From Haloferax litoreum (GTDB lineage Archaea; Halobacteriota; Halobacteria; Halobacteriales; Haloferacaceae), in NCBI RefSeq assembly GCF_009674605.1, contig NZ_WKJO01000001.1, positions 1,116,001 to 1,180,000 of the forward strand: 64,000 nucleotides of DNA, given 5' to 3'. A program made the translations under genes and the position numbers. Within the stretch, counting starts at the first letter, position 1. Each line of letters begins with the position of its first letter. This document shows, piece by piece, positions 1 through 64,000 of this stretch. The notes beneath the pieces are model-generated. The model did not search any database. It was not told the DNA's origin and saw only the letters and a list, made by a program, of their open reading frames with translations.

Positions 1-3
1 GAT

Positions 4-1203
4 TCAGTCGTTCGACCCGGGGCCACTGCTGCCGGTAATCGAGTCGACGGCGTTGAAGACCGGTCGCAACTTCGCGACGATGCTCTCGCCACCGAAGCCG
101 ACGACGCCGCCGAAGCCGTCGCGGTCGTAGTGGCCGCGGGCCGCACCGAGCCACTCACCGAGTCGTTCGAGACCACCGGTGACTCCGTTGTCGAAGAACA
201 GGACCACGACCAGCAGGAGGATGCCGAACGAGAGTTCCCAGTAGGCTTCCAGCAGCGGGAACTGCCGGATGAACCACCGGAGATACTCGAAGGTAATCGC
301 ACCGACGACTGGCCCGAGGAACGAGTAGGGGCCACCGATGACCGTCACGAGCACCGGTTCGGCCGAGGCCGTCCAGTGGGCGGCACCGGAGGTGATGCCC
401 CCGCTGTGGATGGTCAACATCGCGCCGGCCAGCCCAGTGAAGGCACCCGAGATGACGAACGTCTTCCAGCGGTGACGCTGGACGTTCACACCGAGGGCCT
501 GTGCCCGTTCGGGGTTCTCTCTGAGCGCCTGACAGACCGTTCCGAACGGCGACCGGACGATTCGCCACAGAGCGTACACAGTGACCGTCCCGATGAGGAG
601 ACTGATGTAGTAGTACGGCCGCGGGTGGAGGAAGTGTCGTAAGTAGAACTCGACACCGAAAACGTCGACCGTCCCAATCTGCGAGAGGAAGTCGAGGCCG
701 TCAGAGCCGTTCGTGACTACGTCCAGCGGCATCACGGCAGCCAGGTGGTCGTACTGGACGATGACCCAGATAGCCATCGAGAACGACAGCGTAATCATCG
801 CGAAGTATATCTCCTCGAGTTGGACCGAGAAGTAGCCGACGACCACCGCGAGGAGGCCGGCGGCAATCACGCCCAGTAGCAGCGCGAGGACGAAGTTGAC
901 GAGCACCGAGACCCCGCCGAAGGCCGCGCCGAGGCCGTAGGCCGGCACCACGCGCAGGAAGAACAGCGCGGCGGTGTAGCCGGCCGCCCCGACGAACATC
1001 GCGTGACCGAACGACAGCAGTCCGGTGAACCCGTACAGGAGGTTAAACGCGACTGCCAAGACACCGATGAGTAGCGCACGGGTCAGCAGGTCCACCTGCA
1101 GGTCTGGGAGCACCCACGGGATGACGACCAGAACCGCCATCGCCGCCGCTACCCAGAGTCGCTTCCCTTCGAGCCGCAACGTGTGGCGAGTGTTGGCAGA
1201 CAT
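4..1203 (-). CDS. livM: Branched-chain amino acid-type ABC transporter permease LivM
   Basis: This is an inner-membrane permease of the hydrophobic amino acid/amide (HAAT) ABC importer family, 399 residues. The sequence shows about ten hydrophobic segments and the LivM hallmark GLLSFGHAMFVGAAGY near residues 61-76. A cytoplasmic loop near residues 232-262 (RENPERAQALGVNV...SGAFTGLAGA) matches the ATPase-contacting EAA region. It lies 6 bases after the binding-protein gene on the same strand, so the two are probably cotranscribed. The rest of the transporter (livH, livG, livF) runs in the opposite direction from the same intergenic region. The C-terminal 60 residues after the last membrane segment are longer than usual for LivM. 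Family is secure; the substrate is not, since HAAT systems also carry urea, amides and carboxylic acids. Confidence 0.92.
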   Translation of the reverse strand: MSANTRHTLRLEGKRLWVAAAMAVLVVIPWVLPDLQVDLLTRALLIGVLAVAFNLLYGFTGLLSFGHAMFVGAAGYTAALFFLRVVPAYGLGAAFGGVSVLVNFVLALLLGVIAAGLLAVVVGYFSVQLEEIYFAMITLSFSMAIWVIVQYDHLAAVMPLDVVTNGSDGLDFLSQIGTVDVFGVEFYLRHFLHPRPYYYISLLIGTVTVYALWRIVRSPFGTVCQALRENPERAQALGVNVQRHRWKTFVISGAFTGLAGAMLTIHSGGITSGAAHWTASAEPVLVTVIGGPYSFLGPVVGAITFEYLRWFIRQFPLLEAYWELSFGILLLVVVLFFDNGVTGGLERLGEWLGAARGHYDRDGFGGVVGFGGESIVAKLRPVFNAVDSITGSSGPGSND

Positions 1204-1209
1204 TCGGCG

Positions 1210-2523
1210 CTAGAGTCCCGGTGGGAGGCCGGACCCGTCGAGCAGGTTCGTGGCCTTCTGTCGGGTCAGGGTCACTTGCTTGTTGTTCGAGAGGCCGAGG
1301 CCGTCGTAGGGCACGTCGTCGTCCGAACTGGAGACGCCGAGTACGGACGGCGCGTTGGCCTGGTGGCTCTCTGCGTTCATGGTCCAGGTTCCACGGGGAC
1401 CGGTGACCTCGATTCCCTCAAGTTCGCTGACCACGTCGCCGGTGTCGGTTCCGCCGGCGGCTTCCATGGCCTTCTTGTACATCCAGATGGCGCTGTAAGC
1501 GCTGCCACCCGTGAACGACGGGATGGCCGGCAGGTCTTCGGCGTGGTCCGCGTACTGGTCGAGGAACTCCGTGTTGGTCTCGTTGTCGAACGCGGAGTGC
1601 CAGTACCAGCCGGCGACCTTGACGCCTTCCGGCATCGTCGACCCGAGTGCCGAGAACACCGTTGGGTCCATCGCCAGGGTCATGTACACCTGGTCGACTT
1701 GGTCGAATAAGCCCTGCTCGGTGGCTTGCTTGAAGAACGTGACAGCGTCGCCCGCCCAGAAGCCGGAGAAGACGACGTCCGGGTCTGCGTCCATGATGGC
1801 GTTGATTTGGGGAGTCATGTCCGTCGCACCCAGACTGGGGAACTCGCTGGCGACGTACTCGTGACCGGCACCCAGGCCGTCGGAGTAGGCCTTGAAGTAG
1901 CTCCAGACCTGCTCACCGTAGGCGTAACCGGGGCCGATGTTGGCGACGCGTGAGCCACTGTGGTTCGCGTTGGCGTCTTCGGCGATGCCGTAGACGTTCG
2001 TAGACGTGTTGGCGTTCGTCCGGAAGATGTTCTTCTTGAACGAGGCCTTGTCGGGATACGTGCCCGTGTCGAACTCCGTGCTGTACGGCGTCCCGATGTC
2101 TGTCAGCGTCATGGGGACGCCGAGTTGATTGATGGCTTCCGCGTTGGCCAGCGCCACCCCGGAAGAGGTCAGCCCGACGAGGGCGTCGACCTGTTCTTCT
2201 TGGACGAGGCTCTTCAACTGGGCCGCCGGGTCGTCACCGTGACCGCGGATGACGATTTCGACGTCGTTGCCGTTGATACCACCGGCGTCGTTGACCGCGT
2301 CGACGGCGGTCCGGGCCGCTGCCGCAGAGGCTTTGCCGAGTACGGAGGCGACACCCGTGATGAGGTACATGCCGCCGATTTTGATGGTTCCGCCACCGCC
2401 ACCGCCCATGCACCCCGCGAGTCCGGTTGCTGCCCCTGCCCCGACAGCCGCGAGATACTTCCTGCGTGATACACCCGATGTATCCGACGCCTCCCTGGTC
2501 GTGTTCGTTTTGTTATGTAGCAT
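1210..2523 (-). CDS. HAAT-family substrate-binding lipoprotein (LivJ/AmiC-like)
   Basis: This is the extracellular solute-binding protein of the transporter, 437 residues. It has a twin-arginine signal with RR at residues 20-21 and a lipobox ending GLAGC at Cys38, so it is expected to be Tat-exported folded and lipid-anchored. A glycine-rich spacer follows. The mature part starts with TIKIGGMYLITG and a typical type-1 periplasmic binding fold (LNDAGGINGNDVEI-like segment, then VQEEQVDALVG). Close proximity to livM and a divergent livHGF operon supports the transporter role. The ligand cannot be read from sequence. The neighbouring acyl-CoA synthetase hints at a carboxylate rather than an amino acid (inference). 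Confidence 0.9.
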   Translation of the reverse strand: MLHNKTNTTREASDTSGVSRRKYLAAVGAGAATGLAGCMGGGGGGTIKIGGMYLITGVASVLGKASAAAARTAVDAVNDAGGINGNDVEIVIRGHGDDPAAQLKSLVQEEQVDALVGLTSSGVALANAEAINQLGVPMTLTDIGTPYSTEFDTGTYPDKASFKKNIFRTNANTSTNVYGIAEDANANHSGSRVANIGPGYAYGEQVWSYFKAYSDGLGAGHEYVASEFPSLGATDMTPQINAIMDADPDVVFSGFWAGDAVTFFKQATEQGLFDQVDQVYMTLAMDPTVFSALGSTMPEGVKVAGWYWHSAFDNETNTEFLDQYADHAEDLPAIPSFTGGSAYSAIWMYKKAMEAAGGTDTGDVVSELEGIEVTGPRGTWTMNAESHQANAPSVLGVSSSDDDVPYDGLGLSNNKQVTLTRQKATNLLDGSGLPPGL

Positions 2524-2645
2524 GCCGAGTTCACACCTGTGTGCTAAGTTAGAGGTACAGAATATCCATTATAGATGCACGTTGGCATGTGAACGTTCAA
2601 CAGTACACGTGCATTTATAAACAGGGTGGAACACAACTACCCCGC
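2524..2645. promoter_or_regulatory. Divergent liv promoter region with GTTCACA/TGTGAAC half-sites
   Basis: This 122-base region drives two transcripts in opposite directions. Rightward, TTTATAAA around 2613-2620 lies about 30 bases before the livH ATG, so the transcript should be nearly leaderless. Leftward, the complement of 2564-2573 reads TCTATAATGG about 45 bases before the binding-protein ATG. Between them lie GTTCACA (2529-2535) and the inverted TGTGAAC (2588-2594), plus a small palindrome TGAACGTTCA (2590-2599). The two half-sites together equal the 14-base palindrome found upstream of the acyl-CoA synthetase at 5984-5997. Confidence 0.6.
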
Positions 2646-3548
2646 ATGGTATCGGTAGATTTCGTTGTCACACAGCTCATCACCGGGCTCAGCATCGGGA
2701 GCCAACTGTTCTTGGTGGCTGTCGGGCTGAGCCTCATCTTTGGTGTGATGGACGTCCTCAACTTCGCCCACGGCGTCCTCTACATGATTGGCGCCTACGT
2801 AGTGGTCCTGTTCTCGACTGGCGGAGAACTGCTCGGATTCACCTTCCCGCAGTTGGGTATCTGGGCGGGACTCGTCCTCGCCATGGTCGTGGTCGGACTC
2901 ATCGGCGCCGGTATGGAGTGGGGGTTCATCCGCCGAGTGTACGACCGAGAACCGCTCGACCAACTGCTGTTGACGTTCGCGTTCGTCCTCATCTTCACCG
3001 ACATAATCAGAGAGCTGTTCGGGGCGGCCACCAGCATCGGGCCACCGGCTCAACTCGCCGGCAAACTACTGCTCCCGGCTGGATACACTATCTCTACCTA
3101 CCGGGCGTTCGTCATCATGATGTCCGTCCTGACGATGGCTGTCTTGCTCGCCACCCTCCGGTACACGAACGTCGGACGGAAGGTCCGGGCGACGGCCAGT
3201 GACCGTGACATGGCTCAGTTACTCGGGGTCAACGTCCCGATGTTGTACACGGCCGTCTTCTTCGTCGGTGCCGCCCTCGCCGGCCTTGGCGGGGCACTCT
3301 CGGCACCTATCTTGAGCATCAAACCGGTGCTGGGCGACCAGGTCATCATCCAGTCGTTCATCGTCGTCGTGCTGGGTGGCCTCGGTTCGTTCGGCGGGGC
3401 CTTCATCGGCGCGTACGTCATCGGCATCATGTCGGCGATGGGGCCGGTCATCGGCGTGACCGGTGCCGGTGAACTGATGCCGTTCTTGGCGATGATTCTC
3501 ATCTTGCTGGTCAAACCCGAGGGCCTGTTCGGGTCGGTGGAAGCATGA
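2646..3548 (+). CDS. livH: Branched-chain amino acid-type ABC transporter permease LivH
   Basis: This is the second membrane permease of the HAAT importer, 300 residues. About eight hydrophobic segments are visible. The family hallmark FGVMDVLNFAHGVLYMIGAY sits near residues 33-52, and the loop RATASDRDMAQLLGVNV near 184-200 is the ATPase-contact region. The chosen start is the ATG at 2646: it follows the TATA-like box by about 30 bases and begins directly with the first membrane segment, whereas an upstream in-frame ATG at 2589 precedes the predicted transcription start. The stop overlaps the livG start by 4 bases, indicating translational coupling. Confidence 0.92.
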   Translation: MVSVDFVVTQLITGLSIGSQLFLVAVGLSLIFGVMDVLNFAHGVLYMIGAYVVVLFSTGGELLGFTFPQLGIWAGLVLAMVVVGLIGAGMEWGFIRRVYDREPLDQLLLTFAFVLIFTDIIRELFGAATSIGPPAQLAGKLLLPAGYTISTYRAFVIMMSVLTMAVLLATLRYTNVGRKVRATASDRDMAQLLGVNVPMLYTAVFFVGAALAGLGGALSAPILSIKPVLGDQVIIQSFIVVVLGGLGSFGGAFIGAYVIGIMSAMGPVIGVTGAGELMPFLAMILILLVKPEGLFGSVEA

Positions 3549-4318
3549 GTACGGTACTGGAGACTGACGAACTCGCACGGTGGTTCGGCCGCCTCGTCGC
3601 CGTCGACGACGTCACGGTCAGTATCGACGACGACGAGATTACCAGCATCATCGGGCCGAATGGGGCCGGCAAAACCACGTTCTACAATCTGCTGAGCGGG
3701 ACGCTCCAGCCCAGTTCCGGGTCGGTGAAGCTCCGCCCTCGGGACAGCACCGAACTGGTCGACGTCACCGACGACGAACCCCACGAAATCGCCCGTCAGG
3801 GTCTCTCGCGAGCCTACCAGATAAACAACGTCTTCGAGGGGCTGACGGTGCTGGACAACGTCCGAGTGGCGCGAATCAGCCACGACCGGCGGACGAACGA
3901 CCTGACCGCCATCACGAAAGACGACGAGGAACTCACCGAGGCCGCCTGGGAGGTACTCGAACTCACGAACCTCGAGGAAGTCGCCGACACCGAATGTGCG
4001 AACCTCTCACACGGGGACGCCCGTAAAGTCGAGATTGCGCTCGCCCTCGGAACGGACCCGTCGATTATCCTGCTGGACGAACCGACGGCCGGCATGAACA
4101 AGTCCGAGACCGACCGGATGGTCGACCTCATCCGCAGACTGGACGAGGAGACGGACACGACGTTCGTCCTGACCGAACACGACATGGAGGTCGTACTGGG
4201 CATCTCGGACCGCATCCTCGTCCTCGAGGGTGGGTCACTCATCGCCGACGGCACACCCGACGAGGTGATGGCCGACGAACGCGTCAAGGAGGCCTATCTG
4301 GGAGGTGAGGGAGTGTGA
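3545..4318 (+). CDS. livG: HAAT ABC transporter ATPase LivG
   Basis: This is a cytoplasmic ATP-binding subunit of the importer, 257 residues, normal for LivG. Walker A is GPNGAGKTT (residues 37-45). The ABC signature is the variant LSHGD in place of LSGGQ, near residue 157. Walker B with the LivG-type extension is ILLDEPTAGMN near 175-185, and the switch histidine is in LTEHDMEVVL near 210. It overlaps livH by 4 bases and livF by 4 bases (GTGTGA), so livHGF form one translationally coupled operon. The assignment as LivG rather than LivF rests on the AGMN motif, length and position. Confidence 0.92.
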   Translation: MSTVLETDELARWFGRLVAVDDVTVSIDDDEITSIIGPNGAGKTTFYNLLSGTLQPSSGSVKLRPRDSTELVDVTDDEPHEIARQGLSRAYQINNVFEGLTVLDNVRVARISHDRRTNDLTAITKDDEELTEAAWEVLELTNLEEVADTECANLSHGDARKVEIALALGTDPSIILLDEPTAGMNKSETDRMVDLIRRLDEETDTTFVLTEHDMEVVLGISDRILVLEGGSLIADGTPDEVMADERVKEAYLGGEGV

Positions 4319-5031
4319 GCATCCTCGAACTCGACGACGTCAACGCCTACTACGGCAACAGTCACGTCCTGTTCGACCTCGCGATGTCCATCGAGGAGAA
4401 CGAAGTCGTCGGCCTGCTGGGCCGGAATGGCGCTGGCAAGACGACGACACTCCGGACGATTACGGGGACGGTCCCACGGCGCGAAGGCCACATCAGCTAC
4501 CGCGGCCGGGACATCAGCGACGAGTCGGTCGACTCGATTAGCCGGGCGGGTATCAAGCTGGTGCCGGAGGGTCGCCGAGTCTTCCCCGACCTGACCGTCA
4601 ACGAGAACATTCAGGTCGCCCGGGACACCTGCGCTGACCCCCGGCCGATAGAAGAGATGTACGACGCCTTCCCAGTGCTCGCCGACCTCCGCGAGAGCCT
4701 GGGACAGAACCTCTCTGGCGGTGAACAGCAGATGCTGTCTGTGGCCCGGGCGCTGGTTCAGGACCCGGATGTCCTCTTGCTGGACGAACCCACCGAAGGA
4801 CTGGCTCCGGTCATCGTCGACGACCTTGCGGACGTCCTCAGCGATGTCGTCAAACGTGACGTGACGGTCATTCTGACCGAACAGAACGTCGACTTCACAC
4901 TGAGTCTCTCGGAACGCGCCTACATCATCGAGAAAGGTTCGAACGTCTGGGACGGGTCCGTCGACGACCTGCGGGACCGCGACGACTTGCTCGAACAGTA
5001 CCTCTCGGTCGGCAGCGCAGACGCGGACTGA
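4315..5031 (+). CDS. livF: HAAT ABC transporter ATPase LivF
   Basis: This is the second ATPase subunit, 238 residues. Walker A GRNGAGKTTTLR begins near residue 35, the signature is LSGGEQQML near 134, Walker B is LLLDEPTEGLAP near 157, and the LTEQN switch motif (Q in place of the usual His, typical of LivF) is near 186. The start is the GTG at 4315 inside the livG stop, the only start that keeps the short N-terminus normal for this family. It is the last gene of the livHGF operon; the next gene is on the other strand. Confidence 0.92.
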   Translation: MSILELDDVNAYYGNSHVLFDLAMSIEENEVVGLLGRNGAGKTTTLRTITGTVPRREGHISYRGRDISDESVDSISRAGIKLVPEGRRVFPDLTVNENIQVARDTCADPRPIEEMYDAFPVLADLRESLGQNLSGGEQQMLSVARALVQDPDVLLLDEPTEGLAPVIVDDLADVLSDVVKRDVTVILTEQNVDFTLSLSERAYIIEKGSNVWDGSVDDLRDRDDLLEQYLSVGSADAD

Positions 5032-5094
5032 GCGAATCGCTCGTCTGGGCGGCGGGGTTTCCAGAGGAACCTCCAGCCGTCGATTCTCCGACCG

Positions 5095-5814
5095 TTATCT
5101 CTCTACGTCGTCCATCGCGTCGACGAGTGCAGTCAGCAGTTTTCGCTCGCCGCGACGGATATTCTTCGAGACGGCGGTCGTCGAGACGTCGAACTCGGTC
5201 GCGAGGTCGGTCACGGTCGCACCACGTGGGGTCTCGTAGTGGCCTGCTCCCATCGCACGCTGAATCGTTCTCCGCTCGGTTTCGGTCAATCCCCGAACGG
5301 CGTCCAGGACGCTCTTGGCCGTGTCCACGTTCTTGATGACGTCGAAGTAGTCTTCGAACGAGATGGTCGCTTGCGACTCCACGGTAAAGTCGTTGTGCCG
5401 GTCGAGTTCGGAGAGTGCGTCGCCGACTGCCTCGTTGCGGTCGAACCCGATGTGCCAGCGCTCGCTGCCCTCGCTCGCTTCGAACGCCCCGGTGAGGTAC
5501 CCACCGTTCTCACGAATCGCTCGCATCGCACTGGTCTGACCGACAGCGTTCTTGATGATTGCTTGGTCGCCACGACGCGAGAGCAACCGATAGTCTGTAT
5601 GGTTGTGGTGCTCTCTGAGGGCACTGAGCCCTTGGTCGAGGGCGTCTACGCTGTCGCCTTTGACTAATACACGCGATTCGAACTGTTGTCGCGCTGTATT
5701 GTAGTCCCAGTGAAGCCCCGTGAACGACACGTCGTGGTCGATTGTGGTGTCGATGTATGGACAGTCGTATTGTACCATATCGACCATTAACGATTCCATG
5801 GGGTGAGCTATCAT
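5095..5814 (-). CDS. HTH-10 (bacterio-opsin activator type) transcriptional regulator
   Basis: This is a 239-residue regulator of the archaeal Bat/HTH-10 family. The C-terminal 55 residues (LTETERRTIQRAMGAGHYE...TVTDLATEFDVSTTAVSKNIRRGERKLL) form the HTH-10 DNA-binding domain, with the recognition helix around VSTTAVSKNIRR. The N-terminal 170 residues are the alpha/beta sensor-like domain common to these proteins, with no recognisable PAS or GAF motif. It lies convergently after livF and divergently from the acyl-CoA synthetase. A perfect 19-base palindrome covers its start codon, which suggests autoregulation. Its targets are not known; control of the liv genes and the synthetase is the simplest inference. 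Confidence 0.85.
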   Translation of the reverse strand: MIAHPMESLMVDMVQYDCPYIDTTIDHDVSFTGLHWDYNTARQQFESRVLVKGDSVDALDQGLSALREHHNHTDYRLLSRRGDQAIIKNAVGQTSAMRAIRENGGYLTGAFEASEGSERWHIGFDRNEAVGDALSELDRHNDFTVESQATISFEDYFDVIKNVDTAKSVLDAVRGLTETERRTIQRAMGAGHYETPRGATVTDLATEFDVSTTAVSKNIRRGERKLLTALVDAMDDVER

Positions 5815-5826
5815 GATTCATGATAG
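5808..5826. promoter_or_regulatory. 19-bp perfect palindrome over the HTH-10 regulator start codon
   Basis: CTATCATGA, one central T, and TCATGATAG form two perfect 9-base arms. The regulator's ATG (5814-5812 on the minus strand) lies inside the left arm. A transcript starting near here would be leaderless, so a protein bound to this site would block transcription initiation. It is a strong candidate autoregulatory operator. Confidence 0.6.
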
Positions 5827-5983
5827 ATAAGTGCTTTCATCCCAAGACTCCAGTCGTCCGTTGGCACGTTCAGTTCCCGCTGTCGACCACCCGTTTTCTC
5901 GCATCGTCCATCGGCCCAACGTCTGAGGTAGCGGGGTTGTTCGGAGATTCCACTGGGCTACGGCCCCCGGGTTGCGTTCTGCC

Positions 5984-5997
5984 GTTCACATGTGAAC
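5984..5997. promoter_or_regulatory. 14-bp palindrome GTTCACATGTGAAC upstream of the acyl-CoA synthetase
   Basis: This is a perfect palindrome 37 bases before the preferred ATG of the acyl-CoA synthetase. Both arms recur as separate half-sites in the liv divergent promoter region (2529-2535 and 2588-2594), and its core TCACATGTGA recurs before the DoxX gene (11399-11408). It is probably a binding site for a shared regulator. Confidence 0.55.
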
Positions 5998-6034
5998 CGC
6001 CCCACTTTCCGTGTATTCTTGTCATGGTATACCC

Positions 6035-7651
6035 ATGCACAGAGAGCTACTCGCGACGGAATTCCTCGACAGGGCGAGGAGGTACTACGGCGAGATGGAA
6101 GCCGTGGTAGCGACCACTGGAGAGCGATTCACCTACGATGAACTCGGCGAGAGGGTGGACCGACTCTCCGCGGCACTGCAGGCGCGCGGCATCGAGAAGG
6201 GTGACCGCGTCGCCGTCATCGACCCGAACACGCACTACCACCTCGAATCGGCGTACGCGACGATTCAACTCGGCGCGATTCACACGCCGCTGAACTACCG
6301 ACTGACACCGAGCGAACTCGACTACATCGCGAACGACTGCGGCGCGAAAGCCGTCGTCGCCGACTACGAGTACGCCGAGAAGATAGCGGCCATCCGCGAC
6401 GACATTCCAGCGGAGATATTCATCACCAACGACGCCGAGGCAGTCGAAGGCGACTGGGAAGACTTCGATTCGGTCGTGGCCGACGCCGACCCGAACGCGT
6501 ACACACGCCCCGAGATGGCCGAAGACGACGTCGCGGCCATCAACTACACCTCGGGGACGACGGGTGACCCGAAGGGCGTGGTGATGACCCACCGGGCCGA
6601 GGCCATCCACACCTACCTCTCCGCGGCCCACCAGGAGATACGCGACGACGACGTGTACCTCTGGACGCTCCCGATGTTCCACGCGAACGGGTGGGGCCAC
6701 ATCTTCTCTATCACCGGCATGGGTGCGACACACGTCTGTACCCGCGGCATCGACGCCGGCGACATCTTCGAGACAGTCGTCGACGAGGACGTGTCGTACA
6801 TGTGCTGCGCGCCGACGGTGATGAACATGCTCATCGACTACTATCGGGACCACGAACCGCAGACGCTCGGCGACACCCCACTTCGCATCGCGTCGGGTGG
6901 GGCGGCCCCGCCCGAAGCGACGATGCGGACGCTCGAAGACGAGTTCGGGTGGCACTTCAAACAGATGTACGGACTCACCGAGACGGGGCCACTCATCGTC
7001 TCGTCGGACTTCCGTCGGTTCTACGACGAAGACAGCGACTCGCGCTTCGCCGTCAAGAAGAAGACCGGAATCGGGTTCATGGGCTGTGAAGTGCGTGTCG
7101 TCGACGAGGACGGCGAGTTCGTCCCCCACGACGGCCAGTCTATCGGCGAAGTCGTCGTCCGCGGGAACATGATTCTCGAAGAGTATTGGAACAAGCCCGA
7201 AGAGACGCACGAGGTGTTCAACGACCGGCGCGAGGGCTGGTTCCACACGGGTGACCTCGCGACAGTCGACGAACAGGGGTTCTTGACCATTCAAGACCGC
7301 AAGAAGGACATCATCATCTCCGGCGGGGAGAACATCTCCAGCCTCGAACTCGAAGACGTGCTCCACGACCACCCGGCCGTCTCGGAAGTCGCTATCGTCC
7401 CGATACCGAGCGAAAAGTGGGGTGAGTCGCCGAAGGCGTACGTCCTCCCCACGAACGGCGATTCACAGGACCCGGGCGTGACCGCCGACGAACTTGAGTC
7501 GTTCATGCGCGAATCGCTCGCGGGTTACAAGGTAGTCAAAGAAGTCGAGTTCGTGGAGACGTTGCCGACGACTGCGACCGGCAAAGTCCAGAAGTACGAA
7601 CTCCGAAAGCGCGAGTGGGACGCAGAAGACCGGATGGTCGGCGAAGGGTAA
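6035..7651 (+). CDS. Acyl-CoA synthetase (AMP-forming fatty/organic acid-CoA ligase)
   Basis: This 538-residue enzyme of the ANL superfamily activates a carboxylic acid as acyl-AMP and transfers it to CoA. The phosphate-binding loop YTSGTTGDPKGVVMTHR is near residues 171-187. Other landmarks are YGLTETGP near 312, GWFHTGDLA near 401, KDIIISGGENISSLELE near 427, and the C-terminal catalytic lysine in TATGKVQKYELRK near 518. It resembles the haloarchaeal long/medium-chain acyl-CoA ligase group more than acetyl-CoA synthetase (no acetyl-CoA synthetase N-terminal domain). ATG 6035 is chosen because the conserved N-terminus MHRELLATEFLDRA begins there; a GTG at 6011 would add eight residues. Its promoter holds the GTTCACATGTGAAC palindrome shared with the liv region. 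Confidence 0.9.
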   Translation: MHRELLATEFLDRARRYYGEMEAVVATTGERFTYDELGERVDRLSAALQARGIEKGDRVAVIDPNTHYHLESAYATIQLGAIHTPLNYRLTPSELDYIANDCGAKAVVADYEYAEKIAAIRDDIPAEIFITNDAEAVEGDWEDFDSVVADADPNAYTRPEMAEDDVAAINYTSGTTGDPKGVVMTHRAEAIHTYLSAAHQEIRDDDVYLWTLPMFHANGWGHIFSITGMGATHVCTRGIDAGDIFETVVDEDVSYMCCAPTVMNMLIDYYRDHEPQTLGDTPLRIASGGAAPPEATMRTLEDEFGWHFKQMYGLTETGPLIVSSDFRRFYDEDSDSRFAVKKKTGIGFMGCEVRVVDEDGEFVPHDGQSIGEVVVRGNMILEEYWNKPEETHEVFNDRREGWFHTGDLATVDEQGFLTIQDRKKDIIISGGENISSLELEDVLHDHPAVSEVAIVPIPSEKWGESPKAYVLPTNGDSQDPGVTADELESFMRESLAGYKVVKEVEFVETLPTTATGKVQKYELRKREWDAEDRMVGEG

Positions 7652-7716
7652 GCGTCCCACGGCGCGTTTGTGTTGTACCTGCATTCACCGAACTTCACTC
7701 GTAGAGACCTGCTTCC

Positions 7717-8304
7717 TCACCGAACCGGAATTCGATACTCCTCTGCTTCTGCTTTGATGTGGCCCAGCGCCTGTTGCATGAGATACCCGGCAAACGGGCC
7801 GATGAGCGTCCAGTAGCGCCGGAAGCGTCGTCTCGCCCCGGGGTCGGTCGTCGCGGTCCGCGCCTCGTACGAGAGAAGTGTTCGGTCGGTACCGTACGGA
7901 CGAACCGAGAATCCGATAGCGAGTTTCGCGTATCCCGGTCGGTCGAACGTGGTGAACCCGTCGGGGGCGATATCGACCCACTCGATGTCAGGTTTCCAGA
8001 ACTTGCCGACGGCCCCGAAGACGAATTCGTCGCTCTCACGCTCGCCGAGGACGACGTAGCCAGTCGACTCGAACAGGTCGCCCAGCGTGACTGCCGCCGG
8101 CATGCCGTCCCACCGCTCACCCCGCGCGAGTGTTCGAATGCGTTCGGGGAGTGCGCGAAGTTCGTTCAGAACCCGGACGGCAGCGCCCATCTGCATGAAG
8201 TCGATGTCCATCACGGCACGGTACGTCGCGTCCGGTGGCGCGTCGACGACGACGTGGCGTATCTGCGTGACGTCGAACGTCGGGAGTGCGTCGTCGATGA
8301 GCAT
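7717..8304 (-). CDS. SRPBCC/START-like hypothetical protein
   Basis: This is a protein of about 195 residues from the preferred ATG at 8304; an upstream in-frame ATG at 8391 would give 224. From residue 15 the sequence HVVVDAPPDATYRAVMDIDF fits the first strand and helix of the SRPBCC (polyketide cyclase/START) fold. The middle has VLGERESDEFVFGAVGKFWKPD and the C-terminus LLSYEARTATTDPGARRRFRRYW, also typical of that fold's last strand and long helix. Such proteins bind hydrophobic ligands. No catalytic residues can be named. It stands alone, convergent with the acyl-CoA synthetase. Fold assignment is inference from pattern. Confidence 0.6.
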   Translation of the reverse strand: MLIDDALPTFDVTQIRHVVVDAPPDATYRAVMDIDFMQMGAAVRVLNELRALPERIRTLARGERWDGMPAAVTLGDLFESTGYVVLGERESDEFVFGAVGKFWKPDIEWVDIAPDGFTTFDRPGYAKLAIGFSVRPYGTDRTLLSYEARTATTDPGARRRFRRYWTLIGPFAGYLMQQALGHIKAEAEEYRIPVR

Positions 8305-8505
8305 CGACTGCTCGAATTCGGTCGTCTCTCGGCGGTTTGTCCTGCCACTCACGATGATTCTACCCGACTGGACTACGTTCGCAGACGACAAATACGAGAC
8401 TGAACGTCTCGCGACGCCTGAGGGTCACGTTCGACTAGTCGTCGGGTGTGACTCACCCGCGCACCCAGCCTTCAGGTACAAGAGGCTCGGCGTCTAACCC
8501 CGTCT

Positions 8506-8862
8506 GTGTCCACTCCGAGCGACGACGACTTCCAGACGCCACCGCCGACCGCCCCAATCGACGATACGCCGACCGTCTCCTGTTCTCGCTGTGGGAACGA
8601 GTGGGACCTCGCGTACGAACTCGACGAGTTACAACTCGGCAACCAGTCTGTCGAGCAGTTCGCCCTCGACCACCATCGACACACCGGCCACTTCCCCGAC
8701 GACGTGAAACCGTGGGTCGTGAGTTGTCGCCGCTGTCCCGACGGCGAGCAGTTCCTGTCCGAAGGCCCGGCGCGTCGATGGGCGCGAACCCACGCCCGAC
8801 ACACCCGACACGACGTTGCCATCGAACACGCAGACGAACAGCACATCGTCACTGCAGAGTAA
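8506..8862 (+). CDS. Small haloarchaeal zinc-ribbon protein of unknown function
   Basis: This is a 118-residue acidic protein starting at GTG 8506. Two CxxC pairs (CSRCGNEW near residue 26 and CRRCPDGE near residue 74) suggest one zinc-binding site. Between and after them are histidine-rich stretches (LDHHRHTGHFPDD and ARTHARHTRHD), which resemble the spacing of paired treble-clef or zinc-ribbon modules. I do not recognise a named family. Its neighbours, an SRPBCC protein and a GNAT, give no functional clue. Protein-like composition and the paired motifs make it a likely real gene. Confidence 0.65.
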   Translation: MSTPSDDDFQTPPPTAPIDDTPTVSCSRCGNEWDLAYELDELQLGNQSVEQFALDHHRHTGHFPDDVKPWVVSCRRCPDGEQFLSEGPARRWARTHARHTRHDVAIEHADEQHIVTAE

Positions 8863-8968
8863 CGCGCGCTCGCTCTTTCCGCGTGTCAAACGGTTCGTCG
8901 CCACGCACCTCGCTCTCACCACCTCAGCACAGCTATATTTGGCGACCCCGAAACGAGCGACCGCTGAA

Positions 8969-9661
8969 CTACTGCCCGACGCCTCTCACGCCGGGGCGTT
9001 CGCCGGCGTCGGGTGTGGTTCGGGTCTTCGCGAGGACCGACTGGTCGAGGTCCAGTCGCATCTTCGTGTCCGTACTCTCGGACGCGACAACCTCGAAACC
9101 GAGTCCGAGGTAGACGTGAATCGCGCGACGGTTCTCCTTGGCGACGTGGAGAATCAGTGCATCGAGACCCGCAGTGGCGGCGTCGGCGATGACGTGGCGG
9201 CAGAGTTCGGTCCCGATGCCGCGGTTGTGGCTGTCCTGGTGGACGAATACGGCGAGTTCGGGTTCGGGTCCTTCTCGTGGCACGTAGGTGATGTGGCCGA
9301 CGATTCGGTCGCCGTCGACGGCGACGAAGTTGCGCCCGTGGTCGACGAGGCCCGTAAGCCAGTCGGCGATGTAGACGTCACCGACTGGTGGCAGGCCCAT
9401 CGACCGATGTTCCCGCGCGTAATCGCGGTACATCTCGTTGAGCGCGTCCCAGTCGTGTTCCTCGTACGGACGGATGACGAGGCCCTCACCGAACTTGTCG
9501 ACGAAGCGCGGACACCGCGGTGGACAGTAGGGCGTTCCAGTGCAGTCACTCGGGTCCCAGAAGGTGCCGTCTCCGTCGCCCTCGCCTGCAGTGACGTCCA
9601 TACGAGAAGATACGCGGGCGACCCACTTGACACTGTCCGGCCGTTCTCGGGGGTCGGTCAT
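8969..9661 (-). CDS. GNAT-family N-acetyltransferase with N-terminal Cys-rich segment
   Basis: This is a 230-residue protein. The GNAT core runs from about residue 60 (GLVIRPYEEHDWDALNEMY) to 205. The acetyl-CoA binding motif A is VHQDSHNRGIGTELCRHVIADA near 140-161, and the segment AKENRRAIHVYLGLGFEVV near 173-191 is the conserved beta-bulge/C-terminal part. The first 55 residues carry three cysteines in DCTGTPYCPPRCPRF, a pattern sometimes seen in haloarchaeal GNATs and possibly metal binding. The acceptor substrate cannot be predicted. A paralogous GNAT with the same general design lies at 43955-44494. Confidence 0.8.
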   Translation of the reverse strand: MTDPRERPDSVKWVARVSSRMDVTAGEGDGDGTFWDPSDCTGTPYCPPRCPRFVDKFGEGLVIRPYEEHDWDALNEMYRDYAREHRSMGLPPVGDVYIADWLTGLVDHGRNFVAVDGDRIVGHITYVPREGPEPELAVFVHQDSHNRGIGTELCRHVIADAATAGLDALILHVAKENRRAIHVYLGLGFEVVASESTDTKMRLDLDQSVLAKTRTTPDAGERPGVRGVGQ

Positions 9662-9687
9662 TCTGTCCGTCCTCGCATCGGTCAGTC

Positions 9688-11265
9688 GTGGAACTTATGC
9701 TCACGCTCCGCCGCGATTCGCTCGTGCCTATCGACTCAGACGACTCCCCGTCCGACGCCACGAATGCCGATAGGCGACTCGAAGACGCGTTAGAACGCGT
9801 CGCACACGGGGCCGTCGTCTCTGTCCCCTCCATCGTCTTCGAACGCGGGTTACGACTCGCGTTCACGGCCGTCCTGACGAACAGTTTTGCCGCCAGCACG
9901 TACGGCCTGTTCGCCTTAGCACGACGACTCCAGCGGTACCTCGCACACGTCACGCTCGGCTTTCGAAACGGCTTGAGCCGATTTCTCCCGACGACCGACG
10001 TTGACGCCGACCGGGACGTCATCGCCACGTTCGCCAGTCTCCTGTTGCTCGCTGTCGCGACGCTCTTCGGCGGTGCGCTGTATCTCGCGACACCGGCGAT
10101 TGCGGATATCGCAGACGAAGGGCCACTGTTCGAACACCTCTTGCGCGTGTTCGCCGTCGGCCTGCCGGCGAGCGTCTGGTTGTTCACCGTCACGGAGATG
10201 CTTCGCGCGTTCGAGGAAGTCGGTCCGCTGAACCTGACGCTCCGACTCGGGTTTCCACTCGCCCAACTCGCCGTCGGACTCGCCGGCGCGTTCGTGTTTC
10301 GTGACGTGGTCGTCGTCGCCGCTGGCGTCTGGGTCACGATGGGACTCGTCGGCGTCGTCGCACTCTGGTGGTTGGGTCGGTCACGTGGGCTCCGTCCGCG
10401 ACTTCGAACGCCGAACACCGCACGACTCTGCCGACGGTACGTCGGCTTTTCGACGCCGATGTTCTTCGGCGGTATCGCCATCACCACCCAGCGTCTCGGG
10501 TTCTATCCGCTCATCGCCGTCTACCTCTCGGGGACTGCAAGTGGCGTGTTCGCCGTCGGCGTCCTCCTCGGGGAGTTGGTCCGACTTCCACTCCTCGGCA
10601 TCAATCAGTTCATCCCGCCCGTCGCCGCGGCCCTCTACGAAGAGGGTCACCACACGGCGCTTCGCCGACTGTACCACGTGACGAGTAGACTCGTCCTCGT
10701 GGGTGCGACGGGACTCGCAGTTCCAGTCGTCGTCTTCCGCCAGTCTATCATGGCCGTCTTCGGTCCGACGTTCGTGACCTACGCACCGTTGCTTCCGGGA
10801 TTCATCCTCGCGCAGTACGTCGCGTCCGCCGCCGGTAGCGTCGGTATCCTGCTGATGATGACGGATAATCAGCGCGCCCTCCTCGTGGTCAACACGGCGA
10901 TTACCGTCGTGCTCGCACTCGTCGCGATTCCGCTCACCGCCACCTTCGGCCTCTCCGGACTCGTCGCGAGTTACCTCCTCATGCTGACGCTGAACAACGG
11001 GTTCGAGGTTCTCGTCCTGTACTACCTCGAAGGCCTCCAACCAGTGACGCGGGGGCACGCGAAACCCCTCGTCGCGGCGATTCCACTGGCACTCGTCGCC
11101 CTCGGCGCGAAACTGCTCCTCCCGGGGTACGTCGCTGTCGCCGTCGGAACCGCCGCAGGACTCGTCGCGTACGCCGTCGCGATTCGATTGCTGGGAACTG
11201 CCCCTGTCGAGCGCCAGTTGGTCGCCACACTCGTCAGTCGCTACCGAGAGGCTGTGGACCGATGA
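9688..11265 (+). CDS. Polysaccharide biosynthesis flippase (Wzx/oligosaccharide translocase-like)
   Basis: This is an integral membrane protein of up to 525 residues with about 12-14 hydrophobic segments, in the MOP superfamily to which Wzx flippases and MATE exporters belong. The early segment FERGLRLAFTAVLTNSFAASTYGLFALARR is the typical start of polysaccharide flippases. These proteins flip lipid-linked oligosaccharides and in haloarchaea may act in S-layer glycosylation. The start is GTG 9688 or ATG 9697. No glycosyltransferase genes are nearby, so the pathway is not indicated by context. Confidence 0.8.
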   Translation: MELMLTLRRDSLVPIDSDDSPSDATNADRRLEDALERVAHGAVVSVPSIVFERGLRLAFTAVLTNSFAASTYGLFALARRLQRYLAHVTLGFRNGLSRFLPTTDVDADRDVIATFASLLLLAVATLFGGALYLATPAIADIADEGPLFEHLLRVFAVGLPASVWLFTVTEMLRAFEEVGPLNLTLRLGFPLAQLAVGLAGAFVFRDVVVVAAGVWVTMGLVGVVALWWLGRSRGLRPRLRTPNTARLCRRYVGFSTPMFFGGIAITTQRLGFYPLIAVYLSGTASGVFAVGVLLGELVRLPLLGINQFIPPVAAALYEEGHHTALRRLYHVTSRLVLVGATGLAVPVVVFRQSIMAVFGPTFVTYAPLLPGFILAQYVASAAGSVGILLMMTDNQRALLVVNTAITVVLALVAIPLTATFGLSGLVASYLLMLTLNNGFEVLVLYYLEGLQPVTRGHAKPLVAAIPLALVALGAKLLLPGYVAVAVGTAAGLVAYAVAIRLLGTAPVERQLVATLVSRYREAVDR

Positions 11266-11372
11266 CATCGTATCGCTCCGCAGTCGGTTGATTTCGTAGT
11301 TTTCGGATTCCAGAAACGTGCATTTTGGGTACCGCCGATTCCCAGTTCCATGGATTCGAAAATCGGTCTGGC

Positions 11373-11409
11373 TTTATATTCATCTCCGGTGCCACGTCTC
11401 ACATGTGAG
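11373..11409 (+). promoter_or_regulatory. DoxX gene promoter with palindromic operator
   Basis: TTTATATT at 11373-11380 is a good archaeal TATA box. The 12-base palindrome CTCACATGTGAG at 11398-11409 sits about 25 bases downstream, over the expected transcription start. A purine-rich ribosome-binding sequence GAGGTGA (11407-11413) follows immediately before ATG 11420. The palindrome core TCACATGTGA matches the one upstream of the acyl-CoA synthetase at 5984-5997. Confidence 0.55.
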
Positions 11410-11419
11410 GTGAAGGACG

Positions 11420-11956
11420 ATGGCTGCAACCGGACAAATCGAGATGCTGGGGAACCGCCTCGAGTTCGACTACGCCGAAGGGGTAACCGGCTACGTGCTG
11501 GTGCTCACCCGTCTCATCACGGGGTACTGGTTCCTCCACGCGGGGGTCGGAAAGTACCTCGCCGCCGAACCGTTCAACGCGGGAGGGTGGTTGGTGAACG
11601 CCACCGGCGGTGCGCCGGGACCGGTCCACGCCTTCCTGGTCTGGGCGGGCCAGACCCCGTGGATGCTCGAGTTCACGAACTTCATGATTCCGCTCGGCGA
11701 GACGCTCATCGGCCTCGCACTCATCGTCGGCGCGGGTGTCCGCCTCGCCGCCTTCGGGGGAGCGTTCCTCATGACGTTCTTCTACCTCGGCAACGCGGCG
11801 TGGGGTCACGGCTACGTCAACGGTGACCTCTTCGGCCTCATGATGTTCGTCATCGTCGGCACCCTCGCCGCGGGACGCATCCTCGGCCTCGACGCCTACA
11901 TCGAGGACACTGAGTTCGTCCAACAGCGTCCCAAACTGAAGTACCTCCTCGGCTGA
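11420..11956 (+). CDS. DoxX-family membrane protein
   Basis: This is a 178-residue membrane protein with four hydrophobic segments (near residues 22-40, 72-105, 106-125 and 131-152). The pattern LTRLITGYWFLHAGVGKY near residue 29 and the central PLGETLIGLALIVGAGVRLAA are typical of DoxX/DoxD, a family that includes a subunit of the terminal quinol oxidase of Acidianus and many proteins of unknown role in membrane redox processes. It has its own promoter with a palindrome over the start site. It lies upstream of the iron-uptake operon but is separated from it by 200 bases with iron boxes. Confidence 0.8.
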   Translation: MAATGQIEMLGNRLEFDYAEGVTGYVLVLTRLITGYWFLHAGVGKYLAAEPFNAGGWLVNATGGAPGPVHAFLVWAGQTPWMLEFTNFMIPLGETLIGLALIVGAGVRLAAFGGAFLMTFFYLGNAAWGHGYVNGDLFGLMMFVIVGTLAAGRILGLDAYIEDTEFVQQRPKLKYLLG

Positions 11957-12102
11957 GGGGGAACACCGTTCGGCGGCGGTGACCGGCGACTCGACGATTC
12001 CTTTTCTCTGCGGTGTGCGATGGCTCGTGACGACGAGACCACGCCGAGTCCCGACTGTCTCACTCGCACCCGACGTTCGACCCAATCCTTCACGAACAAT
12101 AT

Positions 12103-12118
12103 TTTAGGTGGGCCTAAA
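12103..12118. promoter_or_regulatory. DtxR-type iron box 1
   Basis: TTTAGG TGGG CCTAAA is an inverted repeat matching the TTAGG...CCTAA core of DtxR/IdeR/SirR-family metalloregulator sites. It lies 41 bases before the binding-protein ATG, upstream of a second near-identical site. Family knowledge: such regulators repress uptake genes when iron is plentiful. The regulator gene is not in this window. Confidence 0.6.
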
Positions 12119-12139
12119 CTTCGAAAGTGGTTTATCGGA

Positions 12140-12153
12140 TTAGGTGTGCCTAA
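12140..12153. promoter_or_regulatory. DtxR-type iron box 2 at the leaderless start
   Basis: TTAGG TGTG CCTAA is an inverted repeat ending six bases before the ATG at 12159. It is centred 33 bases downstream of the centre of box 1 (roughly three helical turns). A repressor here would cover the core promoter or transcription start of the uptake operon. The pair strongly suggests iron or manganese control. Confidence 0.65.
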
Positions 12154-12158
12154 AACTC

Positions 12159-13352
12159 ATGGACGAAGACGGAAATAGTTCGCGCAACTCGACGCGGCGG
12201 TCGATTCTCAAGGGCACCGGCGTCCTCGTCGCCGGTGGCCTGCTCGCCGGGTGTACCGGACAAAGCGGGCCTGACCAGACTGAGACGGCCACCACGACGG
12301 ACGCAGAGACGGTGACTGAAACCGCGACTTCGACTGCGACGGAGACGACGGAGGCGAACGATTCGTACTCCGTCTCCATCGAACCCGTGGGCGACGTCGA
12401 ATTCGACGCGGTTCCCGAGACGTGGGTCGCCAACAACGGTAGTTGGGCGGACATGGGCGTCGCACTCGGCCTCGAACCGCCGAAAGGCGTGTGGTTGACG
12501 AGTCGGTACCACACGCAGTATTACGACGCGATTCCGGGGCTGTCGGTGGACAAGAGCGACATGGTCTCGCTGTACCAAGACGGCGTCAGCAAGGAGTTGT
12601 TCTACGAACTCGACGCCGACGTACACGTCATGGACCCGAACTTCCTGATGAATCGGTTCAAGGGGTGGGAGCAGGCCGACGTGGACGAAGTCGACCAGAA
12701 CGTCGGCCCGATGTTCGGGAACTGCATCTACGCCCAGCACTACCCGTGGCACGAAGACTACCGCTACTACACGCTCTACGAGGGGTTCGAGAAACTCGCA
12801 CAGGTGTTCCAGCGCACCGACCGCTACGAGGCGTTCGTCTCGCTCCACGACGAGTTCCAGACGAACCTCGAATCGGTCGTTCCTGCCGAGGGTGAGCGTC
12901 CGTCTGCCGCCGTCCTCTGGGGCGTCGGCGACGAACCCGAGTCGTTCTACCCCTACATTATCGGTGGTGGGACCGGGTTCAAGCACCTCCGTGACCTCGG
13001 CGTGAACGACGCACTCGCCGACACCGACGTGAAGGACTTCCACGGCAGTCGCGCGGCAATCGACCTCGAAACGCTGCTCGAAGTCGACCCCGAGGTGCTC
13101 ATGCTCCGCGGATACGAAGCGAAGACCCGCGACGAGTTCGAGAACACCGTCGTCTCCTCCCTGCAGAACCACGACACCGCGAGTGCCCTCACCGCGGTCC
13201 AGAACGACGACGTGTATCGCGCTGGCGGCCTCTATCAGGGGCCGATTACGAACTTCACCCTCACCCAGCGTACCGCCGAAGAACTGTACGGTGTCGAATC
13301 GCAACTCTACGACGCAGAACACGTGGCCGATATCGTGAACGGAGACATCTGA
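12159..13352 (+). CDS. Iron-siderophore/cobalamin ABC transporter substrate-binding lipoprotein
   Basis: This is a class III (FecB/BtuF type) solute-binding protein, 397 residues from ATG 12159. It carries a twin-arginine motif at residues 13-14 and a lipobox ending LLAGC at Cys32, followed by a long Thr/Glu-rich linker to about residue 75. The binding domain includes VPETWVANNGSWADMG, VHVMDPNFLMNRFKGW and the C-terminal part LLEVDPEVLMLRG near residue 305, typical of the two-lobe TroA-like fold. The ATG at 12159 is chosen because it directly follows iron box 2. It is the first gene of a four-gene operon; the FAD oxidoreductase starts 2 bases after its stop. Ferric siderophore is favoured over cobalamin because of the iron boxes. 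Confidence 0.88.
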   Translation: MDEDGNSSRNSTRRSILKGTGVLVAGGLLAGCTGQSGPDQTETATTTDAETVTETATSTATETTEANDSYSVSIEPVGDVEFDAVPETWVANNGSWADMGVALGLEPPKGVWLTSRYHTQYYDAIPGLSVDKSDMVSLYQDGVSKELFYELDADVHVMDPNFLMNRFKGWEQADVDEVDQNVGPMFGNCIYAQHYPWHEDYRYYTLYEGFEKLAQVFQRTDRYEAFVSLHDEFQTNLESVVPAEGERPSAAVLWGVGDEPESFYPYIIGGGTGFKHLRDLGVNDALADTDVKDFHGSRAAIDLETLLEVDPEVLMLRGYEAKTRDEFENTVVSSLQNHDTASALTAVQNDDVYRAGGLYQGPITNFTLTQRTAEELYGVESQLYDAEHVADIVNGDI

Positions 13353-13354
13353 CG

Positions 13355-14347
13355 ATGGCCGACGGCCGGACAGACGGCGATGTCGAAACCTCCGACGTGG
13401 TCGTCGTCGGGGGCGGTCCATCGGGGTGTGCCGCGGCCGTGTTCACCGCCCGGTACGGCCTCGACACAGTCGTCTTCGACCGGGGCAACGCGGCGTTCCG
13501 TCGGTGCGCCTACTTGGAGAACTACCTCGGGTTCCCCGCCGGCATCGGCGTCGAGACGTTCACCTCGCTGATGCACGAACACGTCACAGAGGCCGGTGCG
13601 AACTACGTCGCCGACATGGTCGAATCGGTCGAACGAGTCGATGACGACGCCACCACGACCGACGCGGATACCGACGGTGCCGCTGGGTCCGGTGGCGACG
13701 GGTTCGTCGTCACCACCCAAGACGGTCGCCGGGTCGTCACCGAGTACGTCGTCGCCGCGGCGTGGTACGACGGCGACTACCTCCGTGGTCTCGACGACGA
13801 CGACGCGATGTTCGAACGCCACGACCACCACGGCGAGTCTCACGAACACTTCGACTCGTCGTACCCCGACGACGATGGCCGGACCCCGGTCGAGGGGTTG
13901 TACGTCGCTGCTCCCTCCGGTAACCGAAACGCACAGGTCGGTATCGCCGCCGGGCAGGGCGCGCACGTCGCTCGGTGCTTGCTCGAAGACCACCGCCGCG
14001 AACAGAGGTTCCCCGAGGGCGTCCTCGCGGCGCACTACGATTGGCTTCGCCCCGAAAGCGAGTTCGCCGGCGAGTGGGCTGAGCGTGACCGCTGGCGCGA
14101 GTGGTTCGACGAGCAGGTTCCCGCTGACGCTGACATCGACGACGACCACCTCGCCGACCTCCGCGAGTCCTACATCGACCGGGCGTTTGAGACGCGGCGG
14201 ACCGACGAGGAGATTGCCGCCGCCGAGTCTCACGGGATTCGACGCCTCGTGGAGACGATTGGGACAGGACGTGTCCTCGACGCTGTCTCCGACGAGGTGC
14301 TTTGCGACTATCTCGACGGGCGCGAACTCGGGGGTGCCGAGCAGTGA
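13355..14347 (+). CDS. TrxR-like FAD-binding oxidoreductase lacking NADPH domain, in iron-uptake operon
   Basis: This is a 330-residue flavoprotein-like protein. The N-terminus has the Rossmann motif VVVVGGGPSGCAA (GGGPSG at 19-24) and an acidic-ended strand (FDRGN). The second FAD contact EGLYVAAPSGNRNAQVGIAAGQGA lies at 180-203, as in thioredoxin reductases. Between them there is no second GxGxxG, so the NADPH domain appears to be missing. The redox CxxC is also missing; only Cys51 (FRRCAYLENYLGFP) stands near the flavin. The short bridging region holds a histidine/aspartate-rich stretch HDHHGESHEH (156-165). A helical C-terminal domain (about 215-330) is unlike TrxR. It is sandwiched between binding protein and permease, overlapping the permease start, so a role in siderophore reduction or modification is plausible but unproven. 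Confidence 0.72.
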   Translation: MADGRTDGDVETSDVVVVGGGPSGCAAAVFTARYGLDTVVFDRGNAAFRRCAYLENYLGFPAGIGVETFTSLMHEHVTEAGANYVADMVESVERVDDDATTTDADTDGAAGSGGDGFVVTTQDGRRVVTEYVVAAAWYDGDYLRGLDDDDAMFERHDHHGESHEHFDSSYPDDDGRTPVEGLYVAAPSGNRNAQVGIAAGQGAHVARCLLEDHRREQRFPEGVLAAHYDWLRPESEFAGEWAERDRWREWFDEQVPADADIDDDHLADLRESYIDRAFETRRTDEEIAAAESHGIRRLVETIGTGRVLDAVSDEVLCDYLDGRELGGAEQ

Positions 14348-15459
14348 GTGAGGCGACCGACACCTCACAGGGTCGTGAGCCGATTACTGGGAGGTTCATC
14401 GAGTGGTTCGACGGGTCGCTCGCCGCGTTGTGTGTGGGGAGTCTCCTCGTCGTCGTCGCTGGTGGTCTCGTGCAGGTGACGTTCGGTACCTTCTCTATGA
14501 CTATCGTCGAGGCGTGGCGGGCAGTCTTCGACCCAGCGGTCCTGCTGAATTCGCAGGCGTGGACCGCGTTCCTGCTCGGTGGCGACCTGCCGGAACTGAG
14601 TAAACAGACGCTCATCGTCTGGAACATCCGACTTCCGCGCGTGTTCGTCGCCATCTTCGTGGGGATGAACCTCGCCGTCTCCGGGGCCATCTTTCAGGCA
14701 GTCACGCGGAACGAACTCGCGAGTCCGTTCATCCTCGGTGTGTCCTCCGGTGCGGGACTCGCGATTCTCCTCACACTGGTGGTCTTCTCGGGACTGTCGA
14801 CGTTCTTGCCACTCGTCGCCTCCGTGGGTGGGGCAGTCGCGTTCCTCACCGTCTACGCCATCGCGTGGAAGAACGGCACGTCCCCCGTCAGACTCGTCCT
14901 CGCGGGCGTCATCGTCGGGACGGTGTTCGGGAGTCTCCAGACGGCGCTGTTCTTCTTCGCCGACGACATCGGCGTCGTCCAGAGTGCAATCGCGTGGACG
15001 ACTGGGTCACTGACGGGGACCGACTGGGAGCAAGTCCGGATGGCTCTCCCGTGGACTGTCGTGGCGATGCTGCTCGCACTGGTCAGTTCGCGGCAGTTGA
15101 ACGTCCTCCTCCTCGGCGAGAACACGGCGAGTTCGCTCGGCATGAACGTCGAGAAGGTCCGATTCGCACTCTCCGGCGTCGCTGTCCTCGCTGCCGCGGC
15201 GAGCATCGCCGTCGCCGGTATCGTCGGATTCGTCGGCCTCATCGTGCCGCACATGGTCCGCAACATCGTCGGCAGCGAGTACAAGAAACTCGTCGTCGGG
15301 TGTCTCTTCGCCGGTCCGGCACTGATGGTCGCCGCCGACGTTGGTGCCCGCCTCGCGTTGCGTCCGGCCCAGATTCCCGTCGGCATCGTCACCGGTCTCC
15401 TCGGCGGCCCGTACTTCCTCTACTTGATGCGCAAACAGGACCAGATGGGTGATATCTGA
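14344..15459 (+). CDS. FecCD-family ABC transporter permease (iron-siderophore/cobalamin)
   Basis: This is a membrane permease of the BtuC/FecCD family, 371 residues from the GTG at 14344, which overlaps the preceding stop by 3 bases. About nine to ten membrane segments are visible. Family landmarks are IRLPRVFVAIFVGMNLAVSG near residue 98, the conserved TRNELASPFILGVSSGAG, and the C-terminal VGLIVPHMVRNIVG, which forms the contact with the ATPase. One gene codes for the only permease, so a homodimer is expected. It is the third gene of the iron operon. Confidence 0.9.
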   Translation: MSEATDTSQGREPITGRFIEWFDGSLAALCVGSLLVVVAGGLVQVTFGTFSMTIVEAWRAVFDPAVLLNSQAWTAFLLGGDLPELSKQTLIVWNIRLPRVFVAIFVGMNLAVSGAIFQAVTRNELASPFILGVSSGAGLAILLTLVVFSGLSTFLPLVASVGGAVAFLTVYAIAWKNGTSPVRLVLAGVIVGTVFGSLQTALFFFADDIGVVQSAIAWTTGSLTGTDWEQVRMALPWTVVAMLLALVSSRQLNVLLLGENTASSLGMNVEKVRFALSGVAVLAAAASIAVAGIVGFVGLIVPHMVRNIVGSEYKKLVVGCLFAGPALMVAADVGARLALRPAQIPVGIVTGLLGGPYFLYLMRKQDQMGDI

Positions 15460-16286
15460 TGGGCGACGAACGAACACCCTCGACCGGTTCACCAACGGCG
15501 AGCGAACTCGTCGGAGAGAACCTCGCCATCGGCTACCCGACTACCGACGAACCGGTCGTCGAGTGCGAGAACGTCGTCATCCCGGCGGGAGAGGTGACGG
15601 CACTCGTCGGCCCGAACGGGAGTGGCAAGAGTACGTTGCTGAAGACGATGGCGAACCAGCACGACGCCGAGTTCGGGCGAGTCCTCGTCGATGGACAGCG
15701 AATCCAGTCGTTCGACTCGAAGGAACTCGCCAGACGGGTTGGACTCCTCTCACAGGAGAACGAATCACCCGCGAGTCTCACCGTCGAAGACCTCGTCTCG
15801 CACGGTCGGTACCCTCACCGGGGCTTCTTCGATTCGCTCACTGACGAGGACCGAGTGGCTATCGACCGGGCCATCGAGTTAGCGGGCGTCGAAGAAATCC
15901 GAACGCAGGCGGTCGGAAACCTCAGCGGCGGCCAGAAGCAACTCGCGTGGATTGCGATGGTCCTCGCACAGGACACCGACGTGTTGTTGCTCGACGAACC
16001 GACCACGTACCTCGATTTGCACCACCAACTTCGCGTGATGGAAGTCGTCCGAACCCTCAACCGCGAAGAAGAGATTACAATCGGTATCGTGCTCCACGAC
16101 ATCGGGCAGGCGGCGCGGTTCGCGGACAACCTCATCGCCATGAAAGACGGTGAACCGTACGACTGGGGACCGCCGAAAGAAGTCGTCACCGAGGACCTGT
16201 TAGCCGACGTCTTCCGCGTCGATGCCGACGTAGACAGCGAGAGCGACACTGGCCCCCACATCGCACCGCACCGCGCACTCGACTGA
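15459..16286 (+). CDS. Iron-siderophore ABC transporter ATPase (FecE-like)
   Basis: This is the cytoplasmic ATPase of the importer, 275 residues. Walker A is GPNGSGKSTLLK near residue 51, the signature LSGGQKQLAWIAM is near 154, Walker B with a class III ending is LLLDEPTTYLDLHHQL near 176, and the switch histidine is in VLHDIGQAARFADN near 212. The pattern EPTTYLDLHHQ is characteristic of FecE/FhuC/BtuD ATPases. ATG 15459 overlaps the permease stop by one base. It is the last gene of the operon. Confidence 0.92.
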   Translation: MGDERTPSTGSPTASELVGENLAIGYPTTDEPVVECENVVIPAGEVTALVGPNGSGKSTLLKTMANQHDAEFGRVLVDGQRIQSFDSKELARRVGLLSQENESPASLTVEDLVSHGRYPHRGFFDSLTDEDRVAIDRAIELAGVEEIRTQAVGNLSGGQKQLAWIAMVLAQDTDVLLLDEPTTYLDLHHQLRVMEVVRTLNREEEITIGIVLHDIGQAARFADNLIAMKDGEPYDWGPPKEVVTEDLLADVFRVDADVDSESDTGPHIAPHRALD

Positions 16287-16325
16287 GTGGTCGCAGGGTG
16301 ACGAGTGAGCGGCGGCGGCGCCGAC

Positions 16326-16799
16326 TCACTCCACGGCGACGATTTCGATGTCGAACACCAGCGTCTTGCCGGCGAGTTCGTGGTTAAAATCGACTTCTAC
16401 GGCGTCTTCACGGACGGCAGTCACGTCGCCGTGGAGGCCGTTTTCGGCGTGGACGTGGAGGCCGACTTCGGGTTCCTGTCCGACCATCCCTTCGAACGTC
16501 TCGGGGTCGTACGTCCGCACGCGGTTCTCGTCGAACTCGCCGTAGCCTTTCTCCGGCGGCACCGTCACAGTCGCCTCCTCTCCGTCCGTCATCCCGACGA
16601 CTGCCTCGTCGAGTCCGGGGAGTATCTCGTCGGCACCGACGACGAACGACTGGGGCGCGTAGTCGTCTCGGCCGCGTTCCTGTGCGTCGAAGAGGCCGTG
16701 TTCGACTGCCACGTCGTAGCGGGACGTGTTGAAGACGGTTCCGTCCTCGAAGCGCCCGACGTACGCGATGGCGACGCGGTCACCCGACTCGATTGCCAT
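16326..16799 (-). CDS. FKBP-type peptidyl-prolyl cis-trans isomerase (SlyD-like)
   Basis: This is a 157-residue cytoplasmic folding catalyst. The FKBP domain begins with GDRVAIAYVGRFEDGTVFNTS and is interrupted by the insert-in-flap chaperone domain (EKGYGEFDENRVRTYDPETFEG, about residues 80-130). The fold resumes with EVDFNHELAGKTLVFDIEIVAVE at the C-terminus. NHELAGKTL is the conserved signature of the SlyD-type archaeal short FKBPs. There is no C-terminal metal-binding histidine tail. ATG 16799 is chosen because the domain begins there; an upstream in-frame start would add 13 residues of poor match. Confidence 0.9.
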   Translation of the reverse strand: MAIESGDRVAIAYVGRFEDGTVFNTSRYDVAVEHGLFDAQERGRDDYAPQSFVVGADEILPGLDEAVVGMTDGEEATVTVPPEKGYGEFDENRVRTYDPETFEGMVGQEPEVGLHVHAENGLHGDVTAVREDAVEVDFNHELAGKTLVFDIEIVAVE

Positions 16800-16873
16800 A
16801 TCGACACGTCGGGAACAGACCCGGATAAATATCATCATCGGCGCGACTGACAGGGGACGACTGCGACCGCTCT

Positions 16874-18415
16874 TCAGACCCGAATCGACGGGGGTTTGTC
16901 GTCACCAGTCTCGTTCGTGTCGCCGTCCGTCTCGTTCAGTGTGACCCACGAGGGGCGACTCACGGTGGTCGAATCGAGGTTCCCGTAGGTCCACTCGAAC
17001 TGGACGCGGTAGACGCCGGCATCCGAGACGAGTGCGTAGGTCACTTTCGCCGCCGAGACGAATCCCTCGTCGTCGACGTAGGCGACGAATCGGTAGTCCT
17101 GTACGGGTGCGACGCCGCCTATCGACGGTCGCTGTTCGCCTACGATGCGGTAGTACGTCGTGTTCCCCTCGCGGACCTTCCCGGTCACGTTCGTCGTCCG
17201 CGTCGCGAGGTACTGGCGGACGAGGCCACGGTTCAGTTCTCGTGGTTCGAACTGCACCGGCGGGGACGTGGAGTTGTCCGCGACACGGCGCGTCTGTTCG
17301 CGCCCATCTTCGAGTTCGGTCACGTACCAGTCGTTCCCGTCGTAGTACACGGTCCGCAAGCGGGCCTGATTGCGACCCGCTTCGACGTTCTCGACGATGA
17401 GGTACGTCTCCCCCGAGACGGTCACGTCGGTGTCGTACTGGATGCGACTGGAGTTCGCCCCGACGTCTCGCGGTTGGTAGGTGTCTAACCACAGCGTGTA
17501 GGACCGATTCGAGAGGACCGCGTCGTGTGCGTCGCCGAGTGCGGTCAGGTTCGTGATGCCGGTCGCTGTGACGCCCGGGACGGAGTTCAGGTCGCCGTCG
17601 GCGAGGGGTTCGAGGTCGGCACGAGTGGGTTCACCGTCGAACGGTGCGGTCGCCGCTCGTGGGTCGGCTATCGAAGTTGTCGCGCCGGGTGTCGGCGTCG
17701 GTGTCGATTGCACCGGTTGTTCGTACGGTTCGACTGTCGGTTGTCCGCCAGCGGTCTGAGACGGGCCGGTTGCCGCCCCAGTACCCGATTGCGCCCCCCA
17801 CTCGACCGGCGACGAGACGAGGCCAGCATTCACCGCGCCGCCGCTCAACACGAGTACGAGTACCACGAGTACAGTGACACCACGGGCCGTGGGGCGACTC
17901 GCGTGGGCGACTCGCTGGCTTCCTCGAGCGACCTTCCAGCGCATCCGCGTCCGAAGTGGCGGACGGAGGCCGTCGATGGGGGCACCGAAATACCGGACAG
18001 CGAGGCGGTTCGCGTCCACTCGGCCGAGTCCGTACAGGAGCATCTCGACGAAGGCCACCGAATCGACGTGTCGAGCGCCGTGGGCAGACGAAAGCGTGTT
18101 TCCGAGGCGGTCGCTCCCGAGTGAGACGACCACGTCGATGGATGGTCGCCCATCGAGGCCGGCTGCTCCGCGGTCACCACCGAGTCTCGCAGAGATGCCC
18201 CTCATCGAACGTCCCACGTCCCACCACCGACCACAGACCGGGAGGATGACCTGTGTACGGCCACCTTTCGTCGCGGAGACGACCGTTCCGTCGGTGTCCG
18301 TCTCGAACCCGCGAGCGCTCCACACCTCGGCGACGAACGCGAGACACGCCTGTGAATCGAGGCGTGCGAAGTGCGATGAGAGTATCGCCTGCTGGCGTGC
18401 CCGGCCGCCGGTCAT
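16874..18415 (-). CDS. Membrane protein: cytoplasmic nuclease-fold-like domain, one TM segment, exported domain
   Basis: This is a 513-residue protein I cannot assign to a named family. Residues 1-160 look cytoplasmic: CLAFVAEVWSARGFETDTDG...VVSATKGGRTQVILP...SIDVVVSLG resembles the core of Mrr-type restriction-endonuclease-fold domains, but a complete catalytic set is not visible. One membrane segment (VTVLVVLVLVLSGGAVNAG, about 180-198) follows. A Pro/Thr/Ser-rich linker (200-270) leads to a beta-rich C-terminal domain (280-500; GETYLIVENVEAGRNQARLRT, GNTTYYRIVGE) like those of haloarchaeal surface lipoproteins. Topology would be N-in, C-out. It stands alone between the FKBP gene and the CcdA cluster. 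Confidence 0.6.
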   Translation of the reverse strand: MTGGRARQQAILSSHFARLDSQACLAFVAEVWSARGFETDTDGTVVSATKGGRTQVILPVCGRWWDVGRSMRGISARLGGDRGAAGLDGRPSIDVVVSLGSDRLGNTLSSAHGARHVDSVAFVEMLLYGLGRVDANRLAVRYFGAPIDGLRPPLRTRMRWKVARGSQRVAHASRPTARGVTVLVVLVLVLSGGAVNAGLVSSPVEWGAQSGTGAATGPSQTAGGQPTVEPYEQPVQSTPTPTPGATTSIADPRAATAPFDGEPTRADLEPLADGDLNSVPGVTATGITNLTALGDAHDAVLSNRSYTLWLDTYQPRDVGANSSRIQYDTDVTVSGETYLIVENVEAGRNQARLRTVYYDGNDWYVTELEDGREQTRRVADNSTSPPVQFEPRELNRGLVRQYLATRTTNVTGKVREGNTTYYRIVGEQRPSIGGVAPVQDYRFVAYVDDEGFVSAAKVTYALVSDAGVYRVQFEWTYGNLDSTTVSRPSWVTLNETDGDTNETGDDKPPSIRV

Positions 18416-18508
18416 GAGTCTCTGGGTGTCCCCATGGACCGAACCGAAATAGGCGCTTCTGCGCGCGAAATGACCTGTTCGACGCGCATCTGGTCGGCCG
18501 CTACCGGG

Positions 18509-19234
18509 TCATTCGAGCGTCGCATCGAAGATGGCTTCGACCTGACTCGCGACGCCGAGGACGTCGAAGACGACGACGAGGTAGTAGACGCTGACGACGA
18601 GCATGACGGCCCCCGTGACGCGATTGATGCTCGTGGTGTGGCGCGCGAACCAGCGCGTGACCTGTCTGCTGTACCGTTCCGAGACGAGTGCGAAGGCGAG
18701 CAACGGCGCACCGATACCGAGGCCGAACGCCAAGAACCCCAGTAGACTCTCTGCCGCCGTGTCGAACAGGACGGGAACGCGGGCGAAAAAGAGGGCGATG
18801 AATCCCGGGTTGCACGGCAAGACGATAGCGCCGAAGAAGAACCCGTAGGAGAACGCCGAGAGTGCGGGGTGTCGAGTCTCCGGTGGTTCGAGCGTCGGGA
18901 TGCGAGCGAACACCTTCGCGTCCGCGAGGAGTGCGAGACTCACCACGAACAGAACGCCGAACGCGAGTGGCGAGACGATTTCGACGACGGCGGTGAGCGA
19001 GATTTCGAGGAGGAGCGAGAAGACGACGCCCACGACGAGCATGAACGAGACGGCACCGACCGTGACCAACGCGCCGAGGGCGGCGATTGGGAGGCCACCG
19101 TCACCATCGCCGTGCGAACTCTGTCGGGCGAGATACGCGAGAAAACCGGGATACAGCGGCAGGGCACACGCTGCGGTCAGCGGCGTCCCGACGCCGAGAA
19201 CGAAGAGTTCGAACAGGCGTGGCGCGAGGTCCAT
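18509..19234 (-). CDS. CcdA-type membrane thiol-disulfide transporter
   Basis: This is an integral membrane protein, 241 residues with about six hydrophobic segments, of the CcdA/DsbD transmembrane-domain (LysE-like) superfamily. CcdA carries reducing equivalents from cytoplasmic thioredoxin across the membrane. The two conserved cysteines appear as AACALPLYPGF near residue 19 and VLPCNPGFIALFFARVP near 141. The ATG at 19234 shares one base with the stop of the thioredoxin-like lipoprotein gene, so the two are translationally coupled. The lipoprotein is the obvious electron acceptor. An in-frame ATG two codons further upstream is less likely. Confidence 0.85.
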   Translation of the reverse strand: MDLAPRLFELFVLGVGTPLTAACALPLYPGFLAYLARQSSHGDGDGGLPIAALGALVTVGAVSFMLVVGVVFSLLLEISLTAVVEIVSPLAFGVLFVVSLALLADAKVFARIPTLEPPETRHPALSAFSYGFFFGAIVLPCNPGFIALFFARVPVLFDTAAESLLGFLAFGLGIGAPLLAFALVSERYSRQVTRWFARHTTSINRVTGAVMLVVSVYYLVVVFDVLGVASQVEAIFDATLE

Positions 19235-19827
19235 CAACACTCGGCGACTCGTTCGCGGAGGTAGTCGGTGGATTTGAACCCGTCTTTGATTCGCGTCGCC
19301 GTGCCGTCGGGGCAGACGCGGAGCATCGGGACAGTCGGCGCACTGGCCATCGACGACCCGAACTCGTCGGTGAGGCTCTTGGTCACCGACTCCGGCGAGA
19401 GTGCGTACCGCCAGTCGAACCCGTGGCGTTCGGCGTGTTCGCGAACCTTCTCCGCGTCTTCGTTCGGGTCGATGTCGAGGGCGACGGTGACGACGTCGTC
19501 ACCCACGGCGTCGTGGAAATTTATCATCTCCTTTTGTTGACGCAGGCAGTTCGAACACCACACTGCGAACGTCTCGACGAAGACGGGTCTGTCTACGAGT
19601 TCCTCGATGGTGAACACCTCTCCCGACCGAACGTCGGTGAGTTCTGTCGTGTACCAGAGGCGGTCGCCGCCCGATTCGTCGGTTCCTTCTGTACCGGCAC
19701 CGCCGCTACCCATCTCACCACCTGTTCCACCGCCGCCCATCTGTCCGCCTCCGAGACACCCCGCGAGGCCGACACTGCCCGCACCGGCGAGACGGAGGAA
19801 CCCTCGCCGAGTCTGTCTATTAGTCAT
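19234..19827 (-). CDS. Thioredoxin-like (TlpA/ResA-type) lipoprotein
   Basis: This is an exported thiol-disulfide protein, 197 residues from ATG 19827. It has a twin-arginine motif at residues 7-8 and a lipobox ending GLAGC at Cys24, followed by a Gly/Ser-rich linker of about 30 residues. The thioredoxin fold starts with TELTDVRSGEVFTIEELVDRP, and the active site is WCSNC (Cys91, Cys94) in place of WCPPC. The cis-Pro region follows at SAPTVPMLRV near 170. It is coupled to the CcdA-like gene, so it is probably kept reduced by it. Upstream in-frame starts are rejected because they would place the Tat motif 36 residues further in. Confidence 0.88.
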   Translation of the reverse strand: MTNRQTRRGFLRLAGAGSVGLAGCLGGGQMGGGGTGGEMGSGGAGTEGTDESGGDRLWYTTELTDVRSGEVFTIEELVDRPVFVETFAVWCSNCLRQQKEMINFHDAVGDDVVTVALDIDPNEDAEKVREHAERHGFDWRYALSPESVTKSLTDEFGSSMASAPTVPMLRVCPDGTATRIKDGFKSTDYLRERVAEC

Positions 19828-19927
19828 GTCGTTGTAAGGAATCCATCGAAGCTTAACTGGGCCGCGGTTGGGCGATGCCTCGCACAACCGGCCGATGGAC
19901 GGGAATCTGCGACCTCTCGCTGTGTGC

Positions 19928-20608
19928 TCAGTCACTCGGGCGGACGCGCCGTGCCTGCTGTGACGGCAACCTGAGTTCGTCCAGTCCGGGGAGATGTTCG
20001 ATGTTGTAGACGACTTTGACTTCGTCCGTCGTCGGTACGCTGATACACGAGAGTCTGATACCGAAGTCCATCATCTCCGACGAGAGGATGTGGTTCGCCG
20101 GCATCTCCATGTCACCTTCGACGACGGCGACGGCGCAGTTCGCACAGGCACCGCCACGGCACGCGTACGGCCAGTTGTGTCCGTCTGCTTCGGCGGCCTT
20201 CAGGAGACACGTTCGCGGTTCGACCACGACTGTTCCGTACGACTCGGCGTCGAGTCCGGCGGCGGCCGCCTTCTCGAAGAGGTCCTCGTCGGTGAGTTCC
20301 CACGAGTGTTCGTCGAGCACGTCGTAGTCGAGATATTCGACGCGGGTTCCATCTGGTTCTGCGTCCGACTCGGCGTCGTCCTCACCCGCGTCGCCCGGCC
20401 GGTCACTCTCGTCGGCGCGTGCGATATCTCTCTCACCGAGTGAGTATCCTGTCCGTATCTCTTCGTACGCCGCCCGGACTCGTTGGAACTCGTCTGCAGA
20501 CCCGCCGTGGTCGGGGTGCGCTTCTTTCACCCGTTGGCGATACGCTTCGATAACGTCCGCTTCGTCTGCATCCGGGGTGATATGGAGGATGTCGAACGGG
20601 GTGTCCAC
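19928..20608 (-). CDS. DnaJ-domain / plant-type [2Fe-2S] ferredoxin fusion protein
   Basis: This is a 226-residue cytoplasmic fusion. Residues 2-55 form a J domain (FDILHITPDADEADVIEAYR) with the HPD tripeptide at 31-33 that stimulates Hsp70. An acidic linker of about 40 residues follows. The C-terminus (105-210) is a [2Fe-2S] ferredoxin with ligands Cys150, Cys155, Cys158 (CRGGACANC) and Cys188 (RLSCIS). The start GTG 20608 places the J domain at the N-terminus. J-domain/ferredoxin fusions are known in haloarchaea but their role is not. It lies next to the CcdA/thioredoxin pair on the same strand, suggesting a redox or iron-sulfur maturation theme. Confidence 0.87.
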   Translation of the reverse strand: MDTPFDILHITPDADEADVIEAYRQRVKEAHPDHGGSADEFQRVRAAYEEIRTGYSLGERDIARADESDRPGDAGEDDAESDAEPDGTRVEYLDYDVLDEHSWELTDEDLFEKAAAAGLDAESYGTVVVEPRTCLLKAAEADGHNWPYACRGGACANCAVAVVEGDMEMPANHILSSEMMDFGIRLSCISVPTTDEVKVVYNIEHLPGLDELRLPSQQARRVRPSD

Positions 20609-20694
20609 ACTCGGGCTAGTAGGAATTCGAGAGCATAAATCCACGGCCACCGGTGGTCTCCGTGGGGATTTCTCGGTCGGCGCGTACTGGAAAC

Positions 20695-21750
20695 TTAGAC
20701 GCTCGACGCTCGGCCGCCCGCCCCCGGCATCTCTTCGTCGATGCCGGTGTCGTCCAGGTCGCCGCGGTGGACTGCCGTCCGAAGGCCAACCTCCGCGATG
20801 TTAGTGGCGTGTTCGGCCGTGCGGCGGAGTGCGTGGAGGGCGTGGACGTATCGATAGTCCCCACCGTGTTCTTCGACCACCCGTCGTTCGAGCGAGTCGA
20901 GTCGGTCACAGACTCGGTCTCTCACGTGGAGCACCTCTCGTGCAGTGTCGGCACTCGCGCCGTCGAAGACGATATCGACCGCCGACTCGACAGCGTCGTG
21001 CGTCTCTTCTGCGATGTCCGCAACCTCGTCGCGAACCGGTTCTGGAACGGGGTCGTCTACCGTCGCCGCAATCTCGCCGATGCGTTCGGCGTGGTCTGCG
21101 ATGCGTTCTAACTCTCTGGCAGTCTCGTGGAGGTGGAGCAACTCTTCTCGTGTCTCGCCGAGGGCGTCGATTTCGTCGAGGCGTTCGATGCCACGGCCAT
21201 AGTGTCGTTCGACCATCGCGTACAGTCTGTCTGCTCTGTCGTCGCGGCCCATCATCTCTCCCGGTGACCTGCCGTCGACGAGTGCAGCAGTCGCATCGCG
21301 GTGCATAGACAACGAGACGAATCGCAGTTGCCGAACCGACTGGCGAATCGAGACTTCGTTCGCGTCGAGGACGTTCCGAACGACAATCTGCGTGTCCGAC
21401 GCTTCGGTGATTGTCACACCGACCAGATTCCGGACGACCCGTCGTGCGGTCTGTCGCTGGTCCGGCGTCGCTCCGCCGTCGAACTCGAGGGCCACCTCTC
21501 TCGGCCCGGCAGCGTACGCCGCCCGGAGAACCTGTTCGAGGTGGCCGGGGTCGGCGTCCGCCGGTCGAAGCGTCACCCGTTCTATCGGGTCACTGCCGCC
21601 CTCCGGCGGTTGGATGACGAGGACACCGTCGATGTGTGTGTGCAGGTCGACGACCGTTCCAGTGGTTATCCCTTCCGCGTTCGCCCAATCTTTGGGGAGT
21701 GAAACTGTGAACGTCCCGTTACTGACCTGCTGGATTTTCCGTGTGTCCAT
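20695..21750 (-). CDS. phoU: PhoU-family phosphate regulator with AbrB-type DNA-binding domain
   Basis: This is a 351-residue protein. Residues 1-50 (TRKIQQVSNGTFTVSLPKDWANAEGI) form a swapped-hairpin AbrB/SpoVT-type domain. The rest holds two PhoU three-helix repeats (about 120-215 and 225-320), rich in the acidic E/D-rich helices that bind metal clusters, for example LERIADHAERIGEIAA and ALRRTAEHATNIAE, the PhoU signature. PhoU proteins restrain the Pst transporter when phosphate is plentiful; the AbrB domain suggests this archaeal form also binds DNA. It is the last gene of the pst cluster, 114 bases after pstB. Confidence 0.88.
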   Translation of the reverse strand: MDTRKIQQVSNGTFTVSLPKDWANAEGITTGTVVDLHTHIDGVLVIQPPEGGSDPIERVTLRPADADPGHLEQVLRAAYAAGPREVALEFDGGATPDQRQTARRVVRNLVGVTITEASDTQIVVRNVLDANEVSIRQSVRQLRFVSLSMHRDATAALVDGRSPGEMMGRDDRADRLYAMVERHYGRGIERLDEIDALGETREELLHLHETARELERIADHAERIGEIAATVDDPVPEPVRDEVADIAEETHDAVESAVDIVFDGASADTAREVLHVRDRVCDRLDSLERRVVEEHGGDYRYVHALHALRRTAEHATNIAEVGLRTAVHRGDLDDTGIDEEMPGAGGRASSV

Positions 21751-21864
21751 GTGTTTGGTTGTGTCTGTGGTCGTGTCGGCGGTGTGCGGGGTATTGCCAC
21801 CGACGTGTCGTCTGCCGTCCGTTGCACCCTGGGGTTCAGCCGGATACTCGACGGTCGCCCCCGG

Positions 21865-22779
21865 TTACCCGAACTTGCCGCTTATGTAGTCTTCGACGCG
21901 CTGACTCTCCGGGTCTTCGAATATCTGGTCTGTGTCACCGTACTCGACGAGTTCGCCACCCGTCAGGAACACGGCGGTCTGGTCGGAGATGCGGGCCGCC
22001 TGCTGCATGTTGTGGGTGACGATGACGACGGTGTAGTCCTCGGAGAGTTCGTGGACGAGGTCCTCGATTTTCGACGTCGCAATCGGGTCGAGTGCCGATG
22101 CCGGTTCGTCCATCAGGATGACTTCGGGGTCCGTCGCCAGCGCACGGGCGATACAGAGACGCTGTTGTTGCCCGCCGGAGAGGCCCAGTGCGTTGTCGTC
22201 GAGACGGTCTTCGACTTCGTCCCAGAGGGCGGCCTGACTGAGCGACCGTTCGACCAACTCGTCGACTTCCTCCTCGTCACTGCGACCCAGCAGGCTCGAG
22301 AGGAACCCTGTCTCGAGGTCTCCGTGCTTTCGGGGGCCATACGAGATGTTGTCGCGGATGGACTTCGGGAACGGATTCGGCGACTGGAACACCATCCCGA
22401 CGCGTTTACGGAGTTCGACGAGGTTGACGCCGTCCTGGTATATCTCTTCGCCGTCGAGTTCGACGGACCCGTCGATGCGCGCGGCGCTGATGCGGTCGTT
22501 CATCCGGTTGAGACACCGGAGGAACGTCGACTTCCCACACCCGGACGGACCGATGAGGGCGGTGACACTGTTTTCGGGAATCTCCATCGAGACGCCCTTC
22601 AGTGCGTGGTCGTCGCCGTAGTACACGTCGAGGTCCTCGACGCTGAACTTGGCTTGTCCCTCGAACTCGTAGTCGGTCCACTCGTCTTGGGTCCGCTCTC
22701 GTGTCTCACCAGCCGTGACTTCGAGTGGCTGGTCGGTACGCTTCGTCTCGTCTTCTGTCGTCTGTGAGGTCTTACTCAT
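21865..22779 (-). CDS. pstB: Phosphate ABC transporter ATPase PstB
   Basis: This 304-residue ATPase drives high-affinity phosphate import. Walker A is GPSGCGKST (77-85), followed by the PstB-specific [10 protein letters not shown]. The signature is [15 protein letters not shown] near 197, Walker [14 protein letters not shown] near 219, and the switch histidine is in [16 protein letters not shown] near 248. The C-terminal [16 protein letters not shown] is also PstB-specific. An acidic N-terminal extension of about 45 residues precedes the ABC domain, as in other haloarchaeal PstB. It follows pstA by 6 bases. Confidence 0.95.
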
Positions 22780-22785
22780 GGATGT

Positions 22786-24408
22786 TCACTCGTGCTGCAG
22801 TTTCCGCCGGAAGTAGTACCGGGTGGCAATACCGACTGCGTAGAAGCTCAGAACGACGACGAGCAAGATGAGGGCCGTCGCCCACCGGAACTGCTCGATG
22901 TCCGCGATGTTCGACGACTGCCCGACGCCTGCGGTGATGAGCGAGTAGAGTTGATACGGGAGGGCCGACGTCGCCTGGAGGAGTTCGGGATTCGAGACGA
23001 ACGGCGGCGAGGACGTGAAGCTGAATCCGCCGATGACGTCCACCGTCTGACTGCCTGGGGGTGCGACGCTCCCGGACATCGTCAGCAGGATGGGTGCCGT
23101 CTCACCGGCGATACGGCCGACACCGAGGATGATCCCCGTGACGATTCCGGGGAGCGATGCGGGGAGGACCACACTTCGAATCGTCTGCCACTTCGTGACG
23201 CCGAGTGCTGCACTCGCGTCGCGGTACTCGTCAGGCACTGACAGCATCGCCTCACGACTGGTGATGACGACCAGCGGAAGGAGCATGAACCCGAGCGTGA
23301 GCATGCCTGCGAGGAGCGACTTCCCGTTTCCGAGACGCGGAACGAGGAACGCCAGTCCGAACAGGCCGAAGACGATACTCGGGGTACTCCAGAGACCGTT
23401 CGTGGCGATTTCGACGACCTGCGTGAAGCGCCCACGGTCGGCGTACTCGGTGATGAACACTGCCGCGCCGACACCGAGCGGAACGGCGAAGATGACGGCG
23501 CCGATGACGAGCCAGATGGTCCCCACGATAGCCGGGAGGACACCGTTGACGTCGTTGAGAAGTGCGACACCGTTCATCACGAAGGGCCACGCGAACGGCC
23601 ACGCGAAGGTGAAGCCGAAGAGCGTCGTCTCCGGTCCGGAACCGAGGCCGAAGGTGAGGCCGTTGAACAGGCCCGGAAGACCCTTGAACACGGTGAACGC
23701 GACGAGGAGGAACAACACGGCGATGATGGAGAGCGCGTTCAGGTAGACGAGGAGGTACGCGCCGACGTGTCGGCCGCGTGCCCCGAAGCCACCGTACGCT
23801 TTCGCGGACGCCCAACTGACGAGGAGCGAACTGAACGCCGTTATCACCGGAATCGAGAACTCGGCGTTGAACGATGCCTGCTGTTCCCACCCGAGGTCCC
23901 ACACCCACGACGGGCCGATAACGCCCGTGAGGAAGACCACGCCGACGAACACTGCAAAGACGCCGACGGGGAGCGTCGACCCGACGTCTTCGCGCGGGAG
24001 TGCGGTCCCGGCGAACGCGAGGCCACCGGTCACGAACGCGACAGCGACCCACCCGACGGTGCCGAGTCCGAAGGTCTGAGAGGCGACGAGTCCGCCAACG
24101 GCGAACCAGATGCACGAGAAGGCAATCGACGCGACCAACCCTGCGGACGGTCGGGGGTCCGTCGCGACGTAGCCGAACCGCGACCCGAGACCGAATCCGA
24201 CCACACTGAGGCCCAACAGGGCCAACAGCGCACCGAGCAGTGCGACCATCGGGACACCCGCGATAGGGTCGGTAATGCTCAGGAGTTCGAACATCGAACC
24301 GAGCGAGAGGCCGAACAGGACTGCGGCGATGCCGACGACACCTGCGGCGACTGCCTCGGTCCCGGACGTGTCTTCACTGACGAGTGAGGACTCGACTGCG
24401 CCCGCCAT
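22786..24408 (-). CDS. pstA: Phosphate ABC transporter permease PstA, N-terminally extended
   Basis: This is a membrane permease of 540 residues; ordinary PstA has about 290. The C-terminal 290 residues are the conserved transport domain, with GAAVFITEYADRGRFTQVVE near 320 and the ATPase-contact EAA loop EYRDASAALGVTKWQTIRSVV near 400. The N-terminal 200 residues hold about five additional hydrophobic segments (for example GVVGIAAVLFGLSLGSMFELL and VPMVALLGALLALLGLSVVG) with no function I can name. Such extensions occur in other haloarchaeal PstA. Its ATG shares one base with the pstC stop (TAATG), so the two are coupled. Confidence 0.92.
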   Translation of the reverse strand: MAGAVESSLVSEDTSGTEAVAAGVVGIAAVLFGLSLGSMFELLSITDPIAGVPMVALLGALLALLGLSVVGFGLGSRFGYVATDPRPSAGLVASIAFSCIWFAVGGLVASQTFGLGTVGWVAVAFVTGGLAFAGTALPREDVGSTLPVGVFAVFVGVVFLTGVIGPSWVWDLGWEQQASFNAEFSIPVITAFSSLLVSWASAKAYGGFGARGRHVGAYLLVYLNALSIIAVLFLLVAFTVFKGLPGLFNGLTFGLGSGPETTLFGFTFAWPFAWPFVMNGVALLNDVNGVLPAIVGTIWLVIGAVIFAVPLGVGAAVFITEYADRGRFTQVVEIATNGLWSTPSIVFGLFGLAFLVPRLGNGKSLLAGMLTLGFMLLPLVVITSREAMLSVPDEYRDASAALGVTKWQTIRSVVLPASLPGIVTGIILGVGRIAGETAPILLTMSGSVAPPGSQTVDVIGGFSFTSSPPFVSNPELLQATSALPYQLYSLITAGVGQSSNIADIEQFRWATALILLVVVLSFYAVGIATRYYFRRKLQHE

Positions 24409-25541
24409 TATTCGGCACCCCCAAGCTTCTGCTGCATGCGCGCTTCGATGTACTGCGAGCCGATGCTGAGGAACAGCACCGTGATGAACAGGATGACGCC
24501 CGCGACGAACAGCGCGGACATCTGCAGACCGTCGGCGTCACCGTAGTTCGCGGCGATGAGCGAGGTCAGCGTGTCGTTCCCGTAGAACACGTTGTACAGC
24601 GGTTTGGTGAGCCCCGGACTGCCTCGGAGCATCACCGTCGCGGCCATCGTCTCACCGATGGCGCGCCCGACGCCGAGCAAGACGGCCGCCGACACGCCGG
24701 AGAACGCCGCCGGCAGCGTGATGGAGGTCATCGTCTGCCAATCGGTCGTCCCGAGCGCGAGCGACCCGCTCTTCATCGATTCGGGGACGCTGTTGAGCGC
24801 GTCTTCTGCGACCGAAACCACGGTCGGAAGCGCCATCAGGCCGACGACGACACCGACGAACAGGTACGTCCCCTGCCCGACGATGTCGAACTGGTCGGAG
24901 GCCCACGGGCTGAGGATGGTAAAGCCGATGAACCCGTAGACGATGGAGGGAATTCCGGCCAGAATCTCGACGCCGGGTTTGACGAGTTCGCGGACTGTCC
25001 GCGGTGCGATTTCGCTGAGGAACAGTGCGGCAGCGACCCCGAGCGGTGCGGCCACGGCCGTCGCGATAATCGTCACGAGGACCGTCCCGTGAATCATCGG
25101 GACCATCGAGTACCGAAGCGGCGGCGTCACCGGACTCCACCGCGCTTCGATGAAGAGGCGGAGCCCTGGGAGTGGAATCCCGAAGACGGTCACCGTGGCG
25201 TATTCGACTGTCGGCCACGCCTCGACGAAGATGAACACGAGGATGAGCCCGAGTATCAGGATGGTCGAGATGGTGGTCGTCAGTGTCAACACGCGTGCGG
25301 TCAGTTCTTGATGCCGGAACCAGCCGTACCCGGACGCGACGAGGAACACCACGAACGGGATGGCTGTCAGCGACGAGACGGTCAAGAAGCCGACGAACGC
25401 GGCGAGGAGTGCGACTGCCGCGACAGTGACCGTGACGAGCGCTTCCGGTTCAGTCTCGTCGACGAAGTCACGGCCCCGCTGAACCTCCCGCCGTGCCGCA
25501 GCTCGAAGGCCGCCGCCGTCGTTGTCTGAAAGAGTGGTCAT
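24408..25541 (-). CDS. pstC: Phosphate ABC transporter permease PstC
   Basis: This is the partner permease, 377 residues, about 60 longer than bacterial PstC because of an N-terminal extension with two or three extra hydrophobic segments. The transport domain includes APLGVAAALFLSEIAPRTVR near 165 and the EAA loop PESMKSGSLALGTTDWQTMTSI near 258. The ATPase-contact region is followed by VGRAIGETMAATVMLRG, a PstC signature. It follows pstS by about 65 bases and is coupled to pstA, within the pstSCAB operon. Confidence 0.93.
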   Translation of the reverse strand: MTTLSDNDGGGLRAAARREVQRGRDFVDETEPEALVTVTVAAVALLAAFVGFLTVSSLTAIPFVVFLVASGYGWFRHQELTARVLTLTTTISTILILGLILVFIFVEAWPTVEYATVTVFGIPLPGLRLFIEARWSPVTPPLRYSMVPMIHGTVLVTIIATAVAAPLGVAAALFLSEIAPRTVRELVKPGVEILAGIPSIVYGFIGFTILSPWASDQFDIVGQGTYLFVGVVVGLMALPTVVSVAEDALNSVPESMKSGSLALGTTDWQTMTSITLPAAFSGVSAAVLLGVGRAIGETMAATVMLRGSPGLTKPLYNVFYGNDTLTSLIAANYGDADGLQMSALFVAGVILFITVLFLSIGSQYIEARMQQKLGGAE

Positions 25542-25606
25542 GGTTGGTACGTATGAGTGTGAAAGAAACGGAGTTTCAGGCTTGATACAGCGTTACGTGA
25601 CGCGTC

Positions 25607-26806
25607 TTAGGCCTGGTCGGGGAGCTTGGCTGCCTCGGACTCGATGTCCTTCGTCGGGAGTGGGATGTAGTTGTTGTCCTCGACGAAGAGCTTCTGACCG
25701 AACGTGGTCAGGAACATGTTGATGAACGCTGCTTCGCGCATGTCCGTCCCGCTCGGGGTGTCCTCCGTGATGGTCGTGTACTGGTGGAGGTCACGGTTGA
25801 GTGGGTACGCGCTGTCGAAGATGGTGTTCTCGGCGTCCTTGTCGGGTTCGAAGAGCGTGCCGTCGAACTCGATACCGATTGGCTTGACCTGCGGTCCCGT
25901 GAATGCGAGTGCCATGTACGCGATGGCACCTTCGTTCTGCTGGACGACGGTCTTGACCTGCTGGTTCTGACCCTTACGGGTGTCGACACCGGGCATCGCG
26001 GCCTCGGCGTCACCGAGCATGTTGAGACGGAACGCGGTGTCCGTACCGGACCCTTCCGCACGGCCGACCACGTAAATCTCCTTGTCCGGGCCGCCGACGT
26101 CGCTCCAGTTCGTGATTTCGTCCTGGTAGATTTTCTTGACTTCCTCGCCGGTGAGTTCCGTGACGCCTGCGTCGAAGACGTCCTTCGAGACGACGACGGG
26201 CTGGCCGTCGCGGCCGAGGACGTGGTCGACGTACTTCTCGTCACGCTCGGCTTCGCTGATGCCGAGTTCGGCCGTGATAGGGCCGGAGGAGTTACCAATG
26301 TCGACGAGGCCGTCGCGGACGGACTTACATCCCGTCCCGGAGTGGCTCAGACCGATAGACGTCGCGAACGGCGGGTTCGCCTGCGTCTCGGTCGGCTCGA
26401 AGCCGTAGAGGGACGCGAAGTAGTCGGCGAGGCGCATGTCGCCTGCGTCGAGTTCGTCCCAGCCGGGGACGGTCCCTTCGGAGCTCGAACCCCAGTACTC
26501 ACCGTCGCTCGCCGGTGCGTTGGAGTTCCAGTACGAACTCCCCTTGTTCGCGATGGGGTAGACCGTCGAGGAACCCTCGGCGGTGAGCATCTCCGGCTGG
26601 GAGTTCCCGCCCTCGCTCGAGGCTTCGGTGGTCTCTTCCGGAGCTTCGGTCTGCGCTTCAGTCTGAGCCTCAGTCTCTTCGGATTCGTCGCCCGAACCCG
26701 ACCCACCCGTACAGCCAGCGAGGCCGGCCAGTCCGGCAACACCGGAGGAGACGAGGAATTTCCGACGTGATACGCTCTCTGTCAACGCTTTGGAGTCACG
26801 CGCCAT
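25607..26806 (-). CDS. pstS: Phosphate-binding lipoprotein PstS
   Basis: This is the extracellular phosphate-binding protein, 399 residues from ATG 26806. A twin-arginine motif (SRRKFLV near residue 14) and lipobox ending GLAGC show Tat export and lipid anchoring. An acidic Glu/Thr-rich linker of about 40 residues follows. The mature domain contains TAEGSSTVYPIA, the phosphate-loop pattern of PstS, then VDIGNSSGPIT near 168 and VVGRAEGSGTDTAFRLN near 246, which match phosphate contacts in the family. It is the first gene of the pst operon; the promoter region is shared with a divergent coiled-coil gene. Confidence 0.94.
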   Translation of the reverse strand: MARDSKALTESVSRRKFLVSSGVAGLAGLAGCTGGSGSGDESEETEAQTEAQTEAPEETTEASSEGGNSQPEMLTAEGSSTVYPIANKGSSYWNSNAPASDGEYWGSSSEGTVPGWDELDAGDMRLADYFASLYGFEPTETQANPPFATSIGLSHSGTGCKSVRDGLVDIGNSSGPITAELGISEAERDEKYVDHVLGRDGQPVVVSKDVFDAGVTELTGEEVKKIYQDEITNWSDVGGPDKEIYVVGRAEGSGTDTAFRLNMLGDAEAAMPGVDTRKGQNQQVKTVVQQNEGAIAYMALAFTGPQVKPIGIEFDGTLFEPDKDAENTIFDSAYPLNRDLHQYTTITEDTPSGTDMREAAFINMFLTTFGQKLFVEDNNYIPLPTKDIESEAAKLPDQA

Positions 26807-26952
26807 CAACTGACCAGACCCGTGATATAATAAAATGCGTTTATAATACTACTCTGGTTCGCTCAGATTCACGGGTATTGATACCTCTCTCGCAGTATTG
26901 CTACCCTCTGGACATATTGCTATATTCCACTATATATCCACAAACCGACAAA
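26807..26952. promoter_or_regulatory. pst divergent promoter region with three ~20-bp phased direct repeats
   Basis: The pstS TATA element is read from the minus strand of 26824-26837 (CATTTTATTATATC), about 25 bases before the pstS ATG, so the pst transcript should be nearly leaderless. Upstream of it, TATTGATACCTCTC (26876-26889), TATTGCTACCCTCT (26896-26909) and TATTGCTATATTCC (26915-26928) form three direct repeats spaced 19-20 bases, about two helical turns. TATA-like candidates for the rightward gene are 26920-26926 and 26931-26938. The arrangement looks like tandem activator sites for phosphate starvation control. Confidence 0.55.
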
Positions 26953-27933
26953 ATGTATACGCCGGAGTCTCGTGACTTCGACATGGACCAACCGGACAGT
27001 CAGCACGCCCCCGACAGCGTCGTCGGCATGTCGAAAGGCGACGCGACGGACGCCCTCGTGGCCGCAGACGACTCGCGCGACCCCGAGTTCGTGGAGGCGA
27101 TTCTCGGCCACGTCACTGACGACGGCGTCGTGACGGAGGACGCAATCGACGAGACAGTAGCCGACGCATCGATGGTCCTCTCGACGGCCGAGACGCGCGT
27201 CGAACTCGCACAGCAGGCGCTCGAAGACGCGACAGCGACGGCGAAGGACGTCTCGGGCGTCGATACTGTTCGGTCTCGTCTCGACACGTTCGAGTCGACG
27301 GTTTCGGCGCTCGATGCGCACGTGACCGACCTCGGTGCTTCGATTCAGTCGCTCTCCGGGTGGCGAAACGGCGACGGTGACCTCTACGGCCTCGTGACTG
27401 GCCTCCGGGACGTCACCTCCGAGGCGCAGACCGTCACGCGCGTCGCGGACGACACGCAGTTGGACCTCGAACAGTTCGAGCGGTGGGTCTCCTCGCACGA
27501 CTGGCGTCGCGACGAACTCGACGCCGACGTCGACGCACTCGAGCAGTCGCTCGACGACCTTGCGTGCACGTGCGAGGAACTATCGACCACAGACGACGGG
27601 CGACTGTGGTTCGACGCGATGCTTCGTCGCCACGTCGTCTCACTGCTGGTCGCTGACGTGCGAGCGGAACTCGCCGACCTCCGCGAACTCGCAGACCGGA
27701 ATGATGTCGACGCCGACGGACTCGACGAGATAGCAGACCGACTCGACGAACTCGACGACCGGACGACGACGCTCGGCGACGAACTCGACTCGCTCGCGCA
27801 GGCGACGTGGCAAGCCCAATTCGAGGACCGACTGACGTCGTTCCGCGAGGGCTTGGACGAGTTCGAACCACCGGTCTCGTGGGGTGACGTACAATCGGAA
27901 CTCGAACAGCGCCGTCCCGACGTGGGACAGTAA
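26953..27933 (+). CDS. Coiled-coil protein divergent from pstS, function unknown
   Basis: This is an acidic protein of 326 residues from ATG 26953. An internal ATG at 26983 is an alternative. There is no signal peptide or membrane segment. Residues 60-320 are almost entirely predicted alpha-helical heptad sequence (for example ELADLRELADRNDVDADGLD and ADRLDELDDRTTTLGDELDS), like the signalling helices of transducer proteins but without the conserved methyl-accepting hairpin. I recall similar haloarchaeal proteins annotated as halo transducer protein, which is a weak label. Its divergent position and shared promoter repeats with pstS suggest phosphate-responsive expression. Confidence 0.65.
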   Translation: MYTPESRDFDMDQPDSQHAPDSVVGMSKGDATDALVAADDSRDPEFVEAILGHVTDDGVVTEDAIDETVADASMVLSTAETRVELAQQALEDATATAKDVSGVDTVRSRLDTFESTVSALDAHVTDLGASIQSLSGWRNGDGDLYGLVTGLRDVTSEAQTVTRVADDTQLDLEQFERWVSSHDWRRDELDADVDALEQSLDDLACTCEELSTTDDGRLWFDAMLRRHVVSLLVADVRAELADLRELADRNDVDADGLDEIADRLDELDDRTTTLGDELDSLAQATWQAQFEDRLTSFREGLDEFEPPVSWGDVQSELEQRRPDVGQ

Positions 27934-28041
27934 CGGACTGCATTCCGTTCGCGTCCCTCCCTCCTACACACGAAGACGAGTTCGTGACCCGAGCCATATC
28001 TTGATGATTAATTAGAACAATCTAGTGGGTGGTGGATTCGA

Positions 28042-28389
28042 ATGAAGACGACAGAAGAGGTGCTCGGTCACCACCTCAAAACGTTCGCCGAGGGGGATAT
28101 GGACGGAATACTGGCTGATTACGACGATTCGTCGGTCGTCATCACGCCCGAAGAGACGTACCGGGGTCTCGACGAGATTCCAACGTTCTTCGAGGAATTA
28201 TTCACTGACTTCGGACAGGAAGGTGCCTACGCGGACATCGACCTCCAGACAATCGAAGGCGATATCGCGTTCATCACGTGGCACGGAGAGACACCGGACA
28301 ACGTCTACGAGTTCTGCACGGACACGTTCGTAGTCGAAGATGGGGTCATCACTACCCAGACGTTCGCTGGGAAAATCGAATCGAAGTGA
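28042..28389 (+). CDS. SnoaL-like / NTF2-fold protein
   Basis: This is a 115-residue protein of the SnoaL/NTF2 cone fold. The opening VLGHHLKTFAEGDMDGILADYDDSSVVITPEETYRG is the classic pattern of the two N-terminal helices and first strand. AFITWHGETPDNVYEFCTDTFVVEDGVITTQTF matches the later strands. Family members are small ligand-binding proteins or isomerases; no active site can be assigned. It stands alone after a 108-base AT-rich intergenic region that holds its promoter. Confidence 0.8.
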   Translation: MKTTEEVLGHHLKTFAEGDMDGILADYDDSSVVITPEETYRGLDEIPTFFEELFTDFGQEGAYADIDLQTIEGDIAFITWHGETPDNVYEFCTDTFVVEDGVITTQTFAGKIESK

Positions 28390-28523
28390 GTCGTATCCAC
28401 GTCGGTACTTCCGACACTGGCTATCGAACGACCACGAGTACGCAGTCAGGACATTTTCGTTGGACCGGCGCAGTTGCCGGCAGGTCTGTGTAGAGACCAG
28501 CCCCCTCGCGTTGCCTCCCGATT

Positions 28524-30335
28524 TCAGTCGTCGGCTGGCATCTCACACTCGAACGTCCCGAGTTGGTCTTGTAAGCCGCCAGTCTGCCCCCTGAGTTCGC
28601 CGAGTTGTGCTCGAATCTCTGAAATCGTCGTCGCTCTGGCCTCAGCTTGGCTAGCGAGTGTGTCACTTTGCTCCGCAATGTCTCGCGAGCGGTCGGCGAC
28701 TCTGATGATTGCGTCGACTACCTCTTCGGTCGTTCGAGCGCCGTCGTCGGTCGCTGCGGCGACTTCGTCGACCGAGACGTCGACACCTTCGACTATCTCA
28801 GTGACGTCTGCGAACGCTTCACCGGCGTCAGTTGTCGTCGACTTTCCGGTCTGTATCTGCACCTTCGTCTGCTGCATCTCTTCCTGAACACGTTCGACGT
28901 CTTCGACTGTCTCGTCGATGGTCTGCTCGATTGCGGACGAGTGGTTCTGGGTCTCGTCAGCGAGGGATTTGACTTCGTTGGCAACGACAGCGAACCCTTC
29001 GCTCCCGCTCGAAGCACGTGCAGCCTCGATGTTGGCGTTCAGTGCGAGCGTGTTCGTCTGCTCGGCAATCGACTCGATGAGGTCGGTGCTCTTCGAGACG
29101 TCGTCCATCCGGGCGTCGAGTGATTCGACTAACTCTGCAAGCTCACTGATGCTCTGTTCGATGTTCTCGATTGCTTCGATTGCGTCTGTCGCGGTTCCCG
29201 TTCCCGACTCGGCCGCCGCTGCTGCACTGCTGGCTTCGTCCGAGACTTGGTCGGCGTTCGCGGCAATCTCTTCGATGGTCGCCGAGAGACTGCTCAACTC
29301 GTCGGTGGTCGATTCGAGGTCGTGTGCCTGCTCACGCACGTCCGTGGCAAAGGTACGAACGTCCGCTGCTAGTTGCCGCTGTGTCCGTTCGAGTGTCTCG
29401 GCGTCGTCGTGGACCGACTGTGTCGTCTGCTCGACAGTCGTCGCGAAGTCTCGTAAGTCTACGATGGTCGCCGAGAGTTCTCGTTTCATCTCCACGAACG
29501 CGTCACTTATCTCTTCGATGGCCTCGATATCGGTCTCTTCCGGCGGGCTAGCAGTGAAATCCCCCTCCGAGACTGCGTCCATGGCCGTGGCGAGTTCGTC
29601 GGCTTGAACGACTAGCTGGTCGTTCAGACGCTCGACTTTCGCCTTCGCCTCTTGACTGTCTTCGAGGTTCTGCATCTTCTGTTTGGTCTCTTCGCGAGAG
29701 CGCTCGATCGAGAACCAGTTCGTTACGAGCGCGCCGGAGAGTGCGAGAAGGAACACCGCGTGAACTACCGCCCATCCCATCGGCCTCGCCACGGCGTCCG
29801 GGTGGTTGTATACCATCTCAGGGTACGACATTCCGAAGATACCGTGCTCGACGGCGACGTACAGGACGCCGGCGACGAACGGAACCCAGTCCTCGTAGAC
29901 TGCGATGACGCCGACGATGACGAAGAAGTGAAAGTGTGCCTCGATGAACCCGCCGGAGAAGTACACGAGAATCGCCGAACACGTCATCAACCCTACCGAC
30001 GCGAGTGCGCTTCGTATTCGGCGTGAGAACCACGGTGCGAGTGCCGCGAGCGCGAAGCCGAGGATTATGCCGGTGCCGGCGAGGGCGTGTTCGGTGGGGA
30101 CGGCCGTGAAAGTCGCCCCTGTGAGTAGTGATTCTGTCCCGGTGTACGACCCGAGGAGGAACAACGCTGGCGCATGTGCGACGAGAAGTAAGACGATATT
30201 TCTGTGCCGACGCCGCCACGCTTTGTCGGGTATCGAATCTCCCTTTGGAATATACCTGATTACTCTCTGAAACTTGTTCGCCACTTTACGGAGTGTGGTA
30301 TCGGTACCTCCCGGGTCTACGGTTCTTGGTCCCAT
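28524..30335 (-). CDS. Methyl-accepting chemotaxis transducer (Htr-type), membrane sensor
   Basis: This is a 603-residue transducer from ATG 30335. The N-terminus (about 45-240) has six hydrophobic segments forming a membrane-embedded sensor rather than an extracellular domain. A HAMP-like linker (about 255-325; AMDAVSEGDFTASPP) leads to the long signalling coiled coil. The conserved hairpin tip that contacts CheA/CheW is ESIAEQTNTLALNANIEAAR near 455 and EGFAVVANEVKSLADET near 480. It ends without a CheB/CheR docking peptide. The signal sensed is unknown, and no che genes are near. Longer in-frame starts at 30380 and 30467 lack support. Confidence 0.88.
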   Translation of the reverse strand: MGPRTVDPGGTDTTLRKVANKFQRVIRYIPKGDSIPDKAWRRRHRNIVLLLVAHAPALFLLGSYTGTESLLTGATFTAVPTEHALAGTGIILGFALAALAPWFSRRIRSALASVGLMTCSAILVYFSGGFIEAHFHFFVIVGVIAVYEDWVPFVAGVLYVAVEHGIFGMSYPEMVYNHPDAVARPMGWAVVHAVFLLALSGALVTNWFSIERSREETKQKMQNLEDSQEAKAKVERLNDQLVVQADELATAMDAVSEGDFTASPPEETDIEAIEEISDAFVEMKRELSATIVDLRDFATTVEQTTQSVHDDAETLERTQRQLAADVRTFATDVREQAHDLESTTDELSSLSATIEEIAANADQVSDEASSAAAAAESGTGTATDAIEAIENIEQSISELAELVESLDARMDDVSKSTDLIESIAEQTNTLALNANIEAARASSGSEGFAVVANEVKSLADETQNHSSAIEQTIDETVEDVERVQEEMQQTKVQIQTGKSTTTDAGEAFADVTEIVEGVDVSVDEVAAATDDGARTTEEVVDAIIRVADRSRDIAEQSDTLASQAEARATTISEIRAQLGELRGQTGGLQDQLGTFECEMPADD

Positions 30336-30766
30336 GGTTATCTCCAAAAAACGTGACGTAAAATGTGTTCCTTCCCCCATATCAGACCTGATAGCCCCGA
30401 TACCCGCGATGAGCGGTCGTTCGGTGACGCTGGATATATGGTGGTGCTGAGCGCCTCCATCGACCACCGTGCCGACGCGCGCACCTGTTCGTCGTCACCC
30501 CGTTTCGACCACCGACAGAACTAACGACGCGCGATTGGTCATAGGACTACGATACCGAGTATGGGTGAGAACGATATCCGCGCGCTCTCGGCGAGTGCCC
30601 AAACAGGGGCAGGTAGTCGCGAGAAGAGTCACGAACAGAGTGTGATTCCGACCCCAACGGGCCACTTGGAGTACGGCGGCGCACCGAAACAACGTGTAGA
30701 TGGCGCGCGACTGGCCGCGCATTCTCGGACACAAACTGACAGGAACCCTCGCTCACGACCCAACCG
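30336..30766. other. 431-bp intergenic region: transducer promoter side, no convincing gene
   Basis: The right edge precedes the CoA-transferase gene. Near the left edge, the minus strand carries GGAG seven bases before the transducer ATG. A perfect inverted repeat TATCAG-AC-CTGATA at 30380-30393 lies about 45 bases upstream of that ATG and may be an operator. A 69-codon frame (30561-30770) overlaps the next gene's start, but its arginine-rich, non-acidic composition is that of non-coding sequence, so I do not call it. Confidence 0.5.
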
Positions 30767-31993
30767 ATGACCGGTGAAGCCCGTACCCCGGAGGGTGAGA
30801 CCGGTCCTCTCGACGGACTCACCGTCGTCGACGCGTCCCGTGTCCTCGTGGGCCCATTCTGCACGATGCAACTCGGTGACCTCGGTGCGGACGTCATCAA
30901 GATAGAACGCCCCGGTGTCGGCGACCAGACCCGTGGCTGGCGACCGCCATCGTACGGCGACACCGAGGAGAGTGCCTACTACCTGAGTATCAACCGCAAC
31001 AAGCGTTCGGCCACGCTCGACTTCTCGACCGATGCGGGGCGCGAGGTGTTTCGTGACCTCGTGGGCGAGGCCGACATCCTCGTCGAGAACTTCCGAGTCG
31101 GAACGATGGAGCAGTGGGGCCTCGGCTACGAGGACCTCCGCGCAGAGAACCCGGAGTTGGTCTACTGTTCGCTCTCCGGATACGGTGAATGGGGGCCGCA
31201 CAAAGACCGCCCTGCGTACGACATCATGATGCAGGCCGAAGGTGGTATGATGAGTATCACCGGCGAGGAGGACGGTCCCCCCGTTCGAGTCGGCGTCGCC
31301 ATCGCGGACATCGGGGCAGGGATGTACGCCACACAGGCGATTCTCGCCGCCTTACTGCATCGTGAACTCGGTGACGGGACCGGGCAGAAAGTCGACGTCA
31401 GCCTCCTCGATGGACAAGTCGCGTGGATGAGTTACATGGCCTCGAATTACTTCGCGACGGGAACCCCACCGAGGCGAATGGGGAGTAAGCACCCGACTAT
31501 CACGCCCTATCAGGCCTTCGAGACCCGCGACGACTACGCCGTCGTCGCCTGCGCGTCCGAGCACATCTGGCCTCGGTTCTGTGCTGCGTTCGACCTGCCG
31601 AACCTCGTGGACGACGAACGCTTCGCGACGAACGCCGACCGCGTCGACAATCGGGACGCCCTCGATTCGATTCTCGCCACGGAGCTCGCGACGTACACGA
31701 CCGACGAAGTCGTCTCGCGCTGTCGCGAGCACGACGTTCCCGTCAGCCCGGTCAACGATATGGAAGACGTGTTCGACCACCCTCAAGTCGACGCTCGACG
31801 AATGCACCAGACCGTCGAACATCCCACGGCCGGCACCGTCGAGATGGCTGGATGCCCCATGCACTTCTCGGAGACACCGACGTCGATTCGTCGCCACCCT
31901 CCCCTTCTCGGTGAACACACGGAGGAAGTCCTCAGCGAGTACGGGTACGCGCCCGAAGATATCGAATACCTGCACGACGTGGGCGCGATTTGA
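30767..31993 (+). CDS. CaiB/BaiF family (class III) CoA-transferase
   Basis: This is a 408-residue enzyme that moves CoA between carboxylic acids. The N-terminal segment DASRVLVGPFCTMQLGDLGADVIKIERPG is the family hallmark. RNKRSATLDFSTDAGREVFRDLVGEADILVENFRVG and the CSLSGYGEWGPHKDRPAYDIMMQAEGG region follow; the aspartate in RPAYD (near residue 153) is the catalytic nucleophile of the family. The length is normal. The specific substrates (formyl, succinyl, carnitine-type acyl groups) cannot be told. It is monocistronic here; the nearest other CoA gene, the acyl-CoA synthetase, is 23 kb away. Confidence 0.9.
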   Translation: MTGEARTPEGETGPLDGLTVVDASRVLVGPFCTMQLGDLGADVIKIERPGVGDQTRGWRPPSYGDTEESAYYLSINRNKRSATLDFSTDAGREVFRDLVGEADILVENFRVGTMEQWGLGYEDLRAENPELVYCSLSGYGEWGPHKDRPAYDIMMQAEGGMMSITGEEDGPPVRVGVAIADIGAGMYATQAILAALLHRELGDGTGQKVDVSLLDGQVAWMSYMASNYFATGTPPRRMGSKHPTITPYQAFETRDDYAVVACASEHIWPRFCAAFDLPNLVDDERFATNADRVDNRDALDSILATELATYTTDEVVSRCREHDVPVSPVNDMEDVFDHPQVDARRMHQTVEHPTAGTVEMAGCPMHFSETPTSIRRHPPLLGEHTEEVLSEYGYAPEDIEYLHDVGAI

Positions 31994-32206
31994 GGTGTCA
32001 AAACTTCGTCGTTACTAGTAGCCAATGGAGATTTGCACGTCAGACTCCTCAGTGGATGGAGGGACTGGTTCCGGACCAAAGACATCTCCGTACGGTTAAT
32101 TCAGAGGGTCGTGCAAAGAGACGGACTCGACTGGTGTTCGTCATCGCGTGTGACGAATCTGTGTTAATCGACGTGCAGTCTGACGATTAGCGACTCTCAG
32201 TTCTGG

Positions 32207-32536
32207 CTACTTCAGATACCCTTCGACGTGCTCGACGACGCGGTCCACAAACGTCCCTTCGAGACGCCCCTGCCACGCCACGAAGTCTTCTTTCCGAGGT
32301 GAGTGAATTGCCCACGGAGAGACGAACGAGTCGCGAGGAACGCCACCGACTGCCCACAGGTCATCGGTAAGTGGGAGCGAGTCCTCGTACTGCTTAGTCG
32401 AGATAGCGACCGCAATGAACTGCTGGTCACCGAACGGGTGGGAGTCGTTGTTGACGATGAGCCACGGCCGTTGTCTGTCGTCACCGAGTTTGAACGGGTC
32501 AGAACTCCGGACGACATCACCACGCCTCGGTTGCAT
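32207..32536 (-). CDS. MazF/PemK-family toxin-like protein
   Basis: This is a 109-residue protein of the MazF/PemK/CcdB fold. RRGDVVRSSDPF at the N-terminus, then RQRPWLIVNNDSHP and FIAVAISTK, follow the conserved RGDVV...RPWLIV pattern of MazF endoribonucleases. The gene abuts the preceding wHTH gene exactly (TAG followed by ATG), a typical toxin-antitoxin layout. The family arginine (RGD) and a serine/threonine (ISTK) needed for catalysis are both present. Many haloarchaea carry such PemK-like proteins and few have been tested, so toxicity is inference. Confidence 0.75.
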   Translation of the reverse strand: MQPRRGDVVRSSDPFKLGDDRQRPWLIVNNDSHPFGDQQFIAVAISTKQYEDSLPLTDDLWAVGGVPRDSFVSPWAIHSPRKEDFVAWQGRLEGTFVDRVVEHVEGYLK

Positions 32537-32908
32537 CTATTGGTCGTCCTCGTCTCGTTCGCTTGGATGCGGTGTCTCTGGAGCGACTGCGTCCCACTCG
32601 TCGGCGTCGATGCCGCCGTCTTCGTCGTCCAGTCTGTCGGTCGTGGTGTGGAGGTCGTACGCGGCGGCGACGCGTTCGTCGTCGTCCGTGATTGCCCAGA
32701 ACTCTCCCTTGTGGCGAACGAGGCTTCGGCCCTTGAGTCGAGAGAGTGCAGTGCCGACTGTGTTCGGGTCTTCACTGATGGCTGTCGCAATCTCGGAGCG
32801 TGTGAACGCTTGGTCGCTGTGTGTGTAGAGGTACGTGACCACCTGCTCGGGGACGCTCGGTCCTCTCGGGAGGTCACCGGACTCGAAGTCGTCGATGCTC
32901 ACGGGCAT
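32537..32908 (-). CDS. Winged-helix (MarR-like) protein, probable antitoxin of MazF pair
   Basis: This is a 123-residue protein with a winged-helix domain at about residues 17-75: VPEQVVTYLYTHSDQAFTRSEIATAISEDPNTVGTALSRLKGRSLV, followed by the wing KGEFWAITDDD. The C-terminal 40 residues are acidic and look disordered (DEDGGIDADEWDAVAPETPHPSERDEDDQ), as expected for a toxin-neutralising tail. It precedes the MazF-like gene with no gap. Three 17-base direct repeats in its own promoter suggest autoregulation. MarR-like rather than AbrB or RHH antitoxins are unusual partners for MazF. Confidence 0.75.
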   Translation of the reverse strand: MPVSIDDFESGDLPRGPSVPEQVVTYLYTHSDQAFTRSEIATAISEDPNTVGTALSRLKGRSLVRHKGEFWAITDDDERVAAAYDLHTTTDRLDDEDGGIDADEWDAVAPETPHPSERDEDDQ

Positions 32909-32920
32909 ACTGCGAAATTA

Positions 32921-32971
32921 GTGTGCTGATGTAATGAGTGTACTGCTGTACGTTGTGTGCTGTACGTCGCC
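32921..32971 (-). promoter_or_regulatory. Three 17-bp direct repeats in the toxin-antitoxin promoter
   Basis: GTGTGCTGATGTAATGA (32921-32937), GTGTACTGCTGTACGTT (32938-32954) and GTGTGCTGTACGTCGCC (32955-32971) are adjacent imperfect repeats; the first six to nine bases and a TGTA block are best kept. They begin 13 bases upstream of the wHTH ATG at 32908 (minus strand), covering the expected core promoter (TTACAT at 32936-32931 on the minus strand). They are candidate operators for the wHTH protein. Confidence 0.5.
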
Positions 32972-32974
32972 GGT

Positions 32975-33001
32975 GAGTCCGTCACGCTACGTGACGGACT
33001 C
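32975..33001. repeat. 27-bp perfect inverted repeat (12-bp arms, 3-bp loop)
   Basis: GAGTCCGTCACG, CTA and CGTGACGGACTC form a perfect hairpin. It lies between the toxin-antitoxin promoter and the tRNA-Arg gene. It could be an operator, a terminator-like RNA hairpin, or an end remnant of a small mobile element; there is no transposase nearby. Confidence 0.6.
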
Positions 33002-33073
33002 TGATGGTGGGAATATGTGCGATTCGAGGGATCCAGCGGCCGCTCTTTGGTTCTAAAGCGTTCCAAAAGTATA

Positions 33074-33146
33074 CGGACCCGACGGGATTTGAACCCGCGA
33101 CATCTTGGTCCGGAACCAAGCACTCTGTCCACTGAGCTACGGGCCC
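33074..33146 (-). tRNA. tRNA-Arg (anticodon CCG)
   Basis: Read on the minus strand, the acceptor arms GGGCCCG (33146-33140) and CGGGTCC (33081-33075) pair with one G-U. The D arm contains TAGCTCAGTGGACAGAG, the anticodon stem is CTTGG/CCAAG around loop TTCCGGA giving anticodon CCG, and the T arm is GCGGG TTCAAAT CCCGT. The discriminator base is G (33074). There is no intron, and CCA is not encoded. It decodes CGG, an arginine codon common at this GC content. Confidence 0.93.
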
Positions 33147-33208
33147 TCAGCGAACAGAGGTACACGACACCGACGTAAAACCATTGTGGAACCCACGACG
33201 GCGGTCGA

Positions 33209-34675
33209 TTAGCCGGCACTCGCGTCCGCGTCGATGACGCTCTCTTTCCACGTGCCGCGGGTGAACCACGCCGTCGCAGCGATGGCACCGAGTATCTGTC
33301 CGACAGCCATGCCAAGCCAGATACCCGTTTCCGCGAACCCGAACTGGAACGACAGCAGGTAGACGGTGGGAACTCGGCCAAGCCAGAGCGCGAGCAGCGA
33401 GAAACTGAGGGCAGTCTTCGTGTTTCCGGCACCGCGGTACGCACCGAGAACGACCTGCAAAACGCCGATGAAGCCGAACTCGAAGGCACGAATCCGGACG
33501 TACTCGACACCCAAGTCGATGGTCTGGGCGGCGGACTCGGTGCCGGTCGAGATGAAGAACGCGACGATTGGTTCGGCGAAGAGGTAGGCGACGACGCCGA
33601 TGACGACCATCACGCTCGCGCCGACTTTCGCTGCCAACCAGACGGCGCTCTCGGCGCGGTCAGGTTTCTGCGCACCGAGGTTTTGCCCGACGATGGTGTT
33701 GGTCGCACGGCCGAGGCCGAGTGCAGGGAGGAACACCAGCGACGTGAGGCGGTTACCGAGGCCGAACGCGGCGACGACTTCCGGTGCGAACGTGACGACC
33801 ATCGCGGTGAGGGTGATGAACCCGAGCGCCGTCGCCGACTGCTCGATAGCACTCGGAACGCCGATATCGACGATTTTCTTGATGTACTCGAACTGTGGTC
33901 GGAAGTCCGAGAGCTGAACGTCCGGACCGGCGGAGGTACCGAAGATGACGTAGATGCCGATGACGGTGGCGACGCCGCGTGAGAGAACCGTCGCGTACGC
34001 TGCCCCGGCCACTTCGAGGCCGTCGAACCCTGTCGCAGCGAAGAGACTCGTTTCGAGGCCCCGGAGGCCGAGCATACCGAACAGCGGGTTGGACTCGAAG
34101 CCGAAGATGAAGATGGGGTCGATGACGACGTTGATGACGACGCTGATGAACATCACGACCATCGGGGCGCGGGTGTTCCCGTACCCGCGCATGAGCGCGG
34201 AGAAGACGAAGAAGCCAAAGAGGAACGGTAACCCGAGGAAGAACACGCGCATGTAGTCGCCGGCGAGGGGGATGACCTGACCTGCGGTCGCTGGCGAACT
34301 CGGGAGGACGCCGAGCATCGCGTCGGTGGCAAAGAATCCGATGATACCCACGGTGATGGCGATGAGGGTGATGAACGTGAGCGTCTGGCCGGCGACAGTG
34401 CCGGCGGAGCCTTCACTCTTCGCGCCGGTGTACTGGGCGACGAGCGTACTCCCTGCGACGGTGAAACCTCCGCCCACGGAGATGAGGAGGAAGATGAGCG
34501 GGAACGCGAGGCTGATAGCGGCGACGGCGTCAGTCGAGAGGCGACCAAGCCACACCGTGTCGGCGAGGTTGTAGGCCACCTGGAGGAGTTCGGTGACGAT
34601 AATCGGCCACGCCAGTTCGAACATTGGACGTTTGAGGTCACCCTCGGTGAGGGAACCTCCTTCGGGGACAGACAC
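33209..34675 (-). CDS. MATE-family efflux transporter
   Basis: This is a 488-residue membrane exporter of the MATE family in the MOP superfamily. Twelve hydrophobic segments are visible. LKRPMFELAWPIIVTELLQVAYNLADTVWLGRLSTDAVAAISLAFP at residues 14-59 is the conserved start with the buried aspartate in AD(T/M). The mirrored motif LPALGLGRATNTIVGQNLGA near 310 begins the second half. MATE proteins export cationic drugs or organic compounds in exchange for sodium or protons. It is next to tRNA-Arg and shows no functional link to its neighbours. Confidence 0.9.
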   Translation of the reverse strand: MSVPEGGSLTEGDLKRPMFELAWPIIVTELLQVAYNLADTVWLGRLSTDAVAAISLAFPLIFLLISVGGGFTVAGSTLVAQYTGAKSEGSAGTVAGQTLTFITLIAITVGIIGFFATDAMLGVLPSSPATAGQVIPLAGDYMRVFFLGLPFLFGFFVFSALMRGYGNTRAPMVVMFISVVINVVIDPIFIFGFESNPLFGMLGLRGLETSLFAATGFDGLEVAGAAYATVLSRGVATVIGIYVIFGTSAGPDVQLSDFRPQFEYIKKIVDIGVPSAIEQSATALGFITLTAMVVTFAPEVVAAFGLGNRLTSLVFLPALGLGRATNTIVGQNLGAQKPDRAESAVWLAAKVGASVMVVIGVVAYLFAEPIVAFFISTGTESAAQTIDLGVEYVRIRAFEFGFIGVLQVVLGAYRGAGNTKTALSFSLLALWLGRVPTVYLLSFQFGFAETGIWLGMAVGQILGAIAATAWFTRGTWKESVIDADASAG

Positions 34676-34863
34676 TGAACCTGTGAGACACGCGGCGTGC
34701 GTTTCAAGGCGTCGATAATTCTCTCAGGATGTCGCCGTGGGCGACTACGAATATCGGTAGCTGGCGAGGCAGGATTCAAGACTCGAGACGGCAGAACCGA
34801 CTCGCAGAGCGAAGCGAAGAATCGGCACGCGAGCGCGAGAAAACGAATGGTGGGTTCGAGTCG

Positions 34864-35448
34864 TTACGGTGCTTCGCCAGTCTCGATGGCGAAGTCGGCC
34901 TTCGGGTAGGCCACACACGTCAGGGTGTATCCGTTCTCCATCTCGTCGTCGGAGAGGGTCTCCTGCGTGTGGTGAGTCACGTACTCTTCGGCGGGGCCGT
35001 TGGTAATCTTCCCGGCACAGGAGACACACGAACCTTGACGGCACGCGTACGGGAGGTCCATCCCTGCGTCTTCACCTTGGTCGAGCACCGTCTGGTTGCT
35101 CGCCAGTTCGATGGTCTCGCCCTGCTTGACGAACTCGATTTCGAAGTATTCGACTTCGTCTTCGGGCATGTCCGCGGGACTCGGTTCTTCCTCTTCGGCT
35201 TCTTCGCCTTCGAGTTCGGCACCTTCTTCGCCACCGGCGATTGCACCAGCGACCGCGCCACCGCCGATGGAGCGGTTCATTGGTTCGGGGAAGTCGGTCT
35301 CCGGGACGGTCGCCGCACGGCGCTCGAGGACCTCTTGCGTGATGTCGGCGGTTGGTTCCCAACCGGTGCCCTTCGAGAAGTGCAGGGCGACGGCGAGGAG
35401 TACCAGGACTAATCCGGCCCCGACACCCACCAGACTGATGACTGCCAT
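34864..35448 (-). CDS. Membrane-anchored plant-type [2Fe-2S] ferredoxin
   Basis: This is a 194-residue protein. Residues 4-23 form one membrane segment. An acidic and Gly/Ala-rich linker (60-100, with GGGAVAGAIAGGEEGAELEGEE) leads to a ferredoxin domain (100-190). The ligands are Cys136, Cys141 and Cys144 in ACRQGSCVSC and Cys178 in LTCVAYPKADFAIET. EVEYFEIEFVKQGETIEL is the usual first strand pair. The domain would lie on one face of the membrane as a tethered electron carrier. It resembles ordinary haloarchaeal ferredoxin at the C-terminus but lacks its N-terminal insertion. Confidence 0.83.
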   Translation of the reverse strand: MAVISLVGVGAGLVLVLLAVALHFSKGTGWEPTADITQEVLERRAATVPETDFPEPMNRSIGGGAVAGAIAGGEEGAELEGEEAEEEEPSPADMPEDEVEYFEIEFVKQGETIELASNQTVLDQGEDAGMDLPYACRQGSCVSCAGKITNGPAEEYVTHHTQETLSDDEMENGYTLTCVAYPKADFAIETGEAP

Positions 35449-35618
35449 GAGGGCGGATATGGAGGGAGGGGTTAAGGAAATTGTGATTGTGCCGCCGTCT
35501 CCGAACTGTCAAATCCGCCGGGGAGACGGCGAAACTGCATAAGTTCCCACAATATTTCGGGGCGACCTGCAGACGGTCGGACTCGCGTCGCCGTAGGGTC
35601 GCGTTCGTGCTGTCGTGG

Positions 35619-36518
35619 TTAGTCGTCTTTCCGTGCGACTTCGTGGCGGCCGAACCCGTATCGAAGTCGGTTGGCGAGTCGTCGCGAGAATCGGTCGGCG
35701 GCGCGCGACCCGAAGCGCTCGGCGAGCGACTGGTAGATGAGCGGAACGGGAACTTCCTGTTCGAGCGCCTCTTGGACCGTCCACGTGCCAGTCGACCCGC
35801 CAGCGATGTGGTCGTCCACGTCGCCGAGGTCGGTTCCTTCCTCGCGGAACGCCTCTTCACAGAGTTCGAGGAGCCACGAACGGATGACTGCGCCGTTGTT
35901 CCACGTGCGTGCGACCGCTTCGAGGTTGAGGTCGTAGCGACCCTCGGCGAGCAGTTCGAATCCTTCGCCGTAGGCCTGCATCAGCGCGTACTCGACGCCG
36001 TTGTGGACCATCTTCACGTAGTGGCCAGACCCTGCTTCGCCCATCCGGTCGTGGCCGTCGGGATTGGTCGCGACGGCGTCGAAGACGGGCGTCATCTCGT
36101 CGTAGGCCCACTGTGGGCCCCCAATCATGAGTGAGAAGCCGAGTTCGGCACCGGCGGGACCGCCGGAGGTTCCACAGTCGAGGTACGCCGCGGAACACGC
36201 TTCGGCACGACGAACCGACGCCTCGAAGTGTGAGTTGCCGCCGTCGACGACCACGTCGTCTGCGTCGAGGTGCGGGTCGAGGTCGTCGAGCGTCGCGTCC
36301 ACCGCGTCGCCCGCGGGGACCATGAGCCAGATTCGCTTGTCGTCTCCGAGTCGGTCGGCGAGGTCAGCGACGCTCTCGGCGGGTTCTGCGCCCGCGTCTG
36401 CCGCTGCTGCGACTGCCTCTTCGGAGAGGTCGAAGGCGACGACCTCGTGCCCGGCATCGAGCACTCGGTCGACGACGATGCGCCCCATACGGCCGAGGCC
36501 GATGACGCCTAGTTGCAT
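35619..36518 (-). CDS. gnd: 6-phosphogluconate dehydrogenase (NAD-type, short archaeal form)
   Basis: This is a 299-residue oxidative pentose phosphate pathway enzyme. It oxidises and decarboxylates 6-phosphogluconate to ribulose 5-phosphate. The Rossmann motif MQLGVIGLGRMGRIVV opens the protein. VVDGGNSHFEASVRR near 89, the substrate-binding CGTSGGPAGAELGFSLMIGG near 120 and the catalytic lysine region HYVKMVHNGVEYALMQAYGE near 168 are all present. The length matches the short, GndA/YqeC-like form known from Haloferax rather than the 470-residue bacterial type. ATG 36518 begins exactly at the Rossmann strand. A haloarchaeal oxidative pentose phosphate pathway uses this enzyme. Confidence 0.93.
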   Translation of the reverse strand: MQLGVIGLGRMGRIVVDRVLDAGHEVVAFDLSEEAVAAAADAGAEPAESVADLADRLGDDKRIWLMVPAGDAVDATLDDLDPHLDADDVVVDGGNSHFEASVRRAEACSAAYLDCGTSGGPAGAELGFSLMIGGPQWAYDEMTPVFDAVATNPDGHDRMGEAGSGHYVKMVHNGVEYALMQAYGEGFELLAEGRYDLNLEAVARTWNNGAVIRSWLLELCEEAFREEGTDLGDVDDHIAGGSTGTWTVQEALEQEVPVPLIYQSLAERFGSRAADRFSRRLANRLRYGFGRHEVARKDD

Positions 36519-36600
36519 GCGACGGAGTCGTCTTCGGGGGGAGGTAGTGGTTGTGGTTTGGCGCGCAGGACGAACGAGTCGACCCGGTCGAACTCGTCCT

Positions 36601-37473
36601 TCAGAGTCGGTCGAGTATCGCATCCGACAGGAGGCCACCGGCGCCGGCGTCGACCCGGAAGAACAGTTCGGGTTCGATGAGTTCGACTTCGAGGAGGACG
36701 AAGTCGCCGTCTCGTTCGACGCCGTCGACGCGGGCGTACAGCGGACGGTCGCCGTCCATCTCGTCGGCAACCGCGTCGACGACGTCTCTCGCGTGCTCAC
36801 GGAGTGACTCGCTCGGTGTCTCGACGTGGACGCTTCCACCGTGTTTCTCCTGGACACGGTAATCTCCGGACTCCGGGCGTTTGACGACAGCGTGGCTGAA
36901 CCCGTCGCCGAAGAACACGAGCGACCACTCACCGTCGGTGATGTCGTCGGCGAACTCTTGGACGAGCACGTCCTTCCGTGCGACGAGTGACTCGACCCAC
37001 GACTGCTCTGCTTCGGCGTCCTCGCGGCCGATTCGCTTCGTCTCGAACGCGCCGGCGCTCACCGCGGGTTTGACGACGAGTTCGTCCCACCCTCTGTCGT
37101 CGAAGACCGACGTGAGCGACACGTCACCACCCTGTTCGACGTACTCGGTCGGGAGCGTCGAGATGCCGTGACGCTCCAAGTCACGCAGGTAGAACTTGTG
37201 GCTGTTCCAGCGGAGTGTCTCGACCGAGTTCAACACTGTACAGGACGAGGTGTCGAGTTCATCGACCCACGCGGTGAACTCGTCGGGCCGTTTGTAGTAG
37301 TCCCAAATCGACCTGACGACGACGGCGTCGTAGTCGCTCCACTCGACAGTCTCGTCGGACCAGACGGTCGGTTCTGCGGTCACACCTCGGTCGCGAAGTG
37401 CGTCGAGAAACGACGCGTCGTCGTCGACGAGCGAGGGGAGTTCTTCACAGGTGGCGAGTGCGATGGAGGTCAC
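36601..37473 (-). CDS. ATP-grasp domain protein
   Basis: This is a protein of about 290 residues from GTG 37473. The N-terminus SIALATCEELPSLVDDDASFLDALRDRGV and YDAVVVRSIWDYYKRPDEF match a family of ATP-grasp proteins related to RimK/glutathione synthetase. The ATP-grasp core includes ELVVKPAVSAGAFETKRI near 138, VLVQEFADDITDGEWSLVFF near 173 and the metal-binding end DFVLLEVELIEPELFFRVD near 261. The enzymes ligate a carboxylate to an amine or thiol; the substrate here is unknown. ATG-only starts would give longer proteins through low-quality sequence. Confidence 0.8.
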   Translation of the reverse strand: MTSIALATCEELPSLVDDDASFLDALRDRGVTAEPTVWSDETVEWSDYDAVVVRSIWDYYKRPDEFTAWVDELDTSSCTVLNSVETLRWNSHKFYLRDLERHGISTLPTEYVEQGGDVSLTSVFDDRGWDELVVKPAVSAGAFETKRIGREDAEAEQSWVESLVARKDVLVQEFADDITDGEWSLVFFGDGFSHAVVKRPESGDYRVQEKHGGSVHVETPSESLREHARDVVDAVADEMDGDRPLYARVDGVERDGDFVLLEVELIEPELFFRVDAGAGGLLSDAILDRL

Positions 37474-37584
37474 GGGAGGGAGTGTCGCACGTCGGGCGAT
37501 AAACGTTCTGTCACGATTCTCGGATTTAGGTGCGAAACGGTCGCCAGACGCCGACGTTTTTACTGCCCCCCGCGAGGGTCGCGT

Positions 37585-38685
37585 ATGGACGAACGTATCT
37601 ACGAGCATGCCGAGGTACTCGTCGATTGGAGCGCACGAATCGAGGCCGGCGACGACGTGGTCGTCTCGGTCGGTGAGGGCGCTCACGACCTCGCTGTCGC
37701 CGTCGCCGAGGCACTCGGTGAACGCGGCGCGAACGTCGTCACGACCTACGCATCAGAAGAAGTTCAGCGCGCGTACCTGCGCGCACACGCCGGCGACTTC
37801 GAACTCCCCGACCACGAACTCGCACTCTACGAGGCGGCCGATTCGGTCCTCTTCCTCGGGGGCACGCGAAACACGGCCACGACGGCAGACGTGCCAACCG
37901 AGACACGACAAGCCTACGGCCGCGCGACTGAGGCGGTTCGCGAGGCCCGTATGGCGACCGACTGGGTTTCGACGGTCCACCCGACGCGCTCGATGGCCCA
38001 ACAGGCCGGTATGTCCTACGAGGAGTACGCCGATTTCGTCTACGATGCCATCCTCCGGGACTGGGAGGCCCTCGCAGACGAGATGGCGAACATGAAAGAG
38101 ATTCTCGACGACGGCTCAGAGGTCCGAATCGTCAAGGAAGACACCGACCTCACGATGTCTATCGAGGGTCGGACAGCGGTCAACTCCGGTGCGTCTGTCG
38201 TCTACGACTCACACAACCTCCCGTCCGGCGAGGTGTTCACCGCACCCGTCGAAGACGCCGTCGAGGGGGAGGTGTTCTTCGACGTGCCGATGACGCTCGA
38301 AGGTCAGCGTGTCGAGAACGTCCACCTCACGTTCGACGGCGGCGAAGTCGTAGACTTCAGCGCGGGGCAGGGTGAAGAGGCACTCGCCGGCATCCTCGAT
38401 ACCGACGAGGGTGCACGCCGTCTCGGAGAACTCGGTATCGGAATGAACCGCGGTATCGACCGCTTTACCGACAGTATCCTCTTCGACGAGAAGATGGGCG
38501 ACACCATCCACCTCGCCGTCGGGCGCGCCTACGACGCCTGTCTCCCCGAGGGTGAAGATGGGAACCAGTCTGCAGTCCACGTAGACATGATAACCGACAT
38601 GAGCGAAGACTCGCGCATCGAAGTCGACGGCGAAGTCGTCCAACGCAACGGGACGTTCCGCTGGGAAGAGGGGTTCGAAGGCTGA
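37585..38685 (+). CDS. M29-family aminopeptidase (leucyl aminopeptidase T-like)
   Basis: This is a 366-residue cytoplasmic metallopeptidase. The C-terminal half carries the M29 pattern: NLPSGEVFTAPVEDAVEGEVFFD near 212 (metal ligand glutamate), ELGIGMNRGIDRFTDSILFDEKMGDTIHLAVGRAY near 283 (glutamate and histidine ligands), and VHVDMITDM near 330 (His and Asp ligands). TTTTTACTG-like TATA sequence at 37556-37565 ends about 20 bases before ATG 37585, so the transcript is probably leaderless. It removes N-terminal residues from peptides in general turnover. Confidence 0.9.
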   Translation: MDERIYEHAEVLVDWSARIEAGDDVVVSVGEGAHDLAVAVAEALGERGANVVTTYASEEVQRAYLRAHAGDFELPDHELALYEAADSVLFLGGTRNTATTADVPTETRQAYGRATEAVREARMATDWVSTVHPTRSMAQQAGMSYEEYADFVYDAILRDWEALADEMANMKEILDDGSEVRIVKEDTDLTMSIEGRTAVNSGASVVYDSHNLPSGEVFTAPVEDAVEGEVFFDVPMTLEGQRVENVHLTFDGGEVVDFSAGQGEEALAGILDTDEGARRLGELGIGMNRGIDRFTDSILFDEKMGDTIHLAVGRAYDACLPEGEDGNQSAVHVDMITDMSEDSRIEVDGEVVQRNGTFRWEEGFEG

Positions 38686-38794
38686 GACGCTCGTAGCGCT
38701 CACTCCCAACGTGTCAGAATAATAGTCTACTATCTGGCACCGTCACGTGGTAACTATGCGCCTACCAAAGTACGCTGACAGACTAATTTTTTCT

Positions 38795-39628
38795 ATGACA
38801 CAATCTGGCCGGACGAGGCGGCGGTTCCTTCAACTGGCGGGGAGTGGCACAGTTCTCAGCCTCGCTGGGTGTCTTGGTGGCGGTGGGTCGCAAGAGACTG
38901 AGACGACGACCACCGGGCAGATGACTGAGGAAGAACACGAAGAGGAACGTCCAGAGGGCGTCTCTGAGGAGGAGTTCGAGCGCGGACCGGTCCCAGAGGC
39001 GTATCGGACCGCGTTGTCACAGGCGAACGAGGAGCGTGACCCGGACCGACTGCTCGCGAAGGAGGACGTCCAATTCCAGGAGGCAGACGCAGCGTTCGAG
39101 GCGGGACTCGCCGTCGAAGGGACAGACTGCGGGAACTGTGCGGAGTACATCCCGGACAAGAACGGCGACGGGTTCGGTGCGTGCGCGAAAGTCGAAGGCT
39201 ACGTCGACCCCGAAGACTGGTGCGTCCTCTGGGAGTCTATCGAAGACGCAGAAGCGGAAGCAGAGCAGACGGCGGAAGGAGAAGGACAAGACCACGAGGA
39301 GGAACTCCCGGAAGGCGTCTCCGAAGAGGAGTTCGAGCGCGGACCGGTCCCAGAGGCGTATCGGACCGCGTTGTCACAGGCGAACGAGGAGCGTGACCCG
39401 GACCGCTTGTTCACGAAGGAGGAAGTTCAGTTCCAGGAAGCGAAGGACGCCGTCGCAGCAGGGTTCGCCGACGAAGGCAGCGACTGTGGGAACTGTGCGG
39501 AGTACATCCCGGACAAGAACGGCGACGGGTTCGGGGCGTGCGCGAAAGTCGAGGGGTACATCGACCCCGAAGACTGGTGTGCCGTCTGGGAGTCTATCGA
39601 AGACGCAGAAGCAGAACAAGAGAGCTAA
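38795..39628 (+). CDS. Lipoprotein with two tandem HiPIP-like iron-sulfur domains
   Basis: This is a 277-residue exported protein from ATG 38795. It has a Tat motif (RTRRRFLQ at 6-13) and a lipobox ending SLAGC at Cys26. Two near-identical 119-residue modules follow. Each has four cysteines spaced C-x2-C-x14-C-x12-C (112, 115, 130, 143 and 231, 234, 249, 262) with a DWC-x2-W ending, which fits high-potential iron-sulfur proteins, the soluble carriers of one [4Fe-4S] cluster. A predicted product therefore carries two clusters on one polypeptide. A start at 38756 (fits a TATA-like AATAATAG at 38719-38726) would add 13 residues. It stands alone before a small zinc-ribbon gene on the other strand. 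Confidence 0.8.
   Translation: MTQSGRTRRRFLQLAGSGTVLSLAGCLGGGGSQETETTTTGQMTEEEHEEERPEGVSEEEFERGPVPEAYRTALSQANEERDPDRLLAKEDVQFQEADAAFEAGLAVEGTDCGNCAEYIPDKNGDGFGACAKVEGYVDPEDWCVLWESIEDAEAEAEQTAEGEGQDHEEELPEGVSEEEFERGPVPEAYRTALSQANEERDPDRLFTKEEVQFQEAKDAVAAGFADEGSDCGNCAEYIPDKNGDGFGACAKVEGYIDPEDWCAVWESIEDAEAEQES
38969..39405 (+). repeat. Pair of 80-bp identical direct repeats within the HiPIP gene
   Basis: Bases 38969-39048 and 39326-39405 are identical over 80 positions, offset by 357 bases (119 codons). A second near-perfect block, about 39131-39180 and 39488-39537, has the same offset. Identity at synonymous positions shows a recent in-frame duplication or ongoing gene conversion between the two HiPIP modules. 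Confidence 0.9.
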
Positions 39629-39635
39629 CTCGGAT

Positions 39636-39890
39636 TTACTCTTGAGCCACCCCGATGTGCTTCAGCATCCCGCCACAGCGGGGACACAGTTGTTCGTGGA
39701 CGCCGTGTCCAGAGCGGTAGCCACACGAGACACACTCGTACCACGCCCGTTCGACGAGCGCTTCGGTCGGTCGTTCGACCAGTTCTTCGGGGCGGCGTTC
39801 GGCCAGTTCGGCCGGTTCCGGTTCGACGAGTTCTCTCGACTCCGCTTCCACGAGGTCTGTTGGCTCGCGTGTGGTGATATCGTCAGTCAT
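39636..39890 (-). CDS. Rubrerythrin-like small zinc-ribbon protein
   Basis: This is an 84-residue protein. The C-terminal 35 residues WYECVSCGYRSGHGVHEQLCPRCGGMLKHIG form a rubredoxin-like zinc ribbon with two CxxC pairs 13 residues apart. The N-terminal half is acidic and rich in LVE/ELAERRPEELVER repeats that look disordered or helical. In haloarchaea such proteins are often annotated as rubrerythrin-like domain-containing protein. Its role is unknown. It lies convergent with the HiPIP gene with 7 bases between. Confidence 0.72.
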   Translation of the reverse strand: MTDDITTREPTDLVEAESRELVEPEPAELAERRPEELVERPTEALVERAWYECVSCGYRSGHGVHEQLCPRCGGMLKHIGVAQE

Positions 39891-40014
39891 GCGTGTCCAT
39901 ACGCTGTGCTAGGAGTTAACTGTTGACACAGACGTTCTCAGGCGTAATCGTTCCGAATTCAGGCGTTACGCGGGGTTTCGCCCGGACTGGTCCCGAGACA
40001 CGCTTTCGACGTAC

Positions 40015-40023
40015 TTTTTATCC
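40015..40023 (+). promoter_or_regulatory. TATA box of the S6e gene
   Basis: TTTTTATCC, about 25 bases before the S6e ATG at 40044, is a typical haloarchaeal TATA box and implies a nearly leaderless ribosomal-protein transcript. Confidence 0.6.
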
Positions 40024-40043
40024 GCGACCGTTTTCATCCGCGC

Positions 40044-40448
40044 ATGGCAGAATTCATGGTCGTCGTCGCCGACCCCGACTCCGGCGAGACCCACCAGTTC
40101 GACGTCGAAGGACAGGACGCAAACCGATTCCTCGGCCGTGACCTCGGTGACGAGGTCGACGGCGGTGCCGTCGGCCTCGACGGATTCACGCTCGAACTGA
40201 CGGGCGGGTCCGACAAGGCTGGTCGTCCGATGCACCCCGAAGTCCCCGGTTCGAACCTCAAGGAAATCCTCAGCGAAGGCGGTATCGGCTACGCCCCGTC
40301 CCGTGACGGCGAGCGCAAGCGTGTCACCGTCCGCGGCCGTCAGGTCTCCGAAGAGACCGTCCAAATCAACGCGAAAGTCGTCGAAGGCGGCGACGTCGCC
40401 GCCGCACTCGGCGAAGACGACGACGACGAAGAAGAAGCAGACGAGTAA
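40044..40448 (+). CDS. rps6e: 30S ribosomal protein S6e
   Basis: This is a 134-residue archaeal/eukaryotic small-subunit protein. The diagnostic region [24 protein letters not shown] followed by [20 protein letters not shown]-type sequence (here [20 protein letters not shown]) is fully conserved, then [20 protein letters not shown]. The acidic C-terminal tail ([10 protein letters not shown]) is the haloarchaeal adaptation. A leaderless promoter precedes it. It is followed by a DUF-family gene on the same strand, 21 bases on. Confidence 0.97.
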
Positions 40449-40469
40449 GCTTTCTCGCTACTCTCTTTC

Positions 40470-40907
40470 GTGCCCGAGCAACTACCATCCGACCATCCGT
40501 CGGTCCAGACGTTCCGCGCGAACATCGCCCGCAGCGGTGGCACTCGTCGCCCCTGTCTGCGCGTCCCTGACGAAGTCCCGGCCGCAGACGGCGACTTCGT
40601 TCGCCTCCACCTCGACGGAACGGCCTCCCACGCACGTCTCTCCGCCGACGCCTCTGGTCTCGTGATTCGCGGTGCGTACGACAACAAACGCCTCGCACGC
40701 TCGCCCGGCGAGGGTGAGAACCGCCTCGTGGAGTGGTGCCGCGAGAACGACCGCGGCCCAGACGATGCCGTCGAACTCGACTCGCTCGACGGTGGCTACC
40801 AGTTCGGTCTCCGCGTTCCGGGTGTTCGAACCGTCTACCGAATCACTGAACGGCCGAACGACTCGCTTTCGAGTATCGCGGAGAAGTTCGGCTTGTCGGA
40901 CGAGTAA
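40470..40907 (+). CDS. Conserved haloarchaeal protein of unknown function (DUF7112-like)
   Basis: This is a 145-residue protein from GTG 40470. The central SHARLSADASGLVIRGAYDNKRLARSP and WCRENDRGPDDAVELDSLDGGYQFGLRVPG look like a compact single domain conserved among haloarchaea; I recall it as DUF7112 but have not checked. It has no membrane segment or catalytic motif. It follows S6e by 21 bases, so is likely cotranscribed. The last four codons and the stop form the start of the tandem repeat array that follows. Confidence 0.75.
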   Translation: MPEQLPSDHPSVQTFRANIARSGGTRRPCLRVPDEVPAADGDFVRLHLDGTASHARLSADASGLVIRGAYDNKRLARSPGEGENRLVEWCRENDRGPDDAVELDSLDGGYQFGLRVPGVRTVYRITERPNDSLSSIAEKFGLSDE

Positions 40908-41050
40908 GTCGCTCGGCCGGTCCAATCTACCGGACGAGTAAGTCGCTCGGCCGGTCCAATACAACCGGGCGAGTACGTCGCTCGACCGGTCCAGTGCAAC
41001 CGGACGAGTACGTCGCTCGACCGGTCCAGTGCAACCGGACGAGTACGTCG
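40897..41050 (+). repeat. 4.4-copy 34-35 bp tandem repeat overlapping a gene end
   Basis: Units start at 40897, 40931, 40966, 41001 and 41036 (last partial, 15 bases). Each begins CGG(A/G)CGAGTA and contains GTCGCTCG(G/A)CCGGTCC. The first unit contains the stop codon of the preceding gene (GAG TAA), so the array seems to have grown from that gene's 3' end. Across each junction, CTCGxCCGGT and ACCGGxCGAG can pair as a stem of nine pairs with one mismatch and an eight-base or shorter loop, so transcripts would fold into a row of up to four hairpins. Units 1 and 2 are most alike, as are units 3 and 4. Confidence 0.85.
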
Positions 41051-41104
41051 TCTCCCCCACACAGATACACGCCGCTTTTACGGCCTGATTCCCCTAGGCG
41101 GGGT

Positions 41105-41533
41105 ATGAGCAAGGTAGCGGAGTACCTCGCGGGCGAACGTCTCGACGACGTGGCGCTCTTCCTGACACACGAGTATCTCGACAGCGAAGGCAAACTCCCG
41201 AACATGGGTGAGGAGGTCGAAAACGGGTACATCCTCGTCGTCCCCGGCGACGACGGACGCCGCGCGTTCGCCGCCGGGACGGGGATGGACGCGATGGAGT
41301 TCGCCCAGACGGCGATGGGCAACGACGGCGACATCGACCACGACCTGAGTAGTGGCACCTGCCCCGACGCGGCACCCGACGAGAACCACGAACCGAAGTT
41401 CATCTTCTCGTTCGCCGAGGCACAAAACGAGGAGGTCGGCGGTATCTACGAAGACGGCGACGTCGTCCACGCCTACGCGAAGTGCACCTGCGGGGCGACG
41501 TACTCCGACCGCTGGGTCGTCGACGACGAATAA
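41105..41533 (+). CDS. Conserved haloarchaeal protein of unknown function (DUF5807-like)
   Basis: This is a 142-residue acidic protein from ATG 41105. KVAEYLAGERLDDVALFLTHEYL opens it, GYILVVPGDDGRRAFAAGTGMDAMEFAQTAMG is a central conserved segment, and CTCGATYSDRWVVDDE ends it with a possible metal-binding CxC plus an upstream Cys. I recall the family as DUF5807 but have not checked. The TATA-like CTTTTACGG at 41073-41081 lies about 25 bases before the start, so a leaderless promoter is likely, just after the tandem repeat array. No function is known. Confidence 0.78.
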   Translation: MSKVAEYLAGERLDDVALFLTHEYLDSEGKLPNMGEEVENGYILVVPGDDGRRAFAAGTGMDAMEFAQTAMGNDGDIDHDLSSGTCPDAAPDENHEPKFIFSFAEAQNEEVGGIYEDGDVVHAYAKCTCGATYSDRWVVDDE

Positions 41534-41557
41534 CGCGACGACAGTTCAGAACCGGTT

Positions 41558-42805
41558 TTACCGGTCCGTCTCGATATCTTCCTCTTCTTCGGGCATCTCC
41601 GCGACGCGTTCGAACGCGTTGAGGATGACGCGCTTCGTGGTTGCGCCCTGTGTCGTCCAGTGGTGGGCGTAGTCAAGCATGTCGTCGTAGATGTCGGGTT
41701 TACACCCGGCCGCCTTCGGGTGGCCGCCGCCGTTGACGAGGCCGGCGACTTCGTGACAGCGTTCGAAGTCGTCCGACCCGCGGATACTCGCACTCCCGGC
41801 GGGTTTGACGATGACCGCGGCGTCGGCACCCTTCTCGCGGAGGGCGTCTGCCACTTCGTTCTGCGAACAGCGACCGTAGGTGATGCCGACGGTCCAGTCA
41901 CCGACCGCCTTCATGTCCGCGCGGTCCACGGCGGCTTCGATGAGGTTCTCTTTCTCGATGCGACGGTGTGCGATGTACTCTTCGACGACCGGCGGAAGGT
42001 CGGCCCCGTAGGCACCGACGACGGCGACGTACTCCTCCTTTGAGGTCCAGTAGGCGTAGTCGGCGAGGTCCTGACTCCGCTCGTCTTCGTTCAACCAGAG
42101 GTCGTGGTCGCGAGTGACCGCGGCGAGTTCGACGAATCGGTCGTCGAAGTCGTAGTCGAGTTCGCGGAGTGCCACGTCGGTCGAACACTCTTCGTCGGAC
42201 TCGCCGACGACGAGGTCCACGCCCGCATCGCGGACCTGCTGTTCGACCTCGGGCTTCCACTGGTGGTGGTCGAACCATCGAATCGACCCTGCAACCTCGG
42301 CGAGTGCTTCGAGTTCCTCTTCGACGTACTCGTACTTGTCCGGACAGAGGTCACAGACGAACACGTCGATACCCTCCGGCGCGTACTCGGCGACGCGTAG
42401 TAGGTCGTCTTCGAGCGAGTACGGACTCGACCCAACGAGTGCGACGGGTGATGTGGGTCGCTCTTCTTCTTCTTCTTCTTCAGCAACGTCCACGACGGCG
42501 TCTTCGGCTTCGGCGTCGTCTTCGACTGCTTCTTCCTCGTCGCCGCGTAGTCGCTCTTCGATGCGGTCTTCGAAGTCTGCGACGTCGAGGGCGGCGTCGT
42601 ACATCTCGCGGATGAGCGCGACACACCCGAGGCCGTCGGCGTCGGTGTCGGTGACGACTGCGACCGAGGCGTCTTCGAGTTTCTCTCTGGCACGCTCTTC
42701 GGCGCGCGATTCGTCGAGCGAGTCGGGGTAGAAAAAGCCCGCTCCCGGGAGGACGGACTTGCGGGGGAGCGAGAGTCGAGAACTGTCGATGAGCTCGTCT
42801 TCCAT
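41558..42805 (-). CDS. DHH-family phosphoesterase (RecJ-like)
   Basis: This is a 415-residue protein of the DHH superfamily, which includes RecJ exonucleases and oligoribonuclease-type phosphodiesterases. The first motif VVTDTDADGLGCVALI lies near residue 51, with the metal-binding aspartates DTDADG. The DHH motif is in WFDHHQWKPEV near 199. The C-terminal DHHA1 domain has the conserved GGGHPKAAGCKP near 365. An acidic insert (residues about 85-120, many Glu) falls between motifs I and II. Haloarchaea carry several RecJ-like proteins with nuclease roles in DNA repair or replication. It is probably monocistronic. Confidence 0.88.
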   Translation of the reverse strand: MEDELIDSSRLSLPRKSVLPGAGFFYPDSLDESRAEERAREKLEDASVAVVTDTDADGLGCVALIREMYDAALDVADFEDRIEERLRGDEEEAVEDDAEAEDAVVDVAEEEEEEERPTSPVALVGSSPYSLEDDLLRVAEYAPEGIDVFVCDLCPDKYEYVEEELEALAEVAGSIRWFDHHQWKPEVEQQVRDAGVDLVVGESDEECSTDVALRELDYDFDDRFVELAAVTRDHDLWLNEDERSQDLADYAYWTSKEEYVAVVGAYGADLPPVVEEYIAHRRIEKENLIEAAVDRADMKAVGDWTVGITYGRCSQNEVADALREKGADAAVIVKPAGSASIRGSDDFERCHEVAGLVNGGGHPKAAGCKPDIYDDMLDYAHHWTTQGATTKRVILNAFERVAEMPEEEEDIETDR

Positions 42806-42903
42806 ACCAGCGGGTCGAACGCGACGGGGAAAACACCTGCCGATTGTCCCGTGTCGCGTTCGTTAGCGTTGGCGAGTCTCGAACCGGCGTCGCTCTCTCT
42901 TCT

Positions 42904-43365
42904 TCAGGCCGGTTCTTCGCCGAGGAGCGCGTCGACCGACCCTTCTTCGAGCTGTCGGACTGTCAGCACCGGTACCGGGCACGTTCGAACGACGCGCTCG
43001 GCGACGCTCCCGATGAGGAAGCGGTTCTCGCCGTGGCGGCCGCGGGTTCCCATTGCGACCAAGTCGGCCTCGGCGTCGCGGGCGTAGTTCGAAATCTCGG
43101 CCGCTGGCCGGCCTTCGCGCACGGCGAATGTCACCTCTCGGTCTGTCGCCGCCTGCACCTCCGAGAGTGCTTCTTCACCGCGTTCGTGGAGTGCCTCGCG
43201 CATCTCGTCGCGGAGTCGCTCCGGTGCAGTCTCCACGTCGCCGGCGTCGACGACGTACAGTGCGTGTACGTCGGCGTCGAAGCGTTCGGCGAGATCGACG
43301 GCGACCCGGACGCCGCGACGGACACTCGCCGACCCGTCCGTGGCGATGACGATGGTGTCGAACAT
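42904..43365 (-). CDS. Universal stress protein (UspA family), ATP-binding type
   Basis: This is a 153-residue UspA domain. MFDTIVIATDGSASVRRGVRVAVDLAERFDADVHALYVVD is the classic start. The ATP-binding motif G-x2-G-x9-G-S appears as GTRGRHGENRFLIGS near 116-130, followed by VVRTCPVPVLTV. ATG 43365 is the domain start; an upstream in-frame start adds 34 poor residues. It is divergent from another Usp-like gene starting at 43466, with a 100-base promoter region between them. Confidence 0.9.
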   Translation of the reverse strand: MFDTIVIATDGSASVRRGVRVAVDLAERFDADVHALYVVDAGDVETAPERLRDEMREALHERGEEALSEVQAATDREVTFAVREGRPAAEISNYARDAEADLVAMGTRGRHGENRFLIGSVAERVVRTCPVPVLTVRQLEEGSVDALLGEEPA

Positions 43366-43465
43366 GTCCACGGGTTCTCCGTGGGAGGTGATAAAACCCG
43401 TCCGGGTCGGCGAGATGCTGGGACGGTGGGTGAGTTTTTTGTCGTCCCCCGACGGAGGTGGGGAC

Positions 43466-43921
43466 ATGTCATCGCGCCCGCTCTCTATCGACCTCGTCCT
43501 CGTGCCGGTCGACCAAAGCGAGGAGGCGACGCGTGCGGCCCGGTACGCCGTCGCAGTCGCGGCCGAATACGACGCCGCAGTCCACGCCGTTCACGTCCTC
43601 GGCGAGGACGTCGTCCGCGCTATCGAGCAGGGCGTCGTCGACCAAGACGCAGTCGCCGAAGACAGTAAGGCTGTCACCGACACGATTTCCAAGATTGCCC
43701 ACGAGGCAGACGTCCCTATCACGACGTCTGTCGCGTACGGATTCTCTCCGACGAGCAAACTCCGTCATCCCGGGAGCGTCGTCCTCGACACCGCAGAAGA
43801 ACTCGAAGCCGACTTCGTGGTCGTGCCGCGCGAACCCGTCTCTGGCGACCCGGGTGAAGTCCTCGCGAAGGCCGCCGAGTACGTCCTCTTGTACGCGAGT
43901 CAGCCCGTTCTGTCGGCCTGA
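43466..43921 (+). CDS. UspA-like protein lacking the ATP-binding loop
   Basis: This is a 151-residue protein with the Usp fold: LSIDLVLVPVDQSEEATRAARYAVAVAAEYDAAVHAVHVLGE, then ADFVVVPREPV, and YVLLYASQPVLSA at the end. The G-x2-G-x9-G loop of ATP-binding Usp proteins is replaced by PREPVSGDPGEVLAKAAEYV, so it probably does not bind ATP in the usual way. A GGAGGTGGGG ribosome-binding sequence (43454-43463) lies just before ATG 43466. It is divergent from the preceding Usp gene. Confidence 0.78.
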   Translation: MSSRPLSIDLVLVPVDQSEEATRAARYAVAVAAEYDAAVHAVHVLGEDVVRAIEQGVVDQDAVAEDSKAVTDTISKIAHEADVPITTSVAYGFSPTSKLRHPGSVVLDTAEELEADFVVVPREPVSGDPGEVLAKAAEYVLLYASQPVLSA

Positions 43922-43954
43922 CGACCGTTCGGCGTTTCGCCGTCGAACGACCGG

Positions 43955-44494
43955 TTACCCGTCAGGTTCTGCGAGACGGATGGTCATCTCTAACTCGAAA
44001 CTCTCGGCGTCGCTGGTCTCGAAGCCCACGTTCTGGTAGAGGTTGACCGCGGCGCGGTTCCAGCGTTCGACGGTGAGCCACACCTTCTCGACGCCCGAGA
44101 CGCGTCCGTGTCCGAGGAGCGCCTTGATGAGCCGCGTCCCGATACCCGACCGCTGGTACGTCTGGTGGACGAAGATGGCGAGTTCGTACGCGTCGCCGTC
44201 GGGGACGAGCGTCGCGTGACCTGCCACGTCGTCGCCGTCCCACGCGATGACGTTCAGGCAGTCGTCGTCGAGGATGTTGTCTAGCCAGTCGCGGATGCGG
44301 TCTTCGCGCCCCGGAGGGATGCCTTGTGCCCGGTCTGAGGGGTCGAACGACTCGTACATGTCGACGAGCGACTCCAGTTCCTCGTCTGTGCCGTCGTAGG
44401 CTCGAACCTCGATGGTCCTGTCTTCTTTGTCCGTGAACGACAGTGGGGGTGCCTCGTACGGGTCTGCGACGGCGTCGGAGTACGTTCGAGTCAT
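43955..44494 (-). CDS. GNAT-family N-acetyltransferase
   Basis: This is a 179-residue GNAT. The core has IEVRAYDGTDEELESLVDMYESFDPSDRAQGIPPGRED as the N-terminal substrate region, then VHQTYQRSGIGTRLIKALLGHG near 125-146 as the acetyl-CoA binding motif, and VWLTVERWNRAAVNLYQNVGFE near 155 as the C-terminal segment. The substrate is unknown. The gene overlaps the preceding Usp-like gene by 4 bases (start at 44494, Usp stop at 44491), so the two are translationally coupled. Confidence 0.85.
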   Translation of the reverse strand: MTRTYSDAVADPYEAPPLSFTDKEDRTIEVRAYDGTDEELESLVDMYESFDPSDRAQGIPPGREDRIRDWLDNILDDDCLNVIAWDGDDVAGHATLVPDGDAYELAIFVHQTYQRSGIGTRLIKALLGHGRVSGVEKVWLTVERWNRAAVNLYQNVGFETSDAESFELEMTIRLAEPDG

Positions 44495-44859
44495 CGGACT
44501 AGCGTGACCGTTACGTGGGAGTTGAGGAGGACGAACTCCGCGATGCTCCCAATCTGTATCTTCCCCATCGGACTCGTTTCACCGCCGCCCAGGACGAGTT
44601 GGTCGAATCCTTCGTCCTCGGCGAGGTCGACGAGCGAACTTCCGGGGTCGCCTTCGAGGTGGCGAACCGTCGCGTCGATGCCGAGGTCGGAGAGCACCTC
44701 CGAGACCTTCGATTCGATGTCGTCGCGCGAACGCTCCACGGACGGGTTCTCGACGATAGCGATGGTCAGGTCGTCGTCGGCGTTCGCCGTTCGTTCGACC
44801 GTCTTCTCCAACGCTCGGATGGAATCGTCGCTGCCACCGATTCCGAGCAGTACCTTCAT
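44491..44859 (-). CDS. Small UspA-like protein coupled to a GNAT
   Basis: This is a 122-residue short Usp-fold protein: MKVLLGIGGSDDSIRALEKTVERTA, then LTIAIVENP, and at the C-terminus FDQLVLGGGETSPMGKIQIGSIAEFVLLNSHVTVTLVR, where GGGETSPMGKIQIGS is a variant of the ATP-binding loop. It is shorter than typical Usp (about 140-150). ATG 44859 begins the first strand; longer upstream starts would run into low-complexity sequence read from the opposite strand. Its stop overlaps the GNAT start. Confidence 0.82.
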   Translation of the reverse strand: MKVLLGIGGSDDSIRALEKTVERTANADDDLTIAIVENPSVERSRDDIESKVSEVLSDLGIDATVRHLEGDPGSSLVDLAEDEGFDQLVLGGGETSPMGKIQIGSIAEFVLLNSHVTVTLVR

Positions 44860-44968
44860 GATTCCCACTCTCGCGGGGATGATAGAAAACCCTTGCCCGG
44901 ACTCGGGGGTCGAGACACCCCCTGCTCGTCGCGGAACCCTTTTCGGCCATGCTGCGGTACCCCGCGGT

Positions 44969-45715
44969 ATGACAGACGAGTTTGGTGAGGCCGACGAGGG
45001 GTCGGACCCGGCCGAATCGGTCGAAGACGCCGAACCATCGGCGTCTCCATCGACTGACGCGGCAGGGGCGGCCGAAGAGTCAGATGCTGGCGTGGAGACG
45101 GCGGATACAGCAGAGACGGAGTCGGACGGTGATATGCACGCAGCGTCGGACGCCGATGCGAGTGACGGGGACGATGCGGCGGATGCCGACACTGACGCCG
45201 AATCGGAGGTCGACGTCCCCGAGGACGTCCAGAAGTACGCCCGCTTCAAGAAGGTCGACGGCGCGCAGTACGACCGCGTCAACGACTTCCTTCGCGAGCG
45301 AACCTACGTGACGGCGCGCGAGTGGGCCATCGCACGTCTCTGTGCCGACTTCCGCACCGAGACGGGCGTCGAGATGACGAAAATCGGTGAGAACCTCCCC
45401 GAACTCGTCCCCTTCATGACCGACACGTACTCGCCGCAGGCGGTCAATCAGGCGCGTTCCGCCTTCCGCGACAAGGTCCGCAAGTCGGGTGCGACGTTCC
45501 TCTACGGCGCGATGTCCGGGTTCTTCACGGCCGAAGAACTCGACGAGATGATGTACGAAGTCACCGAGATTGCGAAGTTCCTCCTCGAAGTCGAGGGTGT
45601 CGACCTCTCGGTCGAAGAAGAACTGGAGGCCGAAGAGCGCATCTCCAGCGTCATGCGCGAGGTTCGCGAGGCGAGTACCGAACTCCGAAGCGAAGAACTC
45701 TCGAACGACGACTAA
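44969..45715 (+). CDS. Conserved haloarchaeal protein with long acidic N-terminal region (DUF5806-like)
   Basis: This is a 248-residue protein. Residues 1-90 are very acidic and Ala/Ser-rich (low complexity, probably disordered). The C-terminal domain (95-245) begins VPEDVQKYARFKKVDGAQYDRVNDFLRERTYVTAREWAIARLCADF and is helical with SGATFLYGAMSGFFTAEELDEMMYEVTEIAKFLLEVEG. I recall it as DUF5806 without checking. Its conserved core and lack of membrane segments suggest an information-processing or binding role, but none is known. Its stop overlaps the stop of the next convergent gene by two bases. Confidence 0.78.
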   Translation: MTDEFGEADEGSDPAESVEDAEPSASPSTDAAGAAEESDAGVETADTAETESDGDMHAASDADASDGDDAADADTDAESEVDVPEDVQKYARFKKVDGAQYDRVNDFLRERTYVTAREWAIARLCADFRTETGVEMTKIGENLPELVPFMTDTYSPQAVNQARSAFRDKVRKSGATFLYGAMSGFFTAEELDEMMYEVTEIAKFLLEVEGVDLSVEEELEAEERISSVMREVREASTELRSEELSNDD

Positions 45716-46233
45716 GGAAAGAGCGGGTCTGGGTCGGACTGGACGAGTTCGACACGCTGGTCTGCTTCGACGGGCCGGACGTAGAGGCGTAATTCCCCTT
45801 GTTCGCGCGCTTTCTTCGCCATCACGTCGACCGCGTCCACGGCGTAGTAGAGCGGTGCGACGACGGCTTTTCCCGCTTCTGCGGCCTGAATCACGGAGAC
45901 GGCGAACACCGTCCCGCTCTCGCGGGCGCGGTACACGTCGTACCTGTCGAACGCGGCGTCTTCGACCCACTCGGAGAGCGTCTCGAACTCACTGCCCGGA
46001 ACGAGGACGTCGAACCCGACGCGGTCCGTCGCGTCCGGCAGGGTCGCCGGAGGGAGCACGGTCACGTCACCGGGGTGGAGGACGAGTGTCTCCCACCCTT
46101 CCGACTCGTACTCCTCGGCGGTCGCTTCGGCGTCTTCGACCACCGTCTCCCAGAACGACAACACTCCTTCGAGTGCGTGTGGGTCTCCCGCGTTCGGCCC
46201 GCGCGTTCGCGGCGGCGTCTGCTCGTCGGTCAT
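45712..46233 (-). CDS. Conserved haloarchaeal protein of unknown function (DUF7529-like)
   Basis: This is a 173-residue protein from ATG 46233. An acidic start is followed by FWETVVEDAEATAEEYESEGWETLVLHPGDVTVLPP, then SEFETLSEWVEDAAFDRYDVYRARESGTVFAVSVIQAAEAGKAVVAPLYYAVDAVDVMAKKAREQGELRLYVRP. The alternating strands suggest a compact alpha/beta domain; I recall the family number DUF7529 without checking. No catalytic motif is visible. It is convergent with the preceding acidic-tailed gene. Confidence 0.72.
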   Translation of the reverse strand: MTDEQTPPRTRGPNAGDPHALEGVLSFWETVVEDAEATAEEYESEGWETLVLHPGDVTVLPPATLPDATDRVGFDVLVPGSEFETLSEWVEDAAFDRYDVYRARESGTVFAVSVIQAAEAGKAVVAPLYYAVDAVDVMAKKAREQGELRLYVRPVEADQRVELVQSDPDPLFP

Positions 46234-46333
46234 GTGTGTCGTTGTCTCGGTGAGTCCGACGGGAAAAGGATTCGCTTGTCGGACTCGGCACACGACGGAA
46301 TACCTATCAATTTCGCGTCCGACGAGTGGGCCA

Positions 46334-46804
46334 ATGCGCTGGTCCCTCCGTGCGGTAGTCGGGTCGCTCCAACTCCCCGTCGCGGGACTTGGCCTCACCA
46401 TCGTCGCGTTCACGTGGTGGGGTGCGTACACGCTCCCACCAGCGCCACCCGGGAGCGACGGATTCGCCCACGGACTCGCCGGGTTCTTTCTCCTCCTCTT
46501 CGGTCTGGTCGGCTTCGTTCTCTTGGTCGTCGGGTTGTTGATTCCGCCCGGCCCGGGGTACGGCATCGACTTCACGCGGAGACAACGATGGCTGTTCGCC
46601 TACGCACTCGTCGCACCACTCGTGGGCGTCGCCGCGTTTTTCGCCGCCGTCTTCGCTCCCTCGAATCCTTTGGGCATCGAAGACTACTCGTTCGCAGTGC
46701 TCTCTCTCGGCGTCGGGAGCGCACCGCTTGCTGTCCTCGTGAGTATCGGATGGAAGGCCGTCCACGTTGCTGTGGAGCGATACGGGACTCGTACGTCCCA
46801 GTAG
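46334..46804 (+). CDS. Small membrane protein, four predicted TM segments
   Basis: This is a 156-residue protein from ATG 46334 with hydrophobic segments near residues 8-30, 45-70, 84-107 and 119-144. GYGIDFTRRQRWLFAYAL between the second and third is a polar loop. No family is recognised. It lies divergent from a DUF7529-like gene and convergent with the dihydroorotase, from which it is separated by only two bases. A TATA-like AATACCTATCAATTT at 46300-46314 precedes it. Confidence 0.65.
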   Translation: MRWSLRAVVGSLQLPVAGLGLTIVAFTWWGAYTLPPAPPGSDGFAHGLAGFFLLLFGLVGFVLLVVGLLIPPGPGYGIDFTRRQRWLFAYALVAPLVGVAAFFAAVFAPSNPLGIEDYSFAVLSLGVGSAPLAVLVSIGWKAVHVAVERYGTRTSQ

Positions 46805-46806
46805 CC

Positions 46807-48096
46807 CTACGCGCGAACGTTTTCGCCCGCCACGTCGCCGAACTCGTCGCCGTCCCAGACCATCTCGCCGCGGAGCATCGTCCACTCGGGGAAGACGCCG
46901 GTGAACCCTTCGAACGGAGTCCATCCGCACTTCGAGTGCAGGTCGTCGCCGCGAATCTCCCGTGCGGCGTCGAGGTCGTAGAGAGCTAAGTCGGCGTCTG
47001 CGCCCTCCTCGATGCGACCCTTCTGCGGCAGGTCGAAGATGTCCGCGGGATTCGTCGCAACCACGTCGCGGACGGTTTCGAGCGACAGGTCGCCCTCGAC
47101 GGCGGCCCCGAGGAGGAGTGGGACCATCGTCTCGACGCCGGGGACGCCGCTCGGTGCGTCGAGGAGTGACTGGTCTTTCTCGGCGGTCGTGTGCGGTGCG
47201 TGGTCGGTCGCAACCACGTCGATTCGGCCGTCTGCGAGGCGTTCGAACATGGCTTCGCGGCGTTCCTCCGACCGGAGCGGCGGGTTCATCCGGCCGTAGG
47301 TCCCGAGGTCCGACAGGTCGTCCCGCGAGAGGAACAGGTGGTGCGGCGTCACTTCACAGGTCGCCCCACCGTCGCGGGCGGCGTCGACGCCCTCGGGCGT
47401 GCTGGTGTGGGCGATGTGAATCTGCGCACCCGTCTCGCCGCCGACGCGGATGGCGCGTTCGACGGCCGTCGCTTCCGCTTCAGCGCGGCGGTAGGCACTC
47501 CACGCGTCGGCCGCGGCGTCGTGGCCGGTGCCACCGAGGTCACCCTCGATGGCCGCGTCGTCGAACAGGTCGGCGTCTTCGGCGTGGACGGTTACGGGAA
47601 CGCCCGCGTCGCCCGCGCGTTCGGCGGCCGACTCGAACAGGTCGGCGTCGATACCCATGTCGCCGGTCGAATCGGCGAGGAACACCTCGCCGAGGGCGAA
47701 CAGCGGTCGGTCGAACAGGCTCTCAGGGTCCCAGTCGGGCGTCACGCCGCCGTTGATGCCGTAGTCGATACACGACTTCGTGGCACGCTCGGCCTTCGCG
47801 TCGAACCCCTCTCCACTCGTCGTCGTCGGGTTTGTGTTCGGTTGGTCGGCGACAGTCGTCACCCCGCCCGCGGCGGCGCTCTGCGACCCCGTCTCCCACG
47901 TCTCTTTGTGTTCGAATCCCGGTTCGCGGAAGTGGACGTGGACGTCGATTGCGCCCGGCAGAAGGAGATTCTCGTCGGCGTCGATGGTCGCTTCGTCGGT
48001 GACTGGGTCGAGGTCACCGACTGCGGTGATGCGTCCGTCTTCGACGCGGACATCCACCACGCGCCCGTCGGCCACCGTCGCGTTCGCAATTCGCAT
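46807..48096 (-). CDS. pyrC: Dihydroorotase
   Basis: This 429-residue enzyme closes N-carbamoyl-aspartate to dihydroorotate in pyrimidine synthesis. The metal-binding DVHVHFREPG has His53 and His55. ETGSQSAAAGGVTTVADQPNTNP follows at 67-86. In place of the carboxylated lysine, class I-type STGDMG is seen near 141, then VTVHAED (near 168) and QIHIAHTSTPEG (near 223). The closing VVATDHAPHT (near 293) carries the active-site aspartate. ATG 48096 is chosen; an upstream in-frame ATG would add five residues. No other pyr genes are adjacent. Confidence 0.93.
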   Translation of the reverse strand: MRIANATVADGRVVDVRVEDGRITAVGDLDPVTDEATIDADENLLLPGAIDVHVHFREPGFEHKETWETGSQSAAAGGVTTVADQPNTNPTTTSGEGFDAKAERATKSCIDYGINGGVTPDWDPESLFDRPLFALGEVFLADSTGDMGIDADLFESAAERAGDAGVPVTVHAEDADLFDDAAIEGDLGGTGHDAAADAWSAYRRAEAEATAVERAIRVGGETGAQIHIAHTSTPEGVDAARDGGATCEVTPHHLFLSRDDLSDLGTYGRMNPPLRSEERREAMFERLADGRIDVVATDHAPHTTAEKDQSLLDAPSGVPGVETMVPLLLGAAVEGDLSLETVRDVVATNPADIFDLPQKGRIEEGADADLALYDLDAAREIRGDDLHSKCGWTPFEGFTGVFPEWTMLRGEMVWDGDEFGDVAGENVRA

Positions 48097-48161
48097 AGGT
48101 GGGGGTGCCACGCGCCGCGCCCTAAGTCCGACGGTTCGGGTGACGCGACTCGTCGACTCGG

Positions 48162-48848
48162 TTACGCCGCGTCGCTCGCGTCTTCGATTCGTGGCGTCGC
48201 GTCGCCGACGAACACGTCTTCGAGTGCTCGACAGACCGCGTCCGGGTCGGCAGGTCCGCCCGCGGTGTCGACGCTCCCGACCGACGCCGGGTCGAACGGT
48301 ACGTCGATTGCGTCGTAGATGGGGACGAGCACCTCGGCGATTTCGTCTCTGTCGGTGACGACGACGACGCCCGAGACGAGTGCAGACGACTTCCGCACTC
48401 GCTGGGCGATGCCGCAGAGTTTCCCGCCGGCCTGCACCGAGTGGTCACCCGGACAGTACGAGTCTGGGGGTTCGCCGCGCCGAGCAGGCACGCCGAGTGT
48501 CCGAAGTGCGCGGACGACTGCTGTCGTCGCCGCCTCGTATCGTTCGTCGAGGCCGGCGCGGGCGTCGTCCAGTGGTGTCGCGTAGGCGAACGCGACGGTC
48601 GTTCCGGTGTAGGCGACTGCACGGCCACCGACGGAGCGTTCGAGTGCCGGGAACCCACGGGATTCGGCGGCGTCGACGGCCTCGTCGTATCGGTTCGCTC
48701 GCGTGTCGCGCCGGCCGAACGCAACCTGTCGGTGCGGCGTCCACGCGCGGAAGGCGGGTTCCCCCGTCTCACCAGTCTCGCGGAGCATGGCCGCCGTAAT
48801 CTCCCGGTCGGACACCTTGTCGGGGCCACGACCACGGATGACGCGCAT
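48162..48848 (-). CDS. Lipoate-protein ligase A-like protein
   Basis: This is a 228-residue protein of the lipoyl/biotin protein ligase fold. AFRAWTPHRQVAFGRRDTR near 32-50, the glycine-rich RSVGGRAVAYTGTTVAFAYA near 71-90, and the lipoate-anchoring lysine in QAGGKLCGIAQRV (Lys143) are diagnostic. It is short relative to bacterial LplA (about 330), lacking the C-terminal accessory domain, as in archaeal two-part ligases where a second subunit (LplB) is encoded elsewhere. It may also act on other targets such as octanoyl groups. It is monocistronic, divergent from the M23-like gene. Confidence 0.85.
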   Translation of the reverse strand: MRVIRGRGPDKVSDREITAAMLRETGETGEPAFRAWTPHRQVAFGRRDTRANRYDEAVDAAESRGFPALERSVGGRAVAYTGTTVAFAYATPLDDARAGLDERYEAATTAVVRALRTLGVPARRGEPPDSYCPGDHSVQAGGKLCGIAQRVRKSSALVSGVVVVTDRDEIAEVLVPIYDAIDVPFDPASVGSVDTAGGPADPDAVCRALEDVFVGDATPRIEDASDAA

Positions 48849-48902
48849 ACCTGTCCGAAACACCCCGACGTACCTAAGAACATCCGTCCCGTCCCGACGA
48901 CC

Positions 48903-49811
48903 ATGCTGCGACTGCCGCGGTCGGTCCTCGCCCGCTTCGAGCGATTCTCCCTCTACAACTCGCCGTACCCTGCGCACGATAGCGGGTGCGCCATCGACCT
49001 CTACGTCGACGACGACGACGCAGTCGCTCGGTCGCCCGTCGCGGGTGTCGTCCGCGAGACGCGCACCGTCCGCGCACCCGACAAACCGTACGCCCACGAC
49101 GACGAGTACCTCATCTTGCTCGACGTGGACGCCGAAGCCACTGGGTTGAGGTGGGTCGGCAACGGCAGCGACGACCCGCGTGATGGACTCGTCGCCCGCG
49201 TTCTCCACGTCGAACCCGACGTCACCGCAGGCGACACCGTCGCAGTCGGCGACCCACTCGGACGACTCGTCCGGTCTGGATTCTTCGCGCCGTGGGTCAC
49301 GAACCACGTCCACCTCGGGTTTCGCCCGGCGACGGCGAACCACCACCGTGCTCGGGGGTCGCTCCCCCTCAGCGTCGATGTCTCTGTCTCACCGCTCGAT
49401 TGGGACGGGCGTGGCACAGTCGTCGACGTTGGGGAGACGTTCGTCGTCCTCGACCGACCGACGCGCGAAGGACAGGTCGACTCTGACGCGTTTGTCGGCC
49501 TCGCAAGCGACGACGGCGTCGTCTTAGATGGTGGACTCGCCCACTATGGGTTCGGCGGGACACTCTCACCCGTCGCAGACGGGCACTCACTCTCGTTACT
49601 CGGCGCGGACCTCGGCCGGACGACTGGACGCGACGTTCCGTGGGCCGACTTCGACGTCTTCGCCAACGGGAAGCGGGTAACCGGTTTGTCGCTGTTCGCC
49701 TCCCGTGGTGACTTCGGGACGAAAGTCGTCTTCCCCGGCCACGAGTTCGACGTCGGCGACGATGTCGAGGTGACGATTCGACCGAGTGACGACCCGATTC
49801 GACTTGGGTGA
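48903..49811 (+). CDS. M23/lysostaphin-like domain protein, probably non-catalytic
   Basis: This is a 302-residue protein. NSPYPAHDSGCAIDLYVDDDDAVARSPVAGVV (residues 19-50) resembles the beginning of the M23 (lysostaphin) beta-barrel, HxGxDI...GxPVxAxxxGxV, with His25 and Asp32. WVTNHVHLGFRP (His135, His137) matches the HxHxG motif that supplies the other metal ligand and general base. M23 enzymes cut peptidoglycan bridges, which haloarchaea lack, so the domain may bind or cut another target. No signal peptide is visible, so a cytoplasmic role is likely. The C-terminal 160 residues have no recognised domain. Confidence 0.65.
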   Translation: MLRLPRSVLARFERFSLYNSPYPAHDSGCAIDLYVDDDDAVARSPVAGVVRETRTVRAPDKPYAHDDEYLILLDVDAEATGLRWVGNGSDDPRDGLVARVLHVEPDVTAGDTVAVGDPLGRLVRSGFFAPWVTNHVHLGFRPATANHHRARGSLPLSVDVSVSPLDWDGRGTVVDVGETFVVLDRPTREGQVDSDAFVGLASDDGVVLDGGLAHYGFGGTLSPVADGHSLSLLGADLGRTTGRDVPWADFDVFANGKRVTGLSLFASRGDFGTKVVFPGHEFDVGDDVEVTIRPSDDPIRLG

Positions 49812-49889
49812 TGGGGCGGTCGGAGAGTGATTCGTGCGCGATTCCCGAGTTCTCAATCACCTGACGGCTTCCTTGGTACCCATTTGGCA

Positions 49890-49901
49890 TTTAAATACAT
49901 T
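49890..49901 (+). promoter_or_regulatory. AT-rich element upstream of the second HTH-10 regulator
   Basis: CATTTAAATACA near 49890-49901 and ATTTACTATG after it form a very AT-rich stretch about 130 bases upstream of the regulator ATG at 50031. The leader is long, with further AT-rich sequence CAAATAATATGTGG at 49924-49937. One of these is probably the TATA box. Confidence 0.4.
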
Positions 49902-50030
49902 TACTATGAAAGGTTCAATATCCGCAAATAATATGTGGTGATTTCCCTTACGTATCTGCGCTCGTGAGAAACAGCATGCTGCCCATCATTGAGTTGTGGG
50001 TGTCTTTCGAAATCCCACTCCCCCCGACTG

Positions 50031-50720
50031 ATGCCTGACGACGAGACGTCCGCTGGCTACGAAGTCGAACTCGGCTTCCCCCTCGGTGATTCGTACTTGG
50101 GAACCGCGCTCGAAGACTCTGACCTCGAAATCACGTGTGTCCCGAGCGTTCCCGTCTCCGGTGACCCGGTTCCCTACTTCACCGTCTCTGGAACGGACGC
50201 CGACACCTTCGAAGACATCTTAGAGGCACACCCCAACGTCGAGTACTTCGAACTCGTCACCAGCAGGCCAGAACGGCGATTGTACCGCTGCCAGTGGCGA
50301 CTGAAAGACCGTGGTCTCATCTCGACAATTCAGATGCACAACGGTATCGTTCGACGGATAGTCGGGACGAAAGATGGGTGGACTCTTTCGGTCTTCTTTC
50401 CGACCAACGACCACGCCGCACAGTTCCACAGTGCCTGCCTCGACCGGCGTCTCGAAATCGACGTCCGTCGCGTCGAACCCGCCAGTGTGGACGAGCGTCA
50501 CCCCGCCACTTCCGACCTTTCGGAGAAACAACTGACGGCACTCGAACTCGCGTTCTCACAAGGGTACTTCGAGACGCCAAAAGAAGCCTCTCTCGGCGAC
50601 ATCGCCGACGACATCGGCATCTCTGAACAGGCGCTCTCCCAGCGAATCCGTCGGGCACTCAATCGCCTCGTCGCGTCGTCGATGGACGACACAGACCGCG
50701 AGTACTCACACGAAAAATAG
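50031..50720 (+). CDS. HTH-10 (Bat-type) transcriptional regulator
   Basis: This is a 229-residue regulator. The C-terminal 55 residues (LSEKQLTALELAFSQGYFETPKEASLGDIADDIGISEQALSQRIRRALNRLV) form the HTH-10 domain. The N-terminal half (VELGFPLGDSYLGTALEDSDLEITCVPSVPVSGDPVPYFTVSG) is the conserved sensor half found in many small Bat-like proteins. ATG 50031 begins it cleanly. It has a long upstream region of 219 bases with AT-rich promoter elements. Its targets are unknown. The next gene is convergent after 233 bases in which I see nothing further. Confidence 0.85.
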   Translation: MPDDETSAGYEVELGFPLGDSYLGTALEDSDLEITCVPSVPVSGDPVPYFTVSGTDADTFEDILEAHPNVEYFELVTSRPERRLYRCQWRLKDRGLISTIQMHNGIVRRIVGTKDGWTLSVFFPTNDHAAQFHSACLDRRLEIDVRRVEPASVDERHPATSDLSEKQLTALELAFSQGYFETPKEASLGDIADDIGISEQALSQRIRRALNRLVASSMDDTDREYSHEK

Positions 50721-50953
50721 GTTCACTCGCTACCGTGGCGCTCGGAAGCAGTGAACTACGTGGGGGATGTCAGTACGCCACTGTGATGGTGCCTCTGACA
50801 GCATCACGTTCTCTCATTGGTCGAATATACGTTCCTCTTGTTCAGACAAGCCATTTTTCACGAGAGATGCGACGCCCATCGTTCTTCGTCCCTCATCCCT
50901 CGTCCTTCATCACGACGACAGGCGACGAGTGGGTGGTCCGGGTGTGGCCGTGG

Positions 50954-52078
50954 TCACGCCTCGAAGTAGTCGAGATAGCTATCCACGAACGCGCGAACGT
51001 CTCCGTACGTCGGCGGGGTTCCGTTGCGGACGAAGTGGCCTGCGACGGCGTTTCCGACGACGAGTGCGTCCGCCCGCCCGAGGCCGAGGACGTGTCCGAG
51101 TGCGAGACCGGCGTTGAAGTGGTCGCCGGAACTCGTCGTGAGAACGGGGTCGTCCGTCTTCGGGACGCCGACGCTGACGATACCGTCGCCGTCAACGAGG
51201 TGTGCGGCGTCGATTCCGTGGCCCACGAACCGTGTGACTCCGAGGTGGTCGAACGCGGCGCGCGATTCGTTCTCGAAGTCACTCTCGTCGGCATCGCCGA
51301 GTTGTGCGAGATAGCGTGTCTCGTACCGGTTCGCAGAGACAACCACGTCCACCACGTCGTCTAGTGCGGACACTTGCGACACCCCTTCGGCGACGACGTC
51401 GGGTTCGCGCTTCCGAAGGTCACCGGGGTCTAACAAGAGCGTCTCCGGTGGGTTCGAGAGCGTCGGCCAGAGGTCTTCGCGAATGCCGCGTGCAACGTCG
51501 GGGAGTTCGGGCATCTCCGACCAGTACCCCATGCCGAGCAGTTCGGCCCCGTCGACGAGTTCGGCGAGGCGGTCCAGTCCGACGCGAGCGTCGATGTCCG
51601 CCCAGTCGAGCGTCATCAGTGCGCCAATCTCCGTGAGCATCAGTTTTCCGTCGCCGAACTCGACGGCGTCGGTGTACCCCGGTGCCCCGAGCGTTTCGAG
51701 CGGGTAGTCGCCGAACTCCTCGGCGAACGGTTCTTCTGGCGGGTCACCGAGGCACCCGACGATTGCTGGGTCGAACCCCATCTCGCCGAAGGCCCGCGCG
51801 AGGTGACTCACGTGACCACCCGTCCGGACACCGTCTTGTATCCACTCGAAGGAGAGCGAACTCTCGGCTTCGACAGACGCGTTCACACGCTCGGAGAACG
51901 CCGCTAACGTCGGGACACGCTCGTACTCCTCGGCGGACTGTCGCTCGGAGACGAACTCTCGAACACGGTCGATGTAGCCGTCGAATCCGAAGACGACGCG
52001 CCCTCCATCGACCCTCTGTGGCAGGGTGGCGCGACAGGATTCGACCGCCTGTCTCGTCGCTTCGTCTGGTCGGTCCAT
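50954..52078 (-). CDS. PfkB-family carbohydrate kinase
   Basis: This is a 374-residue sugar kinase of the ribokinase/PfkB family. The glycine pair motif appears in GVRTGGHVSHLARAFGEMG near 85-103, and the catalytic base region is TTSSGDHFNAGLALGHVLG near 312-330, where GDHFNAG is the variant of the usual GAGD. The ATP-binding segments VDVVVSANRYETRYLAQ and RFVGHGIDAAHLVDG lie between. The substrate sugar is unknown. The middle domain is longer than in ribokinase. It lies convergent with the HTH-10 regulator and, after 60 bases, follows the histidine kinase on the same strand. Confidence 0.82.
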   Translation of the reverse strand: MDRPDEATRQAVESCRATLPQRVDGGRVVFGFDGYIDRVREFVSERQSAEEYERVPTLAAFSERVNASVEAESSLSFEWIQDGVRTGGHVSHLARAFGEMGFDPAIVGCLGDPPEEPFAEEFGDYPLETLGAPGYTDAVEFGDGKLMLTEIGALMTLDWADIDARVGLDRLAELVDGAELLGMGYWSEMPELPDVARGIREDLWPTLSNPPETLLLDPGDLRKREPDVVAEGVSQVSALDDVVDVVVSANRYETRYLAQLGDADESDFENESRAAFDHLGVTRFVGHGIDAAHLVDGDGIVSVGVPKTDDPVLTTSSGDHFNAGLALGHVLGLGRADALVVGNAVAGHFVRNGTPPTYGDVRAFVDSYLDYFEA

Positions 52079-52138
52079 GCCTCGGACTTCGAAAGGCCCC
52101 GAATTAGGTGTTTACGCTGACGGCGACGTTCGCAGGGG

Positions 52139-54784
52139 TTACGACTCGTCTTCGGTCGTGATTTCGAACCGCGCGCCACCGTCGCGACTCTCGTCGAACC
52201 AGATGCTCCACCCGTGGGCGTTGATGACGCTCTGGACGACGCTGAGGCCGATGCCAGTCCCGTCTGTGCTCGTCGTGAACCCCGCTTCGAAGATTCGCGG
52301 GCGTGCCGACGCCGGAATCCCCGGCCCGTCGTCTGCGACGTAGAATCCAGACCGGTCGTCCAGGGGGCCAATTCGGACGGTCACGTCGTCGCCACCGTGC
52401 CGAATCGCGTTCGAGACGAGGTTTTCGAGGAGTTGCCGTAGGCGGCCTCGATGCGCGCGTACGTCTTTGTCCCCCTCGATATCGAGCGTCGCATCCGGTG
52501 TGTTGGACGCGGCGATGTCCCACGCCTCTGTCGCGACCGCTTCGAGCGACAGCAGTTCGACTTCGTCGATGGTCTGCCCGTTTCGAGCGAGCGTCAACAC
52601 GTCCTGAATGATCGACTCTATCCGGTCGTGCGCGTCGGCGACCCGTTGCAGTTCGTCGGAATCGTGTTCTTCCCGAGCGAGTTCGAGGTACCCTTCTGCG
52701 ACGTTGAGCGGATTCTGTAAGTCGTGTGAGACGACCGACGCGAACGACTCCAGTTGCTCGTTCTGCCGGGCGAGTTCCTGTTCGCGTCGACGGAGGAGTT
52801 GCTCGCGTTCGACCCTGTCGAGTGCTGCGCGTGTGTTCGACGCCAGCACTCTCGCCAGCGTGACGCGCTGGTCTGCGAGTTCGCCCGGTTCGAGCGACCC
52901 GACGAAGAACACCCCGTAGTCGGGGATGGGGACAATCAACTCCTCTGCGATGTCGGTGTCCGGGTTGTAACGCTGTGGGTTCGACTCGACGTCGTCGTAG
53001 AGACGGTGTTCTTGGGATTCGAACACCTCCCACGAGAGACCCGTCCCTCGCGGAAGCGTCGGTATCTCTCCGAACTCTTGCATCGCTCGTTCGGTGAACG
53101 TCGTCGGAACGAGTGCGTCGAGCGAGTCGTCGTACAGGAGGACGCCGCTGAGTTCGTAGTCGAGTACCTCGACGGCGGCATTACAGACTTCCTCGGCGAC
53201 GGCCTCTTTGCTCGTCGCCGCGCTCAACCGCCGTGTCGACACGTGGAGCGCGTTGAGTCGCTCTTCGTATCGTTTGCGTTCGGTGATATCGGACGAGAGG
53301 CCGACAGCACCCGTGACCGTCCCTGCGTCGTCGGTGATTGGCGTGATGGTGAACTCGATGACGCGTTCGCTGGTGGGTGACGAGAGCGACAGTTCGAGGC
53401 GCTCACCGGTACTCTCGCCAGTGAGGATGTCGTCGAGCGCGGCATCTATCTGCGCGTACTGGTCGTCGTCGAGCAGGCCGTAGTCCTTCGTGACCGAGAT
53501 GTGCTCGCCGACGAGCGTCTCGGGAGACACGCCGACCCGTTCTGCTGCGGCCTCGTTGATGTACCGAATCGTCCGGTCTGCGTCAGCGACGTAGGCCCCC
53601 TGGTGGATGCTCTCGACGATTGTCTCGTAGCGCTGCAGGCGACGTTCGTAGGTTCGCTGTTGGGTCACGTCGCGTGACGTGACGACGAACCCGCCGACGA
53701 CCGTATCTGCTTGGTTCGCGGCTACCGACTCGAGCCATCGCCACGACCCGTCTGCGTCACGGTGTCGGTACCGAATCGGCTCTCTGGTACCCGTCCCGGA
53801 CTCTAGCGACTCGTCGAACGCTGTGGTGACTGCATCCCTGTCGTCCGGGTGGACCAGGTCCTCGATGTGCTTGCCGACTAGTTCGTCTTGGTCGAACCCG
53901 AGAGTTGTCTCGATGGACGGACTCTGGTACTTGACCCGCCCGTCGGTTCCGACGAGCGTCACGACGTCCTGGGCCAGTTCGATGAGACTCTGGAATCTGG
54001 CCTCAGTCGCCCGTTGCTCTGTCACGTCTCGCATCGTGACGACGACACCGTAGTCTCCGTGATATCGGATATCTTGGACGGTCACCGAACACTCGTGAAC
54101 GTCGCCGTCGGTGTCGACCACGCGGACGTCGTAGTTCGTCGGAACGTCCTCTCCGCGGCGGCGACGCTCCGAGATGTCTGCGACCTTCTGCCGGTCGTCG
54201 GGGTGGATGATGTCCAAGACGGCGTTCTCTGCGAGTTCGTCGTCGTTCAGCCCGGTCAGTTCGGTGAGTCGACGGTTCCAAAACTGGAAGTCGCTGTCCT
54301 GGCCGATGAAGATGGCGTCGTTGCTCTGTTCGACGATGAGTCGATACAGCGAGTCACCGTCCCGAGACGTGGTCGCCCACTGCGAGAATTCGATGGCGCG
54401 TTCGAGACGGGCGGCGAGTGCGCTGGTGTCGGTGGTTGCAGCAGCGCGCTCGATGCCGATTCCCCCGCCGCGGACGGCGGTCGCAGTGGCACGTTCGGAT
54501 TCGTCGACGAGGACGTAGACTGGAACCGGTCCCACGTGGTCGCGGACCTTCGAGATAAATTCGGCGTCGGAGTCAGCGTTGGCAACAGCGTCGGGTGTCT
54601 CGTCGCCCGCACGCTGGTCGGGGGGACAGACGCCATCGACGACGACACCGCCGACTGTCTCGTCGAGTACGTCGAAGACGGCGCTTCGCTCGCTCAGCGT
54701 CTCGGCGGATAGCCCGCGTCGTTCGATGCCGTCTCTGAGGAGAGCGGCATCCTCGCCAACGAGAAGGACGCGGGAATCGTTCAT
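52139..54784 (-). CDS. Multi-PAS sensor histidine kinase
   Basis: This is an 881-residue cytoplasmic sensor kinase from ATG 54784; no membrane segments are seen. Residues 1-130 (VLLVGEDAALLRDGIERRG) resemble a receiver-like domain without a clear phosphoryl-acceptor pattern. PAS domains follow: about 145-260 (EQSNDAIFIGQDSDFQFWNRR), 265-385 (ELAQDVVTLVGTDGRVKYQSP) and 392-510 (ESIHQGAYVADADRTIRYIN). A GAF-like segment (about 515-660) precedes the HisKA helix with the phospho-accepting His687 (VVSHDLQNPLNVAEG), then the HATPase with DDGPGIP and GTGIGLSVVQ. The signal is unknown. It has no response regulator next door. Confidence 0.9.
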   Translation of the reverse strand: MNDSRVLLVGEDAALLRDGIERRGLSAETLSERSAVFDVLDETVGGVVVDGVCPPDQRAGDETPDAVANADSDAEFISKVRDHVGPVPVYVLVDESERATATAVRGGGIGIERAAATTDTSALAARLERAIEFSQWATTSRDGDSLYRLIVEQSNDAIFIGQDSDFQFWNRRLTELTGLNDDELAENAVLDIIHPDDRQKVADISERRRRGEDVPTNYDVRVVDTDGDVHECSVTVQDIRYHGDYGVVVTMRDVTEQRATEARFQSLIELAQDVVTLVGTDGRVKYQSPSIETTLGFDQDELVGKHIEDLVHPDDRDAVTTAFDESLESGTGTREPIRYRHRDADGSWRWLESVAANQADTVVGGFVVTSRDVTQQRTYERRLQRYETIVESIHQGAYVADADRTIRYINEAAAERVGVSPETLVGEHISVTKDYGLLDDDQYAQIDAALDDILTGESTGERLELSLSSPTSERVIEFTITPITDDAGTVTGAVGLSSDITERKRYEERLNALHVSTRRLSAATSKEAVAEEVCNAAVEVLDYELSGVLLYDDSLDALVPTTFTERAMQEFGEIPTLPRGTGLSWEVFESQEHRLYDDVESNPQRYNPDTDIAEELIVPIPDYGVFFVGSLEPGELADQRVTLARVLASNTRAALDRVEREQLLRRREQELARQNEQLESFASVVSHDLQNPLNVAEGYLELAREEHDSDELQRVADAHDRIESIIQDVLTLARNGQTIDEVELLSLEAVATEAWDIAASNTPDATLDIEGDKDVRAHRGRLRQLLENLVSNAIRHGGDDVTVRIGPLDDRSGFYVADDGPGIPASARPRIFEAGFTTSTDGTGIGLSVVQSVINAHGWSIWFDESRDGGARFEITTEDES

Positions 54785-54899
54785 ACAGGTACGATTTTCG
54801 GGGCCGATAAATATCTCACGCCCTCGATTGTCGGCGACGTCCCAGTCCACCGAGACGCGGACCGTCGGTTACATGCGTTCTCGAATAATCGTTCGTGAT

Positions 54900-55385
54900 A
54901 TGACCGACGAGTTCCCTGCCGACGCCGCGGCTATCGTCCAGCGGCACATCGAGGACGAACACGGCTATCTCTCGTGGCTCAATACGCGGGTCGATGCCAT
55001 CGAGCGTGGCCGTATCGTGATGACCATCCCGTACGACGAGAAACTCACGAACACTGTCTCACCGCCGACCATCCACGGCGGTATCGCGGCGACGCTCATC
55101 GACACGGCAGGCGGCATCGCACTCCGAACCATGCTCGACAACCCACTCTCGGGAGGCGTCGCCACTATCAACCTCAACGTGAACTACCTCCGTCGCGCGT
55201 CGGGTGACCTCACCGCCGTCGCAGAGGTGGTTCGCGCGGGTGGGAGCGTCGGCGTCAGCACCATCACCGTCGTCAGTACCGACCCGAAGGACGACGCGGA
55301 AGTGGCGAGACGACAGTCGCCGTCGACCGACTGGGACGACGCCGTGGCCACCGGGCAGGGCGCGTATCGACTCTTCCGCGACTGA
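54900..55385 (+). CDS. PaaI-family hotdog thioesterase
   Basis: This is a 161-residue hotdog-fold protein. The signature PPTIHGGIAATLIDTAGGIALRTML near 57-81 contains the conserved HGG and the following helix with Asp, and GVATINLNVNYLRRASGDLTAVAEVVRAGGSVGVSTITV completes the fold. Such enzymes hydrolyse acyl-CoA thioesters, often of aromatic acids. ATG 54900 is chosen; an upstream ATG at 54873 would add nine residues. It is adjacent to a histidine kinase and a hydrolase gene with no clear functional link. Confidence 0.87.
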   Translation: MTDEFPADAAAIVQRHIEDEHGYLSWLNTRVDAIERGRIVMTIPYDEKLTNTVSPPTIHGGIAATLIDTAGGIALRTMLDNPLSGGVATINLNVNYLRRASGDLTAVAEVVRAGGSVGVSTITVVSTDPKDDAEVARRQSPSTDWDDAVATGQGAYRLFRD

Positions 55386-55403
55386 ACTGTTCTCCCTCTC
55401 GCC

Positions 55404-55976
55404 TCACTCGAATTCGATTTCTCCGAGCGTCGTCGTCTCGCCGAACAACCAGTCTGCGTGGTCGACGGCGTACTCCTTGTGCGACTGTTCGATGTAACCG
55501 AGGGCGTCCGTGACGAGAATCGGTCGATAGTCGCGGAGCCCGGCGCTTCCGGCAGTGTGGAGGACACAGACGTTTGCGAGCGTGCCGCAGATGAGCAGGT
55601 CGTCGACGCCGTGGGAGTCGAGCCACCCCTCCAGTTGCGTCTGGTAGAACGCGTCGTAGGTGTGTTTCTCGACGACCAGGTCGCCGTCTCGCACGTCGAG
55701 CGCGTCGAGCAACTCGGCGTCCCACGTGCCCTCGACGACGTGTTCGCCCCAGCGGTCGAACTCGTCGTAGTAGTGAGCGTCGTCGAACTGCTCCGGTGGG
55801 TGCACGTCTCGCGTGTAGACGATGCGTGCGCCCGCTTCGCGGGCCGTCGAAACGAGGTCGGTGACGGCCTCGACGGCCGCGTCGCTCGCGGGCGAAAAGA
55901 GGCACCCGTCCGGGTGACAGAAGCCGTTTTGCATGTCGACGACGACGACTGCAGTCCGTGTCGGGTCGAGTGCCAT
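55404..55976 (-). CDS. Isochorismatase-superfamily hydrolase, probable nicotinamidase
   Basis: This is a 190-residue cysteine hydrolase. The catalytic triad is Asp14 (AVVVVDMQNGFC), Lys104 (VEKHTYDAFYQT) and Cys137 (GTLANVCVLHTA). The zinc-ligand pattern of nicotinamidase is RDVHPPEQF (Asp57, His59) with a further His near 79 in WGEHVVEGTWDAEL, which corresponds to WPxHCxxGTxGA in PncA. It probably turns nicotinamide into nicotinate. This fits the nicotinate phosphoribosyltransferase gene 3 kb away, the next step of NAD salvage. Isochorismatase activity cannot be excluded. Confidence 0.82.
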   Translation of the reverse strand: MALDPTRTAVVVVDMQNGFCHPDGCLFSPASDAAVEAVTDLVSTAREAGARIVYTRDVHPPEQFDDAHYYDEFDRWGEHVVEGTWDAELLDALDVRDGDLVVEKHTYDAFYQTQLEGWLDSHGVDDLLICGTLANVCVLHTAGSAGLRDYRPILVTDALGYIEQSHKEYAVDHADWLFGETTTLGEIEFE

Positions 55977-56126
55977 ACGTGGCCGTTGTGCCGGGACGAC
56001 CAAAACAGTACGCGCGGTGTTCGGTCGTCTTCTGTCACCTCGGCCTCGCCACCGACCCGACGTAATCCGTCGGTTTCGCCGAACGTATCAGACAAGGTAC
56101 TTCCCTCAGGAGGCTAAGAGTATGGT

Positions 56127-57587
56127 ATGCGAACGACTGGCTACCGTGCCATCTTCGTCGCTGCTCTCTTGGTCCTCGCTGGGTGTGCTGCCCCCTCCGC
56201 GGCACCCGGTGCAACGAGTGGCGACACGTCTCCACCCGTGACGCCGGACCCCGACAGAGAAGGCTTCTCCGACCCCGACCGGGACGTCCTCGGGTGGGAG
56301 AACGGGTACTGGTACGACGAACCGATTGCAGTCGACCAGTCTGACGGCCTCAACGACTCCGAACTCGAAGCGTACGTGGCCCGTGGGATGGCGCGCGTCG
56401 AACACATCCGGGAACTCGAATTCCAAGAGTCGGTCCCCGTGAACGTCATCTCTCGTGACGACTACCGCGCCGACAACGCCAACCGCTCTGGGTCGCCGGA
56501 CTCCGAGTTCAACCGCTGGAACGACCAGGTGTGGGAAGCGCTCTTCATCACCGGTGAGTCACAGGGCAGTGCAGACGCAATCTCGGAGACGACCGGAAGC
56601 GCCGTCCTCGGGTTCTACTCGCCGAGCGACGACGAAATCAAAATCGTCACCGACTCCACTGGCGCGCCGACCATCGACAACGCGACGCTGATTCACGAAC
56701 TCGTCCACGCACTCCAAGACCAGCACTTCGACCTGACCGACGAGCGCTACCGCGGACAGACCCAAGACGGTGACCTCGCCATCGACGGTGTCGTCGAAGG
56801 CGACGCGAAACTCGTCGAACTCATGTACACAGACGAGTGCGAGTCCGGTGCGTGGGACTGCGTGGCCACGCCCGCCGCGGGTGGGTCCGGCGGGTCTGGC
56901 GGAAGCGGTGGTGGGCCGAACCTCGGCATCCTCCTCACTATCTTCCAACCGTACTCCGACGGCCCGGTCTACATGAACAGTATCTATCAGGAGGGTGGCT
57001 GGGACGCCGTCAACGACAAACTTCGCAACCCGCCCGTGTCGTCCGAACAGACTATCCACGTCACAGACGAGACGCCGACCCCCATCACGTTCGACGACGA
57101 GGGCACGAACGGGTGGACGACGTTCCCCAATCAGGGCGTCGAGGGGTCCGACACCGTCGGTGAGGCGTCTATCTACGCCATGTTCTGGTATCAGGCGCGG
57201 ACGACCGGTGCCGAGACGGTGCGTCTCCAGACCATCGTCGAGACTGACCAGCAGTACGATACGTACAACTACGCCGCCGCGCCCTCTGACGGGTGGGGTA
57301 ACGACCGGGTGTTCCCGTACAAGAACGACGCAGGGTCCGAGACTGAGTACGGGTACGTCTGGGTGACCCAGTGGGACTCCGACGGTGACGCCCGCGAGTT
57401 CCACGACGCGTATCTGAACATCCTCGACGCGAACGGCGCGACACAGCAAGCAGACGGCGTCTACGTCGTCGAGGACGGAGAGTTCAACGACGCCTTCCGC
57501 GTCGTCCGAAGCGGTGACCGAGTCGTCGTCGTCAACGGCCCGACGCCCGCCGACGTGGACGAGATTCGGCCGAGTCTCGCGTCCTGA
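56127..57587 (+). CDS. Hvo_1808-type surface lipoprotein with HExxH motif (copy 1)
   Basis: This is a 486-residue surface protein. A signal with lipobox VLAGC at Cys20 is followed by a short acidic linker. The region VLGWENGYWYDEPIAVDQSDGLNDSELEAYVARGMARVE and then the zinc-binding LIHELVHALQDQHFDL (His190, Glu191, His194) match the haloarchaeal Hvo_1808 surface protein family, whose function is unproven. A Gly/Ser-rich loop (GGSGGSGGSGGGP) lies near residue 252-265. It has a GGAGG ribosome-binding sequence about 15 bases before ATG 56127 and is followed by a paralog after 59 bases. Confidence 0.85.
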   Translation: MRTTGYRAIFVAALLVLAGCAAPSAAPGATSGDTSPPVTPDPDREGFSDPDRDVLGWENGYWYDEPIAVDQSDGLNDSELEAYVARGMARVEHIRELEFQESVPVNVISRDDYRADNANRSGSPDSEFNRWNDQVWEALFITGESQGSADAISETTGSAVLGFYSPSDDEIKIVTDSTGAPTIDNATLIHELVHALQDQHFDLTDERYRGQTQDGDLAIDGVVEGDAKLVELMYTDECESGAWDCVATPAAGGSGGSGGSGGGPNLGILLTIFQPYSDGPVYMNSIYQEGGWDAVNDKLRNPPVSSEQTIHVTDETPTPITFDDEGTNGWTTFPNQGVEGSDTVGEASIYAMFWYQARTTGAETVRLQTIVETDQQYDTYNYAAAPSDGWGNDRVFPYKNDAGSETEYGYVWVTQWDSDGDAREFHDAYLNILDANGATQQADGVYVVEDGEFNDAFRVVRSGDRVVVVNGPTPADVDEIRPSLAS

Positions 57588-57646
57588 CGTTTCGACCAAA
57601 CGCGTCCCGCCGTGACGCTTTTTCCTTCCTCTGTCCTTCACTCTCT

Positions 57647-59071
57647 ATGAACCGGCCTCGCCTCGCCGCGCTCCTCTCGGCGCTTCTCCTCGTCGTCTCG
57701 GGGTGCGCCGCGCCCGTGATGAACCCCACAGCGACACCAGACGACGGTGCCGCGAGTGAGTGGACGTGGCCCGACGACCCGCCAACAGACCGACTCGGGT
57801 GGGAGAACGGGTACTGGTACAACGAGTCCATCGACGTGGACCAGTCTGACGGTCTGAACGCGACCGAACGCGAGGCGTTCGTCTCGCGAACGATGGCCCG
57901 CGTCGAAGTCATCCGCGAACTGGAGTTCACCGACCCCGTCCCCGTGGATGTCATCTCGCGCGCCGAGTACCGAAACGAGTCCGACATCGGCGACCCCCCC
58001 GAAAACGAGTCTGAGGCCCTTCACGCTGACTGGAACGACCAGGTCTGGGAGTCGCTCTTGTTGGTCGGCGAGGACCGGACTATCACCGAGGTGTTCGGTG
58101 ACCTCTACGGCGGCGCAGTCCTCGGCTACTACTCTCCCTCGAAGGACCACATCGTTCTCATCAGTACCGACGGCGACCCGGTCATCGACCGGCGAACGCT
58201 CGCGCACGAACTCCACCACGCCTTGCAGGACCAGCACTTCGGCCTCGACGAGTCGCCGCCGACGCAGGACGAGCAACTCGCCGAGAACGGTCTGGTCGAA
58301 GGCGACGCGCGATACGTGGACCGACTGTACGAGGAGCGCTGTGCGGCGGAGTGGGAGTGCGTGGCCCGCCCGCCCGGTGCCGGGGCGTCCAGTGGGTCGT
58401 TCGACTACCCGGTCTTCTTGACTATCTACGCGCCGTACAGCGAGGGTCCAGAGTTCGTCACCGACCTGCGCGAACGCGGCGGATGGGAGGCAGTCGACGA
58501 CGCCTACGCGAACCGGCCAGTCTCGACGGAACACATCTTCCACCCCGAGACGTACCCCGACGAACGACCAGTCGAGGTGACCATCGAAGACCGCTCGTCG
58601 GCCGAGTGGGCCAGATACGACCACGACCCGGTGGGCGACACCGTCGGCGAGGCGTCCATCTTCGCCATGTTCTGGAAACACGGTGCCATCGACAAGCAGA
58701 ACCTTCAGCGTAACACGGGCAACTACTCGGCGTACAACTACTCTTCGGGCCCATCCGCCGGGTGGGCCGGTGACCTCGTCGTTCCGTACCGACCCGCCTC
58801 CGACGCCGACGCGACGGCGGACCCAGACCGCCGCGCCTACGTCTGGAAGACGGTCTGGGACACCGAAGAAGACGCACGGCAGTTCCAGACGGCGTACCTG
58901 ACGTACACGCTCAAACTCCGCCTCGGGGCGACGTACGCCGCCGAAAACACCTACGTCGTCGAAGACGGTCCGTTCGCCGACGCGTATCGCGTGACGCGAG
59001 ACGGCGACACGGTCACTATCGTGAACGCGCCGACTGTCGAGGAGTTGGACGCGGTCCACAGACGAGCATAG
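57647..59071 (+). CDS. Hvo_1808-type surface lipoprotein with HExxH motif (copy 2)
   Basis: This is a 474-residue paralog of the preceding gene. It has lipobox VVSGC at Cys20, the shared RLGWENGYWYNESIDVDQSDGL opening, and the zinc motif LAHELHHALQDQHFGL (His187, Glu188, His191). The central Gly/Ser loop of copy 1 is shorter here (PPGAGASSGS). The C-terminal YVVEDGPFADAYRVTRDGDTVTIVNAPTVEELD also matches copy 1. They are probably a tandem duplication that has since diverged, sharing perhaps half of their residues. Metallopeptidase activity is inferred only from HExxH. Confidence 0.85.
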   Translation: MNRPRLAALLSALLLVVSGCAAPVMNPTATPDDGAASEWTWPDDPPTDRLGWENGYWYNESIDVDQSDGLNATEREAFVSRTMARVEVIRELEFTDPVPVDVISRAEYRNESDIGDPPENESEALHADWNDQVWESLLLVGEDRTITEVFGDLYGGAVLGYYSPSKDHIVLISTDGDPVIDRRTLAHELHHALQDQHFGLDESPPTQDEQLAENGLVEGDARYVDRLYEERCAAEWECVARPPGAGASSGSFDYPVFLTIYAPYSEGPEFVTDLRERGGWEAVDDAYANRPVSTEHIFHPETYPDERPVEVTIEDRSSAEWARYDHDPVGDTVGEASIFAMFWKHGAIDKQNLQRNTGNYSAYNYSSGPSAGWAGDLVVPYRPASDADATADPDRRAYVWKTVWDTEEDARQFQTAYLTYTLKLRLGATYAAENTYVVEDGPFADAYRVTRDGDTVTIVNAPTVEELDAVHRRA

Positions 59072-59146
59072 ATTGAAGAAAAATCCTCTTCGACTGCTCG
59101 CTCCGATTATGCACCTTTTTCATCGGGCGCGCGGAATCGACGACCA

Positions 59147-60298
59147 ATGACTGAGTTCGACATCGTCGGTCCCGAGGCCATCCGCGAAGGCGTCGCGACT
59201 GACGCCTACTTCGAGCGGACCGAGGCCACCCTCCGACACGCGGGCAAGAACCCTCGCGTCGTCGCCGAGGTGACAGCGGACCAGTTCCCCGACGGGGACT
59301 TCGAGGTGTTCGCCGGTGTGAAAGACGCCGCGGCACTCCTCGAAGGACACGACGTCGACGTGGACGCCATGTTCGAGGGCCAACTGTTCGACGGCGGCCC
59401 AGTGATGCGAATCGAGGGCGACTACCTCGAATTCGCTCGCCTCGAAACCTCACTCCTCGGATTCCTCTCGCACGCCTCCGGGTGCGCGACTGCCGCACTC
59501 GAAGCGCGCGTCGCCGCGCCAGACACCCCCGTCTTGTCCTTCGGCGCGCGCCACGTTCACCCGTCTATCGCCGCGATGGTCGAACGGAGTGCGCTCGTCG
59601 CGGGCCTCGACGGCTTTTCCCACGTCGCCGCGGGCGACATCCTCGGGAAGGAAGCGTCGGGGACGATGCCGCACGCACTTCTCATCGCCTTCGGGCGCGG
59701 AAATCAGGCGGACGCCTTCCGCGCCTTCGACGACGCGGTGCCGGAAGACGTGCCGCGTGTCGCACTCTGTGACACCTACGGCGACGAGACCGAGGAAGTC
59801 CTCCGCGCAGTCGAGACGCTCGGTGACGACCTCGACAGCGTCCGACTGGACACCACCTCGTCGCGCCGCGGCGACTTCCGCCACATCGTCCGCGAGGTCC
59901 GCTGGGAACTCGACGCACGAGGACACGAGGACGTTGGTATCTTCGTCAGTGGGGGCCTCGGCCCCGCCGAACTGCGGCACCTCCACGACGTGGTCGATGG
60001 ATTCGGCGTCGGTGGGTACATCTCGAACGCCAACCCTGTCGACTTCGCACTCGACATCGTCGAAGTGAACGGCGAACCGGCGGCCAAGCGCGGCAAACTC
60101 TCCGGCGTCAAGCAAGTCTACCGCACGACCGACGGCGGACACCACGTCGGTCTGCGTGGCCGACCCGGCCCGACCGACGGCGAGTCACTGCTCGAACCGT
60201 TGATTCGTGACGGTGAAGTCGTCCGCGAGTTCGACCTCGACGCGGCGACCCGACGGACCCACGAAGACGCCGAGACAGTCGGATTCGGCGAGGAGTAG
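59147..60298 (+). CDS. pncB: Nicotinate phosphoribosyltransferase
   Basis: This is a 383-residue enzyme making nicotinate mononucleotide from nicotinate and PRPP in NAD salvage. FDIVGPEAIREGVATDAYFERTEATLRHAGKNPRVVAEVTADQF opens the archaeal-type enzyme. The conserved phosphate/PRPP-binding parts are FLSHASGCATAALEARVAA, LSFGARHVHPSIAAMVERSALVAG and LCDTYGDETEEVLRAVETLGDDLDSVRLDTTSSRRGDF near 205-245. A C-terminal zinc-ribbon-like part is absent. It lies downstream of the nicotinamidase-like gene, with the two surface proteins in between. Confidence 0.92.
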   Translation: MTEFDIVGPEAIREGVATDAYFERTEATLRHAGKNPRVVAEVTADQFPDGDFEVFAGVKDAAALLEGHDVDVDAMFEGQLFDGGPVMRIEGDYLEFARLETSLLGFLSHASGCATAALEARVAAPDTPVLSFGARHVHPSIAAMVERSALVAGLDGFSHVAAGDILGKEASGTMPHALLIAFGRGNQADAFRAFDDAVPEDVPRVALCDTYGDETEEVLRAVETLGDDLDSVRLDTTSSRRGDFRHIVREVRWELDARGHEDVGIFVSGGLGPAELRHLHDVVDGFGVGGYISNANPVDFALDIVEVNGEPAAKRGKLSGVKQVYRTTDGGHHVGLRGRPGPTDGESLLEPLIRDGEVVREFDLDAATRRTHEDAETVGFGEE

Positions 60299-60303
60299 GT
60301 TCC

Positions 60304-61329
60304 TCACCCGAGAATATCTGTAATCTCTGCAGCGATGGCGGTTCCCCGTTCCTGATAGGTTTCACTTCCCGGTTCGTACCAGAACGGCAATCCCCCGACA
60401 GACCGACCCATCGCAATCAGTCGATAGAGGTCGCGGCCGGGCATCTCCGCCGAGAACGGAAGCGGGTCGTAGAGCGCTTCTTTGACGGCACTCGTGTCGG
60501 AGGTGAATCGCGTCAGGAGGTACTCTACGTTCACTGCCGCGAATTCGGCGGGTGCTAGCTTCGCCCGTTCGAGGTCGATAACGCCCGTTACCCCATTGAG
60601 TTGTTCGGGCGGAGTGCCATCGGGACTCAGCAAGTTCTGTGGGGAGAAATCCGTGATGACGACCGACTGGGCGGGCGTCTCCGGGAGGCGGTTGGCGTTC
60701 GCACGAAGATACCTCCTCACGTCAGGGACCACCGATTGGACCGCTTCGTGTGATGGTGGGTTCGAGTACAGTTGTGCGGCGTAGTCGAGGAACCACGAGC
60801 GACAGTCGTCGTACTCTCCCACCGCACATGGCCCCTCGTGGCGTCGTTCGTGGCTTCGAATGTATCCGTATCCCGCGGCAGCGTGGTCGGGGAGTGTCGC
60901 GGATGCGCCGATGACTTCTCCGAGGAGTCGAACCGCATCTGGGTCAGTGACGCGCGCTGTATCGAGGAACCCTGCGGCGAGTTCTTCACCCGGCAGAAAC
61001 TCCATACCGATAGCCGGTGGTGTGGTCTCGTCGTCCAGTACGGCTCCGTACAGAGTCGGAACCGGAAGGTCAGTGTACGCGCCGAGCAGGCGGTATGCCG
61101 CGATGCCGGCGCGAAAGTGTGCCCGCGTCGAGTACGTCGCAAATTTCACGACCAATTTCGGTTCCGTCGAGTGGCGAGGAGTGACGAGGTACACCTCGTT
61201 GAACCCAGTAGAGACCGACTCGATGGTCCACGCGCCCGGCGGTGAATCGTCGCGTACGGGAATCGAATCGAGTTGTCGAAGGACGTGAACGACATCCGAC
61301 GGGTCGGTCGTCGAATTCTCATTTTCCAT
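60304..61329 (-). CDS. Aminoglycoside phosphotransferase-fold (APH) protein
   Basis: This is a 341-residue protein from ATG 61329, of the APH/ChoK kinase-like superfamily. IESVSTGFNEVYLVTPRHSTEPKLVVKFATYST near 28-60 is the N-lobe with the ATP-binding lysine. LPVPTLYGAVLDDETTPPAIGMEFLPGEELA is the hinge. The catalytic loop is VVITDFSPQNLLSPDG near 232, where the usual HGD histidine is replaced by threonine (ITD), and the metal-binding aspartate is in GVIDLERAKLAP near 258. Substrates of such proteins range from aminoglycosides to small metabolites; none can be chosen here. An upstream in-frame ATG at 61446 lacks conservation. Confidence 0.78.
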   Translation of the reverse strand: MENENSTTDPSDVVHVLRQLDSIPVRDDSPPGAWTIESVSTGFNEVYLVTPRHSTEPKLVVKFATYSTRAHFRAGIAAYRLLGAYTDLPVPTLYGAVLDDETTPPAIGMEFLPGEELAAGFLDTARVTDPDAVRLLGEVIGASATLPDHAAAGYGYIRSHERRHEGPCAVGEYDDCRSWFLDYAAQLYSNPPSHEAVQSVVPDVRRYLRANANRLPETPAQSVVITDFSPQNLLSPDGTPPEQLNGVTGVIDLERAKLAPAEFAAVNVEYLLTRFTSDTSAVKEALYDPLPFSAEMPGRDLYRLIAMGRSVGGLPFWYEPGSETYQERGTAIAAEITDILG

Positions 61330-61714
61330 ACTGGGCTGACTCCGTGCGTGGGGATGGTCGATGCGTGCTGGCTGTCTTCGTCGTGTGGTTGTGTTGCTCG
61401 TGTGCCATCGTGGCGTATCGTATCGATGTCGCTGTTCGGTCAGCAATCGGTACAGAACGAGTCGGTCGGTTTCGACGGCCAGCGTCTGACTGCTATCTTA
61501 CCAGCACATCAAACGTGAGCGGGTCCACCCGACGCTGTGGAGTCGTACACGCATCGGATTGACCACTCGGAACACGATTCAGTCTTAAAAAGCAACTGGT
61601 AAAAATGTGAGGGTGGAGACAGTACGCCTCACCAGCGCCGAGAAAACCGCACATGCACCGCTGTGTCTGCAAACGACGTGGCAATCAACTGTTGCGTAAA
61701 ATTGCTCGGTGAAC
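61330..61714. other. 385-bp intergenic region without a recognised gene
   Basis: It holds the upstream region of the APH gene (right to left) and the sequence beyond the AMMECR1 stop. An AT-rich stretch with TTAAAAAGCA and GGTAAAAATG lies at about 61583-61606. Small frames here have non-acidic composition and overlap several frames at once, so I see no gene. It might contain a terminator for AMMECR1 (CAATTTTACGC on the minus strand, 61705-61695). Confidence 0.5.
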
Positions 61715-62317
61715 TTACAGCGCTTCGACGCTGCCGCCGTCGTCACGCTCGCGGAAGACCTGCCCTTCGAAGAGCGTAATCATGGTGTCGTCGTCCTGCC
61801 ACGCCAGCGGCGAGAGGCCGGCCTTGCGGCAGGCGTTCGTGAGGAACTCTTCTTTCGACCAACCGAGCTCGAGTGGAAGCGTCGGGTACATCCACCCGTG
61901 GACGCCGCCGGCGTCGATGGCGACGCCGTGTTTCCCGAGTTCGATATCCGCGACAGGGTCGTTAGTCAGCGTATAACTGTTCACGATGCAGACGGAGATG
62001 TTGAGGTTCGGAAGTTCCGGTGCCTCGATTTCCGTCTGACAGGAGTCGCCGGACGATGCCTTGATGGCGGCGTCGACGATGGCGTGCCCCAGTTGGTCTT
62101 TGCCGCGATACGCCCCTGCACAGCCCCGAAGTCGACCACGCCCACGTGTCGACTTGATACGCACGAACGCCCCCGTTCGTGCGTAGAAGGCATCTCGCAT
62201 GCTGCCCGGTTGTTCCCGTTGCCCGTGAAGAACGTACGATTCGACCGATTCCCGCGCCAGTTCGACCGCCCGCGCCCCATCCTCGTAGGTGAGGTGTACG
62301 GTCTGCGCCTCGGACAT
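61715..62317 (-). CDS. AMMECR1-domain protein (TIGR00296 family)
   Basis: This is a 200-residue protein of the AMMECR1 family, widespread in archaea and eukaryotes. The conserved centre is GAFVRIKSTRGRGRLRGCAGAYRG near 53-76, with the strictly conserved LRGCAG motif. DPVADIELGKHGVAIDAGGVHGWMYPTLPLELGWSKEEFL follows. The biochemical role is unproven; in some archaea the gene sits with the radical-SAM protein AmmeMemoRadiSam, but no such neighbour is seen here. ATG 62317 is chosen because the domain begins there; an upstream ATG would add ten residues. Confidence 0.92.
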   Translation of the reverse strand: MSEAQTVHLTYEDGARAVELARESVESYVLHGQREQPGSMRDAFYARTGAFVRIKSTRGRGRLRGCAGAYRGKDQLGHAIVDAAIKASSGDSCQTEIEAPELPNLNISVCIVNSYTLTNDPVADIELGKHGVAIDAGGVHGWMYPTLPLELGWSKEEFLTNACRKAGLSPLAWQDDDTMITLFEGQVFRERDDGGSVEAL

Positions 62318-62430
62318 ATTACTATTCAAGGCCTGTGGTGACTTCAACGCTTCCCTCGAATGTTAATCGATTGTTAGGTGGGTTAATGTCCACATAAGTA
62401 CCCATATACGGGTCGTTCGACCGGACCAAT

Positions 62431-62440
62431 CGAACCGCTT
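62431..62440 (+). promoter_or_regulatory. Probable rnpB TATA element
   Basis: CCGCTTATCC at 62431-62440 lies about 29 bases before the predicted 5' end of RNase P RNA (62466). Its centre TTATCC resembles other TATA boxes in the window, such as TTTTTATCC before S6e. Confidence 0.45.
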
Positions 62441-62465
62441 ATCCGACGGACGCGGCTACAATACC

Positions 62466-62884
62466 TCGGCAGAGAGAGCCCAGTTCCCGTGCCCACTTCG
62501 GGCATGAGGAAAGTCCCCCCACCGTCTGGACAGGTGACCGGGCGCAAGCCCGGAGTCGGAGACGGCTGGCTCTGGAACAGAAACGACACCCCTCGACCCG
62601 ACCGATGATGCGCGCGCGGCGGCCACCGGTCGCCGGCGGTGCGTCCGAGGTAACTCGGTCGCACGCGAACCGACCCGTGAGGGAAGGGAGATAACCCGCG
62701 AAGGGAAGACGGTCGAGAATGGATGGAACGGTGAATCCTCACCGGTGCAAGTCCGCGCCGTGAAGGTAGTCCGGACGGCACGCTCGGGTTCACCCGACGT
62801 GCCCTCGGGTTTCGACCCGAGAAGGACGCGGACGCTTAGCCGAATGCTGGGACGAACAGAAGGGGGCTTACTCCTCTCAGCCGA
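62466..62884 (+). ncRNA. rnpB: RNase P RNA (archaeal type A)
   Basis: This is the catalytic RNA of RNase P, about 419 nucleotides, which trims tRNA 5' leaders. The closing P1 helix pairs TCGGC and AGAGAGAG (62466-62478) with CTCCTCTCAGCCGA (62871-62884). The universally conserved CR-I segment is GAGGAAAGTCC (62506-62516). GAAACGACACCCC..., the GGTAACTCGG-type loops, AAGGGAGATAACCC and ACGGTGAATCCTCACCGGTGCAAGTCCG follow the known archaeal order. The conserved CR-V segment near 62848-62870 (GGGACGAACAGAAGGGGGCTTA) is present. Exact ends could be off by a few bases. Confidence 0.93.
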
Positions 62885-62968
62885 TTTCGACCAGTGAGCG
62901 ACTGCGCTGTCTCGTCACCCGTCTGACGAGGACAAACCTTCTTGCCATCTCCCCGCCCCTGTTCGCGT

Positions 62969-64000
62969 ATGCGTGGTCTCCCGATTTTTGTCGTCCTCCT
63001 CGTGGCTCTTGCCGGGTGTACGGCACCGGTATCGCTAGACGGTGATTCGCCGACAACCGTCACTCCGACAGCGACGTCGACGCCGACGCCGGCGACACCA
63101 GTCTCGACCACCGATTCGACGGAGACCACACCAACGCCATCGACGACGGCCGAGACGACGACATCAGTATCCACCACGTCACCGCCAGCGACAGAGACGA
63201 CAGCGCCACAGACCACGACGGCGGAACCTGAGGTAGTAACGACGTACCCGCCCGCGTCGGGATATGGTCCGTGGGGGTCTGACCCGGTTATCATCGAGGT
63301 ACGTGCGCCGAACGACGGGCGAGATTACGAGACACTGGTCCGAGAGGCGACAGTGTTCTGGGAGCGAAACGACGCGCGGTACCTCGGCTACGAAGTCGAA
63401 TACGCGGTGTCGTCCGACGTTCGAAATCCCGACATCATCCTCCAGTTTTCGGACACTATCCCCGAGTGTAGTGGACAGGCCGACGCCGTCGGGTGTGCTC
63501 CCTACATAACCGATGCCAGCCAAATCGACCGCCCGGAGACGGTCTACGTCAAGACGGGATTCGGTGACGATTCGACGGTCGAAATCGTCGAACACGAGTT
63601 GGGCCACACGCTCGGCCTCGCCCACGGCGACGAACCGGCCGACCTGATGAACGCGACGGGCATCCTCTTCACGCTCCCCCGGACGGACGCGACCGAGAAG
63701 GCGTTCCCGTGGGACGACCCGGAGTTCACCGTCTACGTGAACGAATCCAACGCCAAAGACCCCGACGGAGCACGCGAGCAGGTCGGACACGCCTTCGACT
63801 ACTACGCTGCGGGTGCACCGGGAATGCCCGACAACCTCTCCTTCACCTACGTCGACGACCCCAAGGCCGCGGACGCACACATCTCGTTTTCCGACACCTC
63901 TCCGTGTGGGGCGGGGGCCGCTTCGTGTGCTGCCGTCACCGGATACGACCCCGACGGCGACGGCGCACTCGAGACCTACGACAGTTTCCGAATCGTCCTC
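62969..64000 (+). CDS. Metzincin-type zinc metallopeptidase lipoprotein, cut by window end
   Basis: This is a partial gene, 344 residues visible, open at the right edge. A signal with lipobox ALAGC (Cys17) is followed by a Thr/Pro/Ser-rich low-complexity linker (25-90). The catalytic motif HELGHTLGLAH (His209, Glu210, His213, Gly216, His219) matches the metzincin HExxHxxGxxH consensus, as in matrixins (M10). It is preceded by GDDSTVEIVE, the usual helix start. A later segment VGHAFDYYAAG shows where the substrate cleft ends. It is the third exported HExxH lipoprotein in 8 kb, but it is not a paralog of the Hvo_1808 pair. The remainder is outside the window. Confidence 0.85.
   Translation, partial: MRGLPIFVVLLVALAGCTAPVSLDGDSPTTVTPTATSTPTPATPVSTTDSTETTPTPSTTAETTTSVSTTSPPATETTAPQTTTAEPEVVTTYPPASGYGPWGSDPVIIEVRAPNDGRDYETLVREATVFWERNDARYLGYEVEYAVSSDVRNPDIILQFSDTIPECSGQADAVGCAPYITDASQIDRPETVYVKTGFGDDSTVEIVEHELGHTLGLAHGDEPADLMNATGILFTLPRTDATEKAFPWDDPEFTVYVNESNAKDPDGAREQVGHAFDYYAAGAPGMPDNLSFTYVDDPKAADAHISFSDTSPCGAGAASCAAVTGYDPDGDGALETYDSFRIVL

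Follow-up and report, generated by a model that had tools for sequence, protein, structure and literature searches.

HiPIPs have been studied as one-cluster bacterial carriers. It is characteristic of the class that the cluster works between the 3+ and 2+ states at a positive potential. In bacteria, ACIII is known as a quinol:cytochrome c/HiPIP oxidoreductase (PMC5928083). For haloarchaea, the relevant section of a review on respiration names halocyanin as one-electron carrier and leaves HiPIP unmentioned (PMC8305020). Our literature search, which covered few subscription journals, returned nothing on haloarchaeal or tandem HiPIPs.

Here we analyze a locus in the window, which is the whole stretch of 64,000 nucleotides of Haloferax litoreum DNA under study. 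The open reading frame at 38795-39628 on the forward strand encodes a Tat lipoprotein of 277 aa with two HiPIP modules (PF01355). We consider it likely that this protein is a tethered two-cluster HiPIP carrier born of a tandem duplication, with gene conversion acting later. The features of the locus are the following:

37618..38685, + strand: M29 aminopeptidase, flanking; neighbor kept in all 15 Haloferax
38795..39628, + strand: two-module HiPIP Tat lipoprotein gene (277 aa); PF01355 twice, Haloferax orthologs
38795..38872, + strand: Tat signal (TRRRFLQ) and lipobox (LAGC, Cys26), from sequence
38873..38950, + strand: Thr/Glu-rich tether from lipid anchor to module 1, from sequence
38951..39244, + strand: HiPIP module 1, 98 aa; cysteines 112, 115, 130, 143
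38969..39048, + strand: 80-bp tract read as gene conversion, module 1 as recipient; identical to 39326-39405
39245..39307, + strand: acidic linker DAEAEAEQTAEGEGQDHEEEL; EQ-TA junction in all three two-module species
39308..39601, + strand: HiPIP module 2, 98 aa; cysteines 231, 234, 249, 262
39326..39405, + strand: matching 80 bp, module 2 as donor
39636..39890, - strand: rubrerythrin-like zinc-ribbon protein (DUF7129), flanking; neighbor kept in Haloferax

Architecture of the protein and identity of its modules

The N-terminus of the protein is formed by the signal MTQSGRTRRRFLQLAGSGTVLSLAGC. It is followed by a Thr/Glu-rich tether, module 1, a 21-residue acidic linker, module 2 and a short acidic tail. 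The twin-arginine motif, the hydrophobic stretch and the lipobox cysteine are all found in TRRRFLQLAGSGTVLSLAGC and are retained in the Haloferax orthologs; this Tat/lipobox call was made by visual inspection rather than with TatLipo. Since Haloferax, an archaeon, has only one membrane, the site can only be the outer side of the cytoplasmic membrane, which corrects the original prediction of a location at the outer membrane face. The combination of Tat signal and lipobox points to export in the folded state and lipid anchoring, here predicted at Cys26. This is the usual haloarchaeal lipoprotein route, and for the majority of haloarchaeal lipoproteins, export by Tat is predicted (PMC2945643).

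Both modules contain the four HiPIP cysteines in the spacing CX2C-X14-C-X12-C. The Pfam scan returns two PF01355 stretches, with 33.5 bits for the protein at a cut-off of 22. As single modules, module 2 scores 23.2 alone, while module 1 scores 21.7 in the genome search and 22.1 together with its neighbor, against the same cut-off. PF01355 also matches 12/12 related modules scanned, and the domain is already recognized by automatic annotation. When the module profile is compared with PDB sequences, 14 of the 16 matches are HiPIPs, the best being 3h31 at 6.5e-06. AlphaFold models built from a shallow input alignment reached a pLDDT of 53 for the whole protein and of 43 for one module, and Foldseek with the low-confidence whole-protein model (pLDDT 53) gave no match. 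A HiPIP fold is predicted for both modules from their sequence. Two sets of HiPIP cysteines in one Tat lipoprotein, as originally proposed, are thus found again with PF01355 matching twice, the cysteine spacing and the twin-arginine/lipobox signal.

Age of the duplication and gene conversion between the modules

In 15 Haloferax genomes the gene is found at the same locus, between the M29 aminopeptidase and the DUF7129 zinc-ribbon/S6e pair. The original prediction had proposed counting HiPIP modules in orthologs, and their copy number does vary. Two modules are present in three species (the window genome G000, G012 and G006), and a single module in the other 12, among them G007. The single-module species are numerous and are close relatives of the two-module ones. 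The nearest named relative of the window genome in the collection is Haloferax profundi with 95% protein identity. The G012 protein is identical to that of H. profundi, and the flanking genes are 95.3% identical between the window genome and G012/H. profundi. An assembly artefact, raised as a possibility at the outset, is ruled out for the two-module structure by its presence in two other Haloferax species with independent assemblies.

The modules form a 300-nt direct repeat whose copies are 87% identical. Both the 119-codon duplication and the exact 80-bp identity described before were recovered: the start-to-start spacing is 357 nt, corresponding to 119 codons, and the exact runs include one of 80 bp (38969-39048 = 39326-39405) and one of 47 bp (39131-39177 = 39488-39534). 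Modules 1 and 2 differ outside these identical runs: among 111 codons, 18 differences are non-synonymous and 21 are synonymous.

Comparison with H. profundi dates the duplication. Module 1 of the window genome is 90.8% identical to module 1 of H. profundi and module 2 is 94.6% identical to its counterpart, while modules 1 and 2 of the window genome share 87.8% with each other. In the module tree, the first modules and the second modules of both species pair as orthologs, with support of 91/91 and 95/91. Orthologous modules are closer to each other than the pair within the window protein, and judged by these comparisons the duplication is shown to be older than the window/H. profundi split. It is probably older than the split of the third species (G006), too. 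In the module tree, the G006 modules pair with each other and not with their positional counterparts (99/96). The EAEQ-TA linker junction is common to the window genome, G012 and G006, which favors a single duplication with later homogenization in G006 over a second duplication there. The two-module gene arose by in-frame tandem duplication of an ancestral Haloferax single module.

The 80-bp run covers 32 consecutive sites identical between the modules out of 96 variable sites, with p = 5e-5, the lowest value attainable with 20,000 shuffles. A run of this length exceeds chance given the overall divergence. Within the tract, we count no differences between module 1 and module 2 of the window genome, 12 between the first modules of window genome and H. 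profundi, and 5 between the second modules. In the next 88 columns the pattern is reversed, with 25 differences between the window modules and 8 and 6 between the orthologs. The 22 orthology-type sites are concentrated outside the 80-bp tract. The motif P-E-E-Y is found in module 1 of H. profundi and in G006, and P-E-A-Y in both window modules and in module 2 of H. profundi, a pattern that sets the direction of conversion as module 2 onto module 1. By its site pattern, module 1 of the window protein is an M1-type module carrying an M2-type segment, and the comparison with orthologs shows that the 80-bp tract was copied from module 2 to module 1 by gene conversion, once the window species and H. 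profundi had separated. The original prediction of a very recent duplication or gene conversion therefore stands in its second part. A very recent duplication is ruled out by the ortholog identities, the module tree and the tract comparison; the duplication is common to three species and predates the H. profundi split. Efficient gene conversion is documented for polyploid H. volcanii (PMC11276520, PMC8223754). The locus adds a clear intragenic case in a genus where this process is known to be efficient.

Two-module HiPIP lipoproteins elsewhere in haloarchaea

PF01355 matches are present in 80 of 392 genomes of the order. In 18 of these 80, belonging to 12 genera and three families, we find a two-module HiPIP lipoprotein with modules 102 residues apart; the pattern used for detection needs both sets of cysteines and would miss degenerate copies. 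No three-module HiPIP protein was seen in the haloarchaeal multi-module search. In the tree of this older form, the first modules make up one clade (100/99) and the second modules another (100/100). All Haloferax modules fall outside both clades and do not belong to the older form, which makes the Haloferax doubling independent of the older one. According to this tree, two-module HiPIP lipoproteins arose at least twice in haloarchaea. The earlier view that HiPIPs are typically single-domain holds for the PDB entries found; among haloarchaea, two-module forms recur. Around the older two-module genes, there are no recurrent neighbors except at a few closely related loci.

In a different history, unequal recombination would have collapsed the older two-module gene into the Haloferax single module, joining the front of module 1 to the back of module 2, followed by later re-doubling. 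Such a scenario bears only on history and could hold alongside the functional readings discussed below. Profile log-odds do favor a front resembling module 1 and a back resembling module 2, and in two same-family genomes the older form lies near homologs of the 2Fe-2S ferredoxin, 6PGD or MATE genes of the window, which suggests an orthologous locus. However, the column-shuffle test gives p values of 0.03-0.14, and the split finds no support in trees built separately from each half of the module: with the back half, Haloferax falls outside both older modules (100/96), while the front half leans otherwise. Full-length AU tests of a Haloferax single module derived from the older double versus one predating it yield p values of 0.46-0.48. 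A Haloferax module that is a chimera of the older first and second modules is unsupported by the shuffle test and the half-by-half trees, and we regard collapse and re-expansion as decidedly unlikely.

Function and respiratory context

Between the window genome and H. profundi, dN/dS amounts to 0.04 for module 1 and 0.05 for module 2, and none of the eight cysteines has been lost in the three two-module Haloferax species. From these sequence data, both modules are probably functional, and each would probably bind a cluster. Divergence between the window modules is strongest in the 29 residues before the cysteine core, with dN of 0.20 compared to 0.035 in the core. This pre-core region may serve to shield the cluster or to bind partners. 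The copies have diverged mainly in this region, and other parts are homogenized by gene conversion. The many closely related single-module species, and the homogenization of the copies by conversion, would also fit a second module that adds nothing specific and is kept because it is harmless, with tandem duplication and conversion as neutral copy-number dynamics of a repeat. The low dN/dS in both modules between species and the conservation of all eight cysteines in three species argue against such neutrality, as does the older form, which retains two distinct modules in 18 genomes. We consider this explanation unlikely.

For the tethered two-cluster carrier, which we prefer, each module would be a head that moves independently, held by a flexible acidic tether. 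The anchored protein would carry electrons one at a time on the outer side of the cytoplasmic membrane. The linker of 21 residues, Glu-rich in the window protein, fits independent heads better than a fixed wire. In such a wire, the modules would be packed with their clusters within tunneling distance, and electrons would be passed along the protein. The recurrence of two-module forms, which arose at least twice, would agree with a wire, as would the older form with its modules only 102 residues apart and almost no linker. In Haloferax, however, the linker is not only long and Glu-rich but variable in length (16 residues in G006), the models of module packing are all of low confidence, and 12 of the 15 species manage with one module. 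We consider a wire quite unlikely. It is also conceivable, although doubtful, that two-cluster forms evolved at least twice to serve a two-center relay from a quinol-oxidizing complex to an outer-face acceptor, with modules tuned to different potentials.

Gene neighbors in this family, among them the M29 peptidase, zinc ribbon and S6e genes of Haloferax, point to no redox partner. The role of the window protein as one-electron carrier would follow from its family, in which cupredoxin and NosL fusions and 4Fe-4S/NrfD neighbors of other HiPIPs point to electron transfer. At L088:3725-4489, a HiPIP lipoprotein carries a C-terminal plastocyanin-like (cupredoxin) domain, for which PF00127 scores 19.2 bits, under the cut-off of 21.2; this fusion is a possible two-metal electron carrier. 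At L042:1189-2130, a HiPIP is fused to NosL, and similar reading frames are present at L055, L059, L062, L067, L070, L084, L089 and L090, with Pfam run on L042 only. The fusion suggests a connection to the delivery of copper or to nitrous oxide reduction. A separate HiPIP subfamily adjoins a Ferredoxin_N/4Fe-4S gene (L111:5980-9580, L066, L078, L085, L088, L095 and L099). In Halostagnicola (L111), NrfD lies beside the gene for the HiPIP-adjacent 4Fe-4S protein. The HiPIP and 4Fe-4S/NrfD locus is a candidate for a quinol-oxidizing complex with its own HiPIP. The window genome contains a second, single-module HiPIP at G000:C3:185617-185751 (L001, L032). It adjoins a heavy-metal P-type ATPase, as on the H. 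mediterranei plasmid pHME505.

We also considered that HiPIP replaces complex III. By hand count, petB is present in 60 of the 80 HiPIP-bearing genomes and in 291 of 392 overall, showing no association. NrfD is found in 7/7 older-form genomes without petB (G392, G177, G332, G101, G254, G278 and G081) versus 6 of 16 checked with petB, and NrfD complexes possibly stand in for complex III. Conserved lipid-anchored, sometimes two-cluster HiPIPs represent an added candidate carrier for haloarchaeal respiratory chains, and the occurrence of one or two modules among close Haloferax species offers a ready natural genetic comparison.

The closest known relative is the single-module HiPIP lipoprotein of the 12 other Haloferax species. 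It is the ortholog of the window protein with the same signal, module and neighbors, and differs in having one module only. The older two-module form (L035/L082, L093, L094, L102-L105 and others) is likewise a Tat lipoprotein with two HiPIP modules, but its modules are spaced by 102 residues with almost no linker, are fixed as strongly diverged M1 and M2 types, and have a separate origin. With solved HiPIPs (3h31, 1pih, 2hip, 1hpi), the window modules share the four-cysteine core and the aromatic positions around the last cysteine. In contrast to these, the window protein has two modules per chain and an N-terminal lipid anchor, and its modules add a conserved stretch of ~45 residues before the Pfam-matched part. 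They also carry D-W-C where the solved HiPIPs from the PDB profile search have G-[YW]-C. Halocyanin (PMC8305020) is similar as a proposed membrane-anchored one-electron carrier serving terminal oxidases, but it is a blue copper protein with a fold unrelated to HiPIP. The haloarchaeal HiPIP and 4Fe-4S/NrfD locus recalls the bacterial ACIII complex (PMC5928083).
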